Assembly: GCA_951813535.1 (NCBI GenBank)
Contig: OX638345.1
Span: forward strand, 3,216,608 to 3,280,607
Source: an uncultured Dehalococcoidia bacterium
GTDB lineage: Bacteria; Chloroflexota; Dehalococcoidia; Lucifugimonadales; UBA3495
Direction of reading: 5' to 3'
Length of the DNA stretch: 64,000 nucleotides
Positions 1 through 64,000 of this stretch are shown piece after piece (position 1 is the first letter of the stretch; the number at the start of each line of letters is the position of its first letter). Below the pieces are notes generated by a model, which was not told the DNA's origin, ran no database searches, and saw nothing but the letters and a program-made list of their open reading frames with translations. The position numbers and the translations under genes are program-made.

Positions 1-1377
1 ACCATCATCGACCAGGGCGTTGAAAACCAGTTTCCCGACGGCCTGCGCTTCTACCTGGAAGCGGAGAGCGCCAGCAAGATCGAGGAGATACGGGTCTACG
101 TGCGCAAGCTGGGCCAATCCAGCCGCAGCGTTTATCGCACGGTGGAGTTCGAGCCTGGTACGAGTATTTCGGGAGACGTCCTGTTCCAGAGCAAGACTGC
201 CAACGAGTTCATTCCCACCGGAACGAGACTGTCCTACTACTTTGACATCCGCACGGCCGACGATCAGCGACTCGAAACCGAGCCACAAGTCCTGGTGTAC
301 TTGAATCGGGGGCTGGACTGGGATGCGGTTTCCGATGGACTGATCAACGTCTACTACTACCGTCACACCAGACAATCGGAAGAACGGGCCAACCAGGTCC
401 TGCAGGTCGCCGCCGACACCTACGCGCAGATGGGTCCGATACTGGGTGTAGAGTTGACCGAGCCCATGAATCTGGTGGTGTATTCGGACTACGCGGACAT
501 GCGGCTGGCGCTGCCCCCCAAGTCTCGGGTGGCGGCGCAACAACTGCGCACCCTGGGGCAGGCCTTCACCACCGAGCGCACACTCCTGGTTGATGGATCC
601 CGAGATTCCTTCGCCGGCGACAACATACTCGGGACCACCGCTCACGAGTTCACCCACCTGCTGGTCGCCGATGCGGCCGGAAGTGCGTATGGCCAGGTGT
701 ACACGTGGTTGAACGAAGGCTTGGCCGTGTATTCCGAAGGCGGCGACGACACGGAGTTCAGCATCTACGTGAATACGGCCATCCGCAACGACGCGGTGCC
801 ACCTTTGGCCAGCCTGCGCACCTACGCCGGCACACCGGAAGAAACGCTCCGCAACTACGGTTTGGGCCACGCCGTGGTGACGTACATGCTTAACACTTAC
901 GGCAAGGAGAGAATGACCCGGCTGTTCGCCGCCATACGCACCACACACAATTTCGAAAAGTCGTTGGAAGAAGCTTACGGGCTCACCATCCTGGAATTGG
1001 ACAACGAATGGCGAGAATCACTGGGCCTATCCCCGCGCGAGCTGTCCACACCGGTGTTGCCGGCCTTTCAGGCCATACCCACCCGTCGCCCCACACCGAC
1101 GCCGGCGGAATCGGCTCAGCAGGCTCCCGCCCCGCAGGCAACCGTCCCGGCGGATGCGACGCCAACGCCGACCGGCGAGCCGGAGCCAACCTACACCCCC
1201 AAGCCGGCTCCGACCTCAGAAGCGCCGGCTCGGGAGTCACCTTCGGGTGGCGGCTGCAACGCTCCACCACCTGGGTCTGCAGGCCGGAGCCTGCCCACGG
1301 AGTTGGCATCTGCAGCGTTGCTGGCTGGACCATTGGGACTGATAGGCATAACGGCGGTTCGGCGGCGTTGGCGATGA
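1..1377 (+). CDS. Surface-anchored zinc metallopeptidase, MA-clan (gluzincin-like), 5' end missing
   Basis: The reading frame is open from the first base, so the N-terminus lies outside the window; 458 residues are visible. A HEFTH motif (visible residues 215-219) is followed 20 residues later by the Glu of NEGLAV, the zinc-binding layout of Peptidase_MA-like gluzincins. The preceding ~200 residues are probably a beta-rich surface domain. After the catalytic region comes a Pro/Thr/Ala-rich linker with PTPTP runs, then a hydrophobic segment ending in a basic RRRWR tail, a typical C-terminal membrane or wall anchor. The protein therefore probably acts outside the cell while tethered. The substrate is unknown. 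A second HExxH surface protein lies at 34723-39798. Confidence 0.85.
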   Translation, partial: TIIDQGVENQFPDGLRFYLEAESASKIEEIRVYVRKLGQSSRSVYRTVEFEPGTSISGDVLFQSKTANEFIPTGTRLSYYFDIRTADDQRLETEPQVLVYLNRGLDWDAVSDGLINVYYYRHTRQSEERANQVLQVAADTYAQMGPILGVELTEPMNLVVYSDYADMRLALPPKSRVAAQQLRTLGQAFTTERTLLVDGSRDSFAGDNILGTTAHEFTHLLVADAAGSAYGQVYTWLNEGLAVYSEGGDDTEFSIYVNTAIRNDAVPPLASLRTYAGTPEETLRNYGLGHAVVTYMLNTYGKERMTRLFAAIRTTHNFEKSLEEAYGLTILELDNEWRESLGLSPRELSTPVLPAFQAIPTRRPTPTPAESAQQAPAPQATVPADATPTPTGEPEPTYTPKPAPTSEAPARESPSGGGCNAPPPGSAGRSLPTELASAALLAGPLGLIGITAVRRRWR

Positions 1378-1453
1378 GCGGAAGCAACTGACAGCGCGAA
1401 TCGGGACGTGATCTGGCCGCGGAATATGCCAGGCCGGCCCAGGAGGTATTGAT

Positions 1454-2434
1454 ATGCGAGCGGTTTGGTATGAAGAAAACGGAGACGCCTCGGTACTGCA
1501 GGTTGGCGAGATGCCCGACCCGGAGCCGGGACCCGGCGAAGTAAGGGTTCGGGTGGTCGCATCCGGGGTGAACCCATCGGACTGGAAGCGGCGACAGGGC
1601 ACGACCGCTCGGATCAACCTCCCGCGCGTCATCCCCAACCAGGACGGCGGGGGCATCATCGACATGGTTGGCGAAGGAGTGCCCGAAAGCCGGCTTGGCG
1701 AGCGGGTTTGGCTGTACCAGTCGCAATTCGGGCGGGCCTTCGGCACGGCAGCGGAGTACACGGTGCAGCCGTCGAATCGGGCCGTTCGGATGCCGGACAA
1801 CGTAGACTTCGCGCTGGCGGCGGGCCTGGGAGTGCCGGCCCTAACTGCACACCGCTGCGTGTTCGCCGACGGACCCCTGAACGGCAAGACCGTGCTGGTA
1901 CCGGGCGGCGCCGGGGCGGTGGGCAACATGGCGCTACAGATGGCCCGTCTGGGAGGAGCCGAACGGATCATCAGCACGGTGAGCGGCGACGCCAAGGCCG
2001 AAATCGCCCGGCAGGCCGGAGCCCAGTACACGGTCAACTACCGGACCGAGGATACGGCGGCACGGATCCTGGAAATCACCGACGGCGAAGGGGTTGACCT
2101 CATCGTCGAGGTGGACTACTCAGGCAATTTCGCCGTGAGCCAGCGCATCATCAAGCGGGGCGGCAGCATCGCCATCTATGCCGCCGGCGATGGTCCGGCG
2201 CCTCCGTTCGAATTCCCGGTGAGCAACGTGAACGTACGGCACGTGCTGGTCTACGACATGCCAGAGGAGGCCAAGACCGCCGGCGTCGAAGATACCAACC
2301 GCTGGCTGGCGTCAGGGGAACTGGTGGGGATGGACGGGCCACACTTCCCGCTGGAGGACACGGCCGGAGCGCACGAGGCGGTGCGGGCCGCCACCGTTGG
2401 CAAGGTAGTCATCGATGTCAGCGACGGCCGATGA
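1454..2434 (+). CDS. NADPH:quinone reductase-like, zinc-free MDR oxidoreductase
   Basis: 326 aa, full length for the quinone reductase branch of the medium-chain dehydrogenase/reductase superfamily. An N-terminal GroES-like fold is followed by a Rossmann domain with the nucleotide-binding GGAGAVG motif near residue 150. The Cys ligands of a structural zinc are absent, as in quinone reductases. The ATG is preceded by an AGGAGG-like site at about 1440-1445. It probably reduces quinones or enones with NAD(P)H; the substrate cannot be told. It stands alone after the metallopeptidase, and the next gene starts about 60 bp downstream. Confidence 0.85.
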   Translation: MRAVWYEENGDASVLQVGEMPDPEPGPGEVRVRVVASGVNPSDWKRRQGTTARINLPRVIPNQDGGGIIDMVGEGVPESRLGERVWLYQSQFGRAFGTAAEYTVQPSNRAVRMPDNVDFALAAGLGVPALTAHRCVFADGPLNGKTVLVPGGAGAVGNMALQMARLGGAERIISTVSGDAKAEIARQAGAQYTVNYRTEDTAARILEITDGEGVDLIVEVDYSGNFAVSQRIIKRGGSIAIYAAGDGPAPPFEFPVSNVNVRHVLVYDMPEEAKTAGVEDTNRWLASGELVGMDGPHFPLEDTAGAHEAVRAATVGKVVIDVSDGR

Positions 2435-2493
2435 CCTTCAAGTGCGAAACTGCCGAAACGTACAGTTGTCAGCACTATGACGGGTGGATAACA

Positions 2494-3369
2494 ATGACTA
2501 CACCAGAATTGGTACAGCCCAAATTTGTTGACTTGAAGAACCACAGTACTATCAACGAGCAGTGGCTGCACGAGCGTCTCAAGGACAGCCCTGGCCTTCT
2601 TGGCAAGGAATTCGAAAACGCTGTCTCTCGTGACAGCGAACGACGGCAACCCAGCGGAGGCAGGCTAGACCTATTGCTGGAAAACGTCGATACCCGGACA
2701 CGCTATGAGGTTGAACTTCAACTTGGTCCGCTGGACGAATCGCACATCATACGGACCATCGAGTATTGGGATATCGAGCGGCGGCGTTATCCCCAATATG
2801 ACCATGTGGCAGTGATAGTCGCCGAGGACGTAACCAGCCGATTTCTGAACGTAATTTCTCTCCTCAATGGGTCAATTCCGCTGATTGCCATCCAAATGAG
2901 AGGTGTTGAAGTTGGCGGGAATTTCACCCTGATTGCGACTCGTGTGCTTGACCTGATCCAGTTGGGAACGGAAGAGGAAGATGAAGGTGAAGTCACAGAC
3001 CGCGCATACTGGAGCAACAAATCATCGCCGACTGGGCTTCAAATCGTCGATAGCCTGCTGGAACTAACGAAACGAGTACAACAGAACGCGGAACTGAAAT
3101 ACAACAAGTACTATATTGGCCTGGATATTGGAGGGCGGGCACGGAACTTTTTGACGTTTACCCCACAAAAGTCCAATGTCCTGACCAGCTTCAAAATTTC
3201 CAACGATCCGGACCTAGATGATTGGATGGACGAAGCAGGCTTGAGCCGCTCAACGTACGACTCTCACTTCAAATACTATAGAATTCGAGTACGCCAGCAG
3301 GACTTGGACGAGCGCAGCGATGCCCTCCTCGACCTGATGAAGCAGGCCAGAGACGCGATGCTAGGGTAG
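2494..3369 (+). CDS. PD-(D/E)XK nuclease-like protein, AT-richer than its neighbours
   Basis: 291 aa from the ATG at 2494. An upstream ATG at 2431 overlaps the previous stop and would add 21 unlikely residues. Residues ~60-100 (GGRLDLLL, then YEVELQLG, then an IRTIEYW helix) look like the D...ExE/Q core of PD-(D/E)XK nucleases that recognise damaged or branched DNA; the usual Lys is replaced. The C-terminal ~90 residues, rich in aromatic and acidic residues, resemble the DUF5655-like tail found on such proteins. Codon use is visibly AT-richer than in flanking genes, which suggests recent acquisition. No methylase or helicase partner is next to it, so a defence role is only a possibility. Confidence 0.55.
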   Translation: MTTPELVQPKFVDLKNHSTINEQWLHERLKDSPGLLGKEFENAVSRDSERRQPSGGRLDLLLENVDTRTRYEVELQLGPLDESHIIRTIEYWDIERRRYPQYDHVAVIVAEDVTSRFLNVISLLNGSIPLIAIQMRGVEVGGNFTLIATRVLDLIQLGTEEEDEGEVTDRAYWSNKSSPTGLQIVDSLLELTKRVQQNAELKYNKYYIGLDIGGRARNFLTFTPQKSNVLTSFKISNDPDLDDWMDEAGLSRSTYDSHFKYYRIRVRQQDLDERSDALLDLMKQARDAMLG

Positions 3370-3513
3370 TCGACCCACTTCCATTTCAATCAGTGCTGCG
3401 GGATGTGAACAACGAGCCGTACAGGAGGCAGAAGCACCTCCGACCTGCGAGCGGTGTGGTAGGTTTGGCTTCTGATTCGGCGGCAGAAAACGTATGGGTG
3501 CTGGCCCAAATAC

Positions 3514-3981
3514 CTAGCGACTTTCAAAGCGGGCAGGGCGCTCCACCATAGCCCGCTCCAGGGCAACCTTGAGCCGCTCGCTGAAGAAGCGGCTGGTGGA
3601 TGAGATGATCCGGTGCTCCTGGCGGTCTTCCCGCTGGGTGGGCAGGGTCACTATCACGTGATAGACCTTGAACTTGTTGGAGCGGATGCGGTTGCTCCAC
3701 CAAGTGACGGCGACGGCCACCAGCACCACGAAGATACCCATGGTCAGCCACGCGCCGGCAAATCCGCCGACTGCAGCCACCGCGAACCCGATGATTCCCC
3801 CGCCGCCGACGGTTCGCCACCAGCGGATCGGCGGCCGGTCGGACTCTTCCTCTACTATCTCCATGTCGACGGCGAGGATGTCCTCGATGCGGTACTCTTG
3901 GCCCTCGGGCTCGATGAACCGCTCGTAGGTAACGAGCACGCCGTGCTCCTTGAACAGGACCCGGTCCTTGGATACCGCCAT
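3514..3981 (-). CDS. Two-TM DUF6232-like membrane protein
   Basis: 155 aa. A short soluble N-terminal beta region is followed by two adjacent hydrophobic segments (about residues 58-98) and a C-terminal cytoplasmic part with a basic NRIRSNKF stretch. This layout resembles DUF6232 proteins, whose function is unknown. It lies 29 bp downstream of the SDR gene on the same strand (stop 4013), so the two may be co-transcribed. The 144 bp between this stop and the convergent nuclease-like gene contain nothing I recognise. Confidence 0.6.
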   Translation of the reverse strand: MAVSKDRVLFKEHGVLVTYERFIEPEGQEYRIEDILAVDMEIVEEESDRPPIRWWRTVGGGGIIGFAVAAVGGFAGAWLTMGIFVVLVAVAVTWWSNRIRSNKFKVYHVIVTLPTQREDRQEHRIISSTSRFFSERLKVALERAMVERPARFESR

Positions 3982-4012
3982 GGGTCATGCTCCCGCGAGA
4001 GTGAGCGGTGGG

Positions 4013-4783
4013 CTACTGCGCCGTGGTCCCGCCGTCAATGACGAGTTCCGACCCGGTCATAAACGACGACTCGTCCGACGCCAGGAAGACGATGCCGTAA
4101 GCAATGTCGTCGGCGTGGCCCACTCTTCCCATGGGAATCTGCTCGTTGATCCAGGTGAAGTGCCTTTCGTTCTCGTAGGAACGAGCGGTCAACGGCGTGC
4201 GGCAATATCCGGGGTGGATGGAATTCGCGCGGATATTGTCGACGGCGTACTGCATGGCGGTGGACTTGGTCAACAGCCGAATTGCGCCTTTTCCGGCATG
4301 ATAGGCAGTGGATGTGGGGCTCCCCACCAGACCGTAAATGGAGGAGATGTTGACGATGGAACCCCCACCGGCCTTGAGCATTTCGGGGATGGCGTGCTTG
4401 GTTCCGAGGAACGTACCCTTGCCGTGGACGTCCATCTGACCGTCCCATGCCTCTTCGGTGGTCTCCTCCACCGTGTAGCGGGCGCCGGACCCGGCGTTGT
4501 TCACCAGGACGTTCAGGGCGCCGTAAGCGGACACGGTGGCGGCTACGGCGTCGATCCAGTCCTGTTCCTGAGTGACGTCGAGTTTGACGAAGATGGCGTC
4601 ACCGCCGGCGGCTCGGATCTGCTCGGCGGTGCGCTCGCCGCCCTCGGTGTTGATGTCGCCCAATACGACCCTGGCGCCCTCGCGGCAGAACATTCGGGCC
4701 GCTGCGCCGCCGAAGCCCATCAACTCGCCTTCCACGCCGCTAGCGGCCCCGCTGATCAGTGCAACCTTGCCTTCCAATCGCAT
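4013..4783 (-). CDS. Short-chain dehydrogenase/reductase (classical SDR)
   Basis: 256 aa. The N-terminal Rossmann strand is followed by a lengthened cofactor loop (SGAASG...GFGGA) where classical SDRs have TGxxxGIG. NNAG, a catalytic Ser (SSIYG) and YHAGK (YxxxK) are all present, and the C-terminus has the usual ITG-like GSELVIDGG motif. It should be an NAD(P)-dependent alcohol/keto oxidoreductase; the substrate is unknown. A TATAAT box on the minus strand at 4828-4833 would give a leader of about 40 nt. Confidence 0.85.
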   Translation of the reverse strand: MRLEGKVALISGAASGVEGELMGFGGAAARMFCREGARVVLGDINTEGGERTAEQIRAAGGDAIFVKLDVTQEQDWIDAVAATVSAYGALNVLVNNAGSGARYTVEETTEEAWDGQMDVHGKGTFLGTKHAIPEMLKAGGGSIVNISSIYGLVGSPTSTAYHAGKGAIRLLTKSTAMQYAVDNIRANSIHPGYCRTPLTARSYENERHFTWINEQIPMGRVGHADDIAYGIVFLASDESSFMTGSELVIDGGTTAQ

Positions 4784-4827
4784 CGTGCAACCTCCTGCCG
4801 TCCGCGTCTTGCCGGCGCGACGCGGGC

Positions 4828-4833
4828 ATTATA
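4828..4833 (-). promoter_or_regulatory. -10 box for the SDR at 4783
   Basis: Reading on the minus strand gives TATAAT about 45 bp upstream of the ATG. No convincing -35 is visible. A second TATAAT on the plus strand at 4925-4930 faces the MBL gene, so this 200-bp gap looks like a divergent promoter region. Confidence 0.4.
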
Positions 4834-4924
4834 GCAGGGGCAACTGCGGTTTCCGACGCGGCGCGACGGACGCGAGGAAAGCGGTTCCCGCGCGAGTCGG
4901 CCCCCATCAGGCCCGCCGAGCGGT

Positions 4925-4930
4925 TATAAT
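4925..4930 (+). promoter_or_regulatory. -10 box for the MBL-fold hydrolase at 4986
   Basis: TATAAT on the plus strand, 55 bp before the ATG at 4986. The -35 is not obvious. An AGGAGG ribosome binding site at 4971-4976 sits 9 nt from that ATG and decides the start over an in-frame ATG at 4956. Confidence 0.4.
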
Positions 4931-4985
4931 GCGCGCCGTATAGTATTGAGTACTATTGCCGCTCCCGTGCAGGAGGAACCCCCAC

Positions 4986-6119
4986 ATGCCCGACTACTTC
5001 ACCGAGATAGAAGTCCTCCGCAATGGCGACTCGGCCGGCAACGGCATGACCTTGCGACTGACGGATGGATACGGGCGGACTATTCACACCGTCGCCGTAC
5101 CGCAAGAAGGGCATTCGCATACCGGTCCCACCTGGTCGTACATCTTCGAGAACGATGGGCTAACGCTCATTGATCCCGGGGCCGAGGCATCGTTCGACCT
5201 GCTGCAAACGGGAATGGCGCTGGGGGGATTGGAGGTACGGGACATTGATCGGGTGATCATCACACACGGCCACGCCGACCACGACGGCGGTGTGGCGCGC
5301 GTGATTGAGCAGTCGGGAGCGGAGTTGTGGGCCCACGATATCTACCAGCCGCTGCTGCCCTTTGATCCCCGGGACCTGCAGATGACGGCCGATTCGCCGA
5401 TCAAAGAGGCGATGTGGACGACCGCGCGTGCCAATGGGTTCGAGCATTCCGATTCCGAAGAGCGGCAACGATACATGGCATCGCGCCGGACGCACCACGT
5501 CGGGCATCCGATCAACCACGGGGAACAGCAGGGCATGCTGACCTATATGCACGCCCCCGGTCATTCACCGGACGAGATTTGCGCCGTTATCGGAAACGGA
5601 ACGGGCAGCGACATCGTTTTTACGGGCGATCACGTCCTGCCCGAGATCAGCCCACACCCCACGATGAAGACCAATTTCAGCGGAGATGTGCGCCGTAACC
5701 TGCCCGCTCACTACCAGGACCCCGACGACTCCTATGGCCTCCTGACCTACCTGCGTTCGCTGCAACGGGTGGCCGACCTTGGCACCGAGGTGGCGATCCT
5801 GCCCGCGCACCGGCTCTACAACAACCACAAGTTCAACTTCCAGACGGCGCAGCGGGCATCTGATCTGATACGGTTTCACGCTCGCCGATTGGGCCGCATT
5901 CTGGTTACGGCCGGGCCGGAACCGCAACCGCTGGAGGACGTGACTCGGCGTACGTTCGAGCGACGCAAGCTCGAAGGCGGCAACTTCTTCGCCGCGCTGA
6001 CGGAAGTGGTCGCCCATGTGGAACTGCTGGAGGACTCCGGTGACCTTGAGGTCACGGAGGAGCTACGGCTGCGGCGCACCGGGCGGGAGAACTACCAGGA
6101 AATGCTGCGGGCGTTGTAG
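4986..6119 (+). CDS. MBL-fold metallo-hydrolase
   Basis: 377 aa. The start is at 4986 because AGGAGG lies 9 nt upstream; the longer frame from 4956 puts that site inside the coding region. THGHADHDG (residues 93-101) is the metallo-beta-lactamase HxHxDH signature. Later metal ligands are visible in HAPGHSPDEI and FTGDHVLPEI. The C-terminal ~100 residues are helical and include a lipase-like dimerisation region seen in larger MBL hydrolases. The substrate is unknown; a thioester, lactone or phosphodiester is possible. It is monocistronic and divergent from the SDR at 4783. Confidence 0.85.
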   Translation: MPDYFTEIEVLRNGDSAGNGMTLRLTDGYGRTIHTVAVPQEGHSHTGPTWSYIFENDGLTLIDPGAEASFDLLQTGMALGGLEVRDIDRVIITHGHADHDGGVARVIEQSGAELWAHDIYQPLLPFDPRDLQMTADSPIKEAMWTTARANGFEHSDSEERQRYMASRRTHHVGHPINHGEQQGMLTYMHAPGHSPDEICAVIGNGTGSDIVFTGDHVLPEISPHPTMKTNFSGDVRRNLPAHYQDPDDSYGLLTYLRSLQRVADLGTEVAILPAHRLYNNHKFNFQTAQRASDLIRFHARRLGRILVTAGPEPQPLEDVTRRTFERRKLEGGNFFAALTEVVAHVELLEDSGDLEVTEELRLRRTGRENYQEMLRAL

Positions 6120-6361
6120 CGTCGACCGTGCTATCGCAAGATATCGGGGGCCAGTCCTTGAAACGGCCGAGGTCACCGCTATCACTTAATCTCTCAAACG
6201 CCTCGGTCGATAAAAGTGGGGCATGGGCGTCCTGCCGTCTGGCGGCCATAAGCACGGCATCCAACCACGGTGCGCCTCGGCCTACGCGACCAAAGGCAGA
6301 CATCATCTGGAATGCTATACTCTCGCAACAACAAAGCCCGAGAGCCGTGATCGTGCCCCAA

Positions 6362-6757
6362 ATGTCTCCCATGCAACCGTATGATGAAATCGGCGAGAGC
6401 ATAGAAGATTACCGGCTCCAATCGCGGGAATTCCTGGAGAAGAGTCGTAGATACCTAGCTGACGACGATCTGCACCAAGCGTCGGAGAAAGGTTGGGGTG
6501 CCGCGGCTTGGATGGTAAAAGCCGTTGCCACTGCCCAGGGCTGGCAATACGACAAGCATGAGCATTTCGGCGAGGTGCTTTATCAGGCGGGCAAGCTGAC
6601 CGGAGACGACCGACTGCGGATCCTCGGGGAGATTGCCAACGGCCGGCACGGCAACTTCTACCAGCGCAAGCGGTTTCTGCATGCTGACAACATCGGGGCT
6701 TCGTTGGATGAGGTGGCAGCGCTCCTTGACTTGCTGGAACCGCTGACGGAACGCTAA
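6362..6757 (+). CDS. PaREP1/HEPN-like helical protein
   Basis: 131 aa from the ATG at 6362; ATG 6371 and GTG 6347/6353 are alternatives, and no strong ribosome site separates them. The sequence is almost all alpha-helix, with an S-x-x-FLxKxRxxLxxxD...QASEKGWGAAA pattern typical of the PaREP1/HEPN group of small nucleic-acid-associated proteins. TATACT at 6316-6321 is a plausible -10. The frame stays open back to 6128, but those residues are low in helix and rich in Ser/Pro, so I treat 6120-6361 as noncoding. Function unknown; HEPN proteins are often toxins or RNases, but no nucleotidyltransferase partner is visible. Confidence 0.6.
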   Translation: MSPMQPYDEIGESIEDYRLQSREFLEKSRRYLADDDLHQASEKGWGAAAWMVKAVATAQGWQYDKHEHFGEVLYQAGKLTGDDRLRILGEIANGRHGNFYQRKRFLHADNIGASLDEVAALLDLLEPLTER

Positions 6758-6782
6758 ATCGCGCGACACGGAGAGGATCATC

Positions 6783-7565
6783 ATGTCTTTGGAAGGAAAG
6801 GTTGCGCTGGTCACCGGCGCCGGGCGGGGTATGGGTCGTGCCACGGCGCTGGCATTGGCCGGCGATGGAGCCAACGTCGCCGTCACTGACATTCTCGCGG
6901 ACGCGGTGGAAGAAACATCTACGGACGTCCGGGCCACGGGCAGCAACAGCGTTGCCATCGCGGCGGACATCGGTGACGGCACTGACATTGACCGGGTGAT
7001 TGCCGACACCGTGAGCGCGCTGGGTCGGGTCGATATCCTGGTGAACAACGCCGGTGTGACTCGGTACCTCGACATCATGGACATCACCGAGGACGACTGG
7101 GACCGCATCCACCGGGTGAACGCCCGCGGCGCATTCTTCGTGATGCAGCGCACCGCCCGTCAGATGATCGACCAGGGCGGCGGCGGCCGCATCGTGAACA
7201 TCGCCTCCATCGCCGGCAAGGGTTATCGCGGCACTTCCAACGCGGCCTACGCGGCCAGCAAGGGCGCCGTCATATCGATGACGCTCATCGCGGCGCACCA
7301 GTTGGCGCGCTACGACATCAACGTCAACGCCATCTGCCCCGGCTCGACCATCACGGCGATGTCGACCAGCACCATGGAGCAGCGCGCAGCGGAAATGGGG
7401 ATTTCCGTGGACGAGTTGCAGTCCCAACGGGCGTCGAACATCCCCATCGGGCGGGCCAACGAGCCGGAAGACATCGCCGCGATGGCCGCGTTCCTGGCCA
7501 GCCCGGGGGCGCGCAACATCACCGGCCAGACCATCAACGTGGACGGCGGGCTGGTGATGCACTAA
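6783..7565 (+). CDS. Short-chain dehydrogenase/reductase (FabG-like)
   Basis: 260 aa, a classical SDR. It has TGAGRGMG near the N-terminus, NNAG, a catalytic Ser in the IASIAG stretch and YAASK (YxxxK). The C-terminus NITGQTINVDGG is typical of FabG-type enzymes. A GGAGAGG-like site lies just before the ATG. It starts 26 bp after the PaREP1-like gene, and higB follows 9 bp after its stop, so the three are probably on one transcript. The substrate is unknown. Confidence 0.9.
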   Translation: MSLEGKVALVTGAGRGMGRATALALAGDGANVAVTDILADAVEETSTDVRATGSNSVAIAADIGDGTDIDRVIADTVSALGRVDILVNNAGVTRYLDIMDITEDDWDRIHRVNARGAFFVMQRTARQMIDQGGGGRIVNIASIAGKGYRGTSNAAYAASKGAVISMTLIAAHQLARYDINVNAICPGSTITAMSTSTMEQRAAEMGISVDELQSQRASNIPIGRANEPEDIAAMAAFLASPGARNITGQTINVDGGLVMH

Positions 7566-7574
7566 GCGCTCACG

Positions 7575-7853
7575 ATGATCCAATCTTTCGGCGACCGAGA
7601 GACCGAGGAATTGTTCGCGACAGGGAACAGCCGCCGATTCACCGCTATTTCCAGGGTAGCCGTTCGAAAATTGATCCAGCTCAACCAGGCGCGTGTTATC
7701 GGAGATTTGGCGGTTCCACCGGGCAACCGACTGGAATTGCTCAGAGGAGACTATGCAGGGTACTATTCAGTTCGAGTAAACGACCAGTGGAGGATCGTTT
7801 TCAACTGGACGGAAGCTGGGCCGGAGCAAGTAACGATCCGAGACTATCATTAA
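7575..7853 (+). CDS. higB: HigB-type RelE/ParE-superfamily toxin
   Basis: 92 aa. It matches plasmid-maintenance killer proteins of the HigB branch: IQSFGDRETEELF at the start, then a basic helix, LELLRGDYAGYYSVRVN and the C-terminal QWRIVF...V(T)IRDYH strand pair. HigB toxins are ribosome-dependent mRNA endonucleases. It precedes its antitoxin gene, the toxin-first order typical of higBA. The start is only 9 bp after the SDR stop with no obvious separate promoter, an uncommon location in a metabolic transcript. Confidence 0.88.
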   Translation: MIQSFGDRETEELFATGNSRRFTAISRVAVRKLIQLNQARVIGDLAVPPGNRLELLRGDYAGYYSVRVNDQWRIVFNWTEAGPEQVTIRDYH

Positions 7854-7883
7854 CGATATGGCTAAAGTGAACGGGCTAGCACC

Positions 7884-8183
7884 ATGAGCGATCCGATTAC
7901 CCCGGGCGAAATTCTCATCGAAGAATATCTGGAACCAATGGGGATCTCACAGAAAGCCATGGCCGAAGCGATCGGGGTCCCGTCAAGGACAATTTCGTTG
8001 ATTGCCCAAGGCAAGCTTGCCATTACACCGGAGATGTCAATCCGGTTTGGCGCTTTTTTCGGGCAATCCGAAGAATTCTGGCACGGGATTCAGTCCGAGT
8101 GCGACTTCAGAAGCTTGACCAGCAGTAAAGGGACGTTGACGGCCGGGATCCGTACTGCCGAAAGCTTGCGTGGCGGTTTCTGA
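7884..8183 (+). CDS. higA: HigA-type antitoxin (XRE-family HTH)
   Basis: 99 aa. [27 protein letters not shown] followed by [10 protein letters not shown] is the HigA/VapI helix-turn-helix with the N-terminal arm that contacts the toxin. It starts 30 bp after the higB stop. The family represses the higBA promoter and neutralises HigB. The last ~49 codons overlap the 3' end of the convergent gene 8037-8993; the C-terminal residues after about 80 are unlike most HigA proteins, so the tail may be secondarily extended. Confidence 0.88.
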
Positions 8184-8993
8184 CTCGTTTTGGCGCGCGG
8201 ATGGTTCTCGCGTCTGGCCTAAACCGCCTGGCAAGACGGTTGGATCCCCAACCGGCAGTTGGGCTTCCAGTTCAGCGGTGCGGTGCGCCATCGCTGCAAT
8301 GTCGGCGCTGAATTGCGCCAGGGTTTCGGCCTGCTCTATGCGAGCCCGGCGTACCTTGCGCAATTCGCGATACACGGCCCAGGCCGTCAAGGCTGGGCCG
8401 ATAATGAGGCCAATTATCGAGATGGCGCCCAACGCGAAGCGAACTCCGGTGCCAGCTGCGATGGAACCTGTGGCGCCACCGCCGGCGGCCGCAAACCTGG
8501 GCACGAAACCGGCAACGCGAGGGCCGAAGGCCAAAAGACGGCTGGTGACTGGGGTCAGCAGGCGCAGGATGTTACCGGAAGAGGTTTTCCATACGGTGGA
8601 AGCAGCAAAGCTCGCGCCGTAGCGGCCCACAATGAAGACTGAGGATCCACGCGGAGCGTGCTGCAATAAAGACCCATTCTGGCGGAAGGGGAGGCGGACC
8701 GGTATCCGGAGACGGCGCTTGGCCGTCGGATCAGGTTCCTCCTGAGGTTGTAGAATCTCCGGCAGGGGAGGCTCGGACAAGCCGAGGTCGGCACATAGCC
8801 GGCACTGACGCTGGTACTGGACCTGCATCGCCTCGATGTGCTCCTGCCGCGCCTGGTCCAGCTCCCGGTGCAATCGGGTCAGTTGGCGGTGGGCGCGCAC
8901 CTTGACCACGGCCTGTATGACCGCGCAAATCCCGGCCATGACAATGGCCGCAACCAGGGATGACGCCAGCATTGTTGCAATATTGGTAGTCAT
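8037..8993 (-). CDS. Hypothetical membrane protein with coiled-coil regions
   Basis: 318 aa from the ATG at 8993; a longer frame from 9035 adds 14 residues with no support. Residues 7-30 form a transmembrane helix, followed by a charged Q/E/R-rich helix likely to be a coiled coil. A glycine/alanine-rich central region includes a second hydrophobic stretch ([20 protein letters not shown]), followed by another coiled coil. No family is recognised. Its 3' end overlaps higA by 147 bp, so part of its C-terminus may not be real. Confidence 0.5.
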
Positions 8994-9210
8994 GTCCGGT
9001 TTTCTATTTTCGCACGAGACGGGCGGACGTTCCATTCAGAATCGGCTCTCGGCGCCACGGGCCGTAGCCGGGAAGCCGCTTCCATCAGCAGCACGAGTGG
9101 GACCGACAAAATCACCGATCGAATTTACGTGCGGCGTCCGTGTCGCGGATACGCCGGTGTGTCAGCCTGACGGGATAAATGCGCCGCCGCTGCGCCGGCG
9201 ATGTCCGACA

Positions 9211-9858
9211 CTACAGGCTGTAGCTGCCGATGACACGCCACTGCAGGTCGGTCGCCCATCGCCCGCCGGACCAGTCCTCGCCAGCCGCGTTGGACTCGAA
9301 CCGGGTCAGCGTCAATCGCCACGCCCGTGTGATCTGCGACACCTTGAGTTCGTCGGTGACAGAGCGGGCGAACTCGATGGCGCTGTCAAAGACCGAGTCG
9401 GGCAGGTTAGCATGAGAGAGCAGTGGCATCTGGGGCGGAAAGTCCGGGCCGAACACTCGCCTGGGACCACCCACGCCAGGATTGCGTTCCAAAAGGTCGG
9501 CTACCATCGACTGCAACCGATACAGTGATTCGTTGACCACCTCCGGAGAGAAGTCCAACCAGATGTTCCCATCGTCGTCAGTGTCGCGCGTGGTGGTGAT
9601 CCCGCGGTTGAAGAGGGGGAACCGGGGAGAAACGCGGCGGTAGCGCTCGGCGAGCTGCTCAAGTTCTTGCGCCAACTGGTTCTCTGCCGTCGGATCATCG
9701 ACACCGTCTAAGGGGAAGTAGCCTGACATCAGCATGTGCAGCATGTGCATCTCGGCCGCCCAGCAGGCAAACTGGCCGCAAATCAGCTGTCGGGCCCGGT
9801 AGGACCGGGCGGTGAAGTCAGGGTCGGTGAGCAGGCTCACGCCGTAGCGAACTGACAT
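9211..9858 (-). CDS. Hypothetical protein, possibly 2H-phosphoesterase-like
   Basis: 215 aa. The N-terminal strand-helix-HMLHMLMSGYF pattern and the late strand RLTLTRF resemble the two half-sites of 2H phosphoesterases (2'-5' RNA ligase-like), but the second His is missing, so catalysis is doubtful. Other segments (FNRGITTTRDTD, NIWLDF) fit alternating beta-strands. There is no signal peptide. It is convergent to nothing and lies 33 bp upstream of the inositol monophosphatase-family gene's stop on the same strand. The assignment is weak. Confidence 0.5.
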   Translation of the reverse strand: MSVRYGVSLLTDPDFTARSYRARQLICGQFACWAAEMHMLHMLMSGYFPLDGVDDPTAENQLAQELEQLAERYRRVSPRFPLFNRGITTTRDTDDDGNIWLDFSPEVVNESLYRLQSMVADLLERNPGVGGPRRVFGPDFPPQMPLLSHANLPDSVFDSAIEFARSVTDELKVSQITRAWRLTLTRFESNAAGEDWSGGRWATDLQWRVIGSYSL

Positions 9859-9891
9859 GACGGTACCGTATCGTGCTGACCCTCCGGGCGT

Positions 9892-10839
9892 CTATTTCGA
9901 TGCGCTCAGGGCTTTCTTGACGCCCCGGTACATGCGTCGGAATGGGCGCCGGCGATTATGCAGGTTGTGGGCGATGAGGGGCGCCAGGGTGGGATTTGCC
10001 GCCACCAGCGGCGCTACCCATTTACGCAACTCGGCCATGGTGGGAGCTTTGTCATCCCAGGTCGGCACCAGGGAATCGAGAGGGTGCCATTGCTTGCGCC
10101 CCGACAGCCGGGTCATCACCGTACCGCCAGCCTCCTGCACGGCTACGGCTCCACCGAGCATGTCCCACATCCGCGGCGCGCCGATAACGGCAAACTGCAT
10201 CACGCCGAGGGCCGTCATCGCAAGCTCGTAGGCGATGCTGCCGGTGACGCGGAGTTGACCCAGCGGCTGCCCCTTCAGTCCTTTGCCAACCCGGGTGGAC
10301 GCGCCGAAAGAGCCGGGTAGACCGATGAGACGGTCGCCCCGGGGTTTTTCCGCCTGATACACCGAGACGGGTTCGCCGTCGGCGAACGCTCCCCCGCCAA
10401 CGTGGCAGTGGACCACAACGCCGGAGGCGCTGGCGGAAGGCCACGGGATATAAACGGCGCCGGCCAACGGGCGGCCCCGGTGCAGCACGCCTATGGACGA
10501 AGCGTACACGGGCAAACCGTTCATGAAGTTGGTGGTCCCATCCAGAGGATCGAGCACCCATAGGAAATCGGCGGCCGTCCGCTCGCCGTCGGCGCTGGCG
10601 TCGTCCTCCTCACCCAGAATGCCGTGTTCCGGGAACCGGCGCGCGATCCGGTCAACCAGATAGGCCTGAGTCTCCTTGTCGGCAGCCGTTACCGGATCCT
10701 GCTGCGCCTTGTCCTTGTACTCGACGCTGAGCGCACGCCCGAAGTGGCCGGCCAGCAGGTCGCCAGCACCGCGGGCGAATTCCACCGCGGCGGCTTCGAT
10801 CTCGGCGCCGGTCGATTGTATGCTCAGGTTCGTTGCCAT
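9892..10839 (-). CDS. Inositol monophosphatase-family phosphatase
   Basis: 315 aa from the ATG at 10839. The frame stays open far upstream, but that region carries the divergent SDR and its promoter. GEED, then DPLDGTTNF (metal-binding motif) and the later APRMWDMLGG (WD motif) are the diagnostic IMPase/FBPase/CysQ signatures. It is a Mg-dependent, Li-sensitive sugar- or nucleotide-phosphatase family; the specific substrate (inositol-1-P, PAP or a sugar phosphate) cannot be decided. The basic C-terminus (RRRPFRRMYRG) is unusual. The gene could supply inositol metabolism together with the synthase at 25886, but it is 15 kb away. Confidence 0.85.
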   Translation of the reverse strand: MATNLSIQSTGAEIEAAAVEFARGAGDLLAGHFGRALSVEYKDKAQQDPVTAADKETQAYLVDRIARRFPEHGILGEEDDASADGERTAADFLWVLDPLDGTTNFMNGLPVYASSIGVLHRGRPLAGAVYIPWPSASASGVVVHCHVGGGAFADGEPVSVYQAEKPRGDRLIGLPGSFGASTRVGKGLKGQPLGQLRVTGSIAYELAMTALGVMQFAVIGAPRMWDMLGGAVAVQEAGGTVMTRLSGRKQWHPLDSLVPTWDDKAPTMAELRKWVAPLVAANPTLAPLIAHNLHNRRRPFRRMYRGVKKALSASK

Positions 10840-10848
10840 ACCGCCGCG

Positions 10849-10854
10849 ATTGTA
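10849..10854 (-). promoter_or_regulatory. -10 box for the IMPase-family gene
   Basis: On the minus strand TACAAT ends 9-10 nt before the ATG at 10839. A start 6-8 nt downstream would give an essentially leaderless transcript. No strong -35 is visible. Confidence 0.35.
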
Positions 10855-10938
10855 CACCATTGCCGTATGGCGGCTGGAGCGTCCGAACCGGAGCGAGGAA
10901 GAGGCCGACCGGTCGCCGTCGAAAGCAGGATCGGCTGT

Positions 10939-10944
10939 TATAAT
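10939..10944 (+). promoter_or_regulatory. -10 box for the SDR at 10973
   Basis: TATAAT, followed by GGAGG at 10961-10965 and the ATG at 10973. It faces away from the IMPase promoter, making a divergent pair in about 130 bp. Confidence 0.4.
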
Positions 10945-10972
10945 CCCGTGCAGCATTCGAGGAGGCCGGGCA

Positions 10973-11764
10973 ATGGACCTGCAACTGAACGGTAAGGTGG
11001 CGATAGTGGGCGGCGCCAGTCGGGGACTGGGGCGAGCATGCTCCGAGGTGCTGGCGGAAGAGGGAGCCCGCGTTGCCATGTGCGCGCGAACTCCGGGCCC
11101 GCTGGAACAGGCCGCGGACGAGATACGCGCGGCCACGGGCGCTGATATCTTCACCTACGCCGGCGATCTGGACAACGAAGAGACCATCGCCGAGTTGGTG
11201 GCGCACACGGCCTCGCACTTCGGGCAAATTGACATCATGATCAACAACTCGGGTGGGCCTCCCCAGGCATACGCCAAGGACTCCACGGAAGAGCTGTGGC
11301 AGGTTTCAGCCAACCGATCACTGTTTTTCTTCGCCCGTATGACGCGGGAGGCACTGCCGCACCTGCGCGCTCAGGGCGGCGGGCGGATCATCAATATCCT
11401 GGCCAGCACCGTCTACACACCCATCCCCAACCTGGCCCTTTCTGCGGCGACCCGCATGGGCGTCATCGGGTTCATGAAGAACCTGGCCGACGACCTGGGG
11501 AACGAGAACATCCTGATCAACAACGTTTGTCCCGGCAGCATCATGTCGGACCGCATGATGGAGAACGTGGAGGACCGGGCGCGTACCCAGGGCATCCCGC
11601 TGGAGGACGCCCTGGCCCAGCGGGCCGAACAGACGGCCCTGAAGCGCATCGGCGAACCTCGAGAACTGGCGTACCTGGTGGCATTCCTCGCCTCTTCCCG
11701 CTCCAGCTACATCACCGGCACGACCATGCTGGTCGACGGCGGGCTGGTCCGGTCGGTCATGTAG
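10973..11764 (+). CDS. SDR-family oxidoreductase lacking the canonical Tyr-Lys pair
   Basis: 263 aa from the ATG at 10973, preceded by GGAGG at 8 nt spacing; a longer frame begins at 10676 inside the divergent gene. GGASRGLG binds cofactor and NNSG matches NNAG. Where classical SDRs have YxxxK this protein has SAATR, as in the atypical BKR-like SDR subgroup (LSNxxR). The C-terminus YITGTTMLVDGG is normal. It may be a reductase with an altered active site or a non-catalytic paralogue. The TPR gene follows 8 nt after its stop, so they form an operon. Confidence 0.85.
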   Translation: MDLQLNGKVAIVGGASRGLGRACSEVLAEEGARVAMCARTPGPLEQAADEIRAATGADIFTYAGDLDNEETIAELVAHTASHFGQIDIMINNSGGPPQAYAKDSTEELWQVSANRSLFFFARMTREALPHLRAQGGGRIINILASTVYTPIPNLALSAATRMGVIGFMKNLADDLGNENILINNVCPGSIMSDRMMENVEDRARTQGIPLEDALAQRAEQTALKRIGEPRELAYLVAFLASSRSSYITGTTMLVDGGLVRSVM

Positions 11765-11772
11765 GGCGAAAC

Positions 11773-12132
11773 GTGACTTCCCGGAACACACCCATTCAGC
11801 CTCCAGAGCCGGAAACCCCGGAAGAGTACGTGGACCGCGGCAACCGCTATAGCCGGAACGGGGTTTACGAGCGCGCCATCGCAGATTACACGGCGGCACT
11901 CGAACTTGATGCCGGGTGCGCCGATGCCTGGTTCAACCGGGGCGTTTCCTGGTACGAGGTAGGCGAGTACCAGCAGTCGATCGACGACCTGACCGAGGCA
12001 ATCCGGCTGGACCCGGACGACGATAACTACTACTCGCGGCGGTCGCTATCATATCTGTTCAACGACCAGCCGGACGAAGCGCAGGCGGACATGGACACCA
12101 GCGAGGAGATTCGTCTGCGCTCCTGGCAGTAG
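11773..12132 (+). CDS. Small TPR-repeat protein
   Basis: 119 aa from a GTG at 11773, 8 nt after the SDR stop. After a Pro/Glu-rich N-terminal tail there are about two and a half tetratricopeptide repeats: YVDRGNRYSRNGVYERAI, then AWFNRGVSWYEVGEYQQSI, then a YYSRRSLSYL unit. TPRs are protein-protein interaction modules. No signal peptide, so cytoplasmic. The tight coupling suggests it works with the preceding SDR, but no partner can be named. Confidence 0.75.
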   Translation: MTSRNTPIQPPEPETPEEYVDRGNRYSRNGVYERAIADYTAALELDAGCADAWFNRGVSWYEVGEYQQSIDDLTEAIRLDPDDDNYYSRRSLSYLFNDQPDEAQADMDTSEEIRLRSWQ

Positions 12133-12163
12133 GACGCAGCCCACGCAGAGGGGTCGGCAAGGG

Positions 12164-13477
12164 CTATCTTGACCCTCCGATCTGTTGTCCCCCTTCCGCG
12201 GCTTCGCGCCCTGGACGCGTCGCCGTGAGCATCAGCAGGGAGACCACCGCAAGGTTGATGCCGAAGGCCAGGAACGCTCCCTGGTAGCTGCCCACCCGGT
12301 CCACCGCCAGCCCGGCGGCAATGGGACCCAGCGCCTGCCCACCCACCTGCGCCGCCAATCCCCAGGCGCGGATCGCCCCCAAGTGAAGCCGCCCGAAATA
12401 GTCGGCCCACACCAGGCGGCCGATGATGTGCAGTCCGCCCACGCCGAAGCCCAGAATGAATGCGCCCAGTACGCCAAAGGCGATATCGCTGGCAAACGCC
12501 GTGGTTATGGCGCCACAGGACACCACCAACCCCGACCCCAACATGACGAAACGCGCCGCCGTCCGCTGCGATATAGCTGACCAGAAGATACTGGCAGGGA
12601 CCTGGGATATGGCGAAGGTGCTGGCCGTCCACACGGCGATCGAGGCCGGCACCCCCTGGTCGACGAAGTGCGGCACCTGATGCAACGATACGCCGGCCTG
12701 CACGATGAAGCTGGCAAAGGCAAACAGCACCATGAACCAGAACGCGCGTGTCCTGGTGGCCTGGCGGAGCGTGAAGTTGATTTCGTCCTGAACTCTCTGT
12801 GGCCGCCGCGTCGATGACCTCTGACGGGCGGCGGCAGTTTCCTTTCCCCCATCCGGCTCGAGCCCCAGGTCCTCCGGCCGTCTGGCCATCAACAGCATCG
12901 CGGGCACCACTCCCACAGCTACCGTCCACGCGCCGAGCGCATACCACGCCGTGTCCCAACCCCAGACCCCGATGATCGCCTGCGCCGCCAATGGCATAAC
13001 CGCGAGTCCAGATCCCTGTGAGACATGGTTGAGCGCCAGCGCAAAGGGACGGCGACGAATGAACCAGTTGCTGACCGCCACCGATGTCCCAAGTTCCAGC
13101 GGGCTGGCAAATACCATGCGGCCCGGCACGTACAACAGGTAGAACAGCCAGATATGGTTCACCGCGCCCAGCGCCACCGCGCATAGGCCGGCGATCCCCG
13201 ACGAGATCCCCACCACCATACCGGCACCGTAGCGGTCCAATACCGGACCAACCAGGGGAGCCGCGACCACCCCCACCACCCCGCCCAAGCTGACCGCCCC
13301 GGCCACCTGGGCTCGGGTCCAGCCGAATTGTTCAGACATGGGGACCACGAACACCGTCAGCACGGCGACGGACATCAGCGGGCGCGACGAATAGGAGGCG
13401 ACTCCCGACAGTCCCAGGATGACCCATCCGTAGTAGAAGGGAGTGGCCCGCGCGGCACGGGTCTGCAGGGCGCGCAT
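12164..13477 (-). CDS. MFS transporter, monocarboxylate-porter-like
   Basis: 437 aa, 12 predicted membrane helices with a charged central loop (about residues 200-235). The N-terminus FYYGWVILGLSGVASY and the TM1-TM2 loop with FVVPMSEQFGWTRAQVAGA are typical of the oxalate/formate and monocarboxylate porter branch. It is a paralogue of the porter at 20444, sharing the same N-terminal pattern. The substrate is presumably an organic acid. It diverges from nadE across a ~180-bp promoter region and converges on the TPR gene. Confidence 0.85.
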   Translation of the reverse strand: MRALQTRAARATPFYYGWVILGLSGVASYSSRPLMSVAVLTVFVVPMSEQFGWTRAQVAGAVSLGGVVGVVAAPLVGPVLDRYGAGMVVGISSGIAGLCAVALGAVNHIWLFYLLYVPGRMVFASPLELGTSVAVSNWFIRRRPFALALNHVSQGSGLAVMPLAAQAIIGVWGWDTAWYALGAWTVAVGVVPAMLLMARRPEDLGLEPDGGKETAAARQRSSTRRPQRVQDEINFTLRQATRTRAFWFMVLFAFASFIVQAGVSLHQVPHFVDQGVPASIAVWTASTFAISQVPASIFWSAISQRTAARFVMLGSGLVVSCGAITTAFASDIAFGVLGAFILGFGVGGLHIIGRLVWADYFGRLHLGAIRAWGLAAQVGGQALGPIAAGLAVDRVGSYQGAFLAFGINLAVVSLLMLTATRPGREAAEGGQQIGGSR

Positions 13478-13604
13478 CAGCGGGACGGAGTGCCGCCGAC
13501 ACAGCCGGCCATGGCGGCTGCGCGGCGAAGAACGGAAGCCAGGTTCACAAGATCACGTCGGCCAGTTGGCCGGCGTCCCTGAACCCCGACCGAAATTCCG
13601 TGGG

Positions 13605-13610
13605 ATTATA
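13605..13610 (-). promoter_or_regulatory. -10 box for the MFS gene at 13477
   Basis: TATAAT on the minus strand about 130 bp before the MFS start. It faces away from the nadE -10 box at 13646. Confidence 0.35.
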
Positions 13611-13645
13611 GCAGGAACCCCACCGGCCCCATTTCACGCCTAAGT

Positions 13646-13651
13646 TATAAT
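13646..13651 (+). promoter_or_regulatory. -10 box of a probably leaderless nadE transcript
   Basis: TATAAT ends only 6 nt before the nadE ATG at 13658. Transcription starting at the usual 6-8 nt distance would begin at or next to the start codon. No ribosome binding site precedes the ATG, which supports leaderless translation. Confidence 0.5.
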
Positions 13652-13657
13652 GCGTGG

Positions 13658-15412
13658 ATGCAGCGCACGCTCCGATTGGCCCTGGCCCAATTCAACCCCA
13701 CCGTCGGCGACATTCCCGGCAACACCTCCCGCATCATAGAGTTGATCGAGGAAGCGCGGGCGCGACACGCGGACGTGGTCGCGTTCCCCGAATTGGCAAT
13801 TACGGGTTACCCGCCGGAAGACCTGCTGTTCAAGCCGTCGTTTCTGTCCGACTGCGCGGTCGCAGTGGAGCGGGTAGCGGCGGCCACGCGGGGTATTGCC
13901 GCGTTCGTGGGCTGCCCCGACATTCTGGCCAGCCAAAACGACGTGGCGAACGCCGCCGCCATCATCAACGACGGTCGGGTCCTGGACTGGTACCACAAGA
14001 TGTACCTCCCCAACTACGGTGTCTTCGACGAGGATCGCTATTTCCGGCGCGGAGACGAGTGCCCGGTCTACATCATCAACGGGACCCCGGTCGGCGTCGG
14101 CATCTGCGAGGACATCTGGTACCCAATTGGGCCCATCGCGGTGCAGCGTGAAGCTGGCGCCGAGGTGATCGTCAACATCAACGCGTCGCCGTTCCATGCC
14201 GGAAAGGCCGGCCAGCGCGAGCGGATGATCGCCACGCGGGCCGCCGATCACGGCGTATTCGTCGCCTACCTCAACGCGGTGGGCGGGCAGGACGAGTTGG
14301 TATTCGACGGGGCCAGCGTGATCTGCTCCCCCGACGGAGCCGTGATCGCTCGCGGTCCTGCATTCGAGGACAGCCTGATTGTGGCCGACCTGAACGTCGA
14401 ATCGGTGTTCCGCCAAAGGCTGCGGGACCCGCGCGCCCGCAAGGAAGACCCGCAGATCCTAAGCGAGGTGGGCCAGGCCCGCGTGACAAAAGTATCCGAA
14501 CACCGCCTGTCAGACCGCCAGCAAGCACAACGGTTGCTGTGCCGGTCGCTGGAGGACACGGAGGAGGTGTACCAGGCCCTGGTGGTGGGTACTCGCGACT
14601 ACGTGCGCAAATCCGGTTTCGGCCGTGCCCTCATCGGCCTATCGGGCGGCATTGACTCCGCCCTCACCGCAACGGTGGCCGTCGACGCTCTCGGCGCAGA
14701 GAACGTGGTTGGCGTAACCATGCCGTCGCGCTACTCCTCGGAGGGCAGCGTCGCGGATTCCCAGGAACTGGCCGACAACCTCGGGATCAGCCTGTGGCGC
14801 ATCTCCATCGAGCCGGCGCACCATGCCTTCACCGAAATGCTGGCAGCGCACTTTGCCGGAACCGAGGCCAACGTCGCGGAGGAGAACGTGCAGGCCCGCA
14901 TCCGCGGCAACGTACTGATGACCATCTCCAACAAGTTCGGTTGGCTGGTGCTCACCACCGGCAACAAGAGCGAGATGGCCATGGGATACGCAACGCTGTA
15001 CGGCGACATGGCCGGCGGTTTCGCGGTGCTGAAGGACGTGCCCAAGACGCTGGTGTACGAGCTGTGCCGGTGGCGCAACGCCCGCACGGGCAACGGACGT
15101 CCGTTGATCCCGCAGACGGTGCTGGACAAACCGCCCAGCGCAGAGCTGCGTCCCGACCAGACCGACCAGGACACTCTGCCCCCCTACGATTTGCTGGACC
15201 CGATCATCAAGGCGTACGTCGAGGACGATTACGGGTACGCCGACATGGTGGCGATGGGGCACCGCCCCGAATGGGTGCAGCAGGTCATCTCTGCGGTGGA
15301 CCGCAACGAGTACAAGCGGCGGCAGGCGCCGCCCGGGGTGAAGATCACGCCGCGAGCGTTCGGGAAAGACCGGCGTCTGCCCATCGTAAACCGCTACCGT
15401 CAGACGTCCTAG
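13658..15412 (+). CDS. nadE: Glutamine-dependent NAD+ synthetase
   Basis: 584 aa, two domains. The N-terminal nitrilase-type glutaminase (about 1-270) has the catalytic triad E45, K114 and C150 in ELAITGYPPEDLL, HKMYLPNYGVF and GICEDIWYP. The C-terminal synthetase (about 300-584) has the P-loop LSGGIDSAL (329-334 for SGGIDS) and the GNKSEMAMGY segment. It converts deamido-NAD, ATP and glutamine to NAD in the last step of NAD biosynthesis. Its stop overlaps the convergent Uma2 gene by 4 bp. A TATAAT 7 nt before the ATG suggests a leaderless mRNA. Confidence 0.95.
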   Translation: MQRTLRLALAQFNPTVGDIPGNTSRIIELIEEARARHADVVAFPELAITGYPPEDLLFKPSFLSDCAVAVERVAAATRGIAAFVGCPDILASQNDVANAAAIINDGRVLDWYHKMYLPNYGVFDEDRYFRRGDECPVYIINGTPVGVGICEDIWYPIGPIAVQREAGAEVIVNINASPFHAGKAGQRERMIATRAADHGVFVAYLNAVGGQDELVFDGASVICSPDGAVIARGPAFEDSLIVADLNVESVFRQRLRDPRARKEDPQILSEVGQARVTKVSEHRLSDRQQAQRLLCRSLEDTEEVYQALVVGTRDYVRKSGFGRALIGLSGGIDSALTATVAVDALGAENVVGVTMPSRYSSEGSVADSQELADNLGISLWRISIEPAHHAFTEMLAAHFAGTEANVAEENVQARIRGNVLMTISNKFGWLVLTTGNKSEMAMGYATLYGDMAGGFAVLKDVPKTLVYELCRWRNARTGNGRPLIPQTVLDKPPSAELRPDQTDQDTLPPYDLLDPIIKAYVEDDYGYADMVAMGHRPEWVQQVISAVDRNEYKRRQAPPGVKITPRAFGKDRRLPIVNRYRQTS

Positions 15413-15966
15413 TTCCCCAATATCTCCCGCACCGAGCAACTGAACCCCGGCAAGACCTCACCAACGTCCAGCGTGTCATCCATGGCAAGTGTGACAGCTG
15501 GCAGGTTCGGCTGCCGCAGCCGTATCGTGCTGGTTTCGGGGTTTATCACCAGCGCTATCTGCACCCCGTGGCTCAGCCACATGGTGGCCTTGTCGTCCAC
15601 CTCCCGCTCCGAATCACTGGGCGATTTGATTTCCACTACAAGGTCGGGCGCTACCGGGCAGTAACCATCAACGTCGGCATCGAGCGGCAGCCGCTCCGCG
15701 GAAACGTAGGCGAGGTCCGGCTCGCGAACCGTGTCGGGGTTTCTTTCCAAAAGCACACCCGAATCGGAACCGAATACATGGCCTAGATGTCCCTGCTCAA
15801 CATGGGCATCCATCCTGCCACCGAGCCGGATTGCTATCTTGCCGTGCTTCACTCCCGCTGGCATCGTTTCGTGCAGCACCCCCCGGATCAATTCACCTCT
15901 GACCCCTTGACTGTCCAGACGGAGCAAGTCATCCGCTGTAAGCAGTTTTGGTTTGGCAGTTGTCAT
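15409..15966 (-). CDS. Uma2-family (DUF820) endonuclease-like protein
   Basis: 185 aa from the ATG at 15966; the frame runs upstream through the methyltransferase gene but without support. It begins with LTADDLLRL and has RGELIRGVLHETMPAG, then GVLLERNPDTVREPDLAYVS and the core PDLVVEIKSPSDSE. The last is the D...ExK motif of the Uma2/DUF820 PD-(D/E)XK fold. These proteins are common in Chloroflexota and cyanobacteria and their role is unproven. The stop overlaps nadE by 4 bp. Confidence 0.85.
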   Translation of the reverse strand: MTTAKPKLLTADDLLRLDSQGVRGELIRGVLHETMPAGVKHGKIAIRLGGRMDAHVEQGHLGHVFGSDSGVLLERNPDTVREPDLAYVSAERLPLDADVDGYCPVAPDLVVEIKSPSDSEREVDDKATMWLSHGVQIALVINPETSTIRLRQPNLPAVTLAMDDTLDVGEVLPGFSCSVREILGN

Positions 15967-16000
15967 CGCAGCGCCCTCGGAGGATGTCCCGGATAGTGTA

Positions 16001-16657
16001 TCACCCACCCGCATCGTTCCCGCCGCCGGTTTCTTTGTAGGCGAACACGGCGAAGAGGGGATCGCCGGGCGGCGCCATGTCCGGATTGGCGATGCCGCCG
16101 CGCACGCCGTTGAAGCCGCCGGCGTGCTGCATGTAGGAGGCCACCAGCTCGATGTGATCCTCGTCGTTGGTGGAGCGCCAGACCCGCACCGCCTTGGTCG
16201 GGAAGCAGCGGTTGGAGAAGGTGACGATGAACACGCCGCCGGGTCGGAGAACACGGGAGACTTCGGCGAACAGGATCACCGGCTGCGTCAGGTACTGCAC
16301 CGACACCGTGATGACCACGGCGTCGAAGGATGCGTCTTGGAAGGGCAGGGACGGATCAACGTTGATGTCCTTGAGCAGGTATTCGCTCAGTTGCGGGTTG
16401 TCCGCCATCTCCGACGCGTTCATGCCGAGACCGACGATCCGATGGCGCGGATGCTCCTCGGGCCAGTGGGTGCGCCAGCTGCTCATCAGGTCCAGCACCT
16501 CGGCGTTCTCCGGTATCAACTGCTGGAAGAGACGGCCCACCGCCACGATCGCGCCGTCGTCGATGTGCACCACGAGGCGGGGCATGGTGTAGAACTCGGC
16601 GTCGTTGGATTCGTCATCCCGCTGGAAGAACTCCGGCGGAAAGCGTTGGGGGTCCAT
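16001..16657 (-). CDS. SAM-dependent methyltransferase-like protein
   Basis: 218 aa from the ATG at 16657, with AGGAGG 12 nt upstream on the minus strand; ATG 16714 would add 19 residues. EVLDLMSSW is a variant motif I, IVGLGMN follows, then LPFQDASFDAVVITVSVQYL and LRPGGVFIVTFSNRCFP are class I methyltransferase motifs. This compact DLMSSW subfamily is widespread and uncharacterised. It is 34 bp upstream of the Uma2 start and likely co-transcribed with it. Confidence 0.8.
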   Translation of the reverse strand: MDPQRFPPEFFQRDDESNDAEFYTMPRLVVHIDDGAIVAVGRLFQQLIPENAEVLDLMSSWRTHWPEEHPRHRIVGLGMNASEMADNPQLSEYLLKDINVDPSLPFQDASFDAVVITVSVQYLTQPVILFAEVSRVLRPGGVFIVTFSNRCFPTKAVRVWRSTNDEDHIELVASYMQHAGGFNGVRGGIANPDMAPPGDPLFAVFAYKETGGGNDAGG

Positions 16658-16845
16658 TACCAAACCCAACCTCCTGATGAGCGCCGCCTGTCCGGTGGGG
16701 GTTTGGAAGCGCATGGTGTCCGGCTGACCTGGGACTTGAGGAACGGGGTTCCCGTCGGGGATTGTAACACCGGAGCGGCGGTTCAAATGGAAAGGGCCGC
16801 TGCGACGGCCCGGGGATTCGGTGCGAACAGCAGAGACGGCGAGTG

Positions 16846-18477
16846 TCATGGACGGAAAGAGTTCAGAATCGTCTCTCGTTCTCGACTGTATGTCGCGAGC
16901 ACCTCTTCGCAGATGGCGAAATCCGTTACGAAACCGAATGGTTTGCTGGGAAACGAGGAGGATATACCGACCAGCGCCACGTGGGAGCGCATGCAGTCAT
17001 CTTCTGATACGCGGGATCGGTATTCCAGGCGAAAAACATTGTGACCACCAACCTCCACCGGACGAGCGGACACTCTCTCCACATAGTGCCAGTTTTCGCC
17101 GAGTAGCAATGGAAGGTAACCATTCCAAAAAAAATCAGTGAGGATGACAAGTTCACGATTCGGGTCAACGAAGGGAGGGGATATCCGGAACGTTCTGATG
17201 ATCCCGCTGCGTTCATCACCATAGGCATTAAACCAAGCGAACTGTCTGGTCAGAAACTCCGTGCTCTCGTCAGACATGTACCACCCTCGGGGAACGTTGA
17301 TACTGTAACGGTAGTCATACCGCAGATTTCGGTAAGTGGCCTCAAACGGTCCCCCAGCCAGGTATGTATCGAGCCGGTCTCTTATTTCGTTGCTCGCGAC
17401 GGAAAAATTCAAACCGGGCACGTTGCCTAGACTGCCGTCCGGCAGAATTTCCAAAAGTCCCAGGGTATTGACTCCGATGACACGGCCATATTGATCAATC
17501 AACGGCCCTCCGCTGTTGCCAGAATTTATGTCCGCATCGGTCTGAACAAAATCGGTATCGAAAATGATGCGATGCGGCGCCGAGATTATCCCCTGTGTTA
17601 ATGTAGGGGCGGTGCCCACCTCACCGCTGAACGGAAAACCCCATGCCGTTACCGGGTCACCGTAAGCCACTGCATCGGAATTCGCCAGGTCCACGGTATT
17701 GAAGACCCGATTGGAGTTCAGTTGTACCGCCGCCAGATCAGTCAGTATGCCTTTGCCCAGCACCCGGCCACTGAACTCCAACAACGCGCCCTCTGGGGTT
17801 TCCAAGCGCGCGATTATATTTTCGCCATCATCTACCACGTGGCGGTTCGTAATCATTAGGCCGTCGGAGCGAATTACGAACCCGGACCCAAATCCGGTGG
17901 GGCCTTCCTCGTCCAAGGCCGTCACATGGACCAAGCCGGGCCGAACCGCGCTCGAGATCTCAGCGATGGTCAGCGGACGCCCGGTGATCGGCGGCGGCTC
18001 CGGGGCGACGACGGGGCAGGAACCGCCATGGTCCGCGAGAGTGAGGTACTGCCAGTAGGGCGCGTTGGGCCAAGTGGGCTGCCCGTAACGCGAGCTATTC
18101 GCCAGAACGGTACACGCGTGATAGGCCCCTTCCTGTAGCCCATACAGCGTGTAAGTGGGACGGTCCTGGCTGACGTTTGGGGCGTCAACGTCGACGTATA
18201 CGAACGCCTGCCGCCAGTTCCGGGTGTTGCTCGCTTTCGCCTTCGGATAGTCCCGGTCCATGTTGACGCAGCCCACTCGGTAGTGGGTGGCGCCGTGGGA
18301 CGAACTCCAGGTGATGATAACTTCACCCGGATTGAACCCGTTGACGGCGCGGATGTTGGTAGGGGGCGCGGCGGCGCTCTGTGCTTCTGCCGGCATAACG
18401 CTGCTCACGGCCGCAGCGAACATGGTTACGACTAGCAGAACGGGAAGCGCTTTCAGTAATCTCATCGCCGATCTCAA
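16846..18477 (-). CDS. Secreted trypsin-like serine protease with an N-terminal Fn3-like domain
   Basis: 543 aa. A signal peptide (about 1-33, ending AEA) precedes a fibronectin-III-like domain (about 38-147) and then an S1C/DegP-type protease domain with H213 (TNRHVVDD), D247 (LTDLAAV) and S322 (SGNSGGPL). No PDZ domain follows; the C-terminal ~150 residues are an unrecognised beta-rich region. It should act at the cell surface. It lies 36 bp downstream of the small secreted gene 18514-19098 on the same strand; the next gene downstream is the methyltransferase, about 190 bp further. Confidence 0.88.
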   Translation of the reverse strand: MRSAMRLLKALPVLLVVTMFAAAVSSVMPAEAQSAAAPPTNIRAVNGFNPGEVIITWSSSHGATHYRVGCVNMDRDYPKAKASNTRNWRQAFVYVDVDAPNVSQDRPTYTLYGLQEGAYHACTVLANSSRYGQPTWPNAPYWQYLTLADHGGSCPVVAPEPPPITGRPLTIAEISSAVRPGLVHVTALDEEGPTGFGSGFVIRSDGLMITNRHVVDDGENIIARLETPEGALLEFSGRVLGKGILTDLAAVQLNSNRVFNTVDLANSDAVAYGDPVTAWGFPFSGEVGTAPTLTQGIISAPHRIIFDTDFVQTDADINSGNSGGPLIDQYGRVIGVNTLGLLEILPDGSLGNVPGLNFSVASNEIRDRLDTYLAGGPFEATYRNLRYDYRYSINVPRGWYMSDESTEFLTRQFAWFNAYGDERSGIIRTFRISPPFVDPNRELVILTDFFWNGYLPLLLGENWHYVERVSARPVEVGGHNVFRLEYRSRVSEDDCMRSHVALVGISSSFPSKPFGFVTDFAICEEVLATYSRERETILNSFRP

Positions 18478-18513
18478 CGCATTGACTCCGGTTCCAAGTG
18501 CCCCGCCGGCTCG

Positions 18514-19098
18514 CTAGTACGCTTTGATTACCCCGTCGTTGCCGTCACCGGGAGGGCGTATCTGTGCCGGAAGGTGGTTCAGCAACTCCGGCGCTTCTTC
18601 GACGGTGGGGCGTTGGTCGAACCAGGTGCGGAAGTCGTCGGCCTCGACCTCGGTCATCACGTCCTTCTCCACCGCTTGGTACAGTATCCATTCAACGTCC
18701 AGGGAATCCGCGCCCATGGCATCCTGGATTGAGAACGGCCCCATCTCGTCAGGGCGATCAGCGAGCCAACGGGATAGAGCGCCTGATCCTTCGGGTACTA
18801 CCTGGTCCGTGCCTGGGTCCTGCCGACCCGGAGGGGGTGGCGGCGCCACGGCGTGGGGATCCGCAGGGACGCGGGGTACTCGCGGTTCGGCGATGGAGTC
18901 GGCAGGAGCCGAGGGGCTGGTGTACAGGCCCGGGTCGGTCAAATCGGGCTGCACCTGCGCCGCGGCGGCTTCCTGGACCGGCGGCTCGCCGGAGTTGGCG
19001 GCAAACATGGAACCGGCGGCAACCGCGACGGCCAGCACGACCGCCACCGCTGCCAGGAAAGGCCAGCGCTTGCGGAATACGGAACCGGTGCCAATCAT
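18514..19098 (-). CDS. Hypothetical membrane-anchored or secreted protein
   Basis: 194 aa from the ATG at 19098, preceded by GGAGG at 9 nt. A basic RKRW start leads into a hydrophobic segment (about residues 13-32), an uncleaved anchor or signal. Then comes a long low-complexity Pro/Ala/Glu-rich region. The acidic C-terminal ~90 residues (LSRWLADRPDEMGPF onward) look folded, with a DFRTWFDQRPTVEEAPELL helix pair. No family recognised. Probably co-transcribed with the trypsin-like protease downstream. Confidence 0.7.
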   Translation of the reverse strand: MIGTGSVFRKRWPFLAAVAVVLAVAVAAGSMFAANSGEPPVQEAAAAQVQPDLTDPGLYTSPSAPADSIAEPRVPRVPADPHAVAPPPPPGRQDPGTDQVVPEGSGALSRWLADRPDEMGPFSIQDAMGADSLDVEWILYQAVEKDVMTEVEADDFRTWFDQRPTVEEAPELLNHLPAQIRPPGDGNDGVIKAY

Positions 19099-19177
19099 GA
19101 TTTCAGTCCTCCGGTGGCTTTTATTGTTATGCTGATCCGGCAACCCGCAGGGTATTAGAGTGACGGATCATAGCATA

Positions 19178-19208
19178 GGCTGGGGCAGCCTTTGCGGCCG
19201 CCCCAGCC
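19178..19208 (-). terminator. Hairpin downstream of the amidohydrolase
   Basis: GGCTGGGGC and GCCCCAGCC form a 9-bp GC-rich stem around a 13-nt loop that can pair further, about 30 bp after the amidohydrolase stop in its reading direction. No strong U-run follows on the minus strand. Confidence 0.5.
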
Positions 19209-19239
19209 CACATATCGCGTCTTATTTGACGATTATTTC

Positions 19240-20265
19240 TCAGCTTTCGTCCACGCTGTACACCCGCACTGCGGTGTCGTGGAACATGGCCGCGCGTTCG
19301 CTTGCGGAGTAGTCCTTCGAGAGGCGCTTGAAGGCGTTGTACATGACGTTGTAGGAGTAGGAAACCTTGTCCACTGGGAAGTTGCTTTCGAACATGCAGC
19401 GGTCGGGGCCAAACTGCTCGATGCAGTAGTTGACCAGCGGAGCCATGTCGCTGGCCAGCTCTTCAGAACTTGCCGGAACGTCCCTTTCGTGCCAGTCGAA
19501 GCCGGTGCGCGGCATGCCTATGCCGCCCAGCTTGATGACCACATTGGGGCACCCGGCGGCCGCCGCGATCCCCTGCCGCCACGTCGCCAGCGTCTCATCA
19601 CTGTTGGAGTAGGGACCGACCCGCAGCAGGCCGCCGATGTGGTTCAGGATGATGGTCAGATCGGGCACGGCCTTGGCGAACTCGGCCAGCTCGAACATCT
19701 GCGGGAAATACATCCAGCCCTCGAGGGTCAGGCCCATGCTGGCGAGGACGCGGGCGCCGGCGCGGAAGTTGTCGCTGGACATCTGGTTGGGCAGATTGTG
19801 GGCAGCGGTGTTCTCGACCTCGGGATGCGGGTCCCAGGTCACCGAGTGGCGGATGCCGCGGAACCGGTTGGGGCTGGCCGCCTGGAGGGCTTCCAGCACC
19901 GGCTTGACGCCGTCACCCAGATTCAGGTTGGCGTGGCCCACGATGGACGCGGCGGCGCGACCCGAGCCGTACAGGCCGCTGGCCGAAGCCGCCGCCAGGC
20001 CCTGCACGAATTCGACCTCGCCCACCGGACGCATCTCCTCGGGGCCGGTGGTGCGGTACATCGAGCGAGCCTCCACGAAGACGGTGGAGGTCACGTTGTG
20101 CCCGCTGTTCATGTCCGCCGCCAACTCGTGGAGCAGGTAGCGCTGGTAGGGAATGCGCTCGGTGCGGTAGTCCCAGAAGTGGTGGTGCGGATCGCAGATG
20201 GGGATCTCGGGCTCCAACGGTTCTTCCTGTCGGAGCGCGTGCCAATCATTGCCTCCAAACGGCAT
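19240..20265 (-). CDS. Amidohydrolase-family 2 (TIM-barrel) enzyme
   Basis: 341 aa from the ATG at 20265, with GGAGG 7 nt upstream; a TTG at 20271 is too close to that site. DPHHHFWDY (HxH at residues 27 and 29) is the metal-binding start of the amidohydrolase_2 family (2-pyrone-4,6-dicarboxylate lactonase and decarboxylase relatives). ILNHIGG and the late FESNFPVDK supply the His and Asp positions. It probably hydrolyses or decarboxylates a ring or lactone compound. A hairpin follows its stop, and about 180 bp separates it from the divergent MFS gene. Confidence 0.85.
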   Translation of the reverse strand: MPFGGNDWHALRQEEPLEPEIPICDPHHHFWDYRTERIPYQRYLLHELAADMNSGHNVTSTVFVEARSMYRTTGPEEMRPVGEVEFVQGLAAASASGLYGSGRAAASIVGHANLNLGDGVKPVLEALQAASPNRFRGIRHSVTWDPHPEVENTAAHNLPNQMSSDNFRAGARVLASMGLTLEGWMYFPQMFELAEFAKAVPDLTIILNHIGGLLRVGPYSNSDETLATWRQGIAAAAGCPNVVIKLGGIGMPRTGFDWHERDVPASSEELASDMAPLVNYCIEQFGPDRCMFESNFPVDKVSYSYNVMYNAFKRLSKDYSASERAAMFHDTAVRVYSVDES

Positions 20266-20443
20266 AATCAAGCCTCCGTTTTTCCGGTGTGCGTGGGATT
20301 ACGATGACGAGAGCGGCGAAGTCAGCCGCCAGCCCGCCGGCGCGCAAATCATAACATAGGGGGTCCAAGCAGCCCGACGGTTCGGCGACAGCACGAGACG
20401 ACCAGCGCGCGTAGCCGGAATCGTTGGGGCGCCATCCCGACGC

Positions 20444-21679
20444 ATGAACATTTTACCCAGAAGGATCTACTACGGCTGGTGGGTGGTCGCCGCCGCGTCG
20501 GGCATGTCCTTTGCCAACGCGGCGACGGCCATCAGCATCCTCACCGTGTTCGTGGTTCCAATGAGCCAGGAGTTCGGTTGGAACCGCACCGAGGTGGCCG
20601 GCGCGACGAGTCTTGGCGCTGTGCTCGGCGCTGGTCTGGCCCCGTTCACCGGGCGCGCGGTGGATCGCTTCGGAGCACGAGTGGCGCTGGTGGCCGGGGG
20701 ATTGATCGTGGTGGCGGGATGCCTGTACCTGGCCGGCGCCCAGGCGTTGGCGGGGTTCTACGTGGCGTTCACCGCCGTGCGCATCGCCGACCAGGGCCTG
20801 ATCCAGGTGAGTGCCGCAGTGACCGCTGGCAAATGGTTCGCGCGGTACCGTGGGCGAGCCACCGGGCTGGTAATGCTGGGTAACGCGGGTGGAGTCATCG
20901 TGATGGCGCCCCTGGTGCAACTGGTAATTTCGGCATGGGATTGGCGGGCAGCGTGGGTCATGCTGGCGGGCGTCATGCTGGTGGTCGGCGCGCTCCCGGC
21001 CCTGTTGCTGGTGCGGCGACAACCGGAGGACCTGGGCCTGCGGGTGGATGGCGACGGAACATCTTCCCTGACCACCGGTTCCGAAGGGCCCAGCGCGAGC
21101 CCGGACGTCGGGCTCGGGACTATCATCCGGACGCCGTCGTTCTGGCTGATACTGGTGTCCCTGTTCCTGGTGGCAACGGCCACCTCCGGCATCGGTCTGC
21201 ACCTGGTGCCGCACCTCACGCAGCAGGGGCTCAGCGCCGGCGCGGCGGTGGCGGCGATCAGCGTAATGTCCATATCGGGAGCGCTGGCCGCGCTGGCGTG
21301 CGGACTGCTGGCGGAACGCTCCTCACCCAAACTCTTGCTCGTCCTGGCATATCTGCTGGGAGCGGCGAGCATGTGGGTGCTGATGGGAGCCGACAACCTG
21401 CCGGAGACCTACCTGTTCGCCGTGCTGCAGGGCATCGTGGGCGCGGGCATCAACACACTGGCGCCGATACTGTGGGCCGGCTACTACGGGAGAGGGTCGT
21501 TGGGCAGCATCTTCGGCGTGAGCCGGGCGGCGCAGGTGGTCGGGTTCGCGGTGGGCCCGCTGGCATCGGCGGTGGTGTACGACCGCACCGGCAGCTACCA
21601 GGGCGCTTTCCTGGCGTTGGCGGCCGTGGCCGTCGTTGCCGCCATCCTGCTGGTGACGGCCAGACGCCCGCGAGTATGA
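20444..21679 (+). CDS. MFS transporter, monocarboxylate-porter-like
   Basis: 411 aa with 12 predicted helices. The N-terminus YYGWWVVAAASGMSFANA and the FVVPMSQEFGWNRTEVAGA loop closely follow the porter at 12164, so the two are paralogues. The central loop (about residues 195-220) is short and polar. No ribosome binding site is evident just before the ATG. It is convergent with the RmlD-like gene 19 bp away. Organic-acid transport is inferred from family only. Confidence 0.85.
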   Translation: MNILPRRIYYGWWVVAAASGMSFANAATAISILTVFVVPMSQEFGWNRTEVAGATSLGAVLGAGLAPFTGRAVDRFGARVALVAGGLIVVAGCLYLAGAQALAGFYVAFTAVRIADQGLIQVSAAVTAGKWFARYRGRATGLVMLGNAGGVIVMAPLVQLVISAWDWRAAWVMLAGVMLVVGALPALLLVRRQPEDLGLRVDGDGTSSLTTGSEGPSASPDVGLGTIIRTPSFWLILVSLFLVATATSGIGLHLVPHLTQQGLSAGAAVAAISVMSISGALAALACGLLAERSSPKLLLVLAYLLGAASMWVLMGADNLPETYLFAVLQGIVGAGINTLAPILWAGYYGRGSLGSIFGVSRAAQVVGFAVGPLASAVVYDRTGSYQGAFLALAAVAVVAAILLVTARRPRV

Positions 21680-21697
21680 GCAGCGGTCGGGGAAGCG

Positions 21698-22570
21698 TCA
21701 CCTGCCCGGCGCGGCGGCTCGCATGGCGGCGAGACCGTCGTCCAACCCGGGATGCGGCAGGCCTAGGTCAGCCATCGTGCGCGTGCAATCCAGGCCCAGG
21801 CGGTCATCCGTCGGGTCCGTGAGGGGGATCACGAGGTCTGGATCCAAGCCGAACTTCTGGGCGACCTTGACTGCGAATTCGTACATGGTGACCCAGTCAG
21901 ATCCGGCGACGTGATGGATGCCGATGTCATCTGCTTCGACCAGTCGCACGATTCCGTCGACGAGGTGTGCGACGTAGACCGGCGAACGATACACGTTGGT
22001 CGGTGCGTGGTGCGGTTCGCCCTCGCGCAGACGCTCAACCAGCATGGGCACGAAGTTGCGGCGTGCCGGGGCCGGCCAGCCGTAGACGATGCTGGTGCGC
22101 AGGATGCTCCAATTGGACGCCAGGGATGCGACGGCCTGCTCGGCATCGAACTTGGTCCGGCCGTATTGGGTGGTCGGCGCCGGCGGGTCGTTCTCGCGGT
22201 ACGGGCCGTTCTGGCCGTCGAACACGTACTCGGTGGACATGAACACGAGGCGAGAGCCATCGCGCTCGCACAGGCTCGCGATCGCCTCCGTCGCCGTCGC
22301 GTTGACCGCCGCGGCCGTCTCGGGATTGCGCTCCGCGGTGCCCACATCCGCCATGGCGGCGAGATGCACCACCGCGTCCGGGCGGGCGACGGTGAACAGC
22401 GCGTCCAGCGCTGCGGCGTCGGTTATTTCCAATGGATGCCAGGAGGCCCCGTCGTCGACCGGCGGGCGGGAGTTACAGCTGCTGAAGACCGTATGGCCGG
22501 CGGCGTTCACCAGGCGGTGGGACACGTAGCGGCCGATGAACCCGCTGGCGCCAATGATGAGAACACGCAT
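21698..22570 (-). CDS. dTDP-4-dehydrorhamnose reductase-like SDR
   Basis: 290 aa. GASGFIGRYV is the extended-SDR NAD(P) motif; the Tyr-Lys of YGRTKFDAE and STEYVFDG match RmlD-type sugar nucleotide reductases. The length fits the family. No other dTDP-rhamnose genes are nearby, so the substrate may be another 4-keto sugar or a non-sugar. Its upstream region starts about 30 bp from the palindromic element at 22603. Confidence 0.85.
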   Translation of the reverse strand: MRVLIIGASGFIGRYVSHRLVNAAGHTVFSSCNSRPPVDDGASWHPLEITDAAALDALFTVARPDAVVHLAAMADVGTAERNPETAAAVNATATEAIASLCERDGSRLVFMSTEYVFDGQNGPYRENDPPAPTTQYGRTKFDAEQAVASLASNWSILRTSIVYGWPAPARRNFVPMLVERLREGEPHHAPTNVYRSPVYVAHLVDGIVRLVEADDIGIHHVAGSDWVTMYEFAVKVAQKFGLDPDLVIPLTDPTDDRLGLDCTRTMADLGLPHPGLDDGLAAMRAAAPGR

Positions 22571-22602
22571 GGTGCATCGAGCCGGCAGGCCGTACTCGGC
22601 CC

Positions 22603-22693
22603 GTCATCGCGAGGAGCGCGGCGACGTGGCGATCTCGTTCCCGCCGCAGCGTTCCCTGTCCCAACGAGATTGCCGCGCTGCGCTTGCAATGAC
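22603..22693. repeat. Palindromic intergenic element (MITE/REP-like)
   Basis: A roughly 35-bp arm starting GTCATCGCGAGGAGCG and its near complement ending CTTGCAATGAC are separated by about 20 bp. The arm begins GTCAT(C/T)GC and runs to CTCGTT, a pattern like the GTCATTGCGAG repeats common in Dehalococcoidia and other bacteria. It lies between the divergent RmlD-like gene and a gene-poor region. Confidence 0.65.
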
Positions 22694-23170
22694 AAGGGCT
22701 ACTTTGGAAAGGTCCTGGATGCGTTGGTGCTGCTCTTCCGTAATTTCCATGCAGTGAAGTATAGTGCCACGCGCTATAGTGTGAACACGCCCTAGCCTGC
22801 CGGTTTTGCGGCATCCCGAACAGTGATATCGAGTGCGCTCTGGTGGACTCCATGACTGCTGACTCTACTCCGCGCTTGGTCAGCCAATCGGCTAGACGGT
22901 ACGGGTTTGTTGTGAAGGTTGCGGACTTCTGCACTGACTGTTCTACGCAGCCCGCGGGGACTCGGACGGATTGGCTGACCGATGTTCATTCTGCTGTGAA
23001 TTCGGTACCACCGAAGGTGGCCGGGGCGTTTCCATTAGGTGCACGTAGCCGTTGGAACGACTATGGTGGTGCCGAAAGGCGTCCTTTACTTTGATCGTGT
23101 GAGCATCTCTGCGATGTCTCTGGGTAGGTTGACGTTATGCGTTCGCTGAAAACCTTCAACACCGCCATAC
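22694..23170. other. Gene-free stretch of about 480 bp
   Basis: No credible reading frame or RNA is visible here. It lies between the palindromic element and the TPR pseudogene and is less GC-rich than the flanks. Confidence 0.5.
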
Positions 23171-23800
23171 TCAATCACTGAACTCAAGTGCGATAGAGAA
23201 TCCCGACTTGGCCGTAGCGGACAGGTCTGTACGGCTCTTTGCCCATTCTGAAAGCGTCAGTAGGGATACACCGCGGCTGTAGAGAAAACGGCCATCATAA
23301 GGGTCCAGCTCCAACGCCCGATCGAAGTCCTGGATGGCGCGGTCAGGGTCGTCCTTCTGGAGGTAGGCGCTGCCCCGGCTCCAGTGGGCACCGGCGTCGT
23401 CGGGGTCCAGCTCCAACGCCCGATCGAAGTCCTGGATGGCGCGGTCAGGATCGTCCTTCTGGAGGTAGGCGTTGCCCGGCTCCAGTTGACAACGGCGGCG
23501 GCGGGGTCCAGCTCCAACGCCCGATCGAAGTCCTGGATGGCGCGGTCAGGGTCGTCCTTGCGGAGGTAGGCGTTGCCCCGGCTCCAGTAGGCATCAGCGT
23601 CGTCGGGAGCCAGTTCAATTGCCCGGTTAAGGTCCTGGATAGCACTGTCATAATCGCCCGTTGCGAAGTAGGCCATCCCGCGATTGTGATAAGCGCTAGC
23701 AGACTCTTGAGGATTACGTGCGATAGTTGAACCGTAATGATCTATCGCTTGCTGGAACTCTTGTTGATTGTGCGCAGCGACACCGAAATGGAATTCCGTG
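23171..23800 (-). pseudogene. TPR-repeat gene, cut by an IS1380 element and frameshifted
   Basis: Reading on the minus strand from the IS edge, an N-terminally truncated TPR protein runs through at least five repeats (AAHNQQEFQQAIDHY, then RGMAYFATGDYDSAIQDL, then three near-identical RGNAYLQKDDPDRAIQDF units). In the middle of the array the CCCC of one unit has become CCC at about 23475, shifting the frame; downstream the pattern resumes in the next frame to a stop at 23171. The 5' end abuts the IS1380 end at 23801, so the start is lost. It is a broken gene. Confidence 0.8.
23302..23606 (-). repeat. Three near-identical 102-bp direct repeats encoding TPR units
   Basis: Units start at 23302, 23404 and 23505. 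They are almost identical over 80 bp, differing mainly in the last ~20 bp. The middle unit is 101 bp because of the single C deletion. The periodicity is that of the encoded 34-residue TPR, not a CRISPR. Confidence 0.85.
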
Positions 23801-25522
23801 TAAGCCCGAATCCACCGATGGGATGTCGCGGGACTGGTCAGACCGGTGATGGGAGACGTTTGAAAGGTGCGTCGAGGTTCCTGGTCCCAGTGGACCGGGT
23901 TGGGCGAGGGGTGGGGCGGGCCGAGGAGCGCCCGCAGGTGCGGTGTAGGGCGAGATCGGCAGCCAGCTTGGAGCAGGAGACACTCAGGGACCGACCTGGC
24001 GCGAATCCGCCAGGCGGTTGGGTAGTGCGGCGGACGGGACGGACGCCATCAGGAAGGGAGGGGCAAGGCGCGCAATCGAGCCAGGGCACTGCTGAACTGG
24101 TTTTGCCAGGGCCAGCCTCTGGGGAGATGCAGGGTGAGGCACCGGGCCTTGTGGGCGAGTCGTCCGGCCAGGGAGAAGAAGCGTCGCCGCAGGGTTTTGG
24201 TGGTGGCCACCGGCTCGCGCAGACCGATGCGCGCGGTCCAGCGAGCCAGGTTATGCGCCATGACCTGGACGGCCAGCCAGGCGGCGTTGGCGGGGAAGCG
24301 GCCCGATGGGAGATGGTTGAGACCCACGCCGTATTTCAGAGCCTGCGCCGCACTTGATGCGGGGTCGCGGATGGCGTTCTCGATCTCGGCGTGGCGGCGA
24401 TGGTCGGCCTCCAAGTCCAGGGTGTCGCCCTCACGATCAGTGATGAAGGCGTGATAGCTGTAGTTGGCGAAGAGGGCAAGTTGGGAGCCGGGCGTGGGCT
24501 TCACCCTACGGACAATGAGACGCACCGTGACGGCATCGGGCTCATGCTGGAAAGGAACGTAGGTTGTCTCGGCCACGTCGGCGGCGCCCTCCATCCAGTA
24601 TGAGATGGGTGTCCAGTCGGTCTCGGGAATGGCCTCGATGATGTTCCGCAGACGGGGGTGCTGGCGGACGGTGATGGAGAAGCGGACCTTCGCCTTGCGG
24701 CAGGCGGCGACAATGGCGTGGTTGTAGAAGCCGCGGTCGGCCCGCACGGTGAGTTGACCGGTGGCGCCGGCGTAGCGCACGCGGCTCACCGTCTCGCGCA
24801 GGAAGTGGGCGGCGCCCCGGGCCGTGTTGGCCCGTCCCTGGCGCAGGCGGGCCATCAGCACGTCGCCGGTGCCCGCGGCCACGGCGAACAGCGGGTGATA
24901 GCCCCGCTGGCCGGCGTAGTTGTGGCGCTGTGCGCCTTCCTTGGCAAGACCGTAAGTCTCGCAGACGGTGGAATCAAGGTCGATGGTCAACGGATCATCG
25001 CCCGGTCCGGCCCCAACGGCCCAGGCCCTCGCCAGCACCTCTCGGCTCACCCGATCCAACTGGCGCACGTGGCCCCACCGGAAGCTGCGCAGGAAGGTCC
25101 CCAGGGTGGACGGCGCTTTCACGACACAACCCAGCACCTGCTCGGTTCCCCCTGCGCGCAACGCGTCAGCATCGTCGATGCAGTCGCCACCGGCCAGCGC
25201 CGATGCCACCAACGTCAGCAGCTTGTCGCCCGGGTTCGCCCGCCCCGGCGCATCTCCCAGGTCAACATGGTTGTCCACCAGCTCGCACAATCCCAGGCGG
25301 TGGGCCATCGTAACCGGCAGGATCAGCCCAGCATTGGCCACCAGACGGTGGTCATCAAAGGCGACTTGGATGCGGTCGGGGTCGTTGCATGGTAGCATCC
25401 GATGGGTGCTCCTCGTTTCGGGCTGGTTTTCGTTGTCAAAAACCATTATCCCCGAAGCCGGGAGCACCTTCTTATCGCCTCACCCCGAGGCCACACTCAT
25501 CCTTTCGGTGGATTGGGGCTTA
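23801..25522 (-). mobile_element. IS1380-family insertion sequence, intact copy
   Basis: The ends are inverted: the left TAAGCCCGAATCCACCGA and the right (reverse complement) TAAGCCCCAATCCACCGA match at 17 of 18 positions. The core common to all copies in the window is CCCxAATCCACCGA. Inside lies a full-length transposase at 24049-25398. I see no clear direct target duplication; the flanking bases that pair are inverted. A second copy is at 42905-44642 and a solo right end at about 29145-29186. Confidence 0.85.
24049..25398 (-). CDS. IS1380-family transposase
   Basis: 449 aa from the ATG at 25398, where GAGGAG lies 10 nt upstream. An upstream ATG at 25446 is possible, but those residues diverge strongly between the two copies while the rest is conserved, so they look noncoding. 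The DDE residues are visible in LTIDLDSTVCETYG, VRADRGFYNHAIV and HAEIENAIRD. A Zn-free N-terminal helical domain precedes them. Complete, so this copy could be active. Confidence 0.9.
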   Translation of the reverse strand: MLPCNDPDRIQVAFDDHRLVANAGLILPVTMAHRLGLCELVDNHVDLGDAPGRANPGDKLLTLVASALAGGDCIDDADALRAGGTEQVLGCVVKAPSTLGTFLRSFRWGHVRQLDRVSREVLARAWAVGAGPGDDPLTIDLDSTVCETYGLAKEGAQRHNYAGQRGYHPLFAVAAGTGDVLMARLRQGRANTARGAAHFLRETVSRVRYAGATGQLTVRADRGFYNHAIVAACRKAKVRFSITVRQHPRLRNIIEAIPETDWTPISYWMEGAADVAETTYVPFQHEPDAVTVRLIVRRVKPTPGSQLALFANYSYHAFITDREGDTLDLEADHRRHAEIENAIRDPASSAAQALKYGVGLNHLPSGRFPANAAWLAVQVMAHNLARWTARIGLREPVATTKTLRRRFFSLAGRLAHKARCLTLHLPRGWPWQNQFSSALARLRALPLPS

Positions 25523-25849
25523 GGCTGCACTGTAGTCGGCGCTCCAGTTCCTATCTTGCGAGTTGGTGTCTTCCCGTTAGTCGTCCCGGAATCCCTCCGG
25601 AGAGACCGAGACCAACGTGGGATGCTGGACAAGTTGCCTCCGCCAGGACTCCGTGGCCCCAAGTCCGATTTAACCATGCTCCGCACCGCCGCCCACGAAC
25701 CTCCAAGGACAGCCACGGTCCACATTTCTGAGCACCGCCTCACCGGGCGCTGAGTCTCCGGTTCATGCAACCGAAAGCCAGGCTAACTGCCGCCCAAAGT
25801 GGAACATGCCTGGTTTCGGATGTACCCCGCAATGTTGAGGGACTAAAGC
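25523..25849. other. Gene-free stretch between the IS and the inositol-synthase promoter
   Basis: About 330 bp. Reading frames here are short and unconvincing. The last 10 bp lead into the promoter at 25850. Confidence 0.4.
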
Positions 25850-25878
25850 TTGACGACTAACGAAGATTTCGTTAACAT
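25850..25878 (+). promoter_or_regulatory. Sigma-70-type promoter with a palindromic operator in its spacer
   Basis: TTGACG (25850-25855), a 17-bp spacer and TAACAT (25873-25878) form a good -35/-10 pair. Inside the spacer lies a perfect palindrome, TAACGAAGATTTCGTTA (25858-25874), seven-bp arms around GAT, overlapping the -10. Outer GACGA and TCGTC arms at 25852-25856 and 25878-25882 extend the symmetry imperfectly. The predicted start, 7-8 nt after the -10, is at the ATG of 25886, so the mRNA is leaderless. A protein bound to the palindrome would block RNA polymerase. Confidence 0.65.
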
Positions 25879-25885
25879 CGTCGGC

Positions 25886-27433
25886 ATGAGAAATGAACAA
25901 AACGCCGCAAAACAGATCATCAGCCGATTCGGCGGCCAGTCGGCGCTGGCGAGTCTCCTGGGCAGACGACAGAGTACCGTGCAGCACTGGGCCAGGATCG
26001 GGAGGATACCCGCCCAGTGGCAGGAAAAGCTCCTGGAACTGGCCCGCCAGCATGGCATGGCCCTGGAACCGAAGGACTTCGTCTCGGCAGACACGCCCAG
26101 CATAGTGCCCCCCGGCGGCAGGCTGGGTGTGCTCCTTGTGGGTCTTGGCGCGGTCTCGTCAACCTTCATCGCCGGCGTGGAGCACATACGTCGCGGTTCC
26201 GGCCAGCCCATCGGCTCGGTGAGCCAGATGGCCACCATACGTCTGGGCAAACGGACCGACCAACGGAGTCCATTCATACGGGACTTCGTCCCGCTGGCAG
26301 ACCCCGATCAGCTGGTGTTCGGAGCATGGGACCCCATTCCGGACAACGCCTACCAGGCCGCCATGAATTGCGGGGTGCTGGACCGGTACGAGGAGATCGT
26401 ACCTGTCGCCGACTTTCTCAACACCATCGAACCAATGCCGGCAGTGTTCGACAATGACTACGTCAGGCGCATCCAGGGCGTCAACGTCAAGTCGACGGGC
26501 AACAAGTTGGAAGCCGTCGACGCAATTCGTGAGGACATTCGCCGGTTCAAGGCCGAGTACGGGTGCGACCGGCTGGTGATGGCATGGTGCGCATCTACCG
26601 AAATATTCATTGAGGAATGCGAGATACACCAGGACATCGAGAGCTTCGTAAGCGGCCTGCACGACAATGACCCCAGAATCCCGCCTTCAATGCTCTATGC
26701 CTACGCCGCGCTGCTGGAGGGCGTTCCTTTTATCAACGGCGCTCCTAACCTCTCCGCCGATGTGCCCGCGCTGGAAACGCTGGCCCGGGACGTCGGCGTG
26801 CCCATCTGCGGCAAGGATTTCAAGACCGGACAGACGCTGGTCAAGACGGTAATCGGGCCGATGCTCAAGGCCAGGATGCTCGGGGTGGACGGCTGGTTCT
26901 CCACCAATATCCTGGGGAACCGCGACGGGGAGGTGCTGGACGAGCCGGAGAACTTCCGAACCAAGGAGGAGTCGAAACTCGGGGTGCTCGAGTACATCCT
27001 GCAGCCGGAGATGTACCCCGAACTTTACGCCGACGCCTATCACAAGGTGCGCATCAACTACTACCCGCCCCGCGGCGACGCCAAGGAGGGCTGGGACAAC
27101 ATCGACCTGTTCGGCTGGCTGCGCCACCGGATGCAACTGAAGATCAACTTCCTCTGCTCCGACTCCATCCTGGCCGCGCCCCTGTTGCTGGACCTGGTCC
27201 TGTTCATGGATCTGGCCCAGCGCTCCGGCCTGTCGGGCATACAGGAGTGGCTCTCCTTCTACTTCAAGAGCCCCCAGCACGCGCCGTCGGTCTATCCGGA
27301 GCATGACCTGTTCATTCAGCAGACCAAGCTCAAGAACACCCTGCGCTGGCTGATGGGCGAGGATCAGATCACCCACCTGGGCATGGAGTACTACCGCGAT
27401 TCGTTCTCTCCGGTTGGCGTGGAGGCTGACTGA
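25886..27433 (+). CDS. ino1: myo-Inositol-1-phosphate synthase with an N-terminal HTH domain
   Basis: 515 aa from the ATG at 25886; an in-frame TTG at 25850 is rejected because it is the promoter -35. Residues ~5-60 form a Cro/YdaS-type helix-turn-helix (GGQSALASLLGRRQSTVQHW then RIPAQWQEKLLELARQHGM), like the stand-alone HTHs with an Ile-Pro turn. From about 78 onward the protein is an inositol-3-phosphate synthase: VGLGAVSST Rossmann loop, NGAPNLSADVPAL, CGKDFKTGQTL and SILAAPLLLDLV. The enzyme isomerises glucose-6-phosphate to inositol phosphate with NAD. The HTH is extra relative to the family and suggests self-regulation. Confidence 0.85.
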   Translation: MRNEQNAAKQIISRFGGQSALASLLGRRQSTVQHWARIGRIPAQWQEKLLELARQHGMALEPKDFVSADTPSIVPPGGRLGVLLVGLGAVSSTFIAGVEHIRRGSGQPIGSVSQMATIRLGKRTDQRSPFIRDFVPLADPDQLVFGAWDPIPDNAYQAAMNCGVLDRYEEIVPVADFLNTIEPMPAVFDNDYVRRIQGVNVKSTGNKLEAVDAIREDIRRFKAEYGCDRLVMAWCASTEIFIEECEIHQDIESFVSGLHDNDPRIPPSMLYAYAALLEGVPFINGAPNLSADVPALETLARDVGVPICGKDFKTGQTLVKTVIGPMLKARMLGVDGWFSTNILGNRDGEVLDEPENFRTKEESKLGVLEYILQPEMYPELYADAYHKVRINYYPPRGDAKEGWDNIDLFGWLRHRMQLKINFLCSDSILAAPLLLDLVLFMDLAQRSGLSGIQEWLSFYFKSPQHAPSVYPEHDLFIQQTKLKNTLRWLMGEDQITHLGMEYYRDSFSPVGVEAD

Positions 27434-27493
27434 TAATGCTGACCCTCCAGGGTCGGGAATAACTGTCGGAATGCAGAGGATCGACGCGGCGGG

Positions 27494-28129
27494 ATGAGGC
27501 TGGCTCAATGCTTGTGGAATGGTGATTTGATGGCGGGAAGCAACCCACAACGCCTGCTGCTTCACTGCCGGAACGTGTTGCACGGTCAACTGGAAGTGGG
27601 ATTGATGGCCCGATTACTGGGTATCCCTGACGGCCAGCGAGTCCTTCAGGTGGGATGCGGGAGCGGTATCGCCCTGCCCCACCTCTCGAAGGTGTGCAAA
27701 CCGAGGGTCATGGCGGGCATCGACATCGATCCAACCCTCCTGGTTGAGGCGAAAGCCAGGGTGCGTGAGAAGGGTATCGGCGCGTACCTGGTGCGGGCAG
27801 ACGTGCGCGAGATGCCCTTTCCCGATGGCTCCTTCGATCTGGTCATCGACTTCGGCGTTTGCTATCACGTCAAGCGTCCTGGGGATGTGCTCAGGGAGGT
27901 TGCCCGGGTTTTGGATACCTCGGGCACATTCGTTTACGAAACTCCGGTGGCCCAATCGCTGGCCCATCCAATGGCTGATCGCACCAGGCGCCTGCCCTGG
28001 GAGGATGCGCCGTCTTTGAAGACGCGCCGCCGTCAACTGCTCTGGGCCAGCCGCACAAAAGGCGAGTTCAGCCGTCAATGGATGTTTGACGCGGCTGACG
28101 AGCGCTTTGCCAGCGCTCCTCCGATATGA
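27494..28129 (+). CDS. Class I SAM-dependent methyltransferase
   Basis: 211 aa from ATG 27494; ATG 27530 is an alternative. VLQVGCGSGIALPHL (motif I), AGIDIDPTLL (II), VRADVREMPFPDGSFDLVIDF and LREVARVLDTSGTFVYE are typical methyltransferase motifs. It lies 60 bp after the inositol synthase and upstream of the CDP-alcohol phosphotransferase. The target is unknown; a lipid or inositol derivative would fit the operon but this is inference. Confidence 0.8.
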   Translation: MRLAQCLWNGDLMAGSNPQRLLLHCRNVLHGQLEVGLMARLLGIPDGQRVLQVGCGSGIALPHLSKVCKPRVMAGIDIDPTLLVEAKARVREKGIGAYLVRADVREMPFPDGSFDLVIDFGVCYHVKRPGDVLREVARVLDTSGTFVYETPVAQSLAHPMADRTRRLPWEDAPSLKTRRRQLLWASRTKGEFSRQWMFDAADERFASAPPI

Positions 28130-28288
28130 CGCCAGACCTGAATGGCATCACGCAACTCTGAAAGGAAACTGCACTCATGGAACACGATTAGGAGCACCAG
28201 TACCAACCAGCGTGAGCAGATCCGGAATCAGTCCGGCCGAGCGCCCCGCCAGGGATACGGCGCTCGCATACGACAAGAGGAGCCAACC

Positions 28289-28963
28289 ATGATCCAAGCT
28301 CAATTCGGTGGCGACAAAAAGACCGGCAAATGGGCATTTGCCAATCTGGAACGGCGCATGGTCACCTGGCTGGTTCCCAGGGTGCCGTCCTGGCTCGAAA
28401 CCTACCATCTGACGATGCTGACGCTGGTGTGGAGCATCGGCATTGTTGCGGCCAGCTTGTTGGCCCGCGAGAGCCTCCATTGGTTGTGGCTGGTTTCGGG
28501 CTTCATCGCCCTGCAGTACCTGAGCGACGTGCTGGACGGCGCAGTGGGCCGCCATCGCGACACCGGTCTGGTCAAGTGGGGGTTCTACATGGACCATTTC
28601 CTGGATTTCCTGTTCCTCGCGTCGGTAATCGTAGGTTATTCTCTGGCCCTGCCCCACATAGCCGCCTACTGGTTTTTCGCTCTGCTGGTGGTCGGCGGGG
28701 CGTTGATGGTCAACTCGTTCCTGTCATTTGCCGCCACGAACGAATTTCAGATATCGACGCTTGGCATTGGTCCCACGGAAATACGCCTGTTTTTCATTCT
28801 GGCCAACGCCGCAATTATTTTCTTCGGCGCCGCATGGCTGCCCATTGCACTGCCCGTAATCCTGGGAGTTCTCACCGCGACCCTGGTGTGGTCGGTTTGG
28901 CAGTCTCACCGCCGCATCTGGGCGATCGACATGGAGAACAAGCGCAACCGGGCCGGAGCTTAA
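28289..28963 (+). CDS. CDP-alcohol phosphatidyltransferase-family membrane enzyme
   Basis: 224 aa from the ATG at 28289; GAGGAG at 28276-28281 supports it. About six membrane helices. The signature D-x2-DG-x2-A-R-x8/9-G-x3-D-x3-D is present as SDVLDGAVGR followed by KWGFYMDHFLD, with Gly in place of the usual Ala. It joins a CDP-activated lipid to an alcohol. With inositol phosphate made by the first gene, phosphatidylinositol-phosphate synthase activity is the simplest guess, but the alcohol acceptor cannot be read from sequence. Confidence 0.8.
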   Translation: MIQAQFGGDKKTGKWAFANLERRMVTWLVPRVPSWLETYHLTMLTLVWSIGIVAASLLARESLHWLWLVSGFIALQYLSDVLDGAVGRHRDTGLVKWGFYMDHFLDFLFLASVIVGYSLALPHIAAYWFFALLVVGGALMVNSFLSFAATNEFQISTLGIGPTEIRLFFILANAAIIFFGAAWLPIALPVILGVLTATLVWSVWQSHRRIWAIDMENKRNRAGA

Positions 28964-29144
28964 CTCCGGTTCTTCTCCGGTTGCTCACGGGGTTGGCCAG
29001 TCAGTAATTGGTTGACGCAGCGGCGCTCGACGAACAACCCTGTGCACTGGTCAAGACGCTAGCGTAACCGGCCGGTATGGCCTCGGCCCCCAGGGTAGAT
29101 TCGGTAAAGACGGTCAGGTGGGCGGGAACACTCTCACGCTCCTT

Positions 29145-29186
29145 GAGCACGCCGCAACACTCATCTCTTCGGTGGATTGGGCCCTA
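29145..29186. mobile_element. Solo right end of an IS1380-family element (remnant)
   Basis: ACGCCGCAACACTCATCTCT followed by TCGGTGGATTGGGCCCTA matches the right ends of the two full copies (ACGCCGCGCTCATCTCTTCG in copy 2). No transposase is attached. The LLM gene's stop codon, read on the minus strand, lies in its last three bases. Confidence 0.65.
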
Positions 29187-30296
29187 GCGGAAGTTGGGCA
29201 TCACTTTTTCTGCGAATAGTTGGAGCGAGCTGGACACCTGGTCGTAGGACAGGCCCCCGGCGTCCAGGTAGCTGATGAAGTGGGTGACGTGGTTCTCTTC
29301 CAGTTCCTTGATGGCTGCCGTGACCTTCTCGGGGCTGCCGATGGCTGCCATGCCTTCCTTGCCCCGCTCGGCCACCAGATCCGGCTCGATAAAGGGGTCG
29401 TCGATGTAGTGCTCATAGCCACGCACCCCTGAGGCCCGCACCACGTCGGAGAGCGGGCGGCGCAGGAAGTCCCCCATGTCGCCAGCCCATTGCAGGCGCG
29501 GCACCAGCAGTTCGATGGCTTCCTCGTCGGTGGGAGCCACATAAACGTTGCGGACGGCGGCGACTTCGATATCATCGGGCGCTGTTCCCTCTTCCAGCAT
29601 CCGCCGGCGGTAGAGGTTAATCAGGTTCTGGTCAGAGTCCGGCGAAGCAGGGAAGAAACTGCTGCCCACGGTGAACAACCCCCAACGGTTGCGGACGGCA
29701 ATCTCTACCGATTCCGGGCTGTGAGTGACCGCCATAAATATGGGCGGATGCGGCTGCTGCACCGGCTTGGGAATAACCCGCACTTCCGGGAAGCTGAAAT
29801 AGTCGCCGTCGTAGGAGAAGGTGTCCTCCGTCCACGACCTGACCGCGATGTCCATGCCCTCGATGAAACGGTCGCGGGATTCGGCGATGTCCAGGCCATA
29901 GATGTCGAACTCCCGCTTCTGGTAGCCGCGGCCAGCCCCGACAATCAGGCGTCCCTGGCTGATAATGTCCAGTGTGGCCAGGTCCTGCGCCAGCCGCAGT
30001 GGCGCGTGCCACGGCACTATGGTGCAGGCCACGCCCACTTTGACCGCCCTGGTCCTGGCGGCAATGGCAGCCAGCAGGCTGTGGGGCGAGCTGATGATGC
30101 TGTGTTCGCTGAAAGCGTGCTCAGCAATCCACACCGAGTCGAAGCCCAGTTCTTCCGCCAATTCCGCGCCGCGCAGAATGTCCTCGTAGACCTCGACGTC
30201 GGTGCGGCTCACCGGGTTGGGATTGACCTTGCTCTCGTCGGCGTATTGCTCGTGCAGCAGGGGGCGCTGGCCCACAAAGAAGGCTCCGAATTTCAT
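29184..30296 (-). CDS. LLM-class flavin-dependent oxidoreductase
   Basis: 370 aa. The bacterial luciferase-like TIM barrel is clear: MKFGAFF at the start, then SVWIAEHAFSEHS, GRLIVGAGRGYQKREFDIYG and HPPIFMAV. It uses FMNH2 or F420 for oxygenation or reduction of an unknown substrate; the family is abundant in SAR202-type Chloroflexota. The ferritin-like gene ends 4 nt upstream, so they are co-transcribed. Its stop codon falls inside an IS1380 end remnant, so the C-terminus may have been trimmed slightly. Confidence 0.9.
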   Translation of the reverse strand: MKFGAFFVGQRPLLHEQYADESKVNPNPVSRTDVEVYEDILRGAELAEELGFDSVWIAEHAFSEHSIISSPHSLLAAIAARTRAVKVGVACTIVPWHAPLRLAQDLATLDIISQGRLIVGAGRGYQKREFDIYGLDIAESRDRFIEGMDIAVRSWTEDTFSYDGDYFSFPEVRVIPKPVQQPHPPIFMAVTHSPESVEIAVRNRWGLFTVGSSFFPASPDSDQNLINLYRRRMLEEGTAPDDIEVAAVRNVYVAPTDEEAIELLVPRLQWAGDMGDFLRRPLSDVVRASGVRGYEHYIDDPFIEPDLVAERGKEGMAAIGSPEKVTAAIKELEENHVTHFISYLDAGGLSYDQVSSSLQLFAEKVMPNFR

Positions 30297-30300
30297 CCGG

Positions 30301-30759
30301 TTAGTCCTCCCGCTCGATCTCGGCGTACACCGCCCGCATGGAGGCGCCGGAGTCGTCCTCCACCTCGGTGAACCACTTGATCAGAGAACGGGTCAGCTGG
30401 TCGACAGACTCATCGGCTGAGGCGGCCTCATAGCGCTGGCGCACATTGGGCAGGGTTACGCGAGATTGAGCTTCACGCATCCAGACGATCTTTTCCTTGT
30501 CGGTCATGTCCGAACCGGCCACGCGCAGCCGCTCGGTAAACAAGGCGTCGTCCTTGTCCTCGGGAACGCCGCCCAACTCACGAATGCGCCGGTCGAAGAT
30601 GTCCCCGTGGCTGGTCTCGCGCTCGGCTACCAGAGAAAGGCAGGCCTTCAGCCCCGGATGCTCGGTCTTATCGGCCCATGCCTTGAGGTAAACTCCAGCA
30701 CGGTGTTCCTGCAGGCGAACGTCGTTGAGCAGGTCTATGTATTCTGGCTGGTCCGGCAT
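30301..30759 (-). CDS. Ferritin-like four-helix protein
   Basis: 152 aa, mostly helical, with EHRAGVYLKAW and ERETSHGDIFDRRI (ExxH) helices and a second E-rich half, the layout of rubrerythrin/DUF892-like ferritin folds. Two iron-binding ExxH motifs are not both obvious, so metal binding is uncertain. It precedes the LLM oxidoreductase by 4 nt. Confidence 0.6.
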   Translation of the reverse strand: MPDQPEYIDLLNDVRLQEHRAGVYLKAWADKTEHPGLKACLSLVAERETSHGDIFDRRIRELGGVPEDKDDALFTERLRVAGSDMTDKEKIVWMREAQSRVTLPNVRQRYEAASADESVDQLTRSLIKWFTEVEDDSGASMRAVYAEIERED

Positions 30760-30978
30760 TGCGATACCTCACTTAGTATTGAGCATTTGGGAGGCGAAAG
30801 CGGACGCGGCTGCCGCCATTTCGTAACAAAACGTTCGCCGAATAAAACACTCGCCGATGATTGTCGGGCAGCGCGGTTGCAGCCGAGTTTAGTGTGCCTC
30901 CCTTGGGGTGTCAAACTTGGCTGCGCCCGGCGCGTGATAAAATGCCGCCACGAAATCAGCCCGGTTTCAGGAGCGGTT

Positions 30979-32157
30979 TTGCCTCAATTGACTGAAGCGC
31001 AGCGCGGCATTGTCACCACGATCAGAGAGTTTGTCCGCCGGGAAGTCCAACCTGTCGCCCAGAAAATGGAACACGCCGACGAGTACCCCTTCGAGCTGGT
31101 GGAGCGGATGAAGGAGCTGGGCCTGTTCGGCGCGGTGATCCCCGAAGAGTACGGCGGGCTTGAGCTGGATGTCACGTCCTACGCCCTGGTCATCGAGGAA
31201 ATCTGCCGGGGATGGATGAGCCTGAGCGGGATACTGAACTCCCACCTCATCATGGCCTACATGGTCACGACCCACGGAACACCGGAGCAGAAGGAGCGAT
31301 TCCTGCCCCTGATGGCGACCGGCGAGAAGCGAGGCGGCATCTGCATCACCGAGCCCAACGCGGGCAGCGACGTCCAGGCCATCGAGACTCGCGCCGTCCG
31401 CGAAGGCGACGAATACGTGGTAAACGGGGTCAAGAGCCTGATTACCAACGGGCGCCACGGCAACACCTTCGCCCTGGTCGCCAAGACCGACCCGAACGCC
31501 GACCCGCCCCGGCGCGGCATCAGCATCTTCATCGCCGAGAAGGGGCCGGGCTTCAACGTGGTACGGGACATACCGAAGCTGGGCTACAAGGGCGTGGATA
31601 CCTCCGAGCTGTCCTTCGAGGACTACCGCGTATCCGGCGGGAATCTGGTCAGTGGCGAGGAGGGCAAGGGGTTCTACCAGATCATGAGCGGGCTGGAACT
31701 GGGCCGCATCAATGTTGCCGCCCGCTGCCTCGGTGTGGCGCGCGCAGCGCTGGAAGAATCCACGCGATACGCCAGGCAGCGCCAAACCTTCGGCAAGGCC
31801 ATCGGAGAACACCAGAGCGTGCAGATAATGCTGGCCAACATGGGGACCCAGATACAGGCGGCCCACCTGATGGTGCTCCACGCCGCCGAAAAGAAGGACC
31901 GGGGCGAGCGCGCCGACATGGAGGCCGGAATGGCCAAGCTGTTCGCCAGCGAGATGTGTATGCAGGTCGCCACCGACGCCATGCGCATCCACGGCGGCTA
32001 CGGCTACACCCAGGACCTGACGGTGGAGCGCCACTTCCGAGACGCCCCGCTGATGATGATCGGCGAGGGAACCAACGAGATTCAGCGCCTGGTCATCGCC
32101 CGCCATCTGCTCAACAACTACCCCACCGGCGACTTCCTGTACGAGTCGGGGTTGTAG
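30979..32157 (+). CDS. Acyl-CoA dehydrogenase
   Basis: 392 aa from a TTG at 30979 that has AGGAG 5 nt upstream; the frame is open upstream but there is no ATG with a site. The family motifs are ITEPNAGSD, the FAD-binding LVAKTD region, the mid-helix QTFGKAIGEHQSVQ, and the C-terminal MRIHGGYGYTQDLTVERHFRDA with GEGTNEIQ. It oxidises acyl-CoA thioesters with electron-transfer flavoprotein. MmgE/PrpD and CaiB/BaiF genes follow, suggesting an acid-degradation locus. Confidence 0.92.
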   Translation: MPQLTEAQRGIVTTIREFVRREVQPVAQKMEHADEYPFELVERMKELGLFGAVIPEEYGGLELDVTSYALVIEEICRGWMSLSGILNSHLIMAYMVTTHGTPEQKERFLPLMATGEKRGGICITEPNAGSDVQAIETRAVREGDEYVVNGVKSLITNGRHGNTFALVAKTDPNADPPRRGISIFIAEKGPGFNVVRDIPKLGYKGVDTSELSFEDYRVSGGNLVSGEEGKGFYQIMSGLELGRINVAARCLGVARAALEESTRYARQRQTFGKAIGEHQSVQIMLANMGTQIQAAHLMVLHAAEKKDRGERADMEAGMAKLFASEMCMQVATDAMRIHGGYGYTQDLTVERHFRDAPLMMIGEGTNEIQRLVIARHLLNNYPTGDFLYESGL

Positions 32158-32280
32158 GTACCAGTCAGGGTTGTAGGCGGACTGGATTTGGCGAGCGTAT
32201 TACCCTGTTTCGAACTGCTCGGGCACGACGAATAGTATATTGAGAACCGTCGTTGCAATGCTTGATGGAGGTCCTCAGCC

Positions 32281-33678
32281 ATGGTTCAGAACAACAACGA
32301 AACCGGCATGACCCGCGCCCTGGGCAGCTTCGCCCAGGCGCTCGAGTACGAGGATCTGTCGCCGGAGGTGATCGACTGGGCCAAGTACCTGTGCCTGGAC
32401 TTCGCCGCAGTTACGCTCAACGGGTCCACCACCGGCTCGGCGCGCGCTGTCGTTGATGCGCTGCAGCGCCTGGACCGCCCGGGGCCGTCAGTGATCGTGG
32501 GCACGCCGTATCGAGTGCTGCCGGAATACGCTTCGATGGCCAACGGCACCGCCTTTCACAGCATAGAGATGGACGACGTCAATAACGAGGCGTCGCTGCA
32601 TCCGGGCGTGGTGGCCTTTCCCACCGCCCTTTCGATGGCCGATCTGGCCCATGTGTCGGGCAAGGACTTCATCGCCGCTGTGGTTGCGGGGTACGACGTC
32701 ATCGTGCGGCTGGGCCGCGCGTTGCAGCCTGCCGAGCATTACGGGCGAGGCTTCCATCCCACCGGCACCTGCGGGGCATTCGGCGCTGCGGTGGTGGCCG
32801 GGCGGCTGTTGGGGCTGCAGGGCGACGACTTCATCCACGCCCTGGGCATCGCGGGCAGCCAGACCGCCGGCAGCATGGAATACCTGGCGCAGGGCGCCTG
32901 GACCAAGCGACTCCATCCCGGCTGGGCATCGCACAGCGGTTCCTGGGCGGCCCTGCTGGCCCGCTCCGGCTACACCGGCCCCACCACCATCCTCGAGGGG
33001 CGCGACGGCTTCCTGCAAGCCTATTCCGGCAACCCCGACCTGTCGCTGGTGCTGCAAGATCTGGGGGACGAATATCTGATTACCCGCACGGGAATCAAGC
33101 CCCATGCCTGCTGCCGTTACAAGCAGGGACCCATCGACTGCCTGATAGACATCCGCAATACCCATGGTCTGGAGGCCGATGACGTGGAGGAAGTGACCGT
33201 CGGAGTACTCAGCGGCGGTTTCAAGGTGATAGCGTCTCCAGAAGCGGACAAGGCCAACCCCAGCACAGTCGTGGATATGCAGTTCTCCATGCCCTTCGGC
33301 GCGGCGGTGGCCCTGGCCTATGGCCGCGCGTCGCTGGAGGAATACGCCGACGGGGTGCCTGACCGCCCGGAGATAAGCCGCATCCTGCCGCGGGTCAAGT
33401 GTGTGACCGACCCGGAGTTGGACGCCCACTTCCCCCGCGAGTTTCGCGCCTGGGCTGAAGTCTCCACCGCCGATGGACGCCGCCTGCGCAGCGACATCCG
33501 ATACCCCAAGGGCGACCCGGAGAATGCACTGTCGTGGGCCGAAATGAAAGAGAAGTTCGCCGTCCTCACCGCAACGGTCATCAGCCCGGAGCGCCAGCAG
33601 CAAATCATCGCCGCCATAGAATCGCTGGACGAAATGGAGGACGTGCGAGAACTGGCAGCCCTCCTGGCCGCGGAATAG
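32281..33678 (+). CDS. MmgE/PrpD-family protein
   Basis: 465 aa, full length for the family (2-methylcitrate dehydratase or cis-aconitate decarboxylase-like). Landmarks are FAAVTLNGS, the ANGTAFHSIEMDDVNNEASLHPG active-site region, PTGTCGAFGAA and GIKPHACCRYKQGPID. GGAGGT precedes the ATG. The substrate is unknown; a small tricarboxylic or hydroxy acid is likely. The truncated CaiB gene follows 31 bp later. Confidence 0.9.
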   Translation: MVQNNNETGMTRALGSFAQALEYEDLSPEVIDWAKYLCLDFAAVTLNGSTTGSARAVVDALQRLDRPGPSVIVGTPYRVLPEYASMANGTAFHSIEMDDVNNEASLHPGVVAFPTALSMADLAHVSGKDFIAAVVAGYDVIVRLGRALQPAEHYGRGFHPTGTCGAFGAAVVAGRLLGLQGDDFIHALGIAGSQTAGSMEYLAQGAWTKRLHPGWASHSGSWAALLARSGYTGPTTILEGRDGFLQAYSGNPDLSLVLQDLGDEYLITRTGIKPHACCRYKQGPIDCLIDIRNTHGLEADDVEEVTVGVLSGGFKVIASPEADKANPSTVVDMQFSMPFGAAVALAYGRASLEEYADGVPDRPEISRILPRVKCVTDPELDAHFPREFRAWAEVSTADGRRLRSDIRYPKGDPENALSWAEMKEKFAVLTATVISPERQQQIIAAIESLDEMEDVRELAALLAAE

Positions 33679-33709
33679 GCCACCAGGCAGTGCAGATGGG
33701 GAAGAGAAT

Positions 33710-34276
33710 ATGACCCCTCCGATGCAGGGTGTCCGCATCCTCGAAATGTCGCAGGCCATCGCCGGGCCGATGGCGGCGCGGACGCTGGGCGACCTGGGCG
33801 CTGAGATAATCAAGATCGAGCAGCCCGGCGTGGGGGATATGTCGCGGCGCATCGGCCCCCACTTCCTCGGCGGCGAGAGCGCCTATTACCTGAATTTCAA
33901 CCGCAACAAGAAGAGCGTAACCATAGACCTGCGAACGCCGGAGGGCCGGGAAGTCTTCCGCCGGCTCGTAGCCGTGTCCGACGTGGTGTTAGACGCATTT
34001 CGGCCTTCGGCGCTGGAGCGCCTGGGACTGGACTACGAATCGTTGCAGGCAGTCAACCCGTCCATCATCGCCTGCTCGCTGTCGGCCTTCGGGCAAGAGG
34101 GGCCGTACCGTGAGCGGCCCGGCTTCGACGGCATCGTGCAGGCCATGGGCGGCGGGATGAGCGTCACCGGCAACCCCGGCCAGCCGCCGGTGTTCATGGG
34201 CTTTCCGGTGGGCGACATGGTCGGCGGCTACGTGGCCGCCCTGAGCATCGCCTCCGCGTTGTACGGGCGGCGGTAG
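33710..34276 (+). pseudogene. Truncated CaiB/BaiF CoA-transferase
   Basis: 188 residues of a family that normally runs to about 390-400. The N-terminal half is intact (GVRILEMSQAIAGP, then LGAEIIKIEQPG, then RNKKSVTIDL) and includes the catalytic Asp region PVGDMVGGY. At ASALYGRR it runs into unrelated DNA: the next bases read on the minus strand as a haloalkane dehalogenase fragment. The break lies at about 34263-34277, where a shared GGGCGGCGG stretch suggests recombination. A stable half-protein is unlikely. Confidence 0.85.
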
Positions 34277-34500
34277 ACCTCCATCTCCGGTTCGGTCAGT
34301 CCGCGTACCACGCTGGCCGGCAGAATGCGCTCGACAAACACGTTGCGCTCCAGGATGATCTGCTCGCCGGCGGGTGAGCTCATCGACTGGAACAGCCCCC
34401 GGGGGAACGCTCGGGCCACTCCTCCCACGCCAAGGGCCGGACGATGGCCTCCGTGTGGGCGATCCCCTTGTCCCGCTCTTGGTGTCGATGGACCCATTTG
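34277..34500 (-). pseudogene. Haloalkane dehalogenase fragment, frameshifted
   Basis: On the minus strand one frame reads WVHRHQERDKGIAHTEA then IVRPLAWEEWPE, the cap-domain region of haloalkane dehalogenases. Another frame then continues GEQIILERNVFVERILPASV and RGLTEPEMEVYRRPY. The frame shift is at about 34400. Both ends are missing: the catalytic nucleophile region and the C-terminal His are not present. It is a scrap of a former gene. Confidence 0.7.
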
Positions 34501-34539
34501 CCGGCCAGGTCCGATCAACACAACTGTCTTCCCGCTCGG

Positions 34540-34655
34540 TTCCGAGCAATCTACCAAGCCCAATCGGTATAGGTCGTTGTCGTCGATGTCGGCGAGACCC
34601 TGGGGTATGCACCCGGTGATGGTGTTGCCGGAGAGGCGCGACATTTCCAAGACGC
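34540..34655 (-). pseudogene. Leucine-rich-repeat fragment
   Basis: About 38 residues (MSRLSGNTITGCIPQGLADI followed by DDNDLYRLGLVDC) match the CIPDGLxxIADNDLxxL cassette of the big LRR protein that ends at 34723. It lies between that gene's 3' end and the dehalogenase scrap, on the same strand, with no start and no context. Confidence 0.65.
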
Positions 34656-34722
34656 GGTCGGCCCGTCACGATCGAAACCCCGGCCGCTTTCGGATCGGTC
34701 CGGTTTGCAACAGTTCGGTAAC

Positions 34723-37700
34723 CTAACGCCCGGCCTGGCCGGCCAGTCTGAGTTTGCCGGTATCGACGCTACCGATTCGGCACTTGCCCTCTGCGCTGCA
34801 CCGCACCTGCAGGATATCGTTGAACCGCGATGTTCCGGAGCCAAGCGCACCGGCCTGACCCCTGTTGGAGACCGTAAGAGCCGTTCTCGACTGATAGCGG
34901 TGAAGCCTGCGGTCAGCCCCCTCGGTTTCGTTCAAAATGACGTCCAGAGTGTAGTTGGTGATCGGTTGGCCGCTGTAATAATGCACATCCACGTCGAACG
35001 TACCGTTCAGATAAACGTCGTGATCAGGAGCGCGGTACGATACCACCTCTGGTCCGAACCCGTTGAGGTCGTCCCGGTCCAAGAAGCCCGGGTCCTTAAT
35101 TGTGTCACCGAAGTAAATCGTTTGGCCGCTTTTGTCCGTGGTGTAGATATCAACGTCGGTTCCGTCGGTGTCCCACCGCAGCACGAACCCAACCCTTGAC
35201 GGTACCAGCACGTTGAAGTCGCTTGACGTGTTTTCAACACCTTGCAGGGTGATGACCCGAGCTTCGGTGGCCGGAGTGTTGCCATTGAAGGCTTGGGCGG
35301 TGATGCGATTGGCGCCGAGGAATACCACCACCTGCTCCGCGAAGTCGCCTCCGGAACTCATTGCCGTTTCCGTCCTGAGCCCGTTGGCGTTTATTACTAC
35401 CCTGGTTACGCCGTCCCTTGCCTCCGCCGGGATGTTGCCGCTGACGGTTACCACGCGTTCATCGACCTGTTGACCGCTGGTGTGGCTGGTTATCACGGGA
35501 TAGGGCAGGAATTCTGCCGTTGCCGGCCTCGTCCTGGTGCTGATATCGACGCTGGCGGAATGGCTGATGCTCGGGTTGACCAGCGTAACGAGCATTTCAG
35601 GCGACGCCCCGCCGGCATAGTTGAAAACCGACTGTACCACGTCGTCCCCGGTGGAGAACCACAGGTGTGGGTCCCCATCGTCGCCGATGGTATTTTCGCC
35701 GGTGAAGCCGGCATCAAGGCTGGACACCGATACGATGAGCTCGCGGTTGGACCCGACCACGATCTGGAACACGGTGCCCGACGGCTGGCCGCTGGGAGGT
35801 GTGACCAAGTACGAGTACGCTCCGGCAGCCGGGATGTCCACCGAAGCGCTGTTGTTCAGCCGTCTGGGCGCAGAGAATGTCACCGTGGGCTCGTCGGCAT
35901 CGTCGTCGAGCAGGTTGACATCCTGGCGCAATAGCGTTGCATAGTTGTACAGCGCCAGCGCGGCTTCCAGCGACGAGGACCGGTCCTCGCCCAGGTGGTC
36001 CCCGAAATCGCAAGCCCCGGCGGTGGAAAGCCACGACTTCAATTCGGTTACCCAGGTCGTATCCGACCCGGTCGCACGGGGCCGGCTCAGCACCTTGTTT
36101 AGGTCGGTATCGTAGCCGTCGCAATACGCGTCCAGCATCTTGAAGAAAAATACCCGGTGGTAGGGGTCAGCAGCCGCCGTGTCATCCGCGCTGTTTATTC
36201 CCGCTTCCATGATGCGTGGGAAGCTGCTCTTTTTATAGTCGTTTGTCTCGTCGCTCACCATATCCACGAAGGCCTCGGCGGTGCCCTCAACCAACCACAA
36301 CCTGCGCTTGGGATACCCGAACTGACTGGCAAGTATTTCAAGGGGCGAAAACGTGATAGCCAGTTCATAACCGAAGCCAGCCTTGGTGTCTGAGTGGGAC
36401 TGCACAGTGTGGAAGTACTCGTGAAACAGCACGCGCTGCGCGGTTTCCGCGAGGCCAGACCTGTTGTTGATGCGGATCACGTCTGAACTCTTCTGCTTCA
36501 CCGCACCGGCCGCCTCCAACGGTTCGATGGAGACGGTGATGTCCTTGTAGTATCCCAAGCCCATGGCATCGGCTTGCTGCTGTGCGGTGATTACCCACGA
36601 GGCAACGTCCTCCAGCGTGGCGCTGTCCTGGTCCTGGTACTGCCAGGAAACGCCGCGGGGCCAGTTGCCGGTGTTATTCCAGTTTGCTCCGTCGGCGAAC
36701 ACCCAGACTCGGATCAGGGCGTGTTTGTCCTTGCAGTATGGGAGATTCAAGCTGCTCAGGTCATGGGTTGGCACTGCGCTCAGGCCTGCCGGCACGCAGC
36801 CTGTGATGTTGTTTCCTCCGACGGTCAGGCTGCTCAAGGCGCCCAGGCGTGCTATGGACTCCGGCAACCGTCCGGACAGGTCGTTGCTCTGCAGGTCCAG
36901 ACCAGTGATCCGGCCGTCACTTCCCACAGTTACTCCATGCCAGTCGGATACGTCGGTCGAGTCGCTGAGCCAGTTTGCGTTGTTGGTCCAGCTGTCTCCG
37001 TCCGTTGCGTAGTACACACCTTCCAGCGCTTTCTGTTCCCGGCAATAGGGTCGTCCCAAATCGGCCAGGTCGTTGTCTGCGATCGAACGCAGGCCGTCGG
37101 GTATGCAACCCGAAATGGAATTGCCGGCGAGTTTGAGTTCAGTCAGGTCTATCAGGTTTGCCAACTCGTCCGGGATCTCGCCGTTGAGGTTGTTGTTTCG
37201 AAGATCCAGGGCAGTAACGCGACCGCCATCCCCAACGGTTACCCCGTGCCAGCTGGTAATTTCCTCGGTGGAGCTCAGCCAGTTGGTGTTGTTAGTCCAG
37301 CCAGCCCCTCCGGTCGCGTTGTAGAGTGCCTCAAGGGCGTGCTGGTCCCCGCAGTACTCCAGGTTCAGTCCGGCCAGGTCGTTGTCCGCCACCGAGGCGA
37401 GTCCGTCGGGAATGCACCCGACGAAGGTGTTGCCGGAGCCCAGCCCCAATCTGGTCAGGTTGGACAGGAATCCCAGGTCATGCGGGATTTGGCCGATCAA
37501 CTGGTTGCCGCTGAGGTCCAGGGTGGTCAGGCCGGTTAGCGCTCCCAATCCCTCGGGTATCGAGCCCGTCAACTGGTTGTCACTGAGGTCCAGGGAAGTC
37601 AGGGCGCCCAGAATATCCAAATTGGGTGGGATATCTCCAGTCAGCTGGTTGTCGCTGAGGTCCAGGGCGGTCAATGCGGACAGGCCGACTAGCTCACTGG

Positions 37701-39798
37701 CCACGGTCAAGAACGGTGCGGATAGCTCATTTCCATCAAGATTCAAGGCGGTCACGCGGCCGGCGCTGTTGGTGCTCACCCCGTACCATCGGTTGATGTC
37801 TTTGTTGGGCGGGGTGAAGTTGTTGATGCGCACTTTCACGTCGTCGTCGTCCGCATAGGTGCATATATAATTGGGGCTGGGCCCCCATATCGCCTCCACC
37901 AGAACCCATCGGGAATCCCTGGCGCAGGTAACCTTGTCCCTGATAGCGGCGTATGGGTCTTGCTGCGGGGCTTGAAGAGGCGCCGATCCAACAATCAGGT
38001 CTCCGAATGCGAGGCGGCGCCACAGGGTATCCACAAAAACGATGTCGTACGGGCGCGGCTTGCCACCCAGCCGAGGGGTTTCGATCATCGGCGCGTGGTG
38101 GGCTAGAAAACGACGCGCATCCTGGCCCGGCCCGGGCCCCGCTGCTGTGCCGGATATGTCGTTGCGATACCCGAAGAAATACATGCCCTCCAATCCCTGC
38201 AACCGCACCACCAGCACCGGGTCATCTGCGGTACCTTCCAGGACTATATCCTGGTAAACGGTTGACCATTCGGCGTTTCCCCCGTGTATCTCCTCGCCGT
38301 ATCCGTAGAGGTTGAACTGGTACGGAGATATGCCTCCAGGCAGTTCGCTCACCGGGAACCGGATCTCAACTGGCGAGTCGAAATCACCCTGTACCACGAA
38401 TATCTCGGTGGTCGGAGTGACCCACGAAGGAACAGGTGGGGCTTCGTTCCGAGGTACGGTTTGGAACAGCGCCTGCAACTCCGTCAGCCTGTCGGTTGAA
38501 AGGGTGGACTCCTCCGGTGGCGAGGTGACCAGCAACGCGTTCAGTTGCGACATTTCATCGGTTACCGTCAACGCATTTTTACCCAGTTCGGAATCCTCGC
38601 CCACCGTGGTGGCAATGTCTTCGGACTGAATCACCGCTATCCGGAATGAGGTCTCCGCGAACCTCTCACCGTCGGTCACCGAGATGGTGATGTCAAAGGT
38701 CATACCGACATCAGACTCCTGCGGCTCCCATACGGTGGTCCCGTCGCTGAGATCAACCACCATCCCTTCCGGGCCCTCGACGAGCGCGAAGGACAACTGG
38801 TGTCCGCCGCGATAGCTCACCACCGGATTCATCTCCGCCGGTACGTTGGGGATGAACGGTTCAAACTCCGGCGGCGGCCTTATGGACAGAACCGGGGGAA
38901 CCGGGGGTCTCGAAACCGTTGAACCGCCGCCGGAGCTGGGCCGGCTCCGGGTGCTGAGGGAAAAGGTGGCTAGTTCTGTCTCAACGCCGGCATCATCCAC
39001 CGCGACTGCGCTGAACCTCAGGGTCGTGCTGTATGTGCGTGGTGCCGAGACCGTGGACGTGAGGGTGCATTCCTGCTCCACGCCGTTTTCGCAGTCAACT
39101 TGGTCAATGTCGGTGCCGTCCTCGGCAACTAACGCCAGGTGTTCCAGGCCGCCGTCAGCATCGCTGACCCGCAATACGATCTGAACCTCCTGACCCCTTT
39201 GCAACCCGCTCCGGACGATGTCGCGAGCGTTGATTGTCTCGCCGTCTAACTCCAGAAAACTCAGTTCGGACGGCAAGTTGGGTACCGCCTCGGGTGTTGG
39301 CGCCGGAGTGGGAGCGGGTGTGGGAGTCAATTCGGGCGCCGGAGTGGGAGCGGGTGTGGGAGTCAATTCGGGTGTCGGCGTTGGAGCGGGCTCCTGCTCC
39401 TTCGGGAACACCACCTGTTTAGGCTGAGTGTAATCCTCCGCTGCGCCCGGTTCGCGGACAATCAGGTAGCATACCTTGTCCGGCGAGTTAGCCTTGTATC
39501 CCTCCTCACTGTCGTCGGAGGCGGGGTAGGCGCGAATAGTGGTGTAGCCGTTGCTGTCGGAACTGCGGATGACGAACCAGCGCTGGCCGTCAGCGTCGGT
39601 GTGATAGTCCTCGTACTGGATCTTGCCGTAGTCGGCCTGCCGCAACGCTCCGTCGTAGCCCTGCCCGGGCCAGTCCGCGGGACACTCGGGAGGGCTCTGC
39701 GCCATTGTTTGATGGGCAAACCAAGCGCCCATGGCGGCCATGCCAACAACCGTACCGATGATCACGAGCAGGGTACGCAGGTTCGGGAGCGAAATCAT
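34723..39798 (-). CDS. Large secreted LRR protein with an embedded HExxH metalloprotease domain
   Basis: 1691 aa from the ATG at 39798, with GAGG 8 nt upstream; earlier ATGs extend into the upstream gene. A signal peptide (about 1-35) is followed by a Pro/Thr-rich linker (about 133-170, tandem PTPELTPTPAPT units) and cadherin/Ig-like beta domains to about 600. Residues ~650-1020 are LRRs of the LxxLDLSxNxLxGxIP type interspersed with WTNNxNWLS...WHGVTVG and CIPDGL cassettes. HEYFH (1126-1130) and the Glu of LVEGTAE (1171) form a gluzincin-like zinc site. The rest is beta-rich. Probably a surface adhesin-protease. Confidence 0.85.
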   Translation of the reverse strand: MISLPNLRTLLVIIGTVVGMAAMGAWFAHQTMAQSPPECPADWPGQGYDGALRQADYGKIQYEDYHTDADGQRWFVIRSSDSNGYTTIRAYPASDDSEEGYKANSPDKVCYLIVREPGAAEDYTQPKQVVFPKEQEPAPTPTPELTPTPAPTPAPELTPTPAPTPAPTPEAVPNLPSELSFLELDGETINARDIVRSGLQRGQEVQIVLRVSDADGGLEHLALVAEDGTDIDQVDCENGVEQECTLTSTVSAPRTYSTTLRFSAVAVDDAGVETELATFSLSTRSRPSSGGGSTVSRPPVPPVLSIRPPPEFEPFIPNVPAEMNPVVSYRGGHQLSFALVEGPEGMVVDLSDGTTVWEPQESDVGMTFDITISVTDGERFAETSFRIAVIQSEDIATTVGEDSELGKNALTVTDEMSQLNALLVTSPPEESTLSTDRLTELQALFQTVPRNEAPPVPSWVTPTTEIFVVQGDFDSPVEIRFPVSELPGGISPYQFNLYGYGEEIHGGNAEWSTVYQDIVLEGTADDPVLVVRLQGLEGMYFFGYRNDISGTAAGPGPGQDARRFLAHHAPMIETPRLGGKPRPYDIVFVDTLWRRLAFGDLIVGSAPLQAPQQDPYAAIRDKVTCARDSRWVLVEAIWGPSPNYICTYADDDDVKVRINNFTPPNKDINRWYGVSTNSAGRVTALNLDGNELSAPFLTVASELVGLSALTALDLSDNQLTGDIPPNLDILGALTSLDLSDNQLTGSIPEGLGALTGLTTLDLSGNQLIGQIPHDLGFLSNLTRLGLGSGNTFVGCIPDGLASVADNDLAGLNLEYCGDQHALEALYNATGGAGWTNNTNWLSSTEEITSWHGVTVGDGGRVTALDLRNNNLNGEIPDELANLIDLTELKLAGNSISGCIPDGLRSIADNDLADLGRPYCREQKALEGVYYATDGDSWTNNANWLSDSTDVSDWHGVTVGSDGRITGLDLQSNDLSGRLPESIARLGALSSLTVGGNNITGCVPAGLSAVPTHDLSSLNLPYCKDKHALIRVWVFADGANWNNTGNWPRGVSWQYQDQDSATLEDVASWVITAQQQADAMGLGYYKDITVSIEPLEAAGAVKQKSSDVIRINNRSGLAETAQRVLFHEYFHTVQSHSDTKAGFGYELAITFSPLEILASQFGYPKRRLWLVEGTAEAFVDMVSDETNDYKKSSFPRIMEAGINSADDTAAADPYHRVFFFKMLDAYCDGYDTDLNKVLSRPRATGSDTTWVTELKSWLSTAGACDFGDHLGEDRSSSLEAALALYNYATLLRQDVNLLDDDADEPTVTFSAPRRLNNSASVDIPAAGAYSYLVTPPSGQPSGTVFQIVVGSNRELIVSVSSLDAGFTGENTIGDDGDPHLWFSTGDDVVQSVFNYAGGASPEMLVTLVNPSISHSASVDISTRTRPATAEFLPYPVITSHTSGQQVDERVVTVSGNIPAEARDGVTRVVINANGLRTETAMSSGGDFAEQVVVFLGANRITAQAFNGNTPATEARVITLQGVENTSSDFNVLVPSRVGFVLRWDTDGTDVDIYTTDKSGQTIYFGDTIKDPGFLDRDDLNGFGPEVVSYRAPDHDVYLNGTFDVDVHYYSGQPITNYTLDVILNETEGADRRLHRYQSRTALTVSNRGQAGALGSGTSRFNDILQVRCSAEGKCRIGSVDTGKLRLAGQAGR
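39301..39372 (-). repeat. Two perfect 36-bp tandem repeats in the Pro/Thr linker
   Basis: Units at 39301-39336 and 39337-39372 are identical; a third, degraded unit follows. Read on the minus strand they encode 12-residue Pro/Thr/Ala units of the surface protein's linker. The copy number probably varies between strains. Confidence 0.9.
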
Positions 39799-39857
39799 AA
39801 TCACAGCCTCTGTGCATGGTTCGTCGTCTCGGATTGGTGCAATGGCATGCGGCTGGT

Positions 39858-42131
39858 TCAGGCGCTGCGCCGGGGTACGGTGGGAAAGACGGCCGTGCGG
39901 CCTCCCCCGGGCACGTTCAGCGCAACCGGAGGCGACGCGGCCACCTTGGCTTCCAGGGCCATCGCCCGGGGCTTGTCCGATCCTCTGAACACGTAGCACC
40001 CTAGGGTGAAGGGCTTGAACTCCCAGTAGATCCGACGACCAACGGTGACCGGCACTTCCATCACCCCGTGGGGCTGCTCCCTCTGGGCGATGTAATCGTG
40101 GTTGTACTTGTCGAGGAATACCGATCTGGGACGTTCAAGGCTATTGCCGAAGTGGACGTCGTTTGACCCGAAGGAGTTGACCGCTTTGAGAACCCACGAT
40201 TTGGCGTCCTCCAGGATGCTGTGATGCAGGCCGGGCTCGCTCTGCAGGGTTCCAGCGGCCCAGACGTGAGTCTCCGGGATGTTGAGCCGGCGGACGCGTT
40301 GTTCGTTTCCGGTGAGTTCCAGCCCCAGGTCGCCGAGGCGCTTTTCGAAGGTGGGGTGCTTGATAAGGGCGAAAAGGAATTTGTTGCCCACCATGCGGGA
40401 CAGCATGGTGGGCGCCATGCACACAGCGTTGTCGGAGTAGGCCCGCTCCAAAGCTCCGATACCCGCGCCCCTGGCCGTTGCCGATGGAAAGTTTCTCTCT
40501 CGCATGATGTCGTCGAAGAGGAGCCGCTTGTACACCAGATCGATCTGGACGCCGTCCTCCACCCTCAACAGTTTTCCGTCGCGGTAGGTTATTTCGTCGG
40601 GTTCCAGGATCTTGGCCTCGATTCCGGCTTCTTCGAACCGTCTCTGGAACTCCCTGAATTCACTGGAGGTGGGGCGATTGCGCACGTCCACGTCCAGGAT
40701 GGCCACCGAACGAAGGGGACGAGAGGAAGCGCCGGTGGCCGCGAGGTACCCGTTCCAGTGGAGTTCCAGCGCTCGGATCAAAGATTCGCAGGCCCGTCCG
40801 GGCCACTCCCGCGGGAGATAGCTCATGCCCATGGACCGGCACTGCTCGAGTTGAACCGGGATCAGGACGTCGAGGTTGAAGGTGCCGGCGGGGGAGTCGG
40901 TGTTCAATTCGAGGACATGGAGATGGCCCCGGTCGGTAAGGGTCAGGTCCACCCGGCATATCTCGGGGAGGTTGGGGCACCGAGTGTCCCGGCCGCTGAA
41001 GTTGTTGGCCAGGCTGGCCCGGGCCAAGCGTGTATCGTTGTCGTTGTACCCGGCGGCGCGCTGGAGGTGCCGGTCATCCAGAAGCACTGCCAGGGCTTTG
41101 GAACACAGGCTGACGGCAGTTTCCGAGACCAGGTTCACCTGCTCCCAAACGCCGCCGGTGATCACCAGCGGACGGAGTACGTAGGGGATCAGATCTACTT
41201 GGTCGTCCGTGATCCTGCGGGTGCAGTCGGCTTCCTGCAGGGTTCTCCGCAGGTTCTGCTCCCAGGTCAAGATTTCTTCTAAACTCCGAGCCTTCCAAGC
41301 GGTTACGCTGAAAGGGTCGGCATAAAAGACGTCCTCGATGCGGTTGGGTTCGGGGAGGGCGACCTCCGGCCGGTGGACCCTGGCCAGGGCGTTGGTGATC
41401 GCATCGTGGTAGCCCTTTCGCACCGCCGTTCGGTACCCGGCAGGCATGGGCCGGGGTTCCTCTCTCGGGCTGCGGAAGGTCACCACCCGTTGCCCCACGG
41501 GCAGCGACTTCTCACTAGCGAGGCGAATATCGGCGGTTACGTCGACCTCCGCGTAGGAGCGCTCACGCCAGCGCAGGCGCTGAAGGTCTCCATCTGTGAC
41601 GTTGATTAGGGCACCGGGTACCGACCCAGTGGTTTCAGGGGTGTAGTCAACCGTGAGCCATTCGAGGTACAGGTCGTTTACCGAGGCGCCTTCGTGGTCG
41701 ATCAGAGGACGCCAACTGGGTAGACCCCAATTGATGCTGTGGTTTTCCAAAAAGGCTGGGATGCATTCGATATTCCGCTGCGGATTAGCCAGGGAGCGCC
41801 GCAGGCTGGCTGAATCCAGAAGGCTGCCGTACACGAACAATGGGTTCCAAACCACATCGGTAAACTCTTCCACAATGGTCAAAGCGTCTTGGAGCTGGGC
41901 TTGATATTCAACGAAAAGACGGCGCAGCATGGTGCGCCGTCTGGGCCCCGTTAACCCATCCCCGAACACGGCGTCGCCGATCTGCGTGATATAGGTCCTG
42001 ATGGTATTGGCCGTGACATATAGATCCCGGGCCATTTCTTCGTCGCTGTAGTCTTCCCCGATCATCTGGACAATCCGCCGCCAGCGTTCCGTCCAACCTT
42101 CGTACTTTTCCCCGAATCCGTAGCCAGTCAT
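39858..42131 (-). CDS. Fusion of LuxR-like HTH, gamma-glutamylcyclotransferase-like and ATP-grasp domains
   Basis: 757 aa from the ATG at 42131, with GAGG 6 nt upstream. Residues ~10-60 form a LuxR/GerE-like HTH (YSDEEMARDLYVTANTIRTY). Residues ~96-205 are gamma-glutamylcyclotransferase-like, with PLFVYGSLLD and a Glu-bearing RERSYAEVDV strand. From ~270 to 740 is a circularly permuted ATP-grasp ligase, with LELNTDSPAGTFNLD, LVYKR, KFLFALI, SWVLKAVNSFGSND and the C-terminal WEFKPFTLGCYVF. Cyclotransferases cleave gamma-glutamyl peptides and ATP-grasps build amide bonds, so opposing activities may sit in one DNA-binding protein. The LRR protease starts 59 bp downstream. Confidence 0.8.
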   Translation of the reverse strand: MTGYGFGEKYEGWTERWRRIVQMIGEDYSDEEMARDLYVTANTIRTYITQIGDAVFGDGLTGPRRRTMLRRLFVEYQAQLQDALTIVEEFTDVVWNPLFVYGSLLDSASLRRSLANPQRNIECIPAFLENHSINWGLPSWRPLIDHEGASVNDLYLEWLTVDYTPETTGSVPGALINVTDGDLQRLRWRERSYAEVDVTADIRLASEKSLPVGQRVVTFRSPREEPRPMPAGYRTAVRKGYHDAITNALARVHRPEVALPEPNRIEDVFYADPFSVTAWKARSLEEILTWEQNLRRTLQEADCTRRITDDQVDLIPYVLRPLVITGGVWEQVNLVSETAVSLCSKALAVLLDDRHLQRAAGYNDNDTRLARASLANNFSGRDTRCPNLPEICRVDLTLTDRGHLHVLELNTDSPAGTFNLDVLIPVQLEQCRSMGMSYLPREWPGRACESLIRALELHWNGYLAATGASSRPLRSVAILDVDVRNRPTSSEFREFQRRFEEAGIEAKILEPDEITYRDGKLLRVEDGVQIDLVYKRLLFDDIMRERNFPSATARGAGIGALERAYSDNAVCMAPTMLSRMVGNKFLFALIKHPTFEKRLGDLGLELTGNEQRVRRLNIPETHVWAAGTLQSEPGLHHSILEDAKSWVLKAVNSFGSNDVHFGNSLERPRSVFLDKYNHDYIAQREQPHGVMEVPVTVGRRIYWEFKPFTLGCYVFRGSDKPRAMALEAKVAASPPVALNVPGGGRTAVFPTVPRRSA

Positions 42132-42186
42132 TCTGCACCTCACCCTTGATATTCGGGCCAGGCAGAGCCTTGAGCCCAAACCTATG

Positions 42187-42239
42187 TTGTGTCCTGCAAC
42201 ACAATGTCAGGCGCGCAAGCGAACCCTCACAGGGGTTCG
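42187..42239. promoter_or_regulatory. Two palindromes upstream of the HTH fusion gene
   Basis: TTGTGTCCTGCAACACAA (42187-42204) has six-bp arms around six bases. A second palindrome, CGAACCC...GGGTTCG (42220-42239), has seven-bp arms around six bases. They lie 56-108 bp before the ATG at 42131, where an operator would be expected. The encoded HTH is the obvious candidate ligand. Confidence 0.5.
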
Positions 42240-42784
42240 TTACTACTTGACGGCAAGTAAATGACCATGGGTCCGGCTAACGGAGATCCAACAATTCGGG
42301 CTTCAACGGCGCTTTGGCAAACCCCGAGTTGCCGGACCTCACGTTCAGCGATTTGGAACGCCAGTAGATGAGATTCTGCAACGCAAAAGACTCCATCAGC
42401 TTTTTCAGCGGCTTCCCAACAGTGGCGTTGAAGTCCTTGGCAACAGTTTGAGTACTGCCACTTCGATCAGCCGTATCGAGCGCGCCGGTACCGGCTACCA
42501 CCGTTGCGGTTTACAATCTGCTCCGATGGATCTGCGACACCTCGGGTGACGGAGTGCTTTTAGCGCAGGACACCTGGCCAAAACTCACACTAAACAGCGA
42601 TAAAATCACATCGATACCGCCGCTACAGCGATAGAAACGAAGCATATCTTCATGATCTTTCAACCTCATAGCCAACGTTCGAGGTAGAAACGCGGGGCAG
42701 CGCAACCCGCTCCCCTTAATAAAGGTGTGCGATGTTCGTGATACGTGATAATCGGAGCACACCTTTCTACCGAATGAAAGGATG
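42240..42784. other. Gene-free AT-richer stretch with a hairpin
   Basis: No convincing gene is visible. A 10-bp inverted repeat, AAAGGTGTGC at 42721-42730 and GCACACCTTT at 42757-42766, encloses 26 nt near the end. Short minus-strand frames at 42277-42501 and 42511-42762 have no recognisable features. Confidence 0.4.
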
Positions 42785-42904
42785 TTAATCGATCAAAGGA
42801 CTGGTGGCTATATAACGGTATTTAGGCGTCGGGTCGTCCGATAGCACGAAGCGGCCATTTTCGGACAAACGTAATGCGCCGCGTAACGTCTGGGTTGAAA
42901 AGGA
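42785..42904 (-). pseudogene. C-terminal end of a gene interrupted by IS1380 copy 2
   Basis: About 38 residues ending RYIATSPLID then a stop, read on the minus strand and open into the IS end at 42905. On the other side of the IS (44643-44783) a minus-strand frame starts with a ribosome-site-preceded TTG and runs into the IS end. The two could be halves of one small membrane protein gene of about 85 aa. Family unknown. Confidence 0.45.
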
Positions 42905-44642
42905 TTGACCCGAATCCACCGAAGGGGTACGACCGCGGGGGTCAAACCAGGGATGAGAGGCGAGGGAAACAGGCTGTAGCGCTTTGATCCCCGGAGATCC
43001 GGCTGGGTGTGGGTTGTGACCGCCGCAGAAAGGGGTTATTGACGACCGCAGGTCGTGTCGGAGGACGAGATCAGCTTGCAGACGGCGGCAGGAGGCAATC
43101 TGTGCCCAGACTGGCGCAGACCCGCCAAGCGGTTGGGTAGTGCGGCGGGCGGGTAGGATGTCGTCAGGCCGGGAGTGGCAGGGCGCGCAGCCTCGCCAGG
43201 GCGGAGTTGAACTGGTTTTGCCAGGGCCAGTCCTGGGGTAGATGTAAAGTGAGGCGGCGTGCCTTGCGGGTGATGCGTCCGGGGAGGGAGAAGAAGCGTC
43301 GCCGGAGGGTTTTGGTGGTGAACACCGGCTCGCCCAGACCGATGCGCGTCGTCCAGCGAGCAAGGTTGTGGGCCATGACCTGCACGGCCAGCCAGGCGGC
43401 GTTGGCGGGGAAGCGGCCCGAAGGGAGATGGTTGAGCCCGACGCCGTATTTCAGAGCCTGCCCCGCACTTGATGCGGGGTCGCGGATGGCGTTCTCGATC
43501 TCGGCGTGGCGGCGATGGTCGGCCTCCAGGTACAGGGTGTCCCCGTCCCGGTCTGTGATGAAGGCGTGGTAACTGTAGGTGGCAAACAGCGCCAGTTGTG
43601 AGCCGGGCGTGGGTTTCACCCTCCGGACGATGAGCCGCACGGTCGCGGCGTCGGGTTTGCTCTCGAAGGGTACATACGTGGTCTCCGCTACGTCGGCGGC
43701 GCCCTCCATCCAATAGGGAATGGGGGTCCAGTCTGCCTCGGGTATGGCCTCGATGATGTTCCGCAAACTGGTGTGCTGGCGGACGGTGATGGAGAAGCGG
43801 ACACTCAGCTTGCGGCAAGCGGCGACAATGGCGTGGTTGTAGAAGCCACTGTCGGCCCGCATGGTGAGTTGACCCGTGGCTCCGGCGTGGCGCACGCGGC
43901 TCACCGTCTCCCGCAGGAAGTGGGCGGCGTCTCTGGCCGTGTTGGCTCTGCCCTTGCGCAGACGGGCCATCAGCACGTCGCCGGTGCCAGCAGCGACGGC
44001 GAACAGCGGATATAGCCCCGCTGGCCGGCGTAGTTGTGGCGCTGTGCGCCTTCCTTGGCAAGACCGTAAGTCTCGCAGACGGTGGAATCAAGGTCGATGG
44101 TCAACGGATCATCGCCCGGTCCGGCGCCAGCCGACCACGCTCGGGCCAGAAATTCACGGCTCACCCGATCCAGCTGGCGCACGTGCCCCCACCGGAAACT
44201 GCGCAGGAAGGTCCCCAATGTGGATGGCGCCTTGACCGCGCAGCCCAGCACCTGCTCGGTCCCGCCAGCTCGCAGCGCGTCGGCTTCGTCGATGCAGTCG
44301 CCACCGGCCGGCGCCGACGCCGACGCCGCCAGGGTCAGCAGTTTGTCTCCAGCATTGGCTCGACCCGGCGCATCTCCCAGGTCAACATGGTTGTCCACCA
44401 GCTCGCACAATCCCAGGCGGTGGGCCATCGTAACCGGCAGGATCAGCCCAGCATTGGCCACCAGGCGGTGGTCATCAAAGGCGACGTGGATGCGATCGGG
44501 GTCGTTGCGTGGTAGCGTCCGTTGGGTGCTCCTTGTTTCAGGGTGGTTTTCTGTTTCAAAAACCATTATCCCCGAAGCCGGGAGCACTTTCTCATCCCTT
44601 CACCACGACGCCGCGCTCATCTCTTCGGTGGATTAGGGTCAA
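42905..44642 (-). mobile_element. IS1380-family insertion sequence, degraded copy
   Basis: The ends TTGACCCGAATCCACCGAAG and, reverse-complemented, TTGACCCTAATCCACCGAAG are inverted. The flanks TGCT and TCCT could be a decayed 4-bp target duplication. The transposase carries a frameshift. The copy is clearly related to the one at 23801 but has many base differences, so it is an older insertion or came from another lineage. Confidence 0.85.
43164..44518 (-). pseudogene. Frameshifted IS1380 transposase
   Basis: It is colinear with the intact transposase at 24049-25398. One base is missing at about 44010, where the intact copy has GCGGGTGATAGCC and this one GCGGATATAGCC. The frame changes after the GQRGY segment. 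The start codon at 44518 is ACG, not ATG. The downstream half still encodes the second and third DDE residues in the second frame. Non-functional. Confidence 0.85.
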
Positions 44643-44783
44643 AGCAGAAAAGAAAACGACGGTGAAAGCGTTGTCTATGCCACCACTATAGCCCAATATG
44701 CCAAACGAAGCGCCAGCGACCACTACAGCCACGGCAGCGGCAAAAAGGGCGGGTATGGGGGTCGCCCCCCGTGCGTTGCTCAA
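44643..44783 (-). pseudogene. N-terminal end of a small membrane protein interrupted by IS1380
   Basis: From a TTG at 44783, with GAGGA just upstream, 47 residues are read before the IS end: MSNARGATPIPALFAAAV and then a hydrophobic stretch typical of a membrane anchor. See the C-terminal half at 42785. The 370 bp from here to 45160 hold nothing else recognisable. Confidence 0.4.
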
Positions 44784-45159
44784 GTTGTCCTCTTCGACCG
44801 TTCAGTTCTTTCATAACGCCTCCACGGTGCGGGCGGACTCGTCGAAATCCGATGAAACATCCTGGTGGGCGTGCGTGTTGAACACCGTTACATGATTTCT
44901 CGGTTATATGGTAACAGTACCTCGTGGTTTTCAAACGCATCCAACATCCACGGTCGTCCTGTCCTGACGGCCGCTGGATGGCGAACGTCAATTACTGGAA
45001 ACCGTCAGCCAGCGCACCAGAACCCGATAACCGCATCGAGGCCGACGCCGGCGACCCTGGCACGACCCACGGCTCCAGCGACAGCAAAACCGCTGCCAAC
45101 GCCCGCCTCGGTAAAATCTTTCGTATCGGCAAACTCAATCTAGAGCGAGGATGATTTAC

Positions 45160-45975
45160 ATGGCATTCAATGATGTAGCGAAGAAGTTCGCCAGGCCCGC
45201 AGTGGCGGCGATGGCGGTGCTCACCGCACTGGCGGTGGTGGACGGCGGGATACCGATGTCACTGAGCGCGCCGGCGCCCGTGCAGGGAGCGACCGAGGGA
45301 GAGGTGATCTGGTCCGCAACTCTCACGGTTGGGGGCGACGGCACCGCACGTGGTTACGCACGCAGTGGCTTCGGAACCCTTTCTGACACGGACTTCACCC
45401 TCGGGTCCCAAAATGTTTCGGTAAAGGCGATCGTTGAAAGGCCATCACCCGGCAAGAATCTGCAAATCGCGCTGGACACCGAACTGGATGTTCCCCAATC
45501 CCTTGCAATGCGGTTCAACGTCGACGGGCAGGAGCATCGATTCGCTCTGGCCGTTCCTTCCACCGACGCGCAGAACAATCATATCTACACATGGGTGAAT
45601 TCAACCGATTATGGATGGACGAACGGGCAGACCATAGCCCTGACGATCACCGCTCTGCCGATCGTCACCATCGAGGCGGTGACCAGTCAGGTGGAGCACA
45701 AGAAAATTGCGGAATTTCGCGTTACGCGCACGGGGAGCGCTGACGACGATCTGAGTTTCAGGATCCGATTCAAGGAAACGGGAGATACGGCCACGGCGAA
45801 ATTCAACGCCGGTAAATCCAGGCTGACCCTCAACCACTGGGCCGCAGAGACGGATGAAAGCAACGATCCGGTCTGTACCATCACCTGGGTGGTGACGACC
45901 GGTGCCGGTTACGTCGTTGGAGACCCGGCCGAAGCGGAGGTGGACGTGGAGGGACCTGGCAGCACCTGCACCTAA
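45160..45975 (+). CDS. Secreted WSATLTVG-domain surface protein
   Basis: 271 aa from the ATG at 45160; GCGAGG is 9 nt upstream, and an ATG at 45151 overlaps that site. A signal peptide (about 1-45) precedes a beta domain beginning VIWSATLTVG, with GFGTLSDTDFTLG and TWVNSTDYGWTNGQTIALTI, a unit found in surface proteins of Chloroflexota. A second, Calx/Ig-like beta domain follows (residues ~170-265). The last stop codon base pair is shared with the IS630 element at 45973, but the protein sequence is unchanged. Confidence 0.8.
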   Translation: MAFNDVAKKFARPAVAAMAVLTALAVVDGGIPMSLSAPAPVQGATEGEVIWSATLTVGGDGTARGYARSGFGTLSDTDFTLGSQNVSVKAIVERPSPGKNLQIALDTELDVPQSLAMRFNVDGQEHRFALAVPSTDAQNNHIYTWVNSTDYGWTNGQTIALTITALPIVTIEAVTSQVEHKKIAEFRVTRTGSADDDLSFRIRFKETGDTATAKFNAGKSRLTLNHWAAETDESNDPVCTITWVVTTGAGYVVGDPAEAEVDVEGPGSTCT

Positions 45976-47277
45976 ACTGAAGCCAGGGTGAAATGCGCAG
46001 AGGCATGGCGTAAATTGGGGTCAGTTGGGTTAGGTGGTTTCAGGAGTTGCGAGGGGTTGATGATGGGGGTCAGAGAGATAGAGCGGTCTCTGGAACAATG
46101 GCAGCGGGGGATCAAGGACTTGCGGAGGCGGATGCTGCTGGCGCCGACGCCCCGGGAGCGGGAACGGTGGTACGCCATCCTGCTCTTGGTCCAGGGCTTG
46201 ACGGCGGCGGCCACGGCGGAGGCGCTGGAGCGGGACCCCCACACCATCGGACGCTGGGCGTCGGCCTGCGGCGCGGGAGGGCCTGCGGCGAAGGAGGGCC
46301 TGCGGGATTGATGTTCGAGCAGACCGGTGGTTCCCCCCCGCCCTTGACGAGGCGCAGCAGGAGGATTTGAAAAGGGCGGTGCCGGAGTCGCCGACCACCT
46401 CGGGCATGGAACTGGCCAACTGGTATTGGAAAGGGGTCAGGCAGTTCGTCTGCGAACGCTTCGGCGTTGAGTTGAGCCGTGGCAGTTGCTTGAACTGGCT
46501 GCACCGGTTGGGGTTCAGCTGCAAGCGGCCCCAGAAGCGCTTGGTCAAGGCCAATGGGTCCAAGCGGGAGGCCTTCGTGGCAGAGTATGCCGCCCTGAGG
46601 GCGGAGGCCCTGAGGGAGGAGGCCCAAGGGAGCGGAGGGAAAATATTCTTGGTCGACGCGGCGCACTTCCGGGACGAGGCTTACTTCCGGGACGAGGCTC
46701 ACTTCCGGGCGGACGCGGAACTGAGGGGCAAATGGGCGCTCCGGGGAGAACCGGCCCTGGTGGGCTCGACCAGCCCGCAGTACGGCGAGAAGGCCAGCTA
46801 TTATTCGGCGGTGTGCTTGGAGACGGGCGAAGTGGAATGGATGGAACTGGAGGGGAACAGTAACTCCGGAACTTCGGTTGCCTTCTTGGAGCAGTTGCGC
46901 CAGAGGCACAGCGGGCGTCGCAACGTGATCTGGGACAACGCGCCAGCCCATCGCGGTGAGGCGATGCGGTCGTACCTGAAGACCCCCGGCCTCAACCTGA
47001 GGCTGGTGAATCTGCCGGGCTGCAGCCCGGACTGCAACGCCGCTGAGGCCATCTGGGGCTGGGTCAGAGAGGAGGCGACTGGCAATCTGTGCCTGGGAAG
47101 CCGGACGGCGGTTCAGGCAAGGGTCGGCAGGTTCCTGGACGGCCTGGCTGGGCGGAGAGACGAGGTGAGACGCCGCTGCCGGACCGTCCTGCAATCAAGG
47201 GCCGAGGCACTCATGCGAGACCCGATGCCTGATTCCCAACACCCGGCGAATGCACATCCCACCTTGGCTTTGGTTTA
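45973..47277 (+). mobile_element. IS630-family insertion sequence
   Basis: The left end TAAACTGAAGCCAGGGTG and the right end (reverse complement) TAAACCAAAGCCAAGGTG are matching inverted repeats, followed inside by GAAATGCGCA and GGATGTGCA. TA flanks both ends (45973-45974 and 47276-47277), the target duplication expected for IS630. The left TA is in the stop codon of the surface gene, and the right TA is part of the transposase stop. The transposase is split by frame breaks. Confidence 0.85.
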
Positions 47278-47278
47278 G
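46060..47278 (+). pseudogene. IS630-family transposase with frame breaks
   Basis: An N-terminal HTH part is read from 46060 (REIERSLEQWQRGIKDLRRR) to a stop at 46311. A short middle piece (LMFEQTGGSPPPL) is in a second frame. The catalytic part, LDEAQQEDLKRAV onward to 47278, is in a third frame. The DDE residues are in KIFLVDAAHF, VIWDNAPAHR and AAEAIWGWVRE. Repeated GGCCTGCGG segments and a run of seven Cs at about 46336-46342 mark the breaks. Inactive unless programmed frameshifting restores it; two shifts make that unlikely. Confidence 0.8.
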
Positions 47279-48618
47279 CTCCATTCGTTGCATGTGTCAT
47301 GTGCAAGGTTGACAATCCCACTATGGCCGAAACTCCGGACGCTTCCGGTCTCTGTCGGACAAGCGCCTGGGCCCGCCTCCTGTTGTTTCACCGCGCCTGC
47401 GGCAGTTCCTTGACCTCTGTGCAACTCTCTGGTTTCAGCACCATATGCCAATTGGCCGCTTTGTTCCCCCGTTGATATGGGTGGTTCTTTCAATGGCAGA
47501 CTTTGAACGGAAGTCCGCCATCGACGCATAGCTAAACCAGTTCGCACCACGTCCTGCCATCGTCCGCGCCTGCACCCTTCTCTGCCCCATCCATTGGGGC
47601 TTACGCGTTCATGGATCGCATTAGACCAAGCCTACCCAAGGAGGTTTCGTCGCACGGATAGATTCGCGACCGGACCGGCCAACCTTTAAGCAGGCGGACG
47701 ACTCTTGCCGTGACGAGGTTCATTCCACCAAAATCGACCCCTCCAAAACCGCGTTCCGACGCCCTGAAACAGTCGGTTGAGACACTGAAAATAGGGTGGT
47801 GCGATCGCCAAAATCTCTTCAAACCGACACCCGAGGGCCGATAGTGGCCGCAACCCTCGGCCCTCGCAGTGAGCTGAGGAAATGGCGTTGGTGCGCGCGT
47901 CGAGCCCTAGCCGATGGCCGCCGACCCGGGGTAGGTCCGGATCCCGTCCTCGGACATGTCCAGGGCCTGCAACTCTCCCTGCTCGTTGACCCGCACGCCT
48001 ACGGAACTTCAGCACGAAGAAACGAGCAAAGCCGGTGAATCGCGACCTCCGCGACAATCCCGGCATTCTGCTCTGATGCGCCACCCTCGGCACCCTGCTG
48101 GCCGGATGTGCGGAGCGATCATCTTCGTCAACTTGGAGGAACTGACGATCCACGCATCCGGTCGCAGCGCGTCGGCGTCTATCTTTAGCGCCTCGATTGG
48201 CCTGCCGTGGGGTTCGTTCATCGGATCGGCCAGCTTGGGTACCACCGAGCCCAACGACCCCAGGTCCAACAGCCCGAAGGCGCAATCTCGATCGTCGACG
48301 TCTTGCCGGAGCCCGGTGAGATGGATCGCTACCGCCGACTTCGACCGTACCAAAACACCCCGTCGAGATCGGCCGCGTCGCCAAAATCGACACCCCCAAA
48401 ACCCCCCATCGAGACCCTCAAACGGCCGGTTGAGCCCCCGAAAACACTCCATCGAGATTGGACAAAATCCCCGACATCGAGGCGTCCAAACCCGCCATCT
48501 GGACCCGCACGGATGACCTGGATCTGCACCTTGAGATCAAGCCATGACCGCGCCAGCGGACGCCATCCGCCTCCACGAGCGGCCGCTCAGGCGTACCCAA
48601 TTATCGGCGGGGAAGCGT
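47279..48618. other. Unexplained stretch with direct repeats and decayed coding signal
   Basis: About 1.3 kb with no complete gene. Two imperfect direct repeats of about 65 bp at 47731-47796 and 48391-48456 share CCAAAATCGAC, CCAAAACC and CGGTTGAG blocks. On the minus strand at 48060-48300 a frame reads LLDLGSLGSVVPKLADPM and EALKIDADALRPDAWIVSSS, which looks protein-like but has no start and is broken by stops nearby. It may be a dead gene. Confidence 0.5.
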
Positions 48619-48724
48619 CAGCATCAGGATTTTCAAGATTTGGGCATTGTCAGGATGGCAACCGTTCCGTCGCGGAGATCTCCCCATCCTGTCAAATCAT
48701 AAAATCCCGTAAATCCTGCTTCTG
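48619..48724. repeat. Second palindromic intergenic element
   Basis: A left arm (about 48619-48657) containing CAGGATTTTC and TCAGGATGG and a right arm (about 48684-48724) that is its imperfect reverse complement, containing CCATCCTGTC and AAATCCTG, enclose about 25 bp. CAGGATTT-type repeats of this kind are common MITE/REP-like elements. It differs in sequence from the element at 22603. Confidence 0.6.
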
Positions 48725-48887
48725 ACGATTTACGAAAACGGGCACACGAGCGAATCGCCACAGTTGGCGTTTTCCGTCTTCCTCCACGCACCGTTGGACA
48801 ACCCGATTGCGCATTTCGCAATCTGCCTAATCTCGGCCGCGACGCCGGTCGGGTTCAAGCATGGCGCGACCGTCGACGCCGCGCACC

Positions 48888-48916
48888 TTGCCGGTTTTGT
48901 GGACGGATGCTAGAAT
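48888..48916 (+). promoter_or_regulatory. Promoter of tRNA-Asn
   Basis: TTGCCG (48888-48893), a 17-bp spacer and TAGAAT (48911-48916) sit 35 bp upstream of the tRNA. Confidence 0.5.
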
Positions 48917-48951
48917 CATAGAACGCTGGTTGACTTGTCCCAGCGCTTTGC

Positions 48952-49026
48952 TCCCCTGTAGCTCAGCGGTAGAGCGGGCGGCTGTTAACCGCTAGGTCGT
49001 AGGTTCGAATCCTACCGGGGGAGCCA
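48952..49026 (+). tRNA. trnN: tRNA-Asn (GTT)
   Basis: A full cloverleaf: acceptor TCCCCTG pairs with CGGGGGA, D-arm GCTC/GAGC, anticodon stem GGCGG/CCGCT with loop CTGTTAA (anticodon GTT), T-arm GTAGG/CCTAC with TTCGAAT. The discriminator is G and CCA is encoded at 49024-49026. Confidence 0.95.
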
Positions 49027-49176
49027 TTTCATGTCCGCGGCGCGTGCTGCCAGGGCGGAAAATGCGGCAGTACGGGAACCGTTTTCCGGCGTATCAGCCT
49101 TTCATATCTTGCTGAGATGCGCCAATAAATGTAACATTTGTTTGTTCGTGTCCATCCGAAGGATTGGAGGAAATAT

Positions 49177-51576
49177 ATGCACACCATAATCAAGAAATGT
49201 GCTGTTTTGGTCGCCATCGCGACCCTGTTCACGATTGTCGCGGCTTGCGGTGGAGGCAACGGCGAGACTCCCACCGCGCCCACGGCTCCGGAACAACCCA
49301 CTACCCCGGCGCAACAGCCGGCCGGTGGCGCTGCAGAGCAACCCACCGAGGCTCCCGCCATGTCTGACGAACCCTTCCGGGTCGGCGTGATGGAATCCCT
49401 CACCGGCCCCGGCGAAACCTACGGCACCGTGTCCGTCCAGGCCAAGCAGATGGCAGTCGACGAGATCAACGCCGCCGGCGGTATCAACGGCCGGATGCTC
49501 GAGCTGGTGGTCGAGGACTCCAAGTGCGCCGCCCAGGACGCTATCACCGCGTACAACAAGCTGACCGACGTCGACGGCGTGAAGATCATTCTCGGCACGT
49601 CGTGCAGCGGCGCGATGCTTGGCGCGGCCCCCCTGGCCGAGGCCGACGGCGTGATCCTCTTCTCTGGACTGGCAACCAACCCCGACATCGCCCACGCCGG
49701 CGACTATATCTTCCGCACGTCCATGAACGACCTGCAACTGGGCATAGACACCGGCAACGTAATCCGTGCCGACGGCGCCCAGCGGCTGGCGACCATTACG
49801 GAAACCACCGACTACGCCGAGGGCGTGCGACGCACCACGGCGGAACAGTTCGTCTCTTTGGGCGGCGAGATTGTCGCCGAGGAGCGCTACGCCTCGGATG
49901 TGACCGATTTCCGCACCCAGCTGACCAAGATTCTTAGCTCCAACCCGGACGCGGTGCACGTTGCCGCCCAATCGGAGTTTTCCGGCGGCACGGTGGTGAA
50001 GCAGATCCGTGAGTTGGGCTACGAAGGGCCGCTGTACTCGGAGATCGTACCGGTGGGCGCCACCGCCCTCGACGTTGCCGGCGCAGCGGCGACCGGGTTG
50101 AAAGCCGTCATCGCGGAGCTTGACCCGGCCAACAGCAAAAGCCAGGAGGTTCTAAACAACTTCCGGGCGCGCTACGACTATGTGACGTTGCCCTGGTACC
50201 TGGCCTCCGGTTACGACGACGTGTACATCACGGCGGAATGCCTGAAAATGACCGGGGATGACCAGGACGCCGACGGATTCCGTGACTGCCTCTACGGCAT
50301 CACCTGGAGCGGTGCAATCGGCGAAAACTACAGCTTCGACTCCAATGGTGAGGTCGTCGGGCTCGCCAACGCGGTTGTCGAAGTTCTGCCCGAGGCGGAT
50401 CGCACGGCGGACAACAACGGCTATCGCATCCTCGGCCCCGCGCCGGGCGCGGACGCTGCCATGGCCGCTCCCGTAGCGATGTCTCAGGAGCCGTTCCGCA
50501 TCGGCGCGATGGACGCGCTCACCGGTCCGGCCGAGACCTACGGCAACCCGATCATCCAGGCCAAGCAGCTGGCGGTGGAGGAGATCAACGCAGCCGGCGG
50601 CATCAACGGTCGCATGCTGGAGTTGATCCCCGAAGACTCCAAGTGCGCCGCCCAGGACGCCATCACTGCCTACAACAAGCTGACCGACGTGGACGGCGTC
50701 AAGATCATCCTTGGAACCACCTGCAGCGGCGCGATGCTGGGCGCGGCCCCGTTGGCCGAGTCGGAAGGCGTGATCATGCTGTCGGCGTCGGCCACCAGCC
50801 CTGACATCGCCACGGCCGGCGAGTATATCTTCCGCACCGCGATCAACGACAACCAGTTGGGCATCGATACCGGCAATGCCATGGCGGCCGACGGCATCCA
50901 CCACGTTGCTACCATCAGCGAGTCCACCGATTACGCCGAGGGCGCGCGTCGCACCACCGTGGCCCGTTTCGAGGAGTTGGGCAACGAAGTGGTGGCCAGC
51001 GAAAGCTACTCAACTGACGTGACCGACTTCCGCAGCCAGCTCACCAAACTCATCGCGGCCCAGCCGGACGGTATCTACCTGGCTGCCCAGCAGGAGTTCT
51101 CCGCCGGTACCATCATGAAGCAGCTTCGCGAGCTGGGTTACGAGGGTCCCATCTACAGCGAGACCGTCGCCACCGGACCCGAGTCGCTGCGCATCGCGGG
51201 CGAGGCGGCCACCGGGATGAAGGCCATCATCCCCAATCCCGAGTTGAACACACCGGAGGGCATGGCCTTCCTGAGCAACTTTGAAGCGCGGTGGGGCAAC
51301 GTCGCCACGATTCCTTGGTTCCAGGCGTCAGCGTATGACGACGTGTACATCGCTGCGGAGTGCCTGGCCCAGACCGGCGACGACCAGGACACCGACGGAT
51401 TCCGTAACTGCCTGAACGGCCTGTCCCGCAGCGGCGCCATCGGCGACAACTACAGTTTCGACGCCAACGGCGATCTCGCCGGCCTCAGCAACGTGGTGGT
51501 GGAGATCCTCCCGCTGTCGGAACGCAATGACGACAACCTGGGCTACGTGTCATTGGGGCAGGCTCCCACGCCTTAG
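49177..51576 (+). CDS. Branched-chain amino acid-type ABC substrate-binding lipoprotein with two tandem binding domains
   Basis: 799 aa from the ATG at 49177, with GGAGG 6 nt upstream. A lipoprotein signal ends at C24 (FTIVAAC). A Pro/Thr/Glu linker leads into two copies of a Peripla_BP_6 (leucine-binding) domain, each about 360 residues, starting at EPFRVGVMESLTGPGETYG and EPFRIGAMDALTGPAETYG. Single-domain binding proteins are about 400 aa, so this is an internal duplication. It begins a liv operon with LivH, LivM, LivG and LivF. The ligand is unknown; the family binds amino acids, amides or aromatic acids. Confidence 0.92.
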   Translation: MHTIIKKCAVLVAIATLFTIVAACGGGNGETPTAPTAPEQPTTPAQQPAGGAAEQPTEAPAMSDEPFRVGVMESLTGPGETYGTVSVQAKQMAVDEINAAGGINGRMLELVVEDSKCAAQDAITAYNKLTDVDGVKIILGTSCSGAMLGAAPLAEADGVILFSGLATNPDIAHAGDYIFRTSMNDLQLGIDTGNVIRADGAQRLATITETTDYAEGVRRTTAEQFVSLGGEIVAEERYASDVTDFRTQLTKILSSNPDAVHVAAQSEFSGGTVVKQIRELGYEGPLYSEIVPVGATALDVAGAAATGLKAVIAELDPANSKSQEVLNNFRARYDYVTLPWYLASGYDDVYITAECLKMTGDDQDADGFRDCLYGITWSGAIGENYSFDSNGEVVGLANAVVEVLPEADRTADNNGYRILGPAPGADAAMAAPVAMSQEPFRIGAMDALTGPAETYGNPIIQAKQLAVEEINAAGGINGRMLELIPEDSKCAAQDAITAYNKLTDVDGVKIILGTTCSGAMLGAAPLAESEGVIMLSASATSPDIATAGEYIFRTAINDNQLGIDTGNAMAADGIHHVATISESTDYAEGARRTTVARFEELGNEVVASESYSTDVTDFRSQLTKLIAAQPDGIYLAAQQEFSAGTIMKQLRELGYEGPIYSETVATGPESLRIAGEAATGMKAIIPNPELNTPEGMAFLSNFEARWGNVATIPWFQASAYDDVYIAAECLAQTGDDQDTDGFRNCLNGLSRSGAIGDNYSFDANGDLAGLSNVVVEILPLSERNDDNLGYVSLGQAPTP

Positions 51577-51607
51577 CCGCCGCCGACACGGAAGCGTCCA
51601 ACCCATG

Positions 51608-51637
51608 AGGGCCGGCCGGGACCATTCGGCCGGCCCT
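51608..51637 (+). terminator. Hairpin between the binding-protein gene and the permease operon
   Basis: AGGGCCGGCCG, an 8-nt loop and CGGCCGGCCCT give an 11-bp GC stem. Only a short T-containing TAT follows, so it may attenuate rather than fully stop transcription, keeping the binding protein in excess over the permeases. Confidence 0.6.
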
Positions 51638-51657
51638 TATGCTATGATTGCCGTCAC

Positions 51658-51663
51658 TATAAT
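51658..51663 (+). promoter_or_regulatory. -10 box before livH
   Basis: TATAAT about 40 bp before the TTG start at 51701. No strong -35 is visible. A second promoter for the permease part would fit the hairpin just upstream. Confidence 0.35.
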
Positions 51664-51700
51664 TAACAAATGCTGACTTATCAGACTGGCGAGGATTTCG

Positions 51701-53083
51701 TTGGCTAGCAACCGTGAAAGCGCCCGCGGGCTGCCCCGATTGATCAACGTGCCCGGTACGCGTCTGATTGCCGCCCTCCTTACAGCGCTTGCCCTCGGCT
51801 ACATCGCCTGGAAAATCGGACAGGCTCCGCCCCAGGCTTTACAATTCGCGTTCAACGGGCTGGCGGTGGGCGCCGTGTATGCCCTGTTGGCATTGGGTTT
51901 CACGCTGGTCTACAGCACGGTCTGGTTCTTCGACCTGTACTACGGAGCGGCAGCCGCGCTGGGCGCATACGGTGTTTTCTACCTGCGCACAGACCCATCG
52001 CTGGGCAGCCGCCTGGACATCAACAGCATTCCTGTCAACGTGATCTTCGGGACCGTGGTCGCCGGCGTGATCGCCTGGACGCTGCATACCGTACTCGAGC
52101 CGCGTTTGCGAGCACGGGCCAGTCCGACGGCCTTACGCACGGGCGTCGCGCTGGTCGCCATTGCGATGGGTATCTACACTGCGATTGTTCTTTCGTATCC
52201 GGAGCACCTGCACCTCACTCTGAGTCCAGCGGTAGGGCTGGCGACAGCGGCCGTCGGGATTGTTATCGCTCAAAAAGTTGCCCACGAGGCGGTTTCGACC
52301 GCCAATTCAACCCTGGTCGCGTTGATTTCCGCCGTTCCGGCAGCCGCGCTCGGCGCATGGTTCGGCTACCTGTTGTTTGGGACACCGGAAGCAGGCCTCT
52401 ACCTCAGCTGGGGAGTATCGTGCCTGCTGGCGGGCTGTGTTGGACTGGCACTGTACCGTGGGCTCTACGTGTACATGCGAGAACGGGCCAGATCACCGCT
52501 GATCATGCTGGTGGCATCGTTGGGCATACTCCTGGCCATCGCCGCGTTCATCGTCATCGTGTTCCAAAGCGCGCCCCGGCCGCTGCCGGACGCTTTCGGC
52601 AGCACCCCATTGAACATCGCCGGCGCCCGCATCAAGGGGTTCAACGTATTTGCCATCGGCGTGGCCCTCGCCGGTTTCGCCGGCATGTGGTTCCTGCTGA
52701 AGATGACCTCCTTCGGACGCGCGGTGCGGGCCATCGGCGACGACGAAGAGGTGTCCAAGGTGGTCGGCATCAACACCACTGTGATCATCGCCGTGGTGTT
52801 TTTCATCGGAGCTATGTACGCGGCGATGGCTGGCATACTGACCGGACACGATACCGCGGTGCAGCCACGCATGGGACTGCTGCTCCTGCTGAAAGGCTGG
52901 ATCGCGTCCGTGGTGGGCGGCATCGGGAACCTGTACGGGGCCATCGTGGGCGGGTTCGTGCTGGGGCTGGTGGAGCAGTTCGGCATCTGGGACCTGGCCG
53001 GCGAGTGGAAAGACGCCATCTCGTTCGTGTTGCTGATCCTGTTCCTGTCCTTCTGGCCGCGGGGCCTGCTGCCGAGAAGGTGA
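51701..53083 (+). CDS. livH: ABC transporter permease LivH-type
   Basis: 460 aa from a TTG at 51701 with GAGG about 7 nt upstream. The membrane-core motifs of LivH are present in GLAVGAVYALLALGFTLVYST, FGRAVRAIGDDEEVSKVVGIN and GLLLLLKGWIASVVGGIGNLYGA. LivH usually has about 290-310 residues; the extra length here is a long middle section of added membrane helices (about residues 105-260). It is the first permease of the operon, and LivM follows 4 bp later. Confidence 0.9.
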   Translation: MASNRESARGLPRLINVPGTRLIAALLTALALGYIAWKIGQAPPQALQFAFNGLAVGAVYALLALGFTLVYSTVWFFDLYYGAAAALGAYGVFYLRTDPSLGSRLDINSIPVNVIFGTVVAGVIAWTLHTVLEPRLRARASPTALRTGVALVAIAMGIYTAIVLSYPEHLHLTLSPAVGLATAAVGIVIAQKVAHEAVSTANSTLVALISAVPAAALGAWFGYLLFGTPEAGLYLSWGVSCLLAGCVGLALYRGLYVYMRERARSPLIMLVASLGILLAIAAFIVIVFQSAPRPLPDAFGSTPLNIAGARIKGFNVFAIGVALAGFAGMWFLLKMTSFGRAVRAIGDDEEVSKVVGINTTVIIAVVFFIGAMYAAMAGILTGHDTAVQPRMGLLLLLKGWIASVVGGIGNLYGAIVGGFVLGLVEQFGIWDLAGEWKDAISFVLLILFLSFWPRGLLPRR

Positions 53084-53087
53084 CGCC

Positions 53088-54143
53088 GTGCCGGTGAATT
53101 TTGAAGGCATCCGCGAGTTCGCCCGGATCGCTCAAGACCCGCAGGAGCTGGTGCGCCACGCCCGGGGCAACATCGAGCTCTGGGCCAATCTGTTCGTCAT
53201 CGGATGGGCGGTGGCCTTCATGCTGTGGCAGGGCTTCGGTTTCGCCGTGATTGTCGGCACGGTATTCGCCATCTGGGCGATCCTGGCGGTAAGCCTGAAC
53301 CTGGTGGTGGGCTTCACCGGCTTGCTGTCGGTGGGCCACATCGGTTTTTTCGGGCTGGGGGCCTACACCATGGCGATCCTCACGTCAGACCCGGCGTACG
53401 AGCAATTGCGGACGGAGGCGATACCCACCTTCGGATGGCCGTTTTTCGCGGCATTGCCGGTGTGCATCGGGTTGGCTGGCCTGACCGCGGTGCTGGTCGG
53501 TGTGGTGTTCAACCGGTTCCGAGATGACATCTTCGTGCTGGTGTCCTTCGGGTTTGCGATCATCGCATTCAACGTGTTCCTCAACCTGCGCAGCGTTACG
53601 CGAGGCGCCTTCGGGATACACGAGATCGCGCGGCCGGAGATTGGCGGCTGGGTGTTCGACGGAGAGGTTGAGTTCCTGCTGCTAGCGTTGGTGTTCCTGG
53701 GATTGGTGATGCTGGTGTCCTGGTTCATCACCACATCGTCCTTTGGAAGGGTGCTGACCGCGATCCGGGAGGACGAGCAGGCAATCGAGGTGTTCGGCTA
53801 CCGGGCCACGCATTTCAAGCTGGCGGTCTGGGTCATCTCGGCCATGATGACCGGCCTCGCCGGCGGGTTGTTCGCCAGTTGGACCACCTTCATCGACCCC
53901 AACTCCTTCATCCTGCTGGAGTCTGTGCTGCTGGTGTCCATCGTCATCCTGGGCGGTCTGGCCACGATCTGGGGCTCTCTGCTGGGGGCAATGGCTTTCG
54001 TGCTGTTGGAGGAAGGGATGCGGTTCATCCCATACCTGCCCACCGAGTACATCGGTCAGGCGCGGCAGGTGGTCCTTGGGATCTTGCTGGTACTGCTGAT
54101 GCTGTTCCGCCCGCAGGGTCTGGTAGGGAGGTACCGGCTATGA
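53088..54143 (+). CDS. livM: ABC transporter permease LivM-type
   Basis: 351 aa from a GTG at 53088. LivM motifs LAVSLNLVVGFTGLLSVGHIGF, FGRVLTAIREDEQAIEVFGYR and the C-terminal LIGGLATIWGSLLGA-like segment (LGGLATIWGSLLGAM) are present. The N-terminal ~40 residues form an extra amphipathic helix. LivG starts inside its stop codon (ATGA overlap at 54140). Confidence 0.92.
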   Translation: MPVNFEGIREFARIAQDPQELVRHARGNIELWANLFVIGWAVAFMLWQGFGFAVIVGTVFAIWAILAVSLNLVVGFTGLLSVGHIGFFGLGAYTMAILTSDPAYEQLRTEAIPTFGWPFFAALPVCIGLAGLTAVLVGVVFNRFRDDIFVLVSFGFAIIAFNVFLNLRSVTRGAFGIHEIARPEIGGWVFDGEVEFLLLALVFLGLVMLVSWFITTSSFGRVLTAIREDEQAIEVFGYRATHFKLAVWVISAMMTGLAGGLFASWTTFIDPNSFILLESVLLVSIVILGGLATIWGSLLGAMAFVLLEEGMRFIPYLPTEYIGQARQVVLGILLVLLMLFRPQGLVGRYRL

Positions 54144-54889
54144 CCGTGGATAACGAAGCGCTGGCCCTGCAAACCGAGGGCATCTCCAAGCATTTCGGCG
54201 CGGTCCGGGCGGTGGACGAATTGAGCCTGTCCATCCCGCGCCAAGGCACAACCAGCATCGTCGGACCCAACGGTTCCGGTAAATCGACGCTGGTCAACCT
54301 GCTTAGCGGAGTGCTACCGCTGGACGGAGGGATGGTGATCATCGACGGCGTGGGGCTGCGGGTCGTTCACGCCCACGAGACGCCGGCCCACGGGCTGACT
54401 CGCACCTTCCAGGAAGTCCGATTGTTTGACCAGATAACTGTCTGGGACAACATTATGGTGGTGCTGACCGAACGATCGCTGTTCCCATCACTGATCGAGC
54501 GAGTGCGCCCGGCGAAGCGCCGCAAAGCCCAGGAGATCCTGGAATCGGTCGGCATGTGGGAAAAGCAGGACTCGCTGGCCATGGAATTGTCCTACGGTCA
54601 GCGCAAGTTGCTGGAAATAGGCCGCGCAATGGCGATGGATGTCCAAACCTACCTCTTCGACGAGCCTTTCGCGGGTCTCTTTCCGCAAATGCTGGAACGG
54701 GTCAAGGACATCATGAAGCAGATGCGCACCGACGGCTACACCATCGTGTTCGTGTCCCACAACATGGACATCGTACGGGAATTGTCGGACCGGATCATCG
54801 TGCTGGACAGCGGCGCCCTGCTGGCCGCCGGGGACGTGGAACCGGTGCTGGGCAGCGCCGAGGTGATCGAGGCGTACCTGGGGGCATGA
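54140..54889 (+). CDS. livG: ABC transporter ATP-binding protein LivG-type
   Basis: 249 aa from the ATG at 54140, overlapping the LivM stop. Walker A is GPNGSGKST. LSYGQRKLLEIGRA replaces the common LSGGQ signature, as in LivG proteins. Walker B is TYLFDEPFAGLFP. It drives transport by ATP hydrolysis as the heterodimer with LivF. LivF starts at 54886, again by ATGA overlap. Confidence 0.93.
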   Translation: MTVDNEALALQTEGISKHFGAVRAVDELSLSIPRQGTTSIVGPNGSGKSTLVNLLSGVLPLDGGMVIIDGVGLRVVHAHETPAHGLTRTFQEVRLFDQITVWDNIMVVLTERSLFPSLIERVRPAKRRKAQEILESVGMWEKQDSLAMELSYGQRKLLEIGRAMAMDVQTYLFDEPFAGLFPQMLERVKDIMKQMRTDGYTIVFVSHNMDIVRELSDRIIVLDSGALLAAGDVEPVLGSAEVIEAYLGA

Positions 54890-55653
54890 TGGCATCGGCA
54901 TCGCTGCAAACCGTGGGCCAGGCGAGCGGGAGCGATGACGCCCCGCTGCTGGAGTTGGTGGGCATATCGGTTGAGTACGGCGCGGTCCGGGCGTTGGACG
55001 ACATTTCAATGGGTGTCCAACGGGGCGAAGTGGTCGCGGTGATGGGTCCCAATGGCGCCGGCAAGTCCACTGTGCTCAAAGCGGTGATGGGGTTGGCGCC
55101 GGTGGTGTCCGGCCGGGTGTACTGGCGTCAAAAACCGCTGGCCGCGGCCACCCATGAGATCGTGAAGGAAGGGATCGCTTTCGTGCCCCAGGGCCGGCGG
55201 GTGTTCACCCACCTGACCATCACCGAAAATCTCGAAATGGGCTGCATCTACCTGACCGACCGGGCCGAGAAAGCGAACCGGCTCGATTCTGTAATGGAAC
55301 TGTTTCCGGTGCTGTATGAAAAGCGCAAGGACATGGCGAGCGCCATGTCCGGCGGACAACAGCAGATGCTGGCCCTTGGCCGAGGGCTGATGGCCTCTCC
55401 GGAGTTGCTGTTACTGGACGAGCCGACCCTTGGCCTGGCCCCCATCATTGTCAAAGAGGTCTTCGAAAAGGTCGCGGAAATCAGCGAACGTCTCGACACC
55501 ACCATTGTGGTGGTGGAACACAACATCAAGGGAGTCCTAGACATCGTCGACCGGGCCTACGTGCTGGACAAGGGAACCGTCGTCCACAATGGCACGCCGG
55601 AGTCGATCCGGGAGACCGACATACTGACCCAGGTTTTTCTCGGCAGCGCCTAG
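54886..55653 (+). CDS. livF: ABC transporter ATP-binding protein LivF-type
   Basis: 255 aa from the ATG at 54886, overlapping LivG's stop. Walker A GPNGAGKST, the signature MSGGQQQMLALGRGLM and Walker B LLLDEPTLGLAP are intact. The N-terminal ~17 residues are an extra polar extension. It ends the operon; a strong hairpin follows at 55675. Confidence 0.93.
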   Translation: MMASASLQTVGQASGSDDAPLLELVGISVEYGAVRALDDISMGVQRGEVVAVMGPNGAGKSTVLKAVMGLAPVVSGRVYWRQKPLAAATHEIVKEGIAFVPQGRRVFTHLTITENLEMGCIYLTDRAEKANRLDSVMELFPVLYEKRKDMASAMSGGQQQMLALGRGLMASPELLLLDEPTLGLAPIIVKEVFEKVAEISERLDTTIVVVEHNIKGVLDIVDRAYVLDKGTVVHNGTPESIRETDILTQVFLGSA

Positions 55654-55674
55654 CGTCAGGGTCCCCGCAATGTC

Positions 55675-55714
55675 CATGACTAGGCCACGGCATTTGTGCC
55701 GTGGCCTAGTCATG
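55675..55714. terminator. Perfect 18-bp hairpin between convergent genes
   Basis: CATGACTAGGCCACGGCA pairs perfectly with TGCCGTGGCCTAGTCATG around a TTTG loop. It sits between livF and the convergent NHL gene and can stop transcription from both sides. No T-run follows on the plus strand. Confidence 0.7.
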
Positions 55715-55736
55715 CCGACGGATGTAAACCGGTTGA

Positions 55737-56780
55737 TCAGAGTTCGCCGGCGAACATGGCGGTCTGCTTGGAGAAGATCTGCACCCGGTGGCGCGGAGCT
55801 TCAAGCACGAAGACCCGGCCGTCATCGCCGACTTCGATGGCAATGGGGCCCTGGAAAGCGCCTTCCCTTTCCGACAGGCCCAGGGCACGCTCACGGGCCC
55901 GGACGATGGTGGGGTCCAGATACACGCGCTCCGCGCCCCACTTGGATAGTCCGGCCTGTCCTTGCATGGTGGTGATGTAGCTGCCATTGGCGCGGAACAC
56001 CTGGACACGGTCGTTCCTGTAGTCGGTGACGAAGATATGACCGTCTTTATCGACTGCCACACCGGTGGGCCGACTGAACTCGCCTTCTCCATCGCCGGGG
56101 GTCCCGAACTTCATCAGGAAAGTGCCGTCGGGAGCAAACTTCTGGACGCGATCGTTCCGCCAGTCGGCCACGTAGACATCGCCATTGTGGTCGATTTCGA
56201 TGCCCCAGGGGTGGTCGAACTCGCCGTCCCCAGTGCCCTTCCGGCCCCAACCGAACTTGAACTGCCCGTCCCTGGTGAACACCGAAACCCGGTGGTTGCG
56301 GCTTTCAACCACGTACAGATTGTCGTCCCTGTCGAAAGCCAGGCCGGCGGGCCGGTCGATCTCGCCTTCGGCGGAACCGGGGATCCCCCACATGCCGATC
56401 CAGTTGCCGCGTTCCTGATCGTAGATGGAGATCCGGTTCAGCCACTCGTCGGAGACGTACGCGTAGCCCTTGCTGTCCAAGGCCACCGACGTCGGCCACA
56501 TGAACGAGCCGTTGGGGGTGGTTTCGTCTGCGTCTTCCGGCGGGACCTTCTGTCCGAACTCGGCGACTACCTCTTCCTCGTCGGGATGGAAGACAGTGAC
56601 GCGCTTGCAGGGGAAGAATGCAGGAGTCTCGGTGCCTCGGCTCAGCACGTAGAGCATGCCGTTGTCGTCGCGCGTGATGGCTACCGGGTTGAAGAACCCG
56701 TTGCCGCTGCGAACTTCCTGACGACCAATTGTATGGCTATATTGAAACGTTACCGGCGCGATCTCAGTCGCAGTAACCAT
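55737..56780 (-). CDS. NHL-repeat beta-propeller protein
   Basis: 347 aa with about six NHL repeats, seen as PAGLAFDRDDNLYVVESRNH, PWGIEIDHNGDVYVADWRND, PTGVAVDKDGHIFVTDYRND and similar. There is no signal peptide at the annotated ATG. NHL propellers bind proteins or ligands and some act as lyases or hydrolases. It is the first of a minus-strand run; the DUF1501 gene is 128 bp upstream. Function unknown. Confidence 0.88.
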   Translation of the reverse strand: MVTATEIAPVTFQYSHTIGRQEVRSGNGFFNPVAITRDDNGMLYVLSRGTETPAFFPCKRVTVFHPDEEEVVAEFGQKVPPEDADETTPNGSFMWPTSVALDSKGYAYVSDEWLNRISIYDQERGNWIGMWGIPGSAEGEIDRPAGLAFDRDDNLYVVESRNHRVSVFTRDGQFKFGWGRKGTGDGEFDHPWGIEIDHNGDVYVADWRNDRVQKFAPDGTFLMKFGTPGDGEGEFSRPTGVAVDKDGHIFVTDYRNDRVQVFRANGSYITTMQGQAGLSKWGAERVYLDPTIVRARERALGLSEREGAFQGPIAIEVGDDGRVFVLEAPRHRVQIFSKQTAMFAGEL

Positions 56781-56908
56781 ATTTCACCTTCCAAATTTCA
56801 CGCCGCGGGTTTCCGCACGTCCGGCAATCGCGGCGTAGGGGCAGGTTTAAAACCTGCCCCCACTTCGCGACCATTCCTGCCGGCGTCGCGGACAGGGGTT
56901 GCAGTTGA

Positions 56909-58045
56909 CTACTTTATGAAGTCGAACTGCTCGTAGGAGCCCTTCAGGATCTCCTGGTCATCCAGGTCGAGCCACTTGTCCAGGATGGTGGCGTAGGTGC
57001 TGCGGAAGTCGTTGTTCCACTTCAGGTCACCTTCGTCCAGCTTGTCCGGCTCCAGGGACGGGTACTCGCCGTAGAGACCGCCCTTGACGCCGTCGCCGAT
57101 CACGAAGGCCACGCTGCCCGAACCGTGGTCGGTGCCGGAGCCGTTTTCCTGCACGCGGCGCCCGAACTCGGTGAAGAGAAGCATGACGACTTCTTCGTTT
57201 GCGTTGTGCTCTTTCAGGTCCTGGTACAGGTCGTTGACCGCACGGGAAACCTCACCCCAGAGCTTGGCGAACGAGGTCGGCTGGTTGGCGTGCGTGTCGA
57301 ATGCGCCGGGGTTCAGGCCGGTGTAGAGGACACGAGTGCCAAACCCGGCAGAGTGCACCTGGGCGACGTTCTTCACCCACTGGGAGAACATGTCACCACC
57401 GTACTCAACGCTGGAGGAATAGATCTCCGGCGCGGTGCGCAGGATGTCGGCACCCTTGAGCGCGTCCAGTCCGGTCTGGGACAGGTATTCGTTGATGGGG
57501 CCCGAGCCAACCATCGGAGAGTACATCCGGGAGAAGATGTCCAGCGCCTCAGCACGCTGGCTCTCACCGTCGATGCCGGTCAGTACGCCGTAGGTCTCGA
57601 GGCTGCCGACGGAGGCTACGGAAACGCCCGGGGCTGCCAGGGCGCGGGGGAGGCCACGGCCGAAGTTGACGGCGGTCAGGACGTTTTCCTTGTTGGGGTC
57701 GAGGTCCTGGATGGCGCGGCCCAGCCAGCCCTCGCTGGACATCTTGGCCGGCTCAGCCGTGTGCCAGATGTCCATGGAGCGGAAGTGCGAGCGGATGGGG
57801 TTGGGATAACCAATGCCCTGGATGACGGCGACTTTCCCGTCGTCGTACATATCCTTGATCGGGGCCATGGCCGGGTGGAACCCAACCTTGTCATCGACGG
57901 CCAGGACTTCCTCGACCTCCACCTTCAGGTGAGGGCGATAGTCCTTGTACAACGGGTCGTTGTAGGGAATGATGGTGTTCAGAGCGTCAAAGGCGCCCGA
58001 CATCTGCAGAACTACCAGGACCGGGTCTTTCTTCGTAGCGGTCAC
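56909..58045 (-). CDS. DUF1501-family protein
   Basis: 378 aa. It matches DUF1501 (alkaline phosphatase-like fold): LVVLQMSGAFDALNTIIPYND near the start, later MDIWHTAEP, LFTEFGRRVQENGSGTDHGSG and a C-terminal YATILDKWLDL. The Tat signal seen on many family members is missing. It is paired with the DUF1800 gene, which starts 69 bp upstream, as in many bacteria. Function not established. Confidence 0.9.
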   Translation of the reverse strand: MTATKKDPVLVVLQMSGAFDALNTIIPYNDPLYKDYRPHLKVEVEEVLAVDDKVGFHPAMAPIKDMYDDGKVAVIQGIGYPNPIRSHFRSMDIWHTAEPAKMSSEGWLGRAIQDLDPNKENVLTAVNFGRGLPRALAAPGVSVASVGSLETYGVLTGIDGESQRAEALDIFSRMYSPMVGSGPINEYLSQTGLDALKGADILRTAPEIYSSSVEYGGDMFSQWVKNVAQVHSAGFGTRVLYTGLNPGAFDTHANQPTSFAKLWGEVSRAVNDLYQDLKEHNANEEVVMLLFTEFGRRVQENGSGTDHGSGSVAFVIGDGVKGGLYGEYPSLEPDKLDEGDLKWNNDFRSTYATILDKWLDLDDQEILKGSYEQFDFIK

Positions 58046-58113
58046 GATTTTTCCTCCCGTGGGATTGTTTGAGCGGTTGGTTGACTAATTCGCGCCGGCC
58101 GGATTGGTGTCGG

Positions 58114-59523
58114 CTAGGCGTAGATATATTCTTTGGTCGCGACGATCATCTGCAGCAACTCACTGACGCGATCGGCAAACTCCGCGGTGTCGGTGTTGAT
58201 CGTTCCGCCCTTGACGAGGCTGGCGGCAAGCATCTGTCGGGTCTCATCCGCGAGTTCGTAGTGGCCCATCAACATACAGGTGGTGTCCACCATGTCCTCA
58301 GGTGAGATCACCGGACCTTGATCAGCCAGCCGTTCGATAATTTCCTTGACGCCCGGCTGCTTCGTGTCGCCGACGAAATCGGCGGTGAAGTTAATGCGGT
58401 GCACCAGAGTGCCGCCGTCGATCCATTCGCGGCCGGTGTGCCAGCCTTCCACCGAAGGCGGGTTGAAGATCTCCTGGCCCATGTGCTTCATCTCGTCGAA
58501 GATGAACTCGAAGCCGGGCTTGGGCTCGGTCCAGTCGCCCACCAGCCGCAGGGTGCCGATGACAGTCTCGATGGGGCTCTTGACGCGCTGGAACCGGGCG
58601 TTTTTGAAGGCGTCGGAGTGGAACAGAACCCGCAGCATGGAACGAATGTCGTAGCCGGAGCGGAAGTATTCGTCCTCCAGCATCTTGATGGTGTCCATGT
58701 CCCGCGGGGGCGTCTCCATCCAGGCCGGAACCTGGGCCTCGTCAGCGACGAAGTAGCTGTACAGGTGGCGGGAGATGAAGCGGGCGGTGGCGGGCTGCTT
58801 GGCGATGATGTCGATCACATCCTCGCCGTCGAAGTTGCCGGTCTCGCCGAGGAAGGTCTTGGTGCCCTCGTCGTGGTCGTCCGGGTTGTAGACGAACTTG
58901 GCGGAGTAGCGACCGTACGGCTGACCGGGGATGTTGTTGGCGATGGTCCAGCCGGTGAATGCGCGGGCGCACTCCTTGACGTCGTCCTCGGTGTAGTTGA
59001 ACTCCCCGTCCATGCCGACACCCATCGAGAAAAGCTCCAGCAACTCGCGGCCGTAGTTCTCGTTGATGGCGCCCTTGTGGCTGAGGCAGTTGTCGAGGAA
59101 GAAGATCATCGCCGGGTCGCGGGAGATCTCCAGCAGCATATCCCGGAAGTTGCCCATGCCGTACTTGCGGAACATTTCGATCTCATCGTACGACGTGGGA
59201 TAGCTCTGGGTCTTGCTGTCGGCGGTGCAAAGGATGCCGTGCCAGAACAGGCACATTTTCTCTTCCAGTTGGTTCCTGGAATTGATAAACCGGAATGCGA
59301 CGTATTCGGGCAAGCCCCGCGTGTGGTGGCTCCACTCAATGAAGCACCGCTCGGCAATGTCCAGGTCCATTCCGTTGTCGTGCTGTTCAGGGTGCAGCAG
59401 CTCGTCCACGGTAGCGTTGTACCCGGTGGCCGCGCGGGCCTCGAGCTCATCATATTTCGCGCCGAAGCCAGCCCGGCGCATCAGATGAGCCATCAATCCA
59501 ATGTCATGGTCATTGTATGCCAT
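58114..59523 (-). CDS. DUF1800-family protein
   Basis: 469 aa from the ATG at 59523, with GAGGAGG 8 nt upstream; an earlier ATG at 59553 overlaps that site. It has HLMRRAGFGAKYDEL at the start, FWHGILCTADSK, GRELLELFSMGVG, the ARAFTGWTI segment and VEGWHTGREWIDGGTL, all typical of DUF1800. Always found with DUF1501 partners, the pair is probably exported or cell-envelope associated, but no signal peptide is visible. Upstream is a ~180-bp gap. Confidence 0.9.
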   Translation of the reverse strand: MAYNDHDIGLMAHLMRRAGFGAKYDELEARAATGYNATVDELLHPEQHDNGMDLDIAERCFIEWSHHTRGLPEYVAFRFINSRNQLEEKMCLFWHGILCTADSKTQSYPTSYDEIEMFRKYGMGNFRDMLLEISRDPAMIFFLDNCLSHKGAINENYGRELLELFSMGVGMDGEFNYTEDDVKECARAFTGWTIANNIPGQPYGRYSAKFVYNPDDHDEGTKTFLGETGNFDGEDVIDIIAKQPATARFISRHLYSYFVADEAQVPAWMETPPRDMDTIKMLEDEYFRSGYDIRSMLRVLFHSDAFKNARFQRVKSPIETVIGTLRLVGDWTEPKPGFEFIFDEMKHMGQEIFNPPSVEGWHTGREWIDGGTLVHRINFTADFVGDTKQPGVKEIIERLADQGPVISPEDMVDTTCMLMGHYELADETRQMLAASLVKGGTINTDTAEFADRVSELLQMIVATKEYIYA

Positions 59524-59703
59524 TGATAAATCCTCCTCGATCTGAATCAACAAATCGCCACCGGTATCCTACCATTAAGAGTGTGACCGCTCAACCGTAT
59601 CCATGGCACATGACGGGTCATCCGTCCCGAGCGCGACGTTTAACGTCGTTTTCTGTCGGCGCTGAGCGAAGAACGGCGATGCCCAAATGTCACAAGCCTT
59701 CCG

Positions 59704-59970
59704 TTACTCCGTCGGAATCCGTGCGTTAAAGATTCTCCCGTACTGCACGAAGGCCACCACCGTCGCTACAGCCATCACCACGCACAGCAGGTCGTAAGCG
59801 GCCAGGACCGCAGAGACGCCGTTGGCCAAACCTGATGCCTTCAGCCCAAGCTCGCCGAGGCCGGCCGCAACCGCAACCCGGATCAGCACCAGAGCGACCG
59901 TGAACCCGCCGAGCCACCAGCGACTCAAAGCCAGCCGCCGTTTGACCGAACCGTGCTGCTTAAGGCGCAT
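59704..59970 (-). CDS. Small two-helix membrane protein
   Basis: 88 aa from the ATG at 59970 (a start at 60015 would overlap the amidase). A basic N-terminal tail is followed by two hydrophobic segments (WWLGGFTVALVLIRVAVAAG and VLAAYDLLCVVMAVATVVAF). No family recognised. It starts 17 nt after the amidase stop and is probably on the same transcript. Confidence 0.55.
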   Translation of the reverse strand: MRLKQHGSVKRRLALSRWWLGGFTVALVLIRVAVAAGLGELGLKASGLANGVSAVLAAYDLLCVVMAVATVVAFVQYGRIFNARIPTE

Positions 59971-59987
59971 GGATTTGCGCGCACTGC

Positions 59988-61394
59988 CTAAATTGGCGGC
60001 CGCTGGTCGTACCAACGGGCGTGCTGTTGGTAGGTGTATGCCGCCTGGATTACGCCGGGCTCATCGAAGGGCTTGCCCGCGAACTGCATACCGATGGGCA
60101 GGCCGCTTTCCGTGAAACCGCACGGCACCGAAATGGCCGGAAGGCCGGTGGCGTTGAACGGCGCCGTGAAGCTTCGACCTCGGGCGGTGCTGGACGGATC
60201 GTAGCCATCGAATGCCGCAGCGGGTTGGGTCATGGTGGGCGTGACCAGAAGGTCGACTTTCTGCATCACCTCGGCGAACTCGCGTCGGGCCCAGGTCCGA
60301 ACCCGCTGCGCCTGCAGGTAGTCGGCAGCAGTCATCATACCGCCGACGCGGAAACGCCCGCGCACGATTTCTCCGAATTCCTCCGGTCGGGACTTCAGAT
60401 TGGGCTCATGGTAGGCGTAGGCCTCGCTGATCATGATGACGGAGTTGGCGGCGCGGATGTAGTCCAGGCTGGGCAGCGAGACCTCTTCCACGGTGGCGCC
60501 GAGGCTCTCCAGTTCGCCAATCGCCTTCTCCACGGTCGCAACCACCTCGGGGTTGACGCTGGGATCCGGATCGAAGAAGTAATGCCGGGGCAGGCCCAAC
60601 CTGACGCCGCGAATGTCCTCGCGAAGGGAGCGGGAATAGTCGGGAACCGGCGCCTTGCTGGACGTCGGGTCCTTGGGGTCGTGACCGGCAATGGCCTGCA
60701 GCATGTAGGCCGTGTCTTCCACCGTCCACGTCATCGGCCCGGCGTGGTCCTGGGACCAACTCAGGGTCACCACGCCGTAGCGGCTGACGCGGCCATAGGT
60801 AGGCTTGAGGCCAACGATGCCGCACAGGGACGCGGGCCCTCGTATAGATCCGCCGGTGCAGGAACCGAGTGCGCCCAGCGCCTGGCCCGAGGCCACCGCC
60901 GACCCGGAGCCGCTGCTCGATCCGCCCGTGATGTGGTTCAGGTTCCACGGGTTGCACGCCGGCTCGAAAGGGGTGGTCCAGTCGGGTCCGCCCAAGGCGA
61001 ACTCGTGCATCGCCAGCTTGCCGAGCAGGATGCCCCCCGCCTCCTTGAGGCGGGCCGTGGTGGTGGCATCCTCGGTGGGAATCCGCTCGATGTCCACGCG
61101 TGAACCGGAGGTTGTGCGAATGCCGGCGGTGTCGTACAGGTCTTTCAGGGCGAAGGGGATCCCGTGCATCGGGCCACGATATTCGCCGCGCAGCATTTCC
61201 GACTCGGCGGCGCGAGCCTGCTCCATTGCGTCGTCGGCGAGCAGCATGATGAACGAGTGCAGCCGATCATCGGTATCGGCGATGCGGTCGAGGCAGGCGC
61301 GGGTGAGTTCGACGGGAGACAGTTCACCCCTCCGCATCAACTCGCCGGCCTGGTGGATAGTCAGAAAATACAAACGCTGGTCAGCCGTTGCCAT
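59988..61394 (-). CDS. Amidase-signature enzyme
   Basis: 468 aa. The amidase triad is visible: K84 (FALKDLYDTAG), cis-Ser S159 (ITGGSSSGSGSA) and the nucleophile S183 (TGGSIRGPAS). The usual Asp before TGGSIR is Cys here. It hydrolyses an amide, ester or imide; GatA-like aspects are weak. A 66-aa GatC-like protein is encoded 50 bp upstream, an arrangement like AtzE/AtzG amidases. The substrate is unknown. Confidence 0.9.
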   Translation of the reverse strand: MATADQRLYFLTIHQAGELMRRGELSPVELTRACLDRIADTDDRLHSFIMLLADDAMEQARAAESEMLRGEYRGPMHGIPFALKDLYDTAGIRTTSGSRVDIERIPTEDATTTARLKEAGGILLGKLAMHEFALGGPDWTTPFEPACNPWNLNHITGGSSSGSGSAVASGQALGALGSCTGGSIRGPASLCGIVGLKPTYGRVSRYGVVTLSWSQDHAGPMTWTVEDTAYMLQAIAGHDPKDPTSSKAPVPDYSRSLREDIRGVRLGLPRHYFFDPDPSVNPEVVATVEKAIGELESLGATVEEVSLPSLDYIRAANSVIMISEAYAYHEPNLKSRPEEFGEIVRGRFRVGGMMTAADYLQAQRVRTWARREFAEVMQKVDLLVTPTMTQPAAAFDGYDPSSTARGRSFTAPFNATGLPAISVPCGFTESGLPIGMQFAGKPFDEPGVIQAAYTYQQHARWYDQRPPI

Positions 61395-61444
61395 GAGTCA
61401 TTACTCCTTGGTATGCGCCGAAAGCTCCGTTGTGGTGGAGACAG

Positions 61445-61645
61445 CTACTCTACAGGCCAGTCGGGGCGAAACTCCACGACCATTTCCGTGGCGCCGAAAT
61501 CGATCTGGTGGAGCTCATAGGCGTACCCGGCGTACAGGTCATAAATTGGTTTGAGTTCCTCGACCTCCTCGCGGGACATGCCGAGGCCGGCATGATCTGC
61601 GATCCGGCGAAGTTCGTCGATGGAAATTTCACTGGGATGGGGCAT
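61445..61645 (-). CDS. GatC-like small amidase partner
   Basis: 66 aa from the ATG at 61645, with GGAGG 7 nt upstream. Two helices (ISIDELRRIADHAGLGMSRE, EVEELKPIYDLYAGYAYEL) followed by a short tail resemble GatC/AtzG subunits that wrap around amidases. It is immediately upstream of the amidase at 59988-61394. Confidence 0.7.
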   Translation of the reverse strand: MPHPSEISIDELRRIADHAGLGMSREEVEELKPIYDLYAGYAYELHQIDFGATEMVVEFRPDWPVE

Positions 61646-61754
61646 AGTCGAGCCTCCGTTGCAAGGTTACGCGGCACAACAGTCGGAAAGTAGAGAATGA
61701 ACTTGAGACATACAGCGGGATTATACATCGGAGCCAGTCCAGCGCATGTCCCAA

Positions 61755-63500
61755 CTAAGGTTCCCGGAATATTTCATCGCCGCGATGCAGGCGCAGGGCG
61801 ATCTGGTACGTCTGGCCCACGGCGCGCGACGTGGGCGCGTGGGCGGCCAGGTAACGCGCCATTCCGATCAGCACGTGCCGGCCCGATTCCGTTCCCCGGC
61901 GCGTCTGATACTGGCTGAGCCCCGCGTCCACGATCTGGAAGGAGTGAAAGCCGGCATCCTCGGCCAGCATCGCGCGTCCCAAGGCGGCCACCAGCGCGTT
62001 CGGGTCGCCCGCGCCGGTCAGGTGACGCGACACCAGGAGCGAAACCTCTTCAACCTGCTGTCGCACGTTCATCAAGTCGCACAACTCGGCCAGCAGCGCG
62101 GCGCTCTCCACCGGGTCGGCGCCCGTTTCCGGTAAGCGTTGGGCTGGCATGTTGAGGAATCGGTCCAGGTAAATGCTCATGGCGACGTCGAAAACCCCGC
62201 GCAGCAGTTCCAAAGACGGGGCGCGCTGCAGCGCGCGGTGCAGGGCGTTGGCCGCCGTGAGGGTGTTGTGCACCGTGTCCCAGTCACCGAACTCGTTTGA
62301 GACGTGGAAGTGAGCCATCCTCAGGAACGCAGCGTAGGCAACCGCGGAGCCCAGTTGTTCGGCAGTCGCGCCTGATCTGATTGCGGTCTTGATGGCTTCA
62401 AGGATGTCCGATGGGGATTCGTCGAGCATTTCACGAGCCAACGCATCGGCATTGTCCCAGCCCGAGGCGTGGCGACCCGCTTCGCAGAGCGCCGGCAGCT
62501 CCTCCCGGGCTTGCCACACCAACGACGCCAGGTCGATGGGGTGCCTCCAGGCGCTGAGTTCCTGGCTGCGGCGGGCGCGGGACATACCATGAACGAGGCT
62601 GGTAAGTGTCTGGCTGGCGTGTTCCCACCCGATGTGGTCGAGCAACTCGAACGCCTTGTTGGCGAAATCCAGCGTATGACCGGCGTCCAGGTAGATGTGG
62701 TCCGTGCTCGCCGCGAAGATCATGTCCGCGATGTCCCGGGGAGGCAGGCCCAGCTCGATGGCGGTCCTCAGGCACCGTTCGGCGGCATCCTCATCCCGCA
62801 CGTCGATGAAGTTGCGGAACCATTGTTTGAAGACCTCTGGCCGGGTCTCGCCGGTGGGCAGCGGGTCCACGATAAAACGCGGCGGCCGACCGGCGCATTC
62901 GCGAGACACGTGGAGCAACCCCTGGTACAGCGCCAGCGGACGGTCATCCTCGGCCAGGTGCGGCAGGATGTTGGCCGTTGCGGTGAGGATGGTCATGGCC
63001 GCGCCCCAGCCAGCCGACGTGTAGGTGGTCCCGAAATCGGCGCCGATGCGGAGGGGCCCACGGTAGTCGGCGCCGGCGGCGTGCAGACCCAGCACCGATT
63101 TGGCGGTTACCAGACGGATGTTGTGCTCCAGGCCGTCCCGCAGCCGACCGGACCAATGGACCGCCTCATCACGCTGGCCTGGCCGCGGATCCACCCAAAC
63201 CTGACCATCAACCACGGCGGTCGGGAAACTGCGTACGTCATCGGCGAAGGGATTGAAGGTGCCCCCGCTGGCCAGGTCGAACCGGGCGTGATGCCAATGG
63301 CAGGTCAGAATACCGTCGCTGACGCTGCCCCGGTCCAACGGAAACCCCATGTGCGGGCAGCGGTTATCCACCGCATGAACCTGTCCGTCATGGTAGATGA
63401 CGGCGATTGCATGCCCGCCGCCGGTGACCACCTTGCAGCCGGCGGACTTTATCTCCTCGATGCTTCCAGCAAGTATCTGCCCCGCTAACTGAGTCCCCAT
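61755..63500 (-). CDS. Rieske [2Fe-2S] protein with a ~480-aa helical tail
   Basis: 581 aa from the ATG at 63500, with GGAGGG 7 nt upstream; the frame is open to 63731 but without a site. The Rieske centre is C48-x-H50 and C67-x2-H70 (RCPHMGFPL, TCHWHHARFD). The domain ends near residue 105. The remainder is nearly all helical, with motifs such as DFGTTYTSAGWGAAM, DHIYLDAGHTLDFANKAFELL and ALVAALGRAMLAEDAGFHSFQ that I do not recognise. It could be a terminal oxygenase-like electron carrier fused to an unknown catalytic domain. It is 109 bp upstream of the GatC-like gene. Confidence 0.85.
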   Translation of the reverse strand: MGTQLAGQILAGSIEEIKSAGCKVVTGGGHAIAVIYHDGQVHAVDNRCPHMGFPLDRGSVSDGILTCHWHHARFDLASGGTFNPFADDVRSFPTAVVDGQVWVDPRPGQRDEAVHWSGRLRDGLEHNIRLVTAKSVLGLHAAGADYRGPLRIGADFGTTYTSAGWGAAMTILTATANILPHLAEDDRPLALYQGLLHVSRECAGRPPRFIVDPLPTGETRPEVFKQWFRNFIDVRDEDAAERCLRTAIELGLPPRDIADMIFAASTDHIYLDAGHTLDFANKAFELLDHIGWEHASQTLTSLVHGMSRARRSQELSAWRHPIDLASLVWQAREELPALCEAGRHASGWDNADALAREMLDESPSDILEAIKTAIRSGATAEQLGSAVAYAAFLRMAHFHVSNEFGDWDTVHNTLTAANALHRALQRAPSLELLRGVFDVAMSIYLDRFLNMPAQRLPETGADPVESAALLAELCDLMNVRQQVEEVSLLVSRHLTGAGDPNALVAALGRAMLAEDAGFHSFQIVDAGLSQYQTRRGTESGRHVLIGMARYLAAHAPTSRAVGQTYQIALRLHRGDEIFREP

Positions 63501-63552
63501 GTCGCTTCCCTCCAAACCCAAACCGCGTTGGCTCCGGACCCGGCCGACCGTG

Positions 63553-64000
63553 CTATTTCTGGGCGTAGCGATCCATGAACGTCCGAATGGCGCCGAAATA
63601 CTGCTGGATGCCCACGTACAAAAGATCGTTGTGTCCAGCGCCGGGGATGATCTCCAGGTGCTTTTCCGTGGTCCGCATCTTATCGTGCATGCCCACCGCG
63701 TCGGCCAACGGAGCAAGCTCGTCCTGTTCACCGTGGATGACCAGGGCCGGGATGTTTATCGAGTAGAACTTGTCGTGGTATGCCTCTTCCAGGGCCCGGG
63801 CCGAGTCGGCGTCCAGACCCTCGGTGAAGCGTCCCAGGTTGGGCCGTCCGCTCTCGATGATAACGCCGTTAATATGTTCAGAAGCGCTAACGGCCAGTTC
63901 GCCAGCGGCGTGGCGCCCCATGGACCGCCCCATAACGTAGACGGGCCCGGTGAAACTCAGTTGCTCCATCTCATCGCGCAGCTGATCGAGTACCTTGCGC
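63553..64000 (-). CDS. Alpha/beta hydrolase, 5' end beyond the window
   Basis: The frame runs off the right edge; about 148 residues are visible. The nucleophile elbow GRSMGR, the Asp region HGEQDELAPL and the His region PGAGHNDLLY form a Ser-Asp-His triad. The N-terminal half with the oxyanion strand is missing. It resembles dienelactone-hydrolase- or peptidase-S9-like hydrolases. The Rieske gene starts 53 bp downstream. Confidence 0.85.
   Translation of the reverse strand, partial: RKVLDQLRDEMEQLSFTGPVYVMGRSMGRHAAGELAVSASEHINGVIIESGRPNLGRFTEGLDADSARALEEAYHDKFYSINIPALVIHGEQDELAPLADAVGMHDKMRTTEKHLEIIPGAGHNDLLYVGIQQYFGAIRTFMDRYAQK

Follow-up and report, generated by a model that had tools for sequence, protein, structure and literature searches.

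GspS and YgiC/YjfC, the nearest characterised ligases to the protein described here, link the carboxylate of a peptide to an amine (spermidine); they do not themselves produce the gamma-glutamyl bond. In butirosin synthesis, gamma-glutamyl protection and deprotection are carried out by two separate proteins, BtrJ and BtrG. NadR combines a helix-turn-helix (HTH) with two enzyme domains in one chain, and the ligands of these enzymes act on DNA binding. Opposed synthetase and hydrolase domains share a single chain in GspSA (PMC6272389) and in trypanothione synthetase-amidase, where the role of the amidase half has been described as unclear (PMC2784880).

Here we describe a protein of an uncultured Dehalococcoidia bacterium (Chloroflexota) that carries an HTH, a gamma-glutamylcyclotransferase (GGCT) domain and an ATP-grasp domain with predicted activities. 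Its gene lies in a window of 64,000 nucleotides, the whole stretch of DNA that was analysed (Table 1). Like E. coli GspSA (PDB 2io7, 3o98), the protein has a C-terminal GspS-type ATP-grasp and, on the N-terminal side of it, a domain predicted to cleave amides. Unlike in GspSA, the cleaving domain has the GGCT fold and is not a CHAP cysteine amidase, and an HTH has been added; Pfam matched no CHAP cysteine amidase in the whole protein or its segments, the GGCT standing in that place. NadR differs in having unrelated enzymes, which belong to the NAD pathway.

Table 1. Features of the fusion gene, in window coordinates.
Feature	Position	Strand	Basis
Single ORF P0001, HTH + GGCT + ATP-grasp, 757 aa	39858..42131	(-)	Open from ATG to TGA
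TGA stop of the fusion ORF	39858-39860	(-)	
GspS-like, circularly permuted-type ATP-grasp, residues ~300-757; R393, D395, E408, N410, K584, K649, Q683	39861..41234	(-)	Relatives, profile, alignment
GGCT domain, residues ~96-246; YGS 101-103, catalytic-position Glu190	41394..41846	(-)	Profile, alignment, model
NarL/LuxR (GerE) helix-turn-helix, residues 9-54	41970..42107	(-)	GerE, VraR and relative matches
GAGGTG, ribosome-binding-like site, 4 bases 5' of the ATG	42136..42141	(-)	Sequence

One intact gene with an N-terminal helix-turn-helix

The ORF is one intact, complete gene. Its codon-position G+C (0.63/0.45/0.76) is similar to that of the neighbouring genes. As the C-terminus of the protein coincides in the alignment with the ends of standalone ATP-grasp relatives, the gene bears no sign of truncation or frame error. 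A sequence-only reading of this DNA had proposed one gene for a three-domain protein, and we looked for the two findings that would have told against it, a frame error or a domain lacking support; neither occurred. All three proposed domains are borne out, the HTH and the ATP-grasp by their relatives and the GGCT by its profile. Whole-protein Pfam matches were weak and under the cut-off (GerE 0.082, GSP_synth 0.13, GGACT 0.16). When the segments were searched separately, the same families appeared in the proposed order of HTH, GGCT and ATP-grasp, with E-values of 0.0034 for GerE, 0.0066 for GGACT/PF06094 and 0.048 for GSP_synth, all of which remain under the curated cut-offs. A single-sequence structure prediction of the full protein was unusable (pLDDT 36).

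By its sequence, the head of the protein is a GerE/NarL-type HTH, for which DNA binding is predicted. The GerE segment match covers residues 14-51 (17.4 bits vs a cut-off of 23.5), and among PDB entries VraR-type HTHs match residues 8-51 (E 0.0095). Across relatives, HTHs match stretches within residues 7-63 at E 9.6e-4 to 1.9e-5; over residues 14-52, the HTH stretch of one relative from the class shares 49% identity with the protein (E 1.9e-5). The two relatives that were read (L002, L036) are receiver-HTH (REC-HTH) response regulators. In LuxR/NarL regulators a receiver or autoinducer-binding domain precedes an HTH that is C-terminal, whereas in the fusion protein the HTH is N-terminal, starting at residue ~9, and whole-protein Pfam found no receiver domain ahead of it. 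A sigma-70-like promoter of the fusion gene was looked for by its consensus and none was found. The upstream inverted repeats CGAACCC/GGGTTCG and TTGTGT/ACACAA are barely above chance, with 4% of shuffles reaching the longest.

A divergent GGCT domain

Profile and model together indicate that residues ~96-246 form a GGCT domain, with predicted activity. The independent test of this identity is a shuffle test: a profile of 114 viral GGCTs, drawn from two types, gave 16.7 bits against residues 89-262, compared with at most 6.3 bits when that segment was shuffled 5,000 times, and its alignment spans the YGS motif through the P..Y...G tail. PF06094 reached 17.4 bits on the segment, against a cut-off of 22.8. 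Across 74 sequences aligned with MAFFT (73 GGCTs and the fusion protein), the only invariant columns are Y101, G102, E190 and Y193. The YGS(L/N) motif near the domain start is present (Y101-G102-S103-L104) and the catalytic Glu of GGCTs is kept, as E190 falls in the invariant Glu column; around it, the fusion protein has LRWRE where LDxxE is usual.

An AlphaFold2 model of the domain on this GGCT-seeded alignment had a mean pLDDT of 72. The first eight Foldseek matches of this model were human GGCT and plant AIG2-like proteins, and VIA-align superposed 121 residues on human GGCT (3cry) at 2.5 A, with a Z of 12.2. The structure check that the sequence-only reading had suggested thus agrees with its GGCT assignment, although the model is not a fully independent test, having been built on an alignment made up of GGCTs. 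The domain shares with human GGCT (PDB 3cry, 2rbh) and the AIG2/GGCT clan the predicted fold, the YGS motif and the catalytic-position Glu; unlike human GGCT, to which it is only 15% identical in sequence, it is fused to two other domains.

The GGCT domain has diverged too far to be picked up by pairwise search, which returned only noise in 400 phylum genomes and in plasmids. Class-level matches to residues 131-301 (L246, L247) were rejected as noise, since the frames that they overlap run antisense to beta-lactamase-like and HD-type genes. A YtfP-only profile gave 4.6 bits, within the shuffle range, so the YtfP type is not a close relative of the domain. The segment is the sole PF06094-like match in the genome to which the window belongs. 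Among the viral sequences, contig IMGVR_UViG_3300037427_001608 (L120, L196) encodes two different GGCT-type domains, of the YGSN and YGTL types, consecutively in one reading frame.

The ATP-grasp domain and its standalone relatives

Residues ~300-757 are, as judged from sequence, a GspS-like ATP-grasp of the circularly permuted (CP) type, with predicted ligase activity. Their closest sequence relatives are CP_ATPgrasp_2-like proteins of Chloroflexota, standalone and ~460 residues long, which match with a best E of 1.3e-18 at 22-27% identity. These differ from the fusion protein in being single-domain, without HTH or GGCT, and in lying in a conserved cluster with GCS2. Matches were found in 88 of 400 phylum genomes and are mostly standalone ATP-grasps, a few being HTH-only. 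Against solved structures, the family profile matched a putative glutathionylspermidine synthase (3n6x, 1.6e-12) and the E-64 ligase Cp1B (PDB 9cjn, 8.7e-11), as well as YjfC, YgiC and E. coli GspSA (2io7, E 5.4e-5). Cp1B is likewise an ATP-grasp, but is a fungal natural-product enzyme with a single activity and no fusion (PMC12568646).

The metal and catalytic residues of the R.D ... E.N pattern are kept (R393, D395, E408 and N410, the last three being metal ligands), and K584, K649 and Q683 are likewise conserved in comparison with 15 standalone relatives. Half of the positions invariant in these relatives (38/76) are kept in the fusion protein. In the lid loop after the ATP-binding lysine, K649 and G655 are retained and GGKG has become GSND, so that the glycines are partly lost. 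Other matches of the ATP-grasp profile in the genome that contains the window are canonical CP ATP-grasps, not fusions, and their neighbours were recognised by eye as alpha-E-like and transglutaminase-like genes.

A GCS2 gamma-glutamyl ligase, recognised by motif, adjoins the standalone ATP-grasp in 24 of the 29 loci read, several of which are incomplete; Pfam verified it at 1e-62 or better in all three loci scanned. A second neighbour, with a RISHEVPYY-like motif, occurs in 26/29 loci; it has no Pfam match and looks ATP-grasp-like by eye. This conserved three-gene cluster of Chloroflexota (L004-L032), which consists of a ~330-residue RISHEVPYY-like protein, the ~460-residue CP-type ATP-grasp and the GCS2 ligase, may encode an undescribed gamma-glutamyl peptide or thiol pathway. 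Gene neighbourhood links the standalone family to gamma-glutamyl chemistry independently of the fused GGCT. As the GCS2 neighbours connect the family to gamma-glutamyl amides, fusion of a GGCT to such an ATP-grasp makes biochemical sense. A consistent placement of GGCT genes beside ATP-grasp genes in the phylum was ruled out: the two are mostly on different contigs or distant, and the nearest pair (in G406) is 10 kb apart.

Occurrence and surroundings of the fusion

The sequence-only reading knew no described family with this domain order and suggested a search for its conservation across genomes. A search of 250 genomes from the order, 393 from the class and 400 from the phylum (overlapping sets) gave no second HTH-GGCT-ATP-grasp fusion, nor did the phages and plasmids searched, and we found no paper on such a protein in the open-licence literature. 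The novelty of the order is in keeping with these results; the fusion is present in a single sampled Chloroflexota genome, with no second example by which conservation of the order could be judged. Neither the whole protein nor the Chloroflexota ATP-grasp had a relative on viral contigs. Six 8-residue peptides of the protein, compared with one genome each of 84,980 species in a scan that reaches close relatives only, gave nothing beyond chance; an apparent relative in Thermoprotei (L003) was a chance 8-mer inside an ABC transporter.

We saw no GCS2 cluster around the fusion gene in the window, and GCS2 was absent when looked for in the window's own genome. An LRR protein gene lies 50 bp downstream of the fusion gene on the same strand (34723-39807 (-)). 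The LRR protein has 1,694 residues and a HEYFH motif, and many proteins of the genus share its N-terminal part (residues ~10-150). Upstream lies a broken DDE_Tnp_1_4 transposase copy (43043-44638), split between two frames and 86% identical to a copy at 24049-25467.

Possible functions of the fusion protein

We tentatively favour a GspSA-like fusion that makes and turns over a compound, in which GGCT replaces the CHAP amidase and the HTH serves regulation. Using ATP and Mg2+, the ATP-grasp would activate a small gamma-glutamyl peptide or amino acid at a carboxylate, as the acyl-phosphate, and join it to an amine. The GGCT domain would release the gamma-glutamyl group, as 5-oxoproline, from that compound or a related one. 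A single chain would hold both synthesis and turnover, or both protection and deprotection, as in E. coli GspSA. The HTH would bind DNA, most simply its own promoter, and substrate occupancy would alter this binding, as in a 'trigger enzyme' such as NadR. The sequence-only reading had proposed a bifunctional enzyme that makes and breaks a gamma-glutamyl bond and controls its own gene. Such self-control may occur, and 'bifunctional' is plausible because the main catalytic residues are kept in both enzyme domains. Joint action on one gamma-glutamyl bond is putative, and 'makes and breaks' overstates the evidence, as GspS-type ligases join a peptide carboxylate to an amine. The gamma-glutamyl bond itself is not formed by these ligases; the GGCT may therefore take the gamma-glutamyl end off the substrate or the product of the ligase and does not have to undo the ligation.

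Synthesis with turnover is supported by the catalytic residues of both enzyme domains, by the GCS2 genes adjoining the standalone relatives and by the GspSA-like precedents. Against it stand the single example among the sampled genomes, the lack of GCS2 in this genome and of a sigma-70-like promoter, and changes in each enzyme domain, which bear on rival explanations. The GGCT, under the Pfam cut-off and with its altered LRWRE, has diverged more than the ATP-grasp. The ATP-grasp may thus work as a ligase while the GGCT-fold domain binds substrate or product uncleaved and signals to the HTH; a NarL-type HTH is usually controlled by another domain of its chain, no receiver is present here, and the GGCT fold serves other chemistry elsewhere, a domain of allophanate hydrolase (4iss) being a further match of the model (Z 5.9). 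With Glu190 and the YG motif kept, we consider such a sensor rather unlikely. The partly lost lid glycines and the changed half of the family-invariant positions would also suit a cyclotransferase that degrades a gamma-glutamyl compound while its inactive C-terminal half only binds a nucleotide or peptide for regulation, in a genome without GCS2 to feed a gamma-glutamyl ligation pathway; the seven conserved ATP-grasp residues (Table 1) make this quite improbable.

Occurrence in one sampled genome and the broken transposase upstream could also point to a recent accidental or decaying fusion, one not selected for any joint function, in a region that insertion sequences have disturbed. However, the ORF is intact, its codon-position pattern is normal and both enzyme domains keep their catalytic residues. 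Moreover, each of the three domains has diverged from its relatives, which speaks against a join of very recent date, and we regard an accident as quite improbable too. Returning to synthesis with turnover, a fully self-regulated bifunctional 'trigger enzyme', whose ATP-grasp makes the compound that its GGCT cleaves and whose DNA binding is switched by substrate occupancy, would mean that a Chloroflexota lineage lacking GCS2 has a gamma-glutamyl metabolite system that is as yet uncharacterised; this we hold to be unlikely.

If active, the protein would be a second, independently built combination of a synthetase and a product-undoing enzyme in one chain, with a cleavage chemistry other than that of GspSA and its own DNA-binding domain. 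It would then allow us to ask directly why opposed activities are fused. Through its neighbours, an unannotated ATP-grasp family found beside GCS2 in many Chloroflexota is tied to gamma-glutamyl chemistry.

GspS-like ATP-grasps also occur on plasmids of many Proteobacteria, with matches in 32 plasmid records. The two plasmids that were read, from Janthinobacterium and Halomonas, carry one, annotated as 'hypothetical protein', within copper-resistance gene blocks (L033:5599-6999 and L034:5665-6915).
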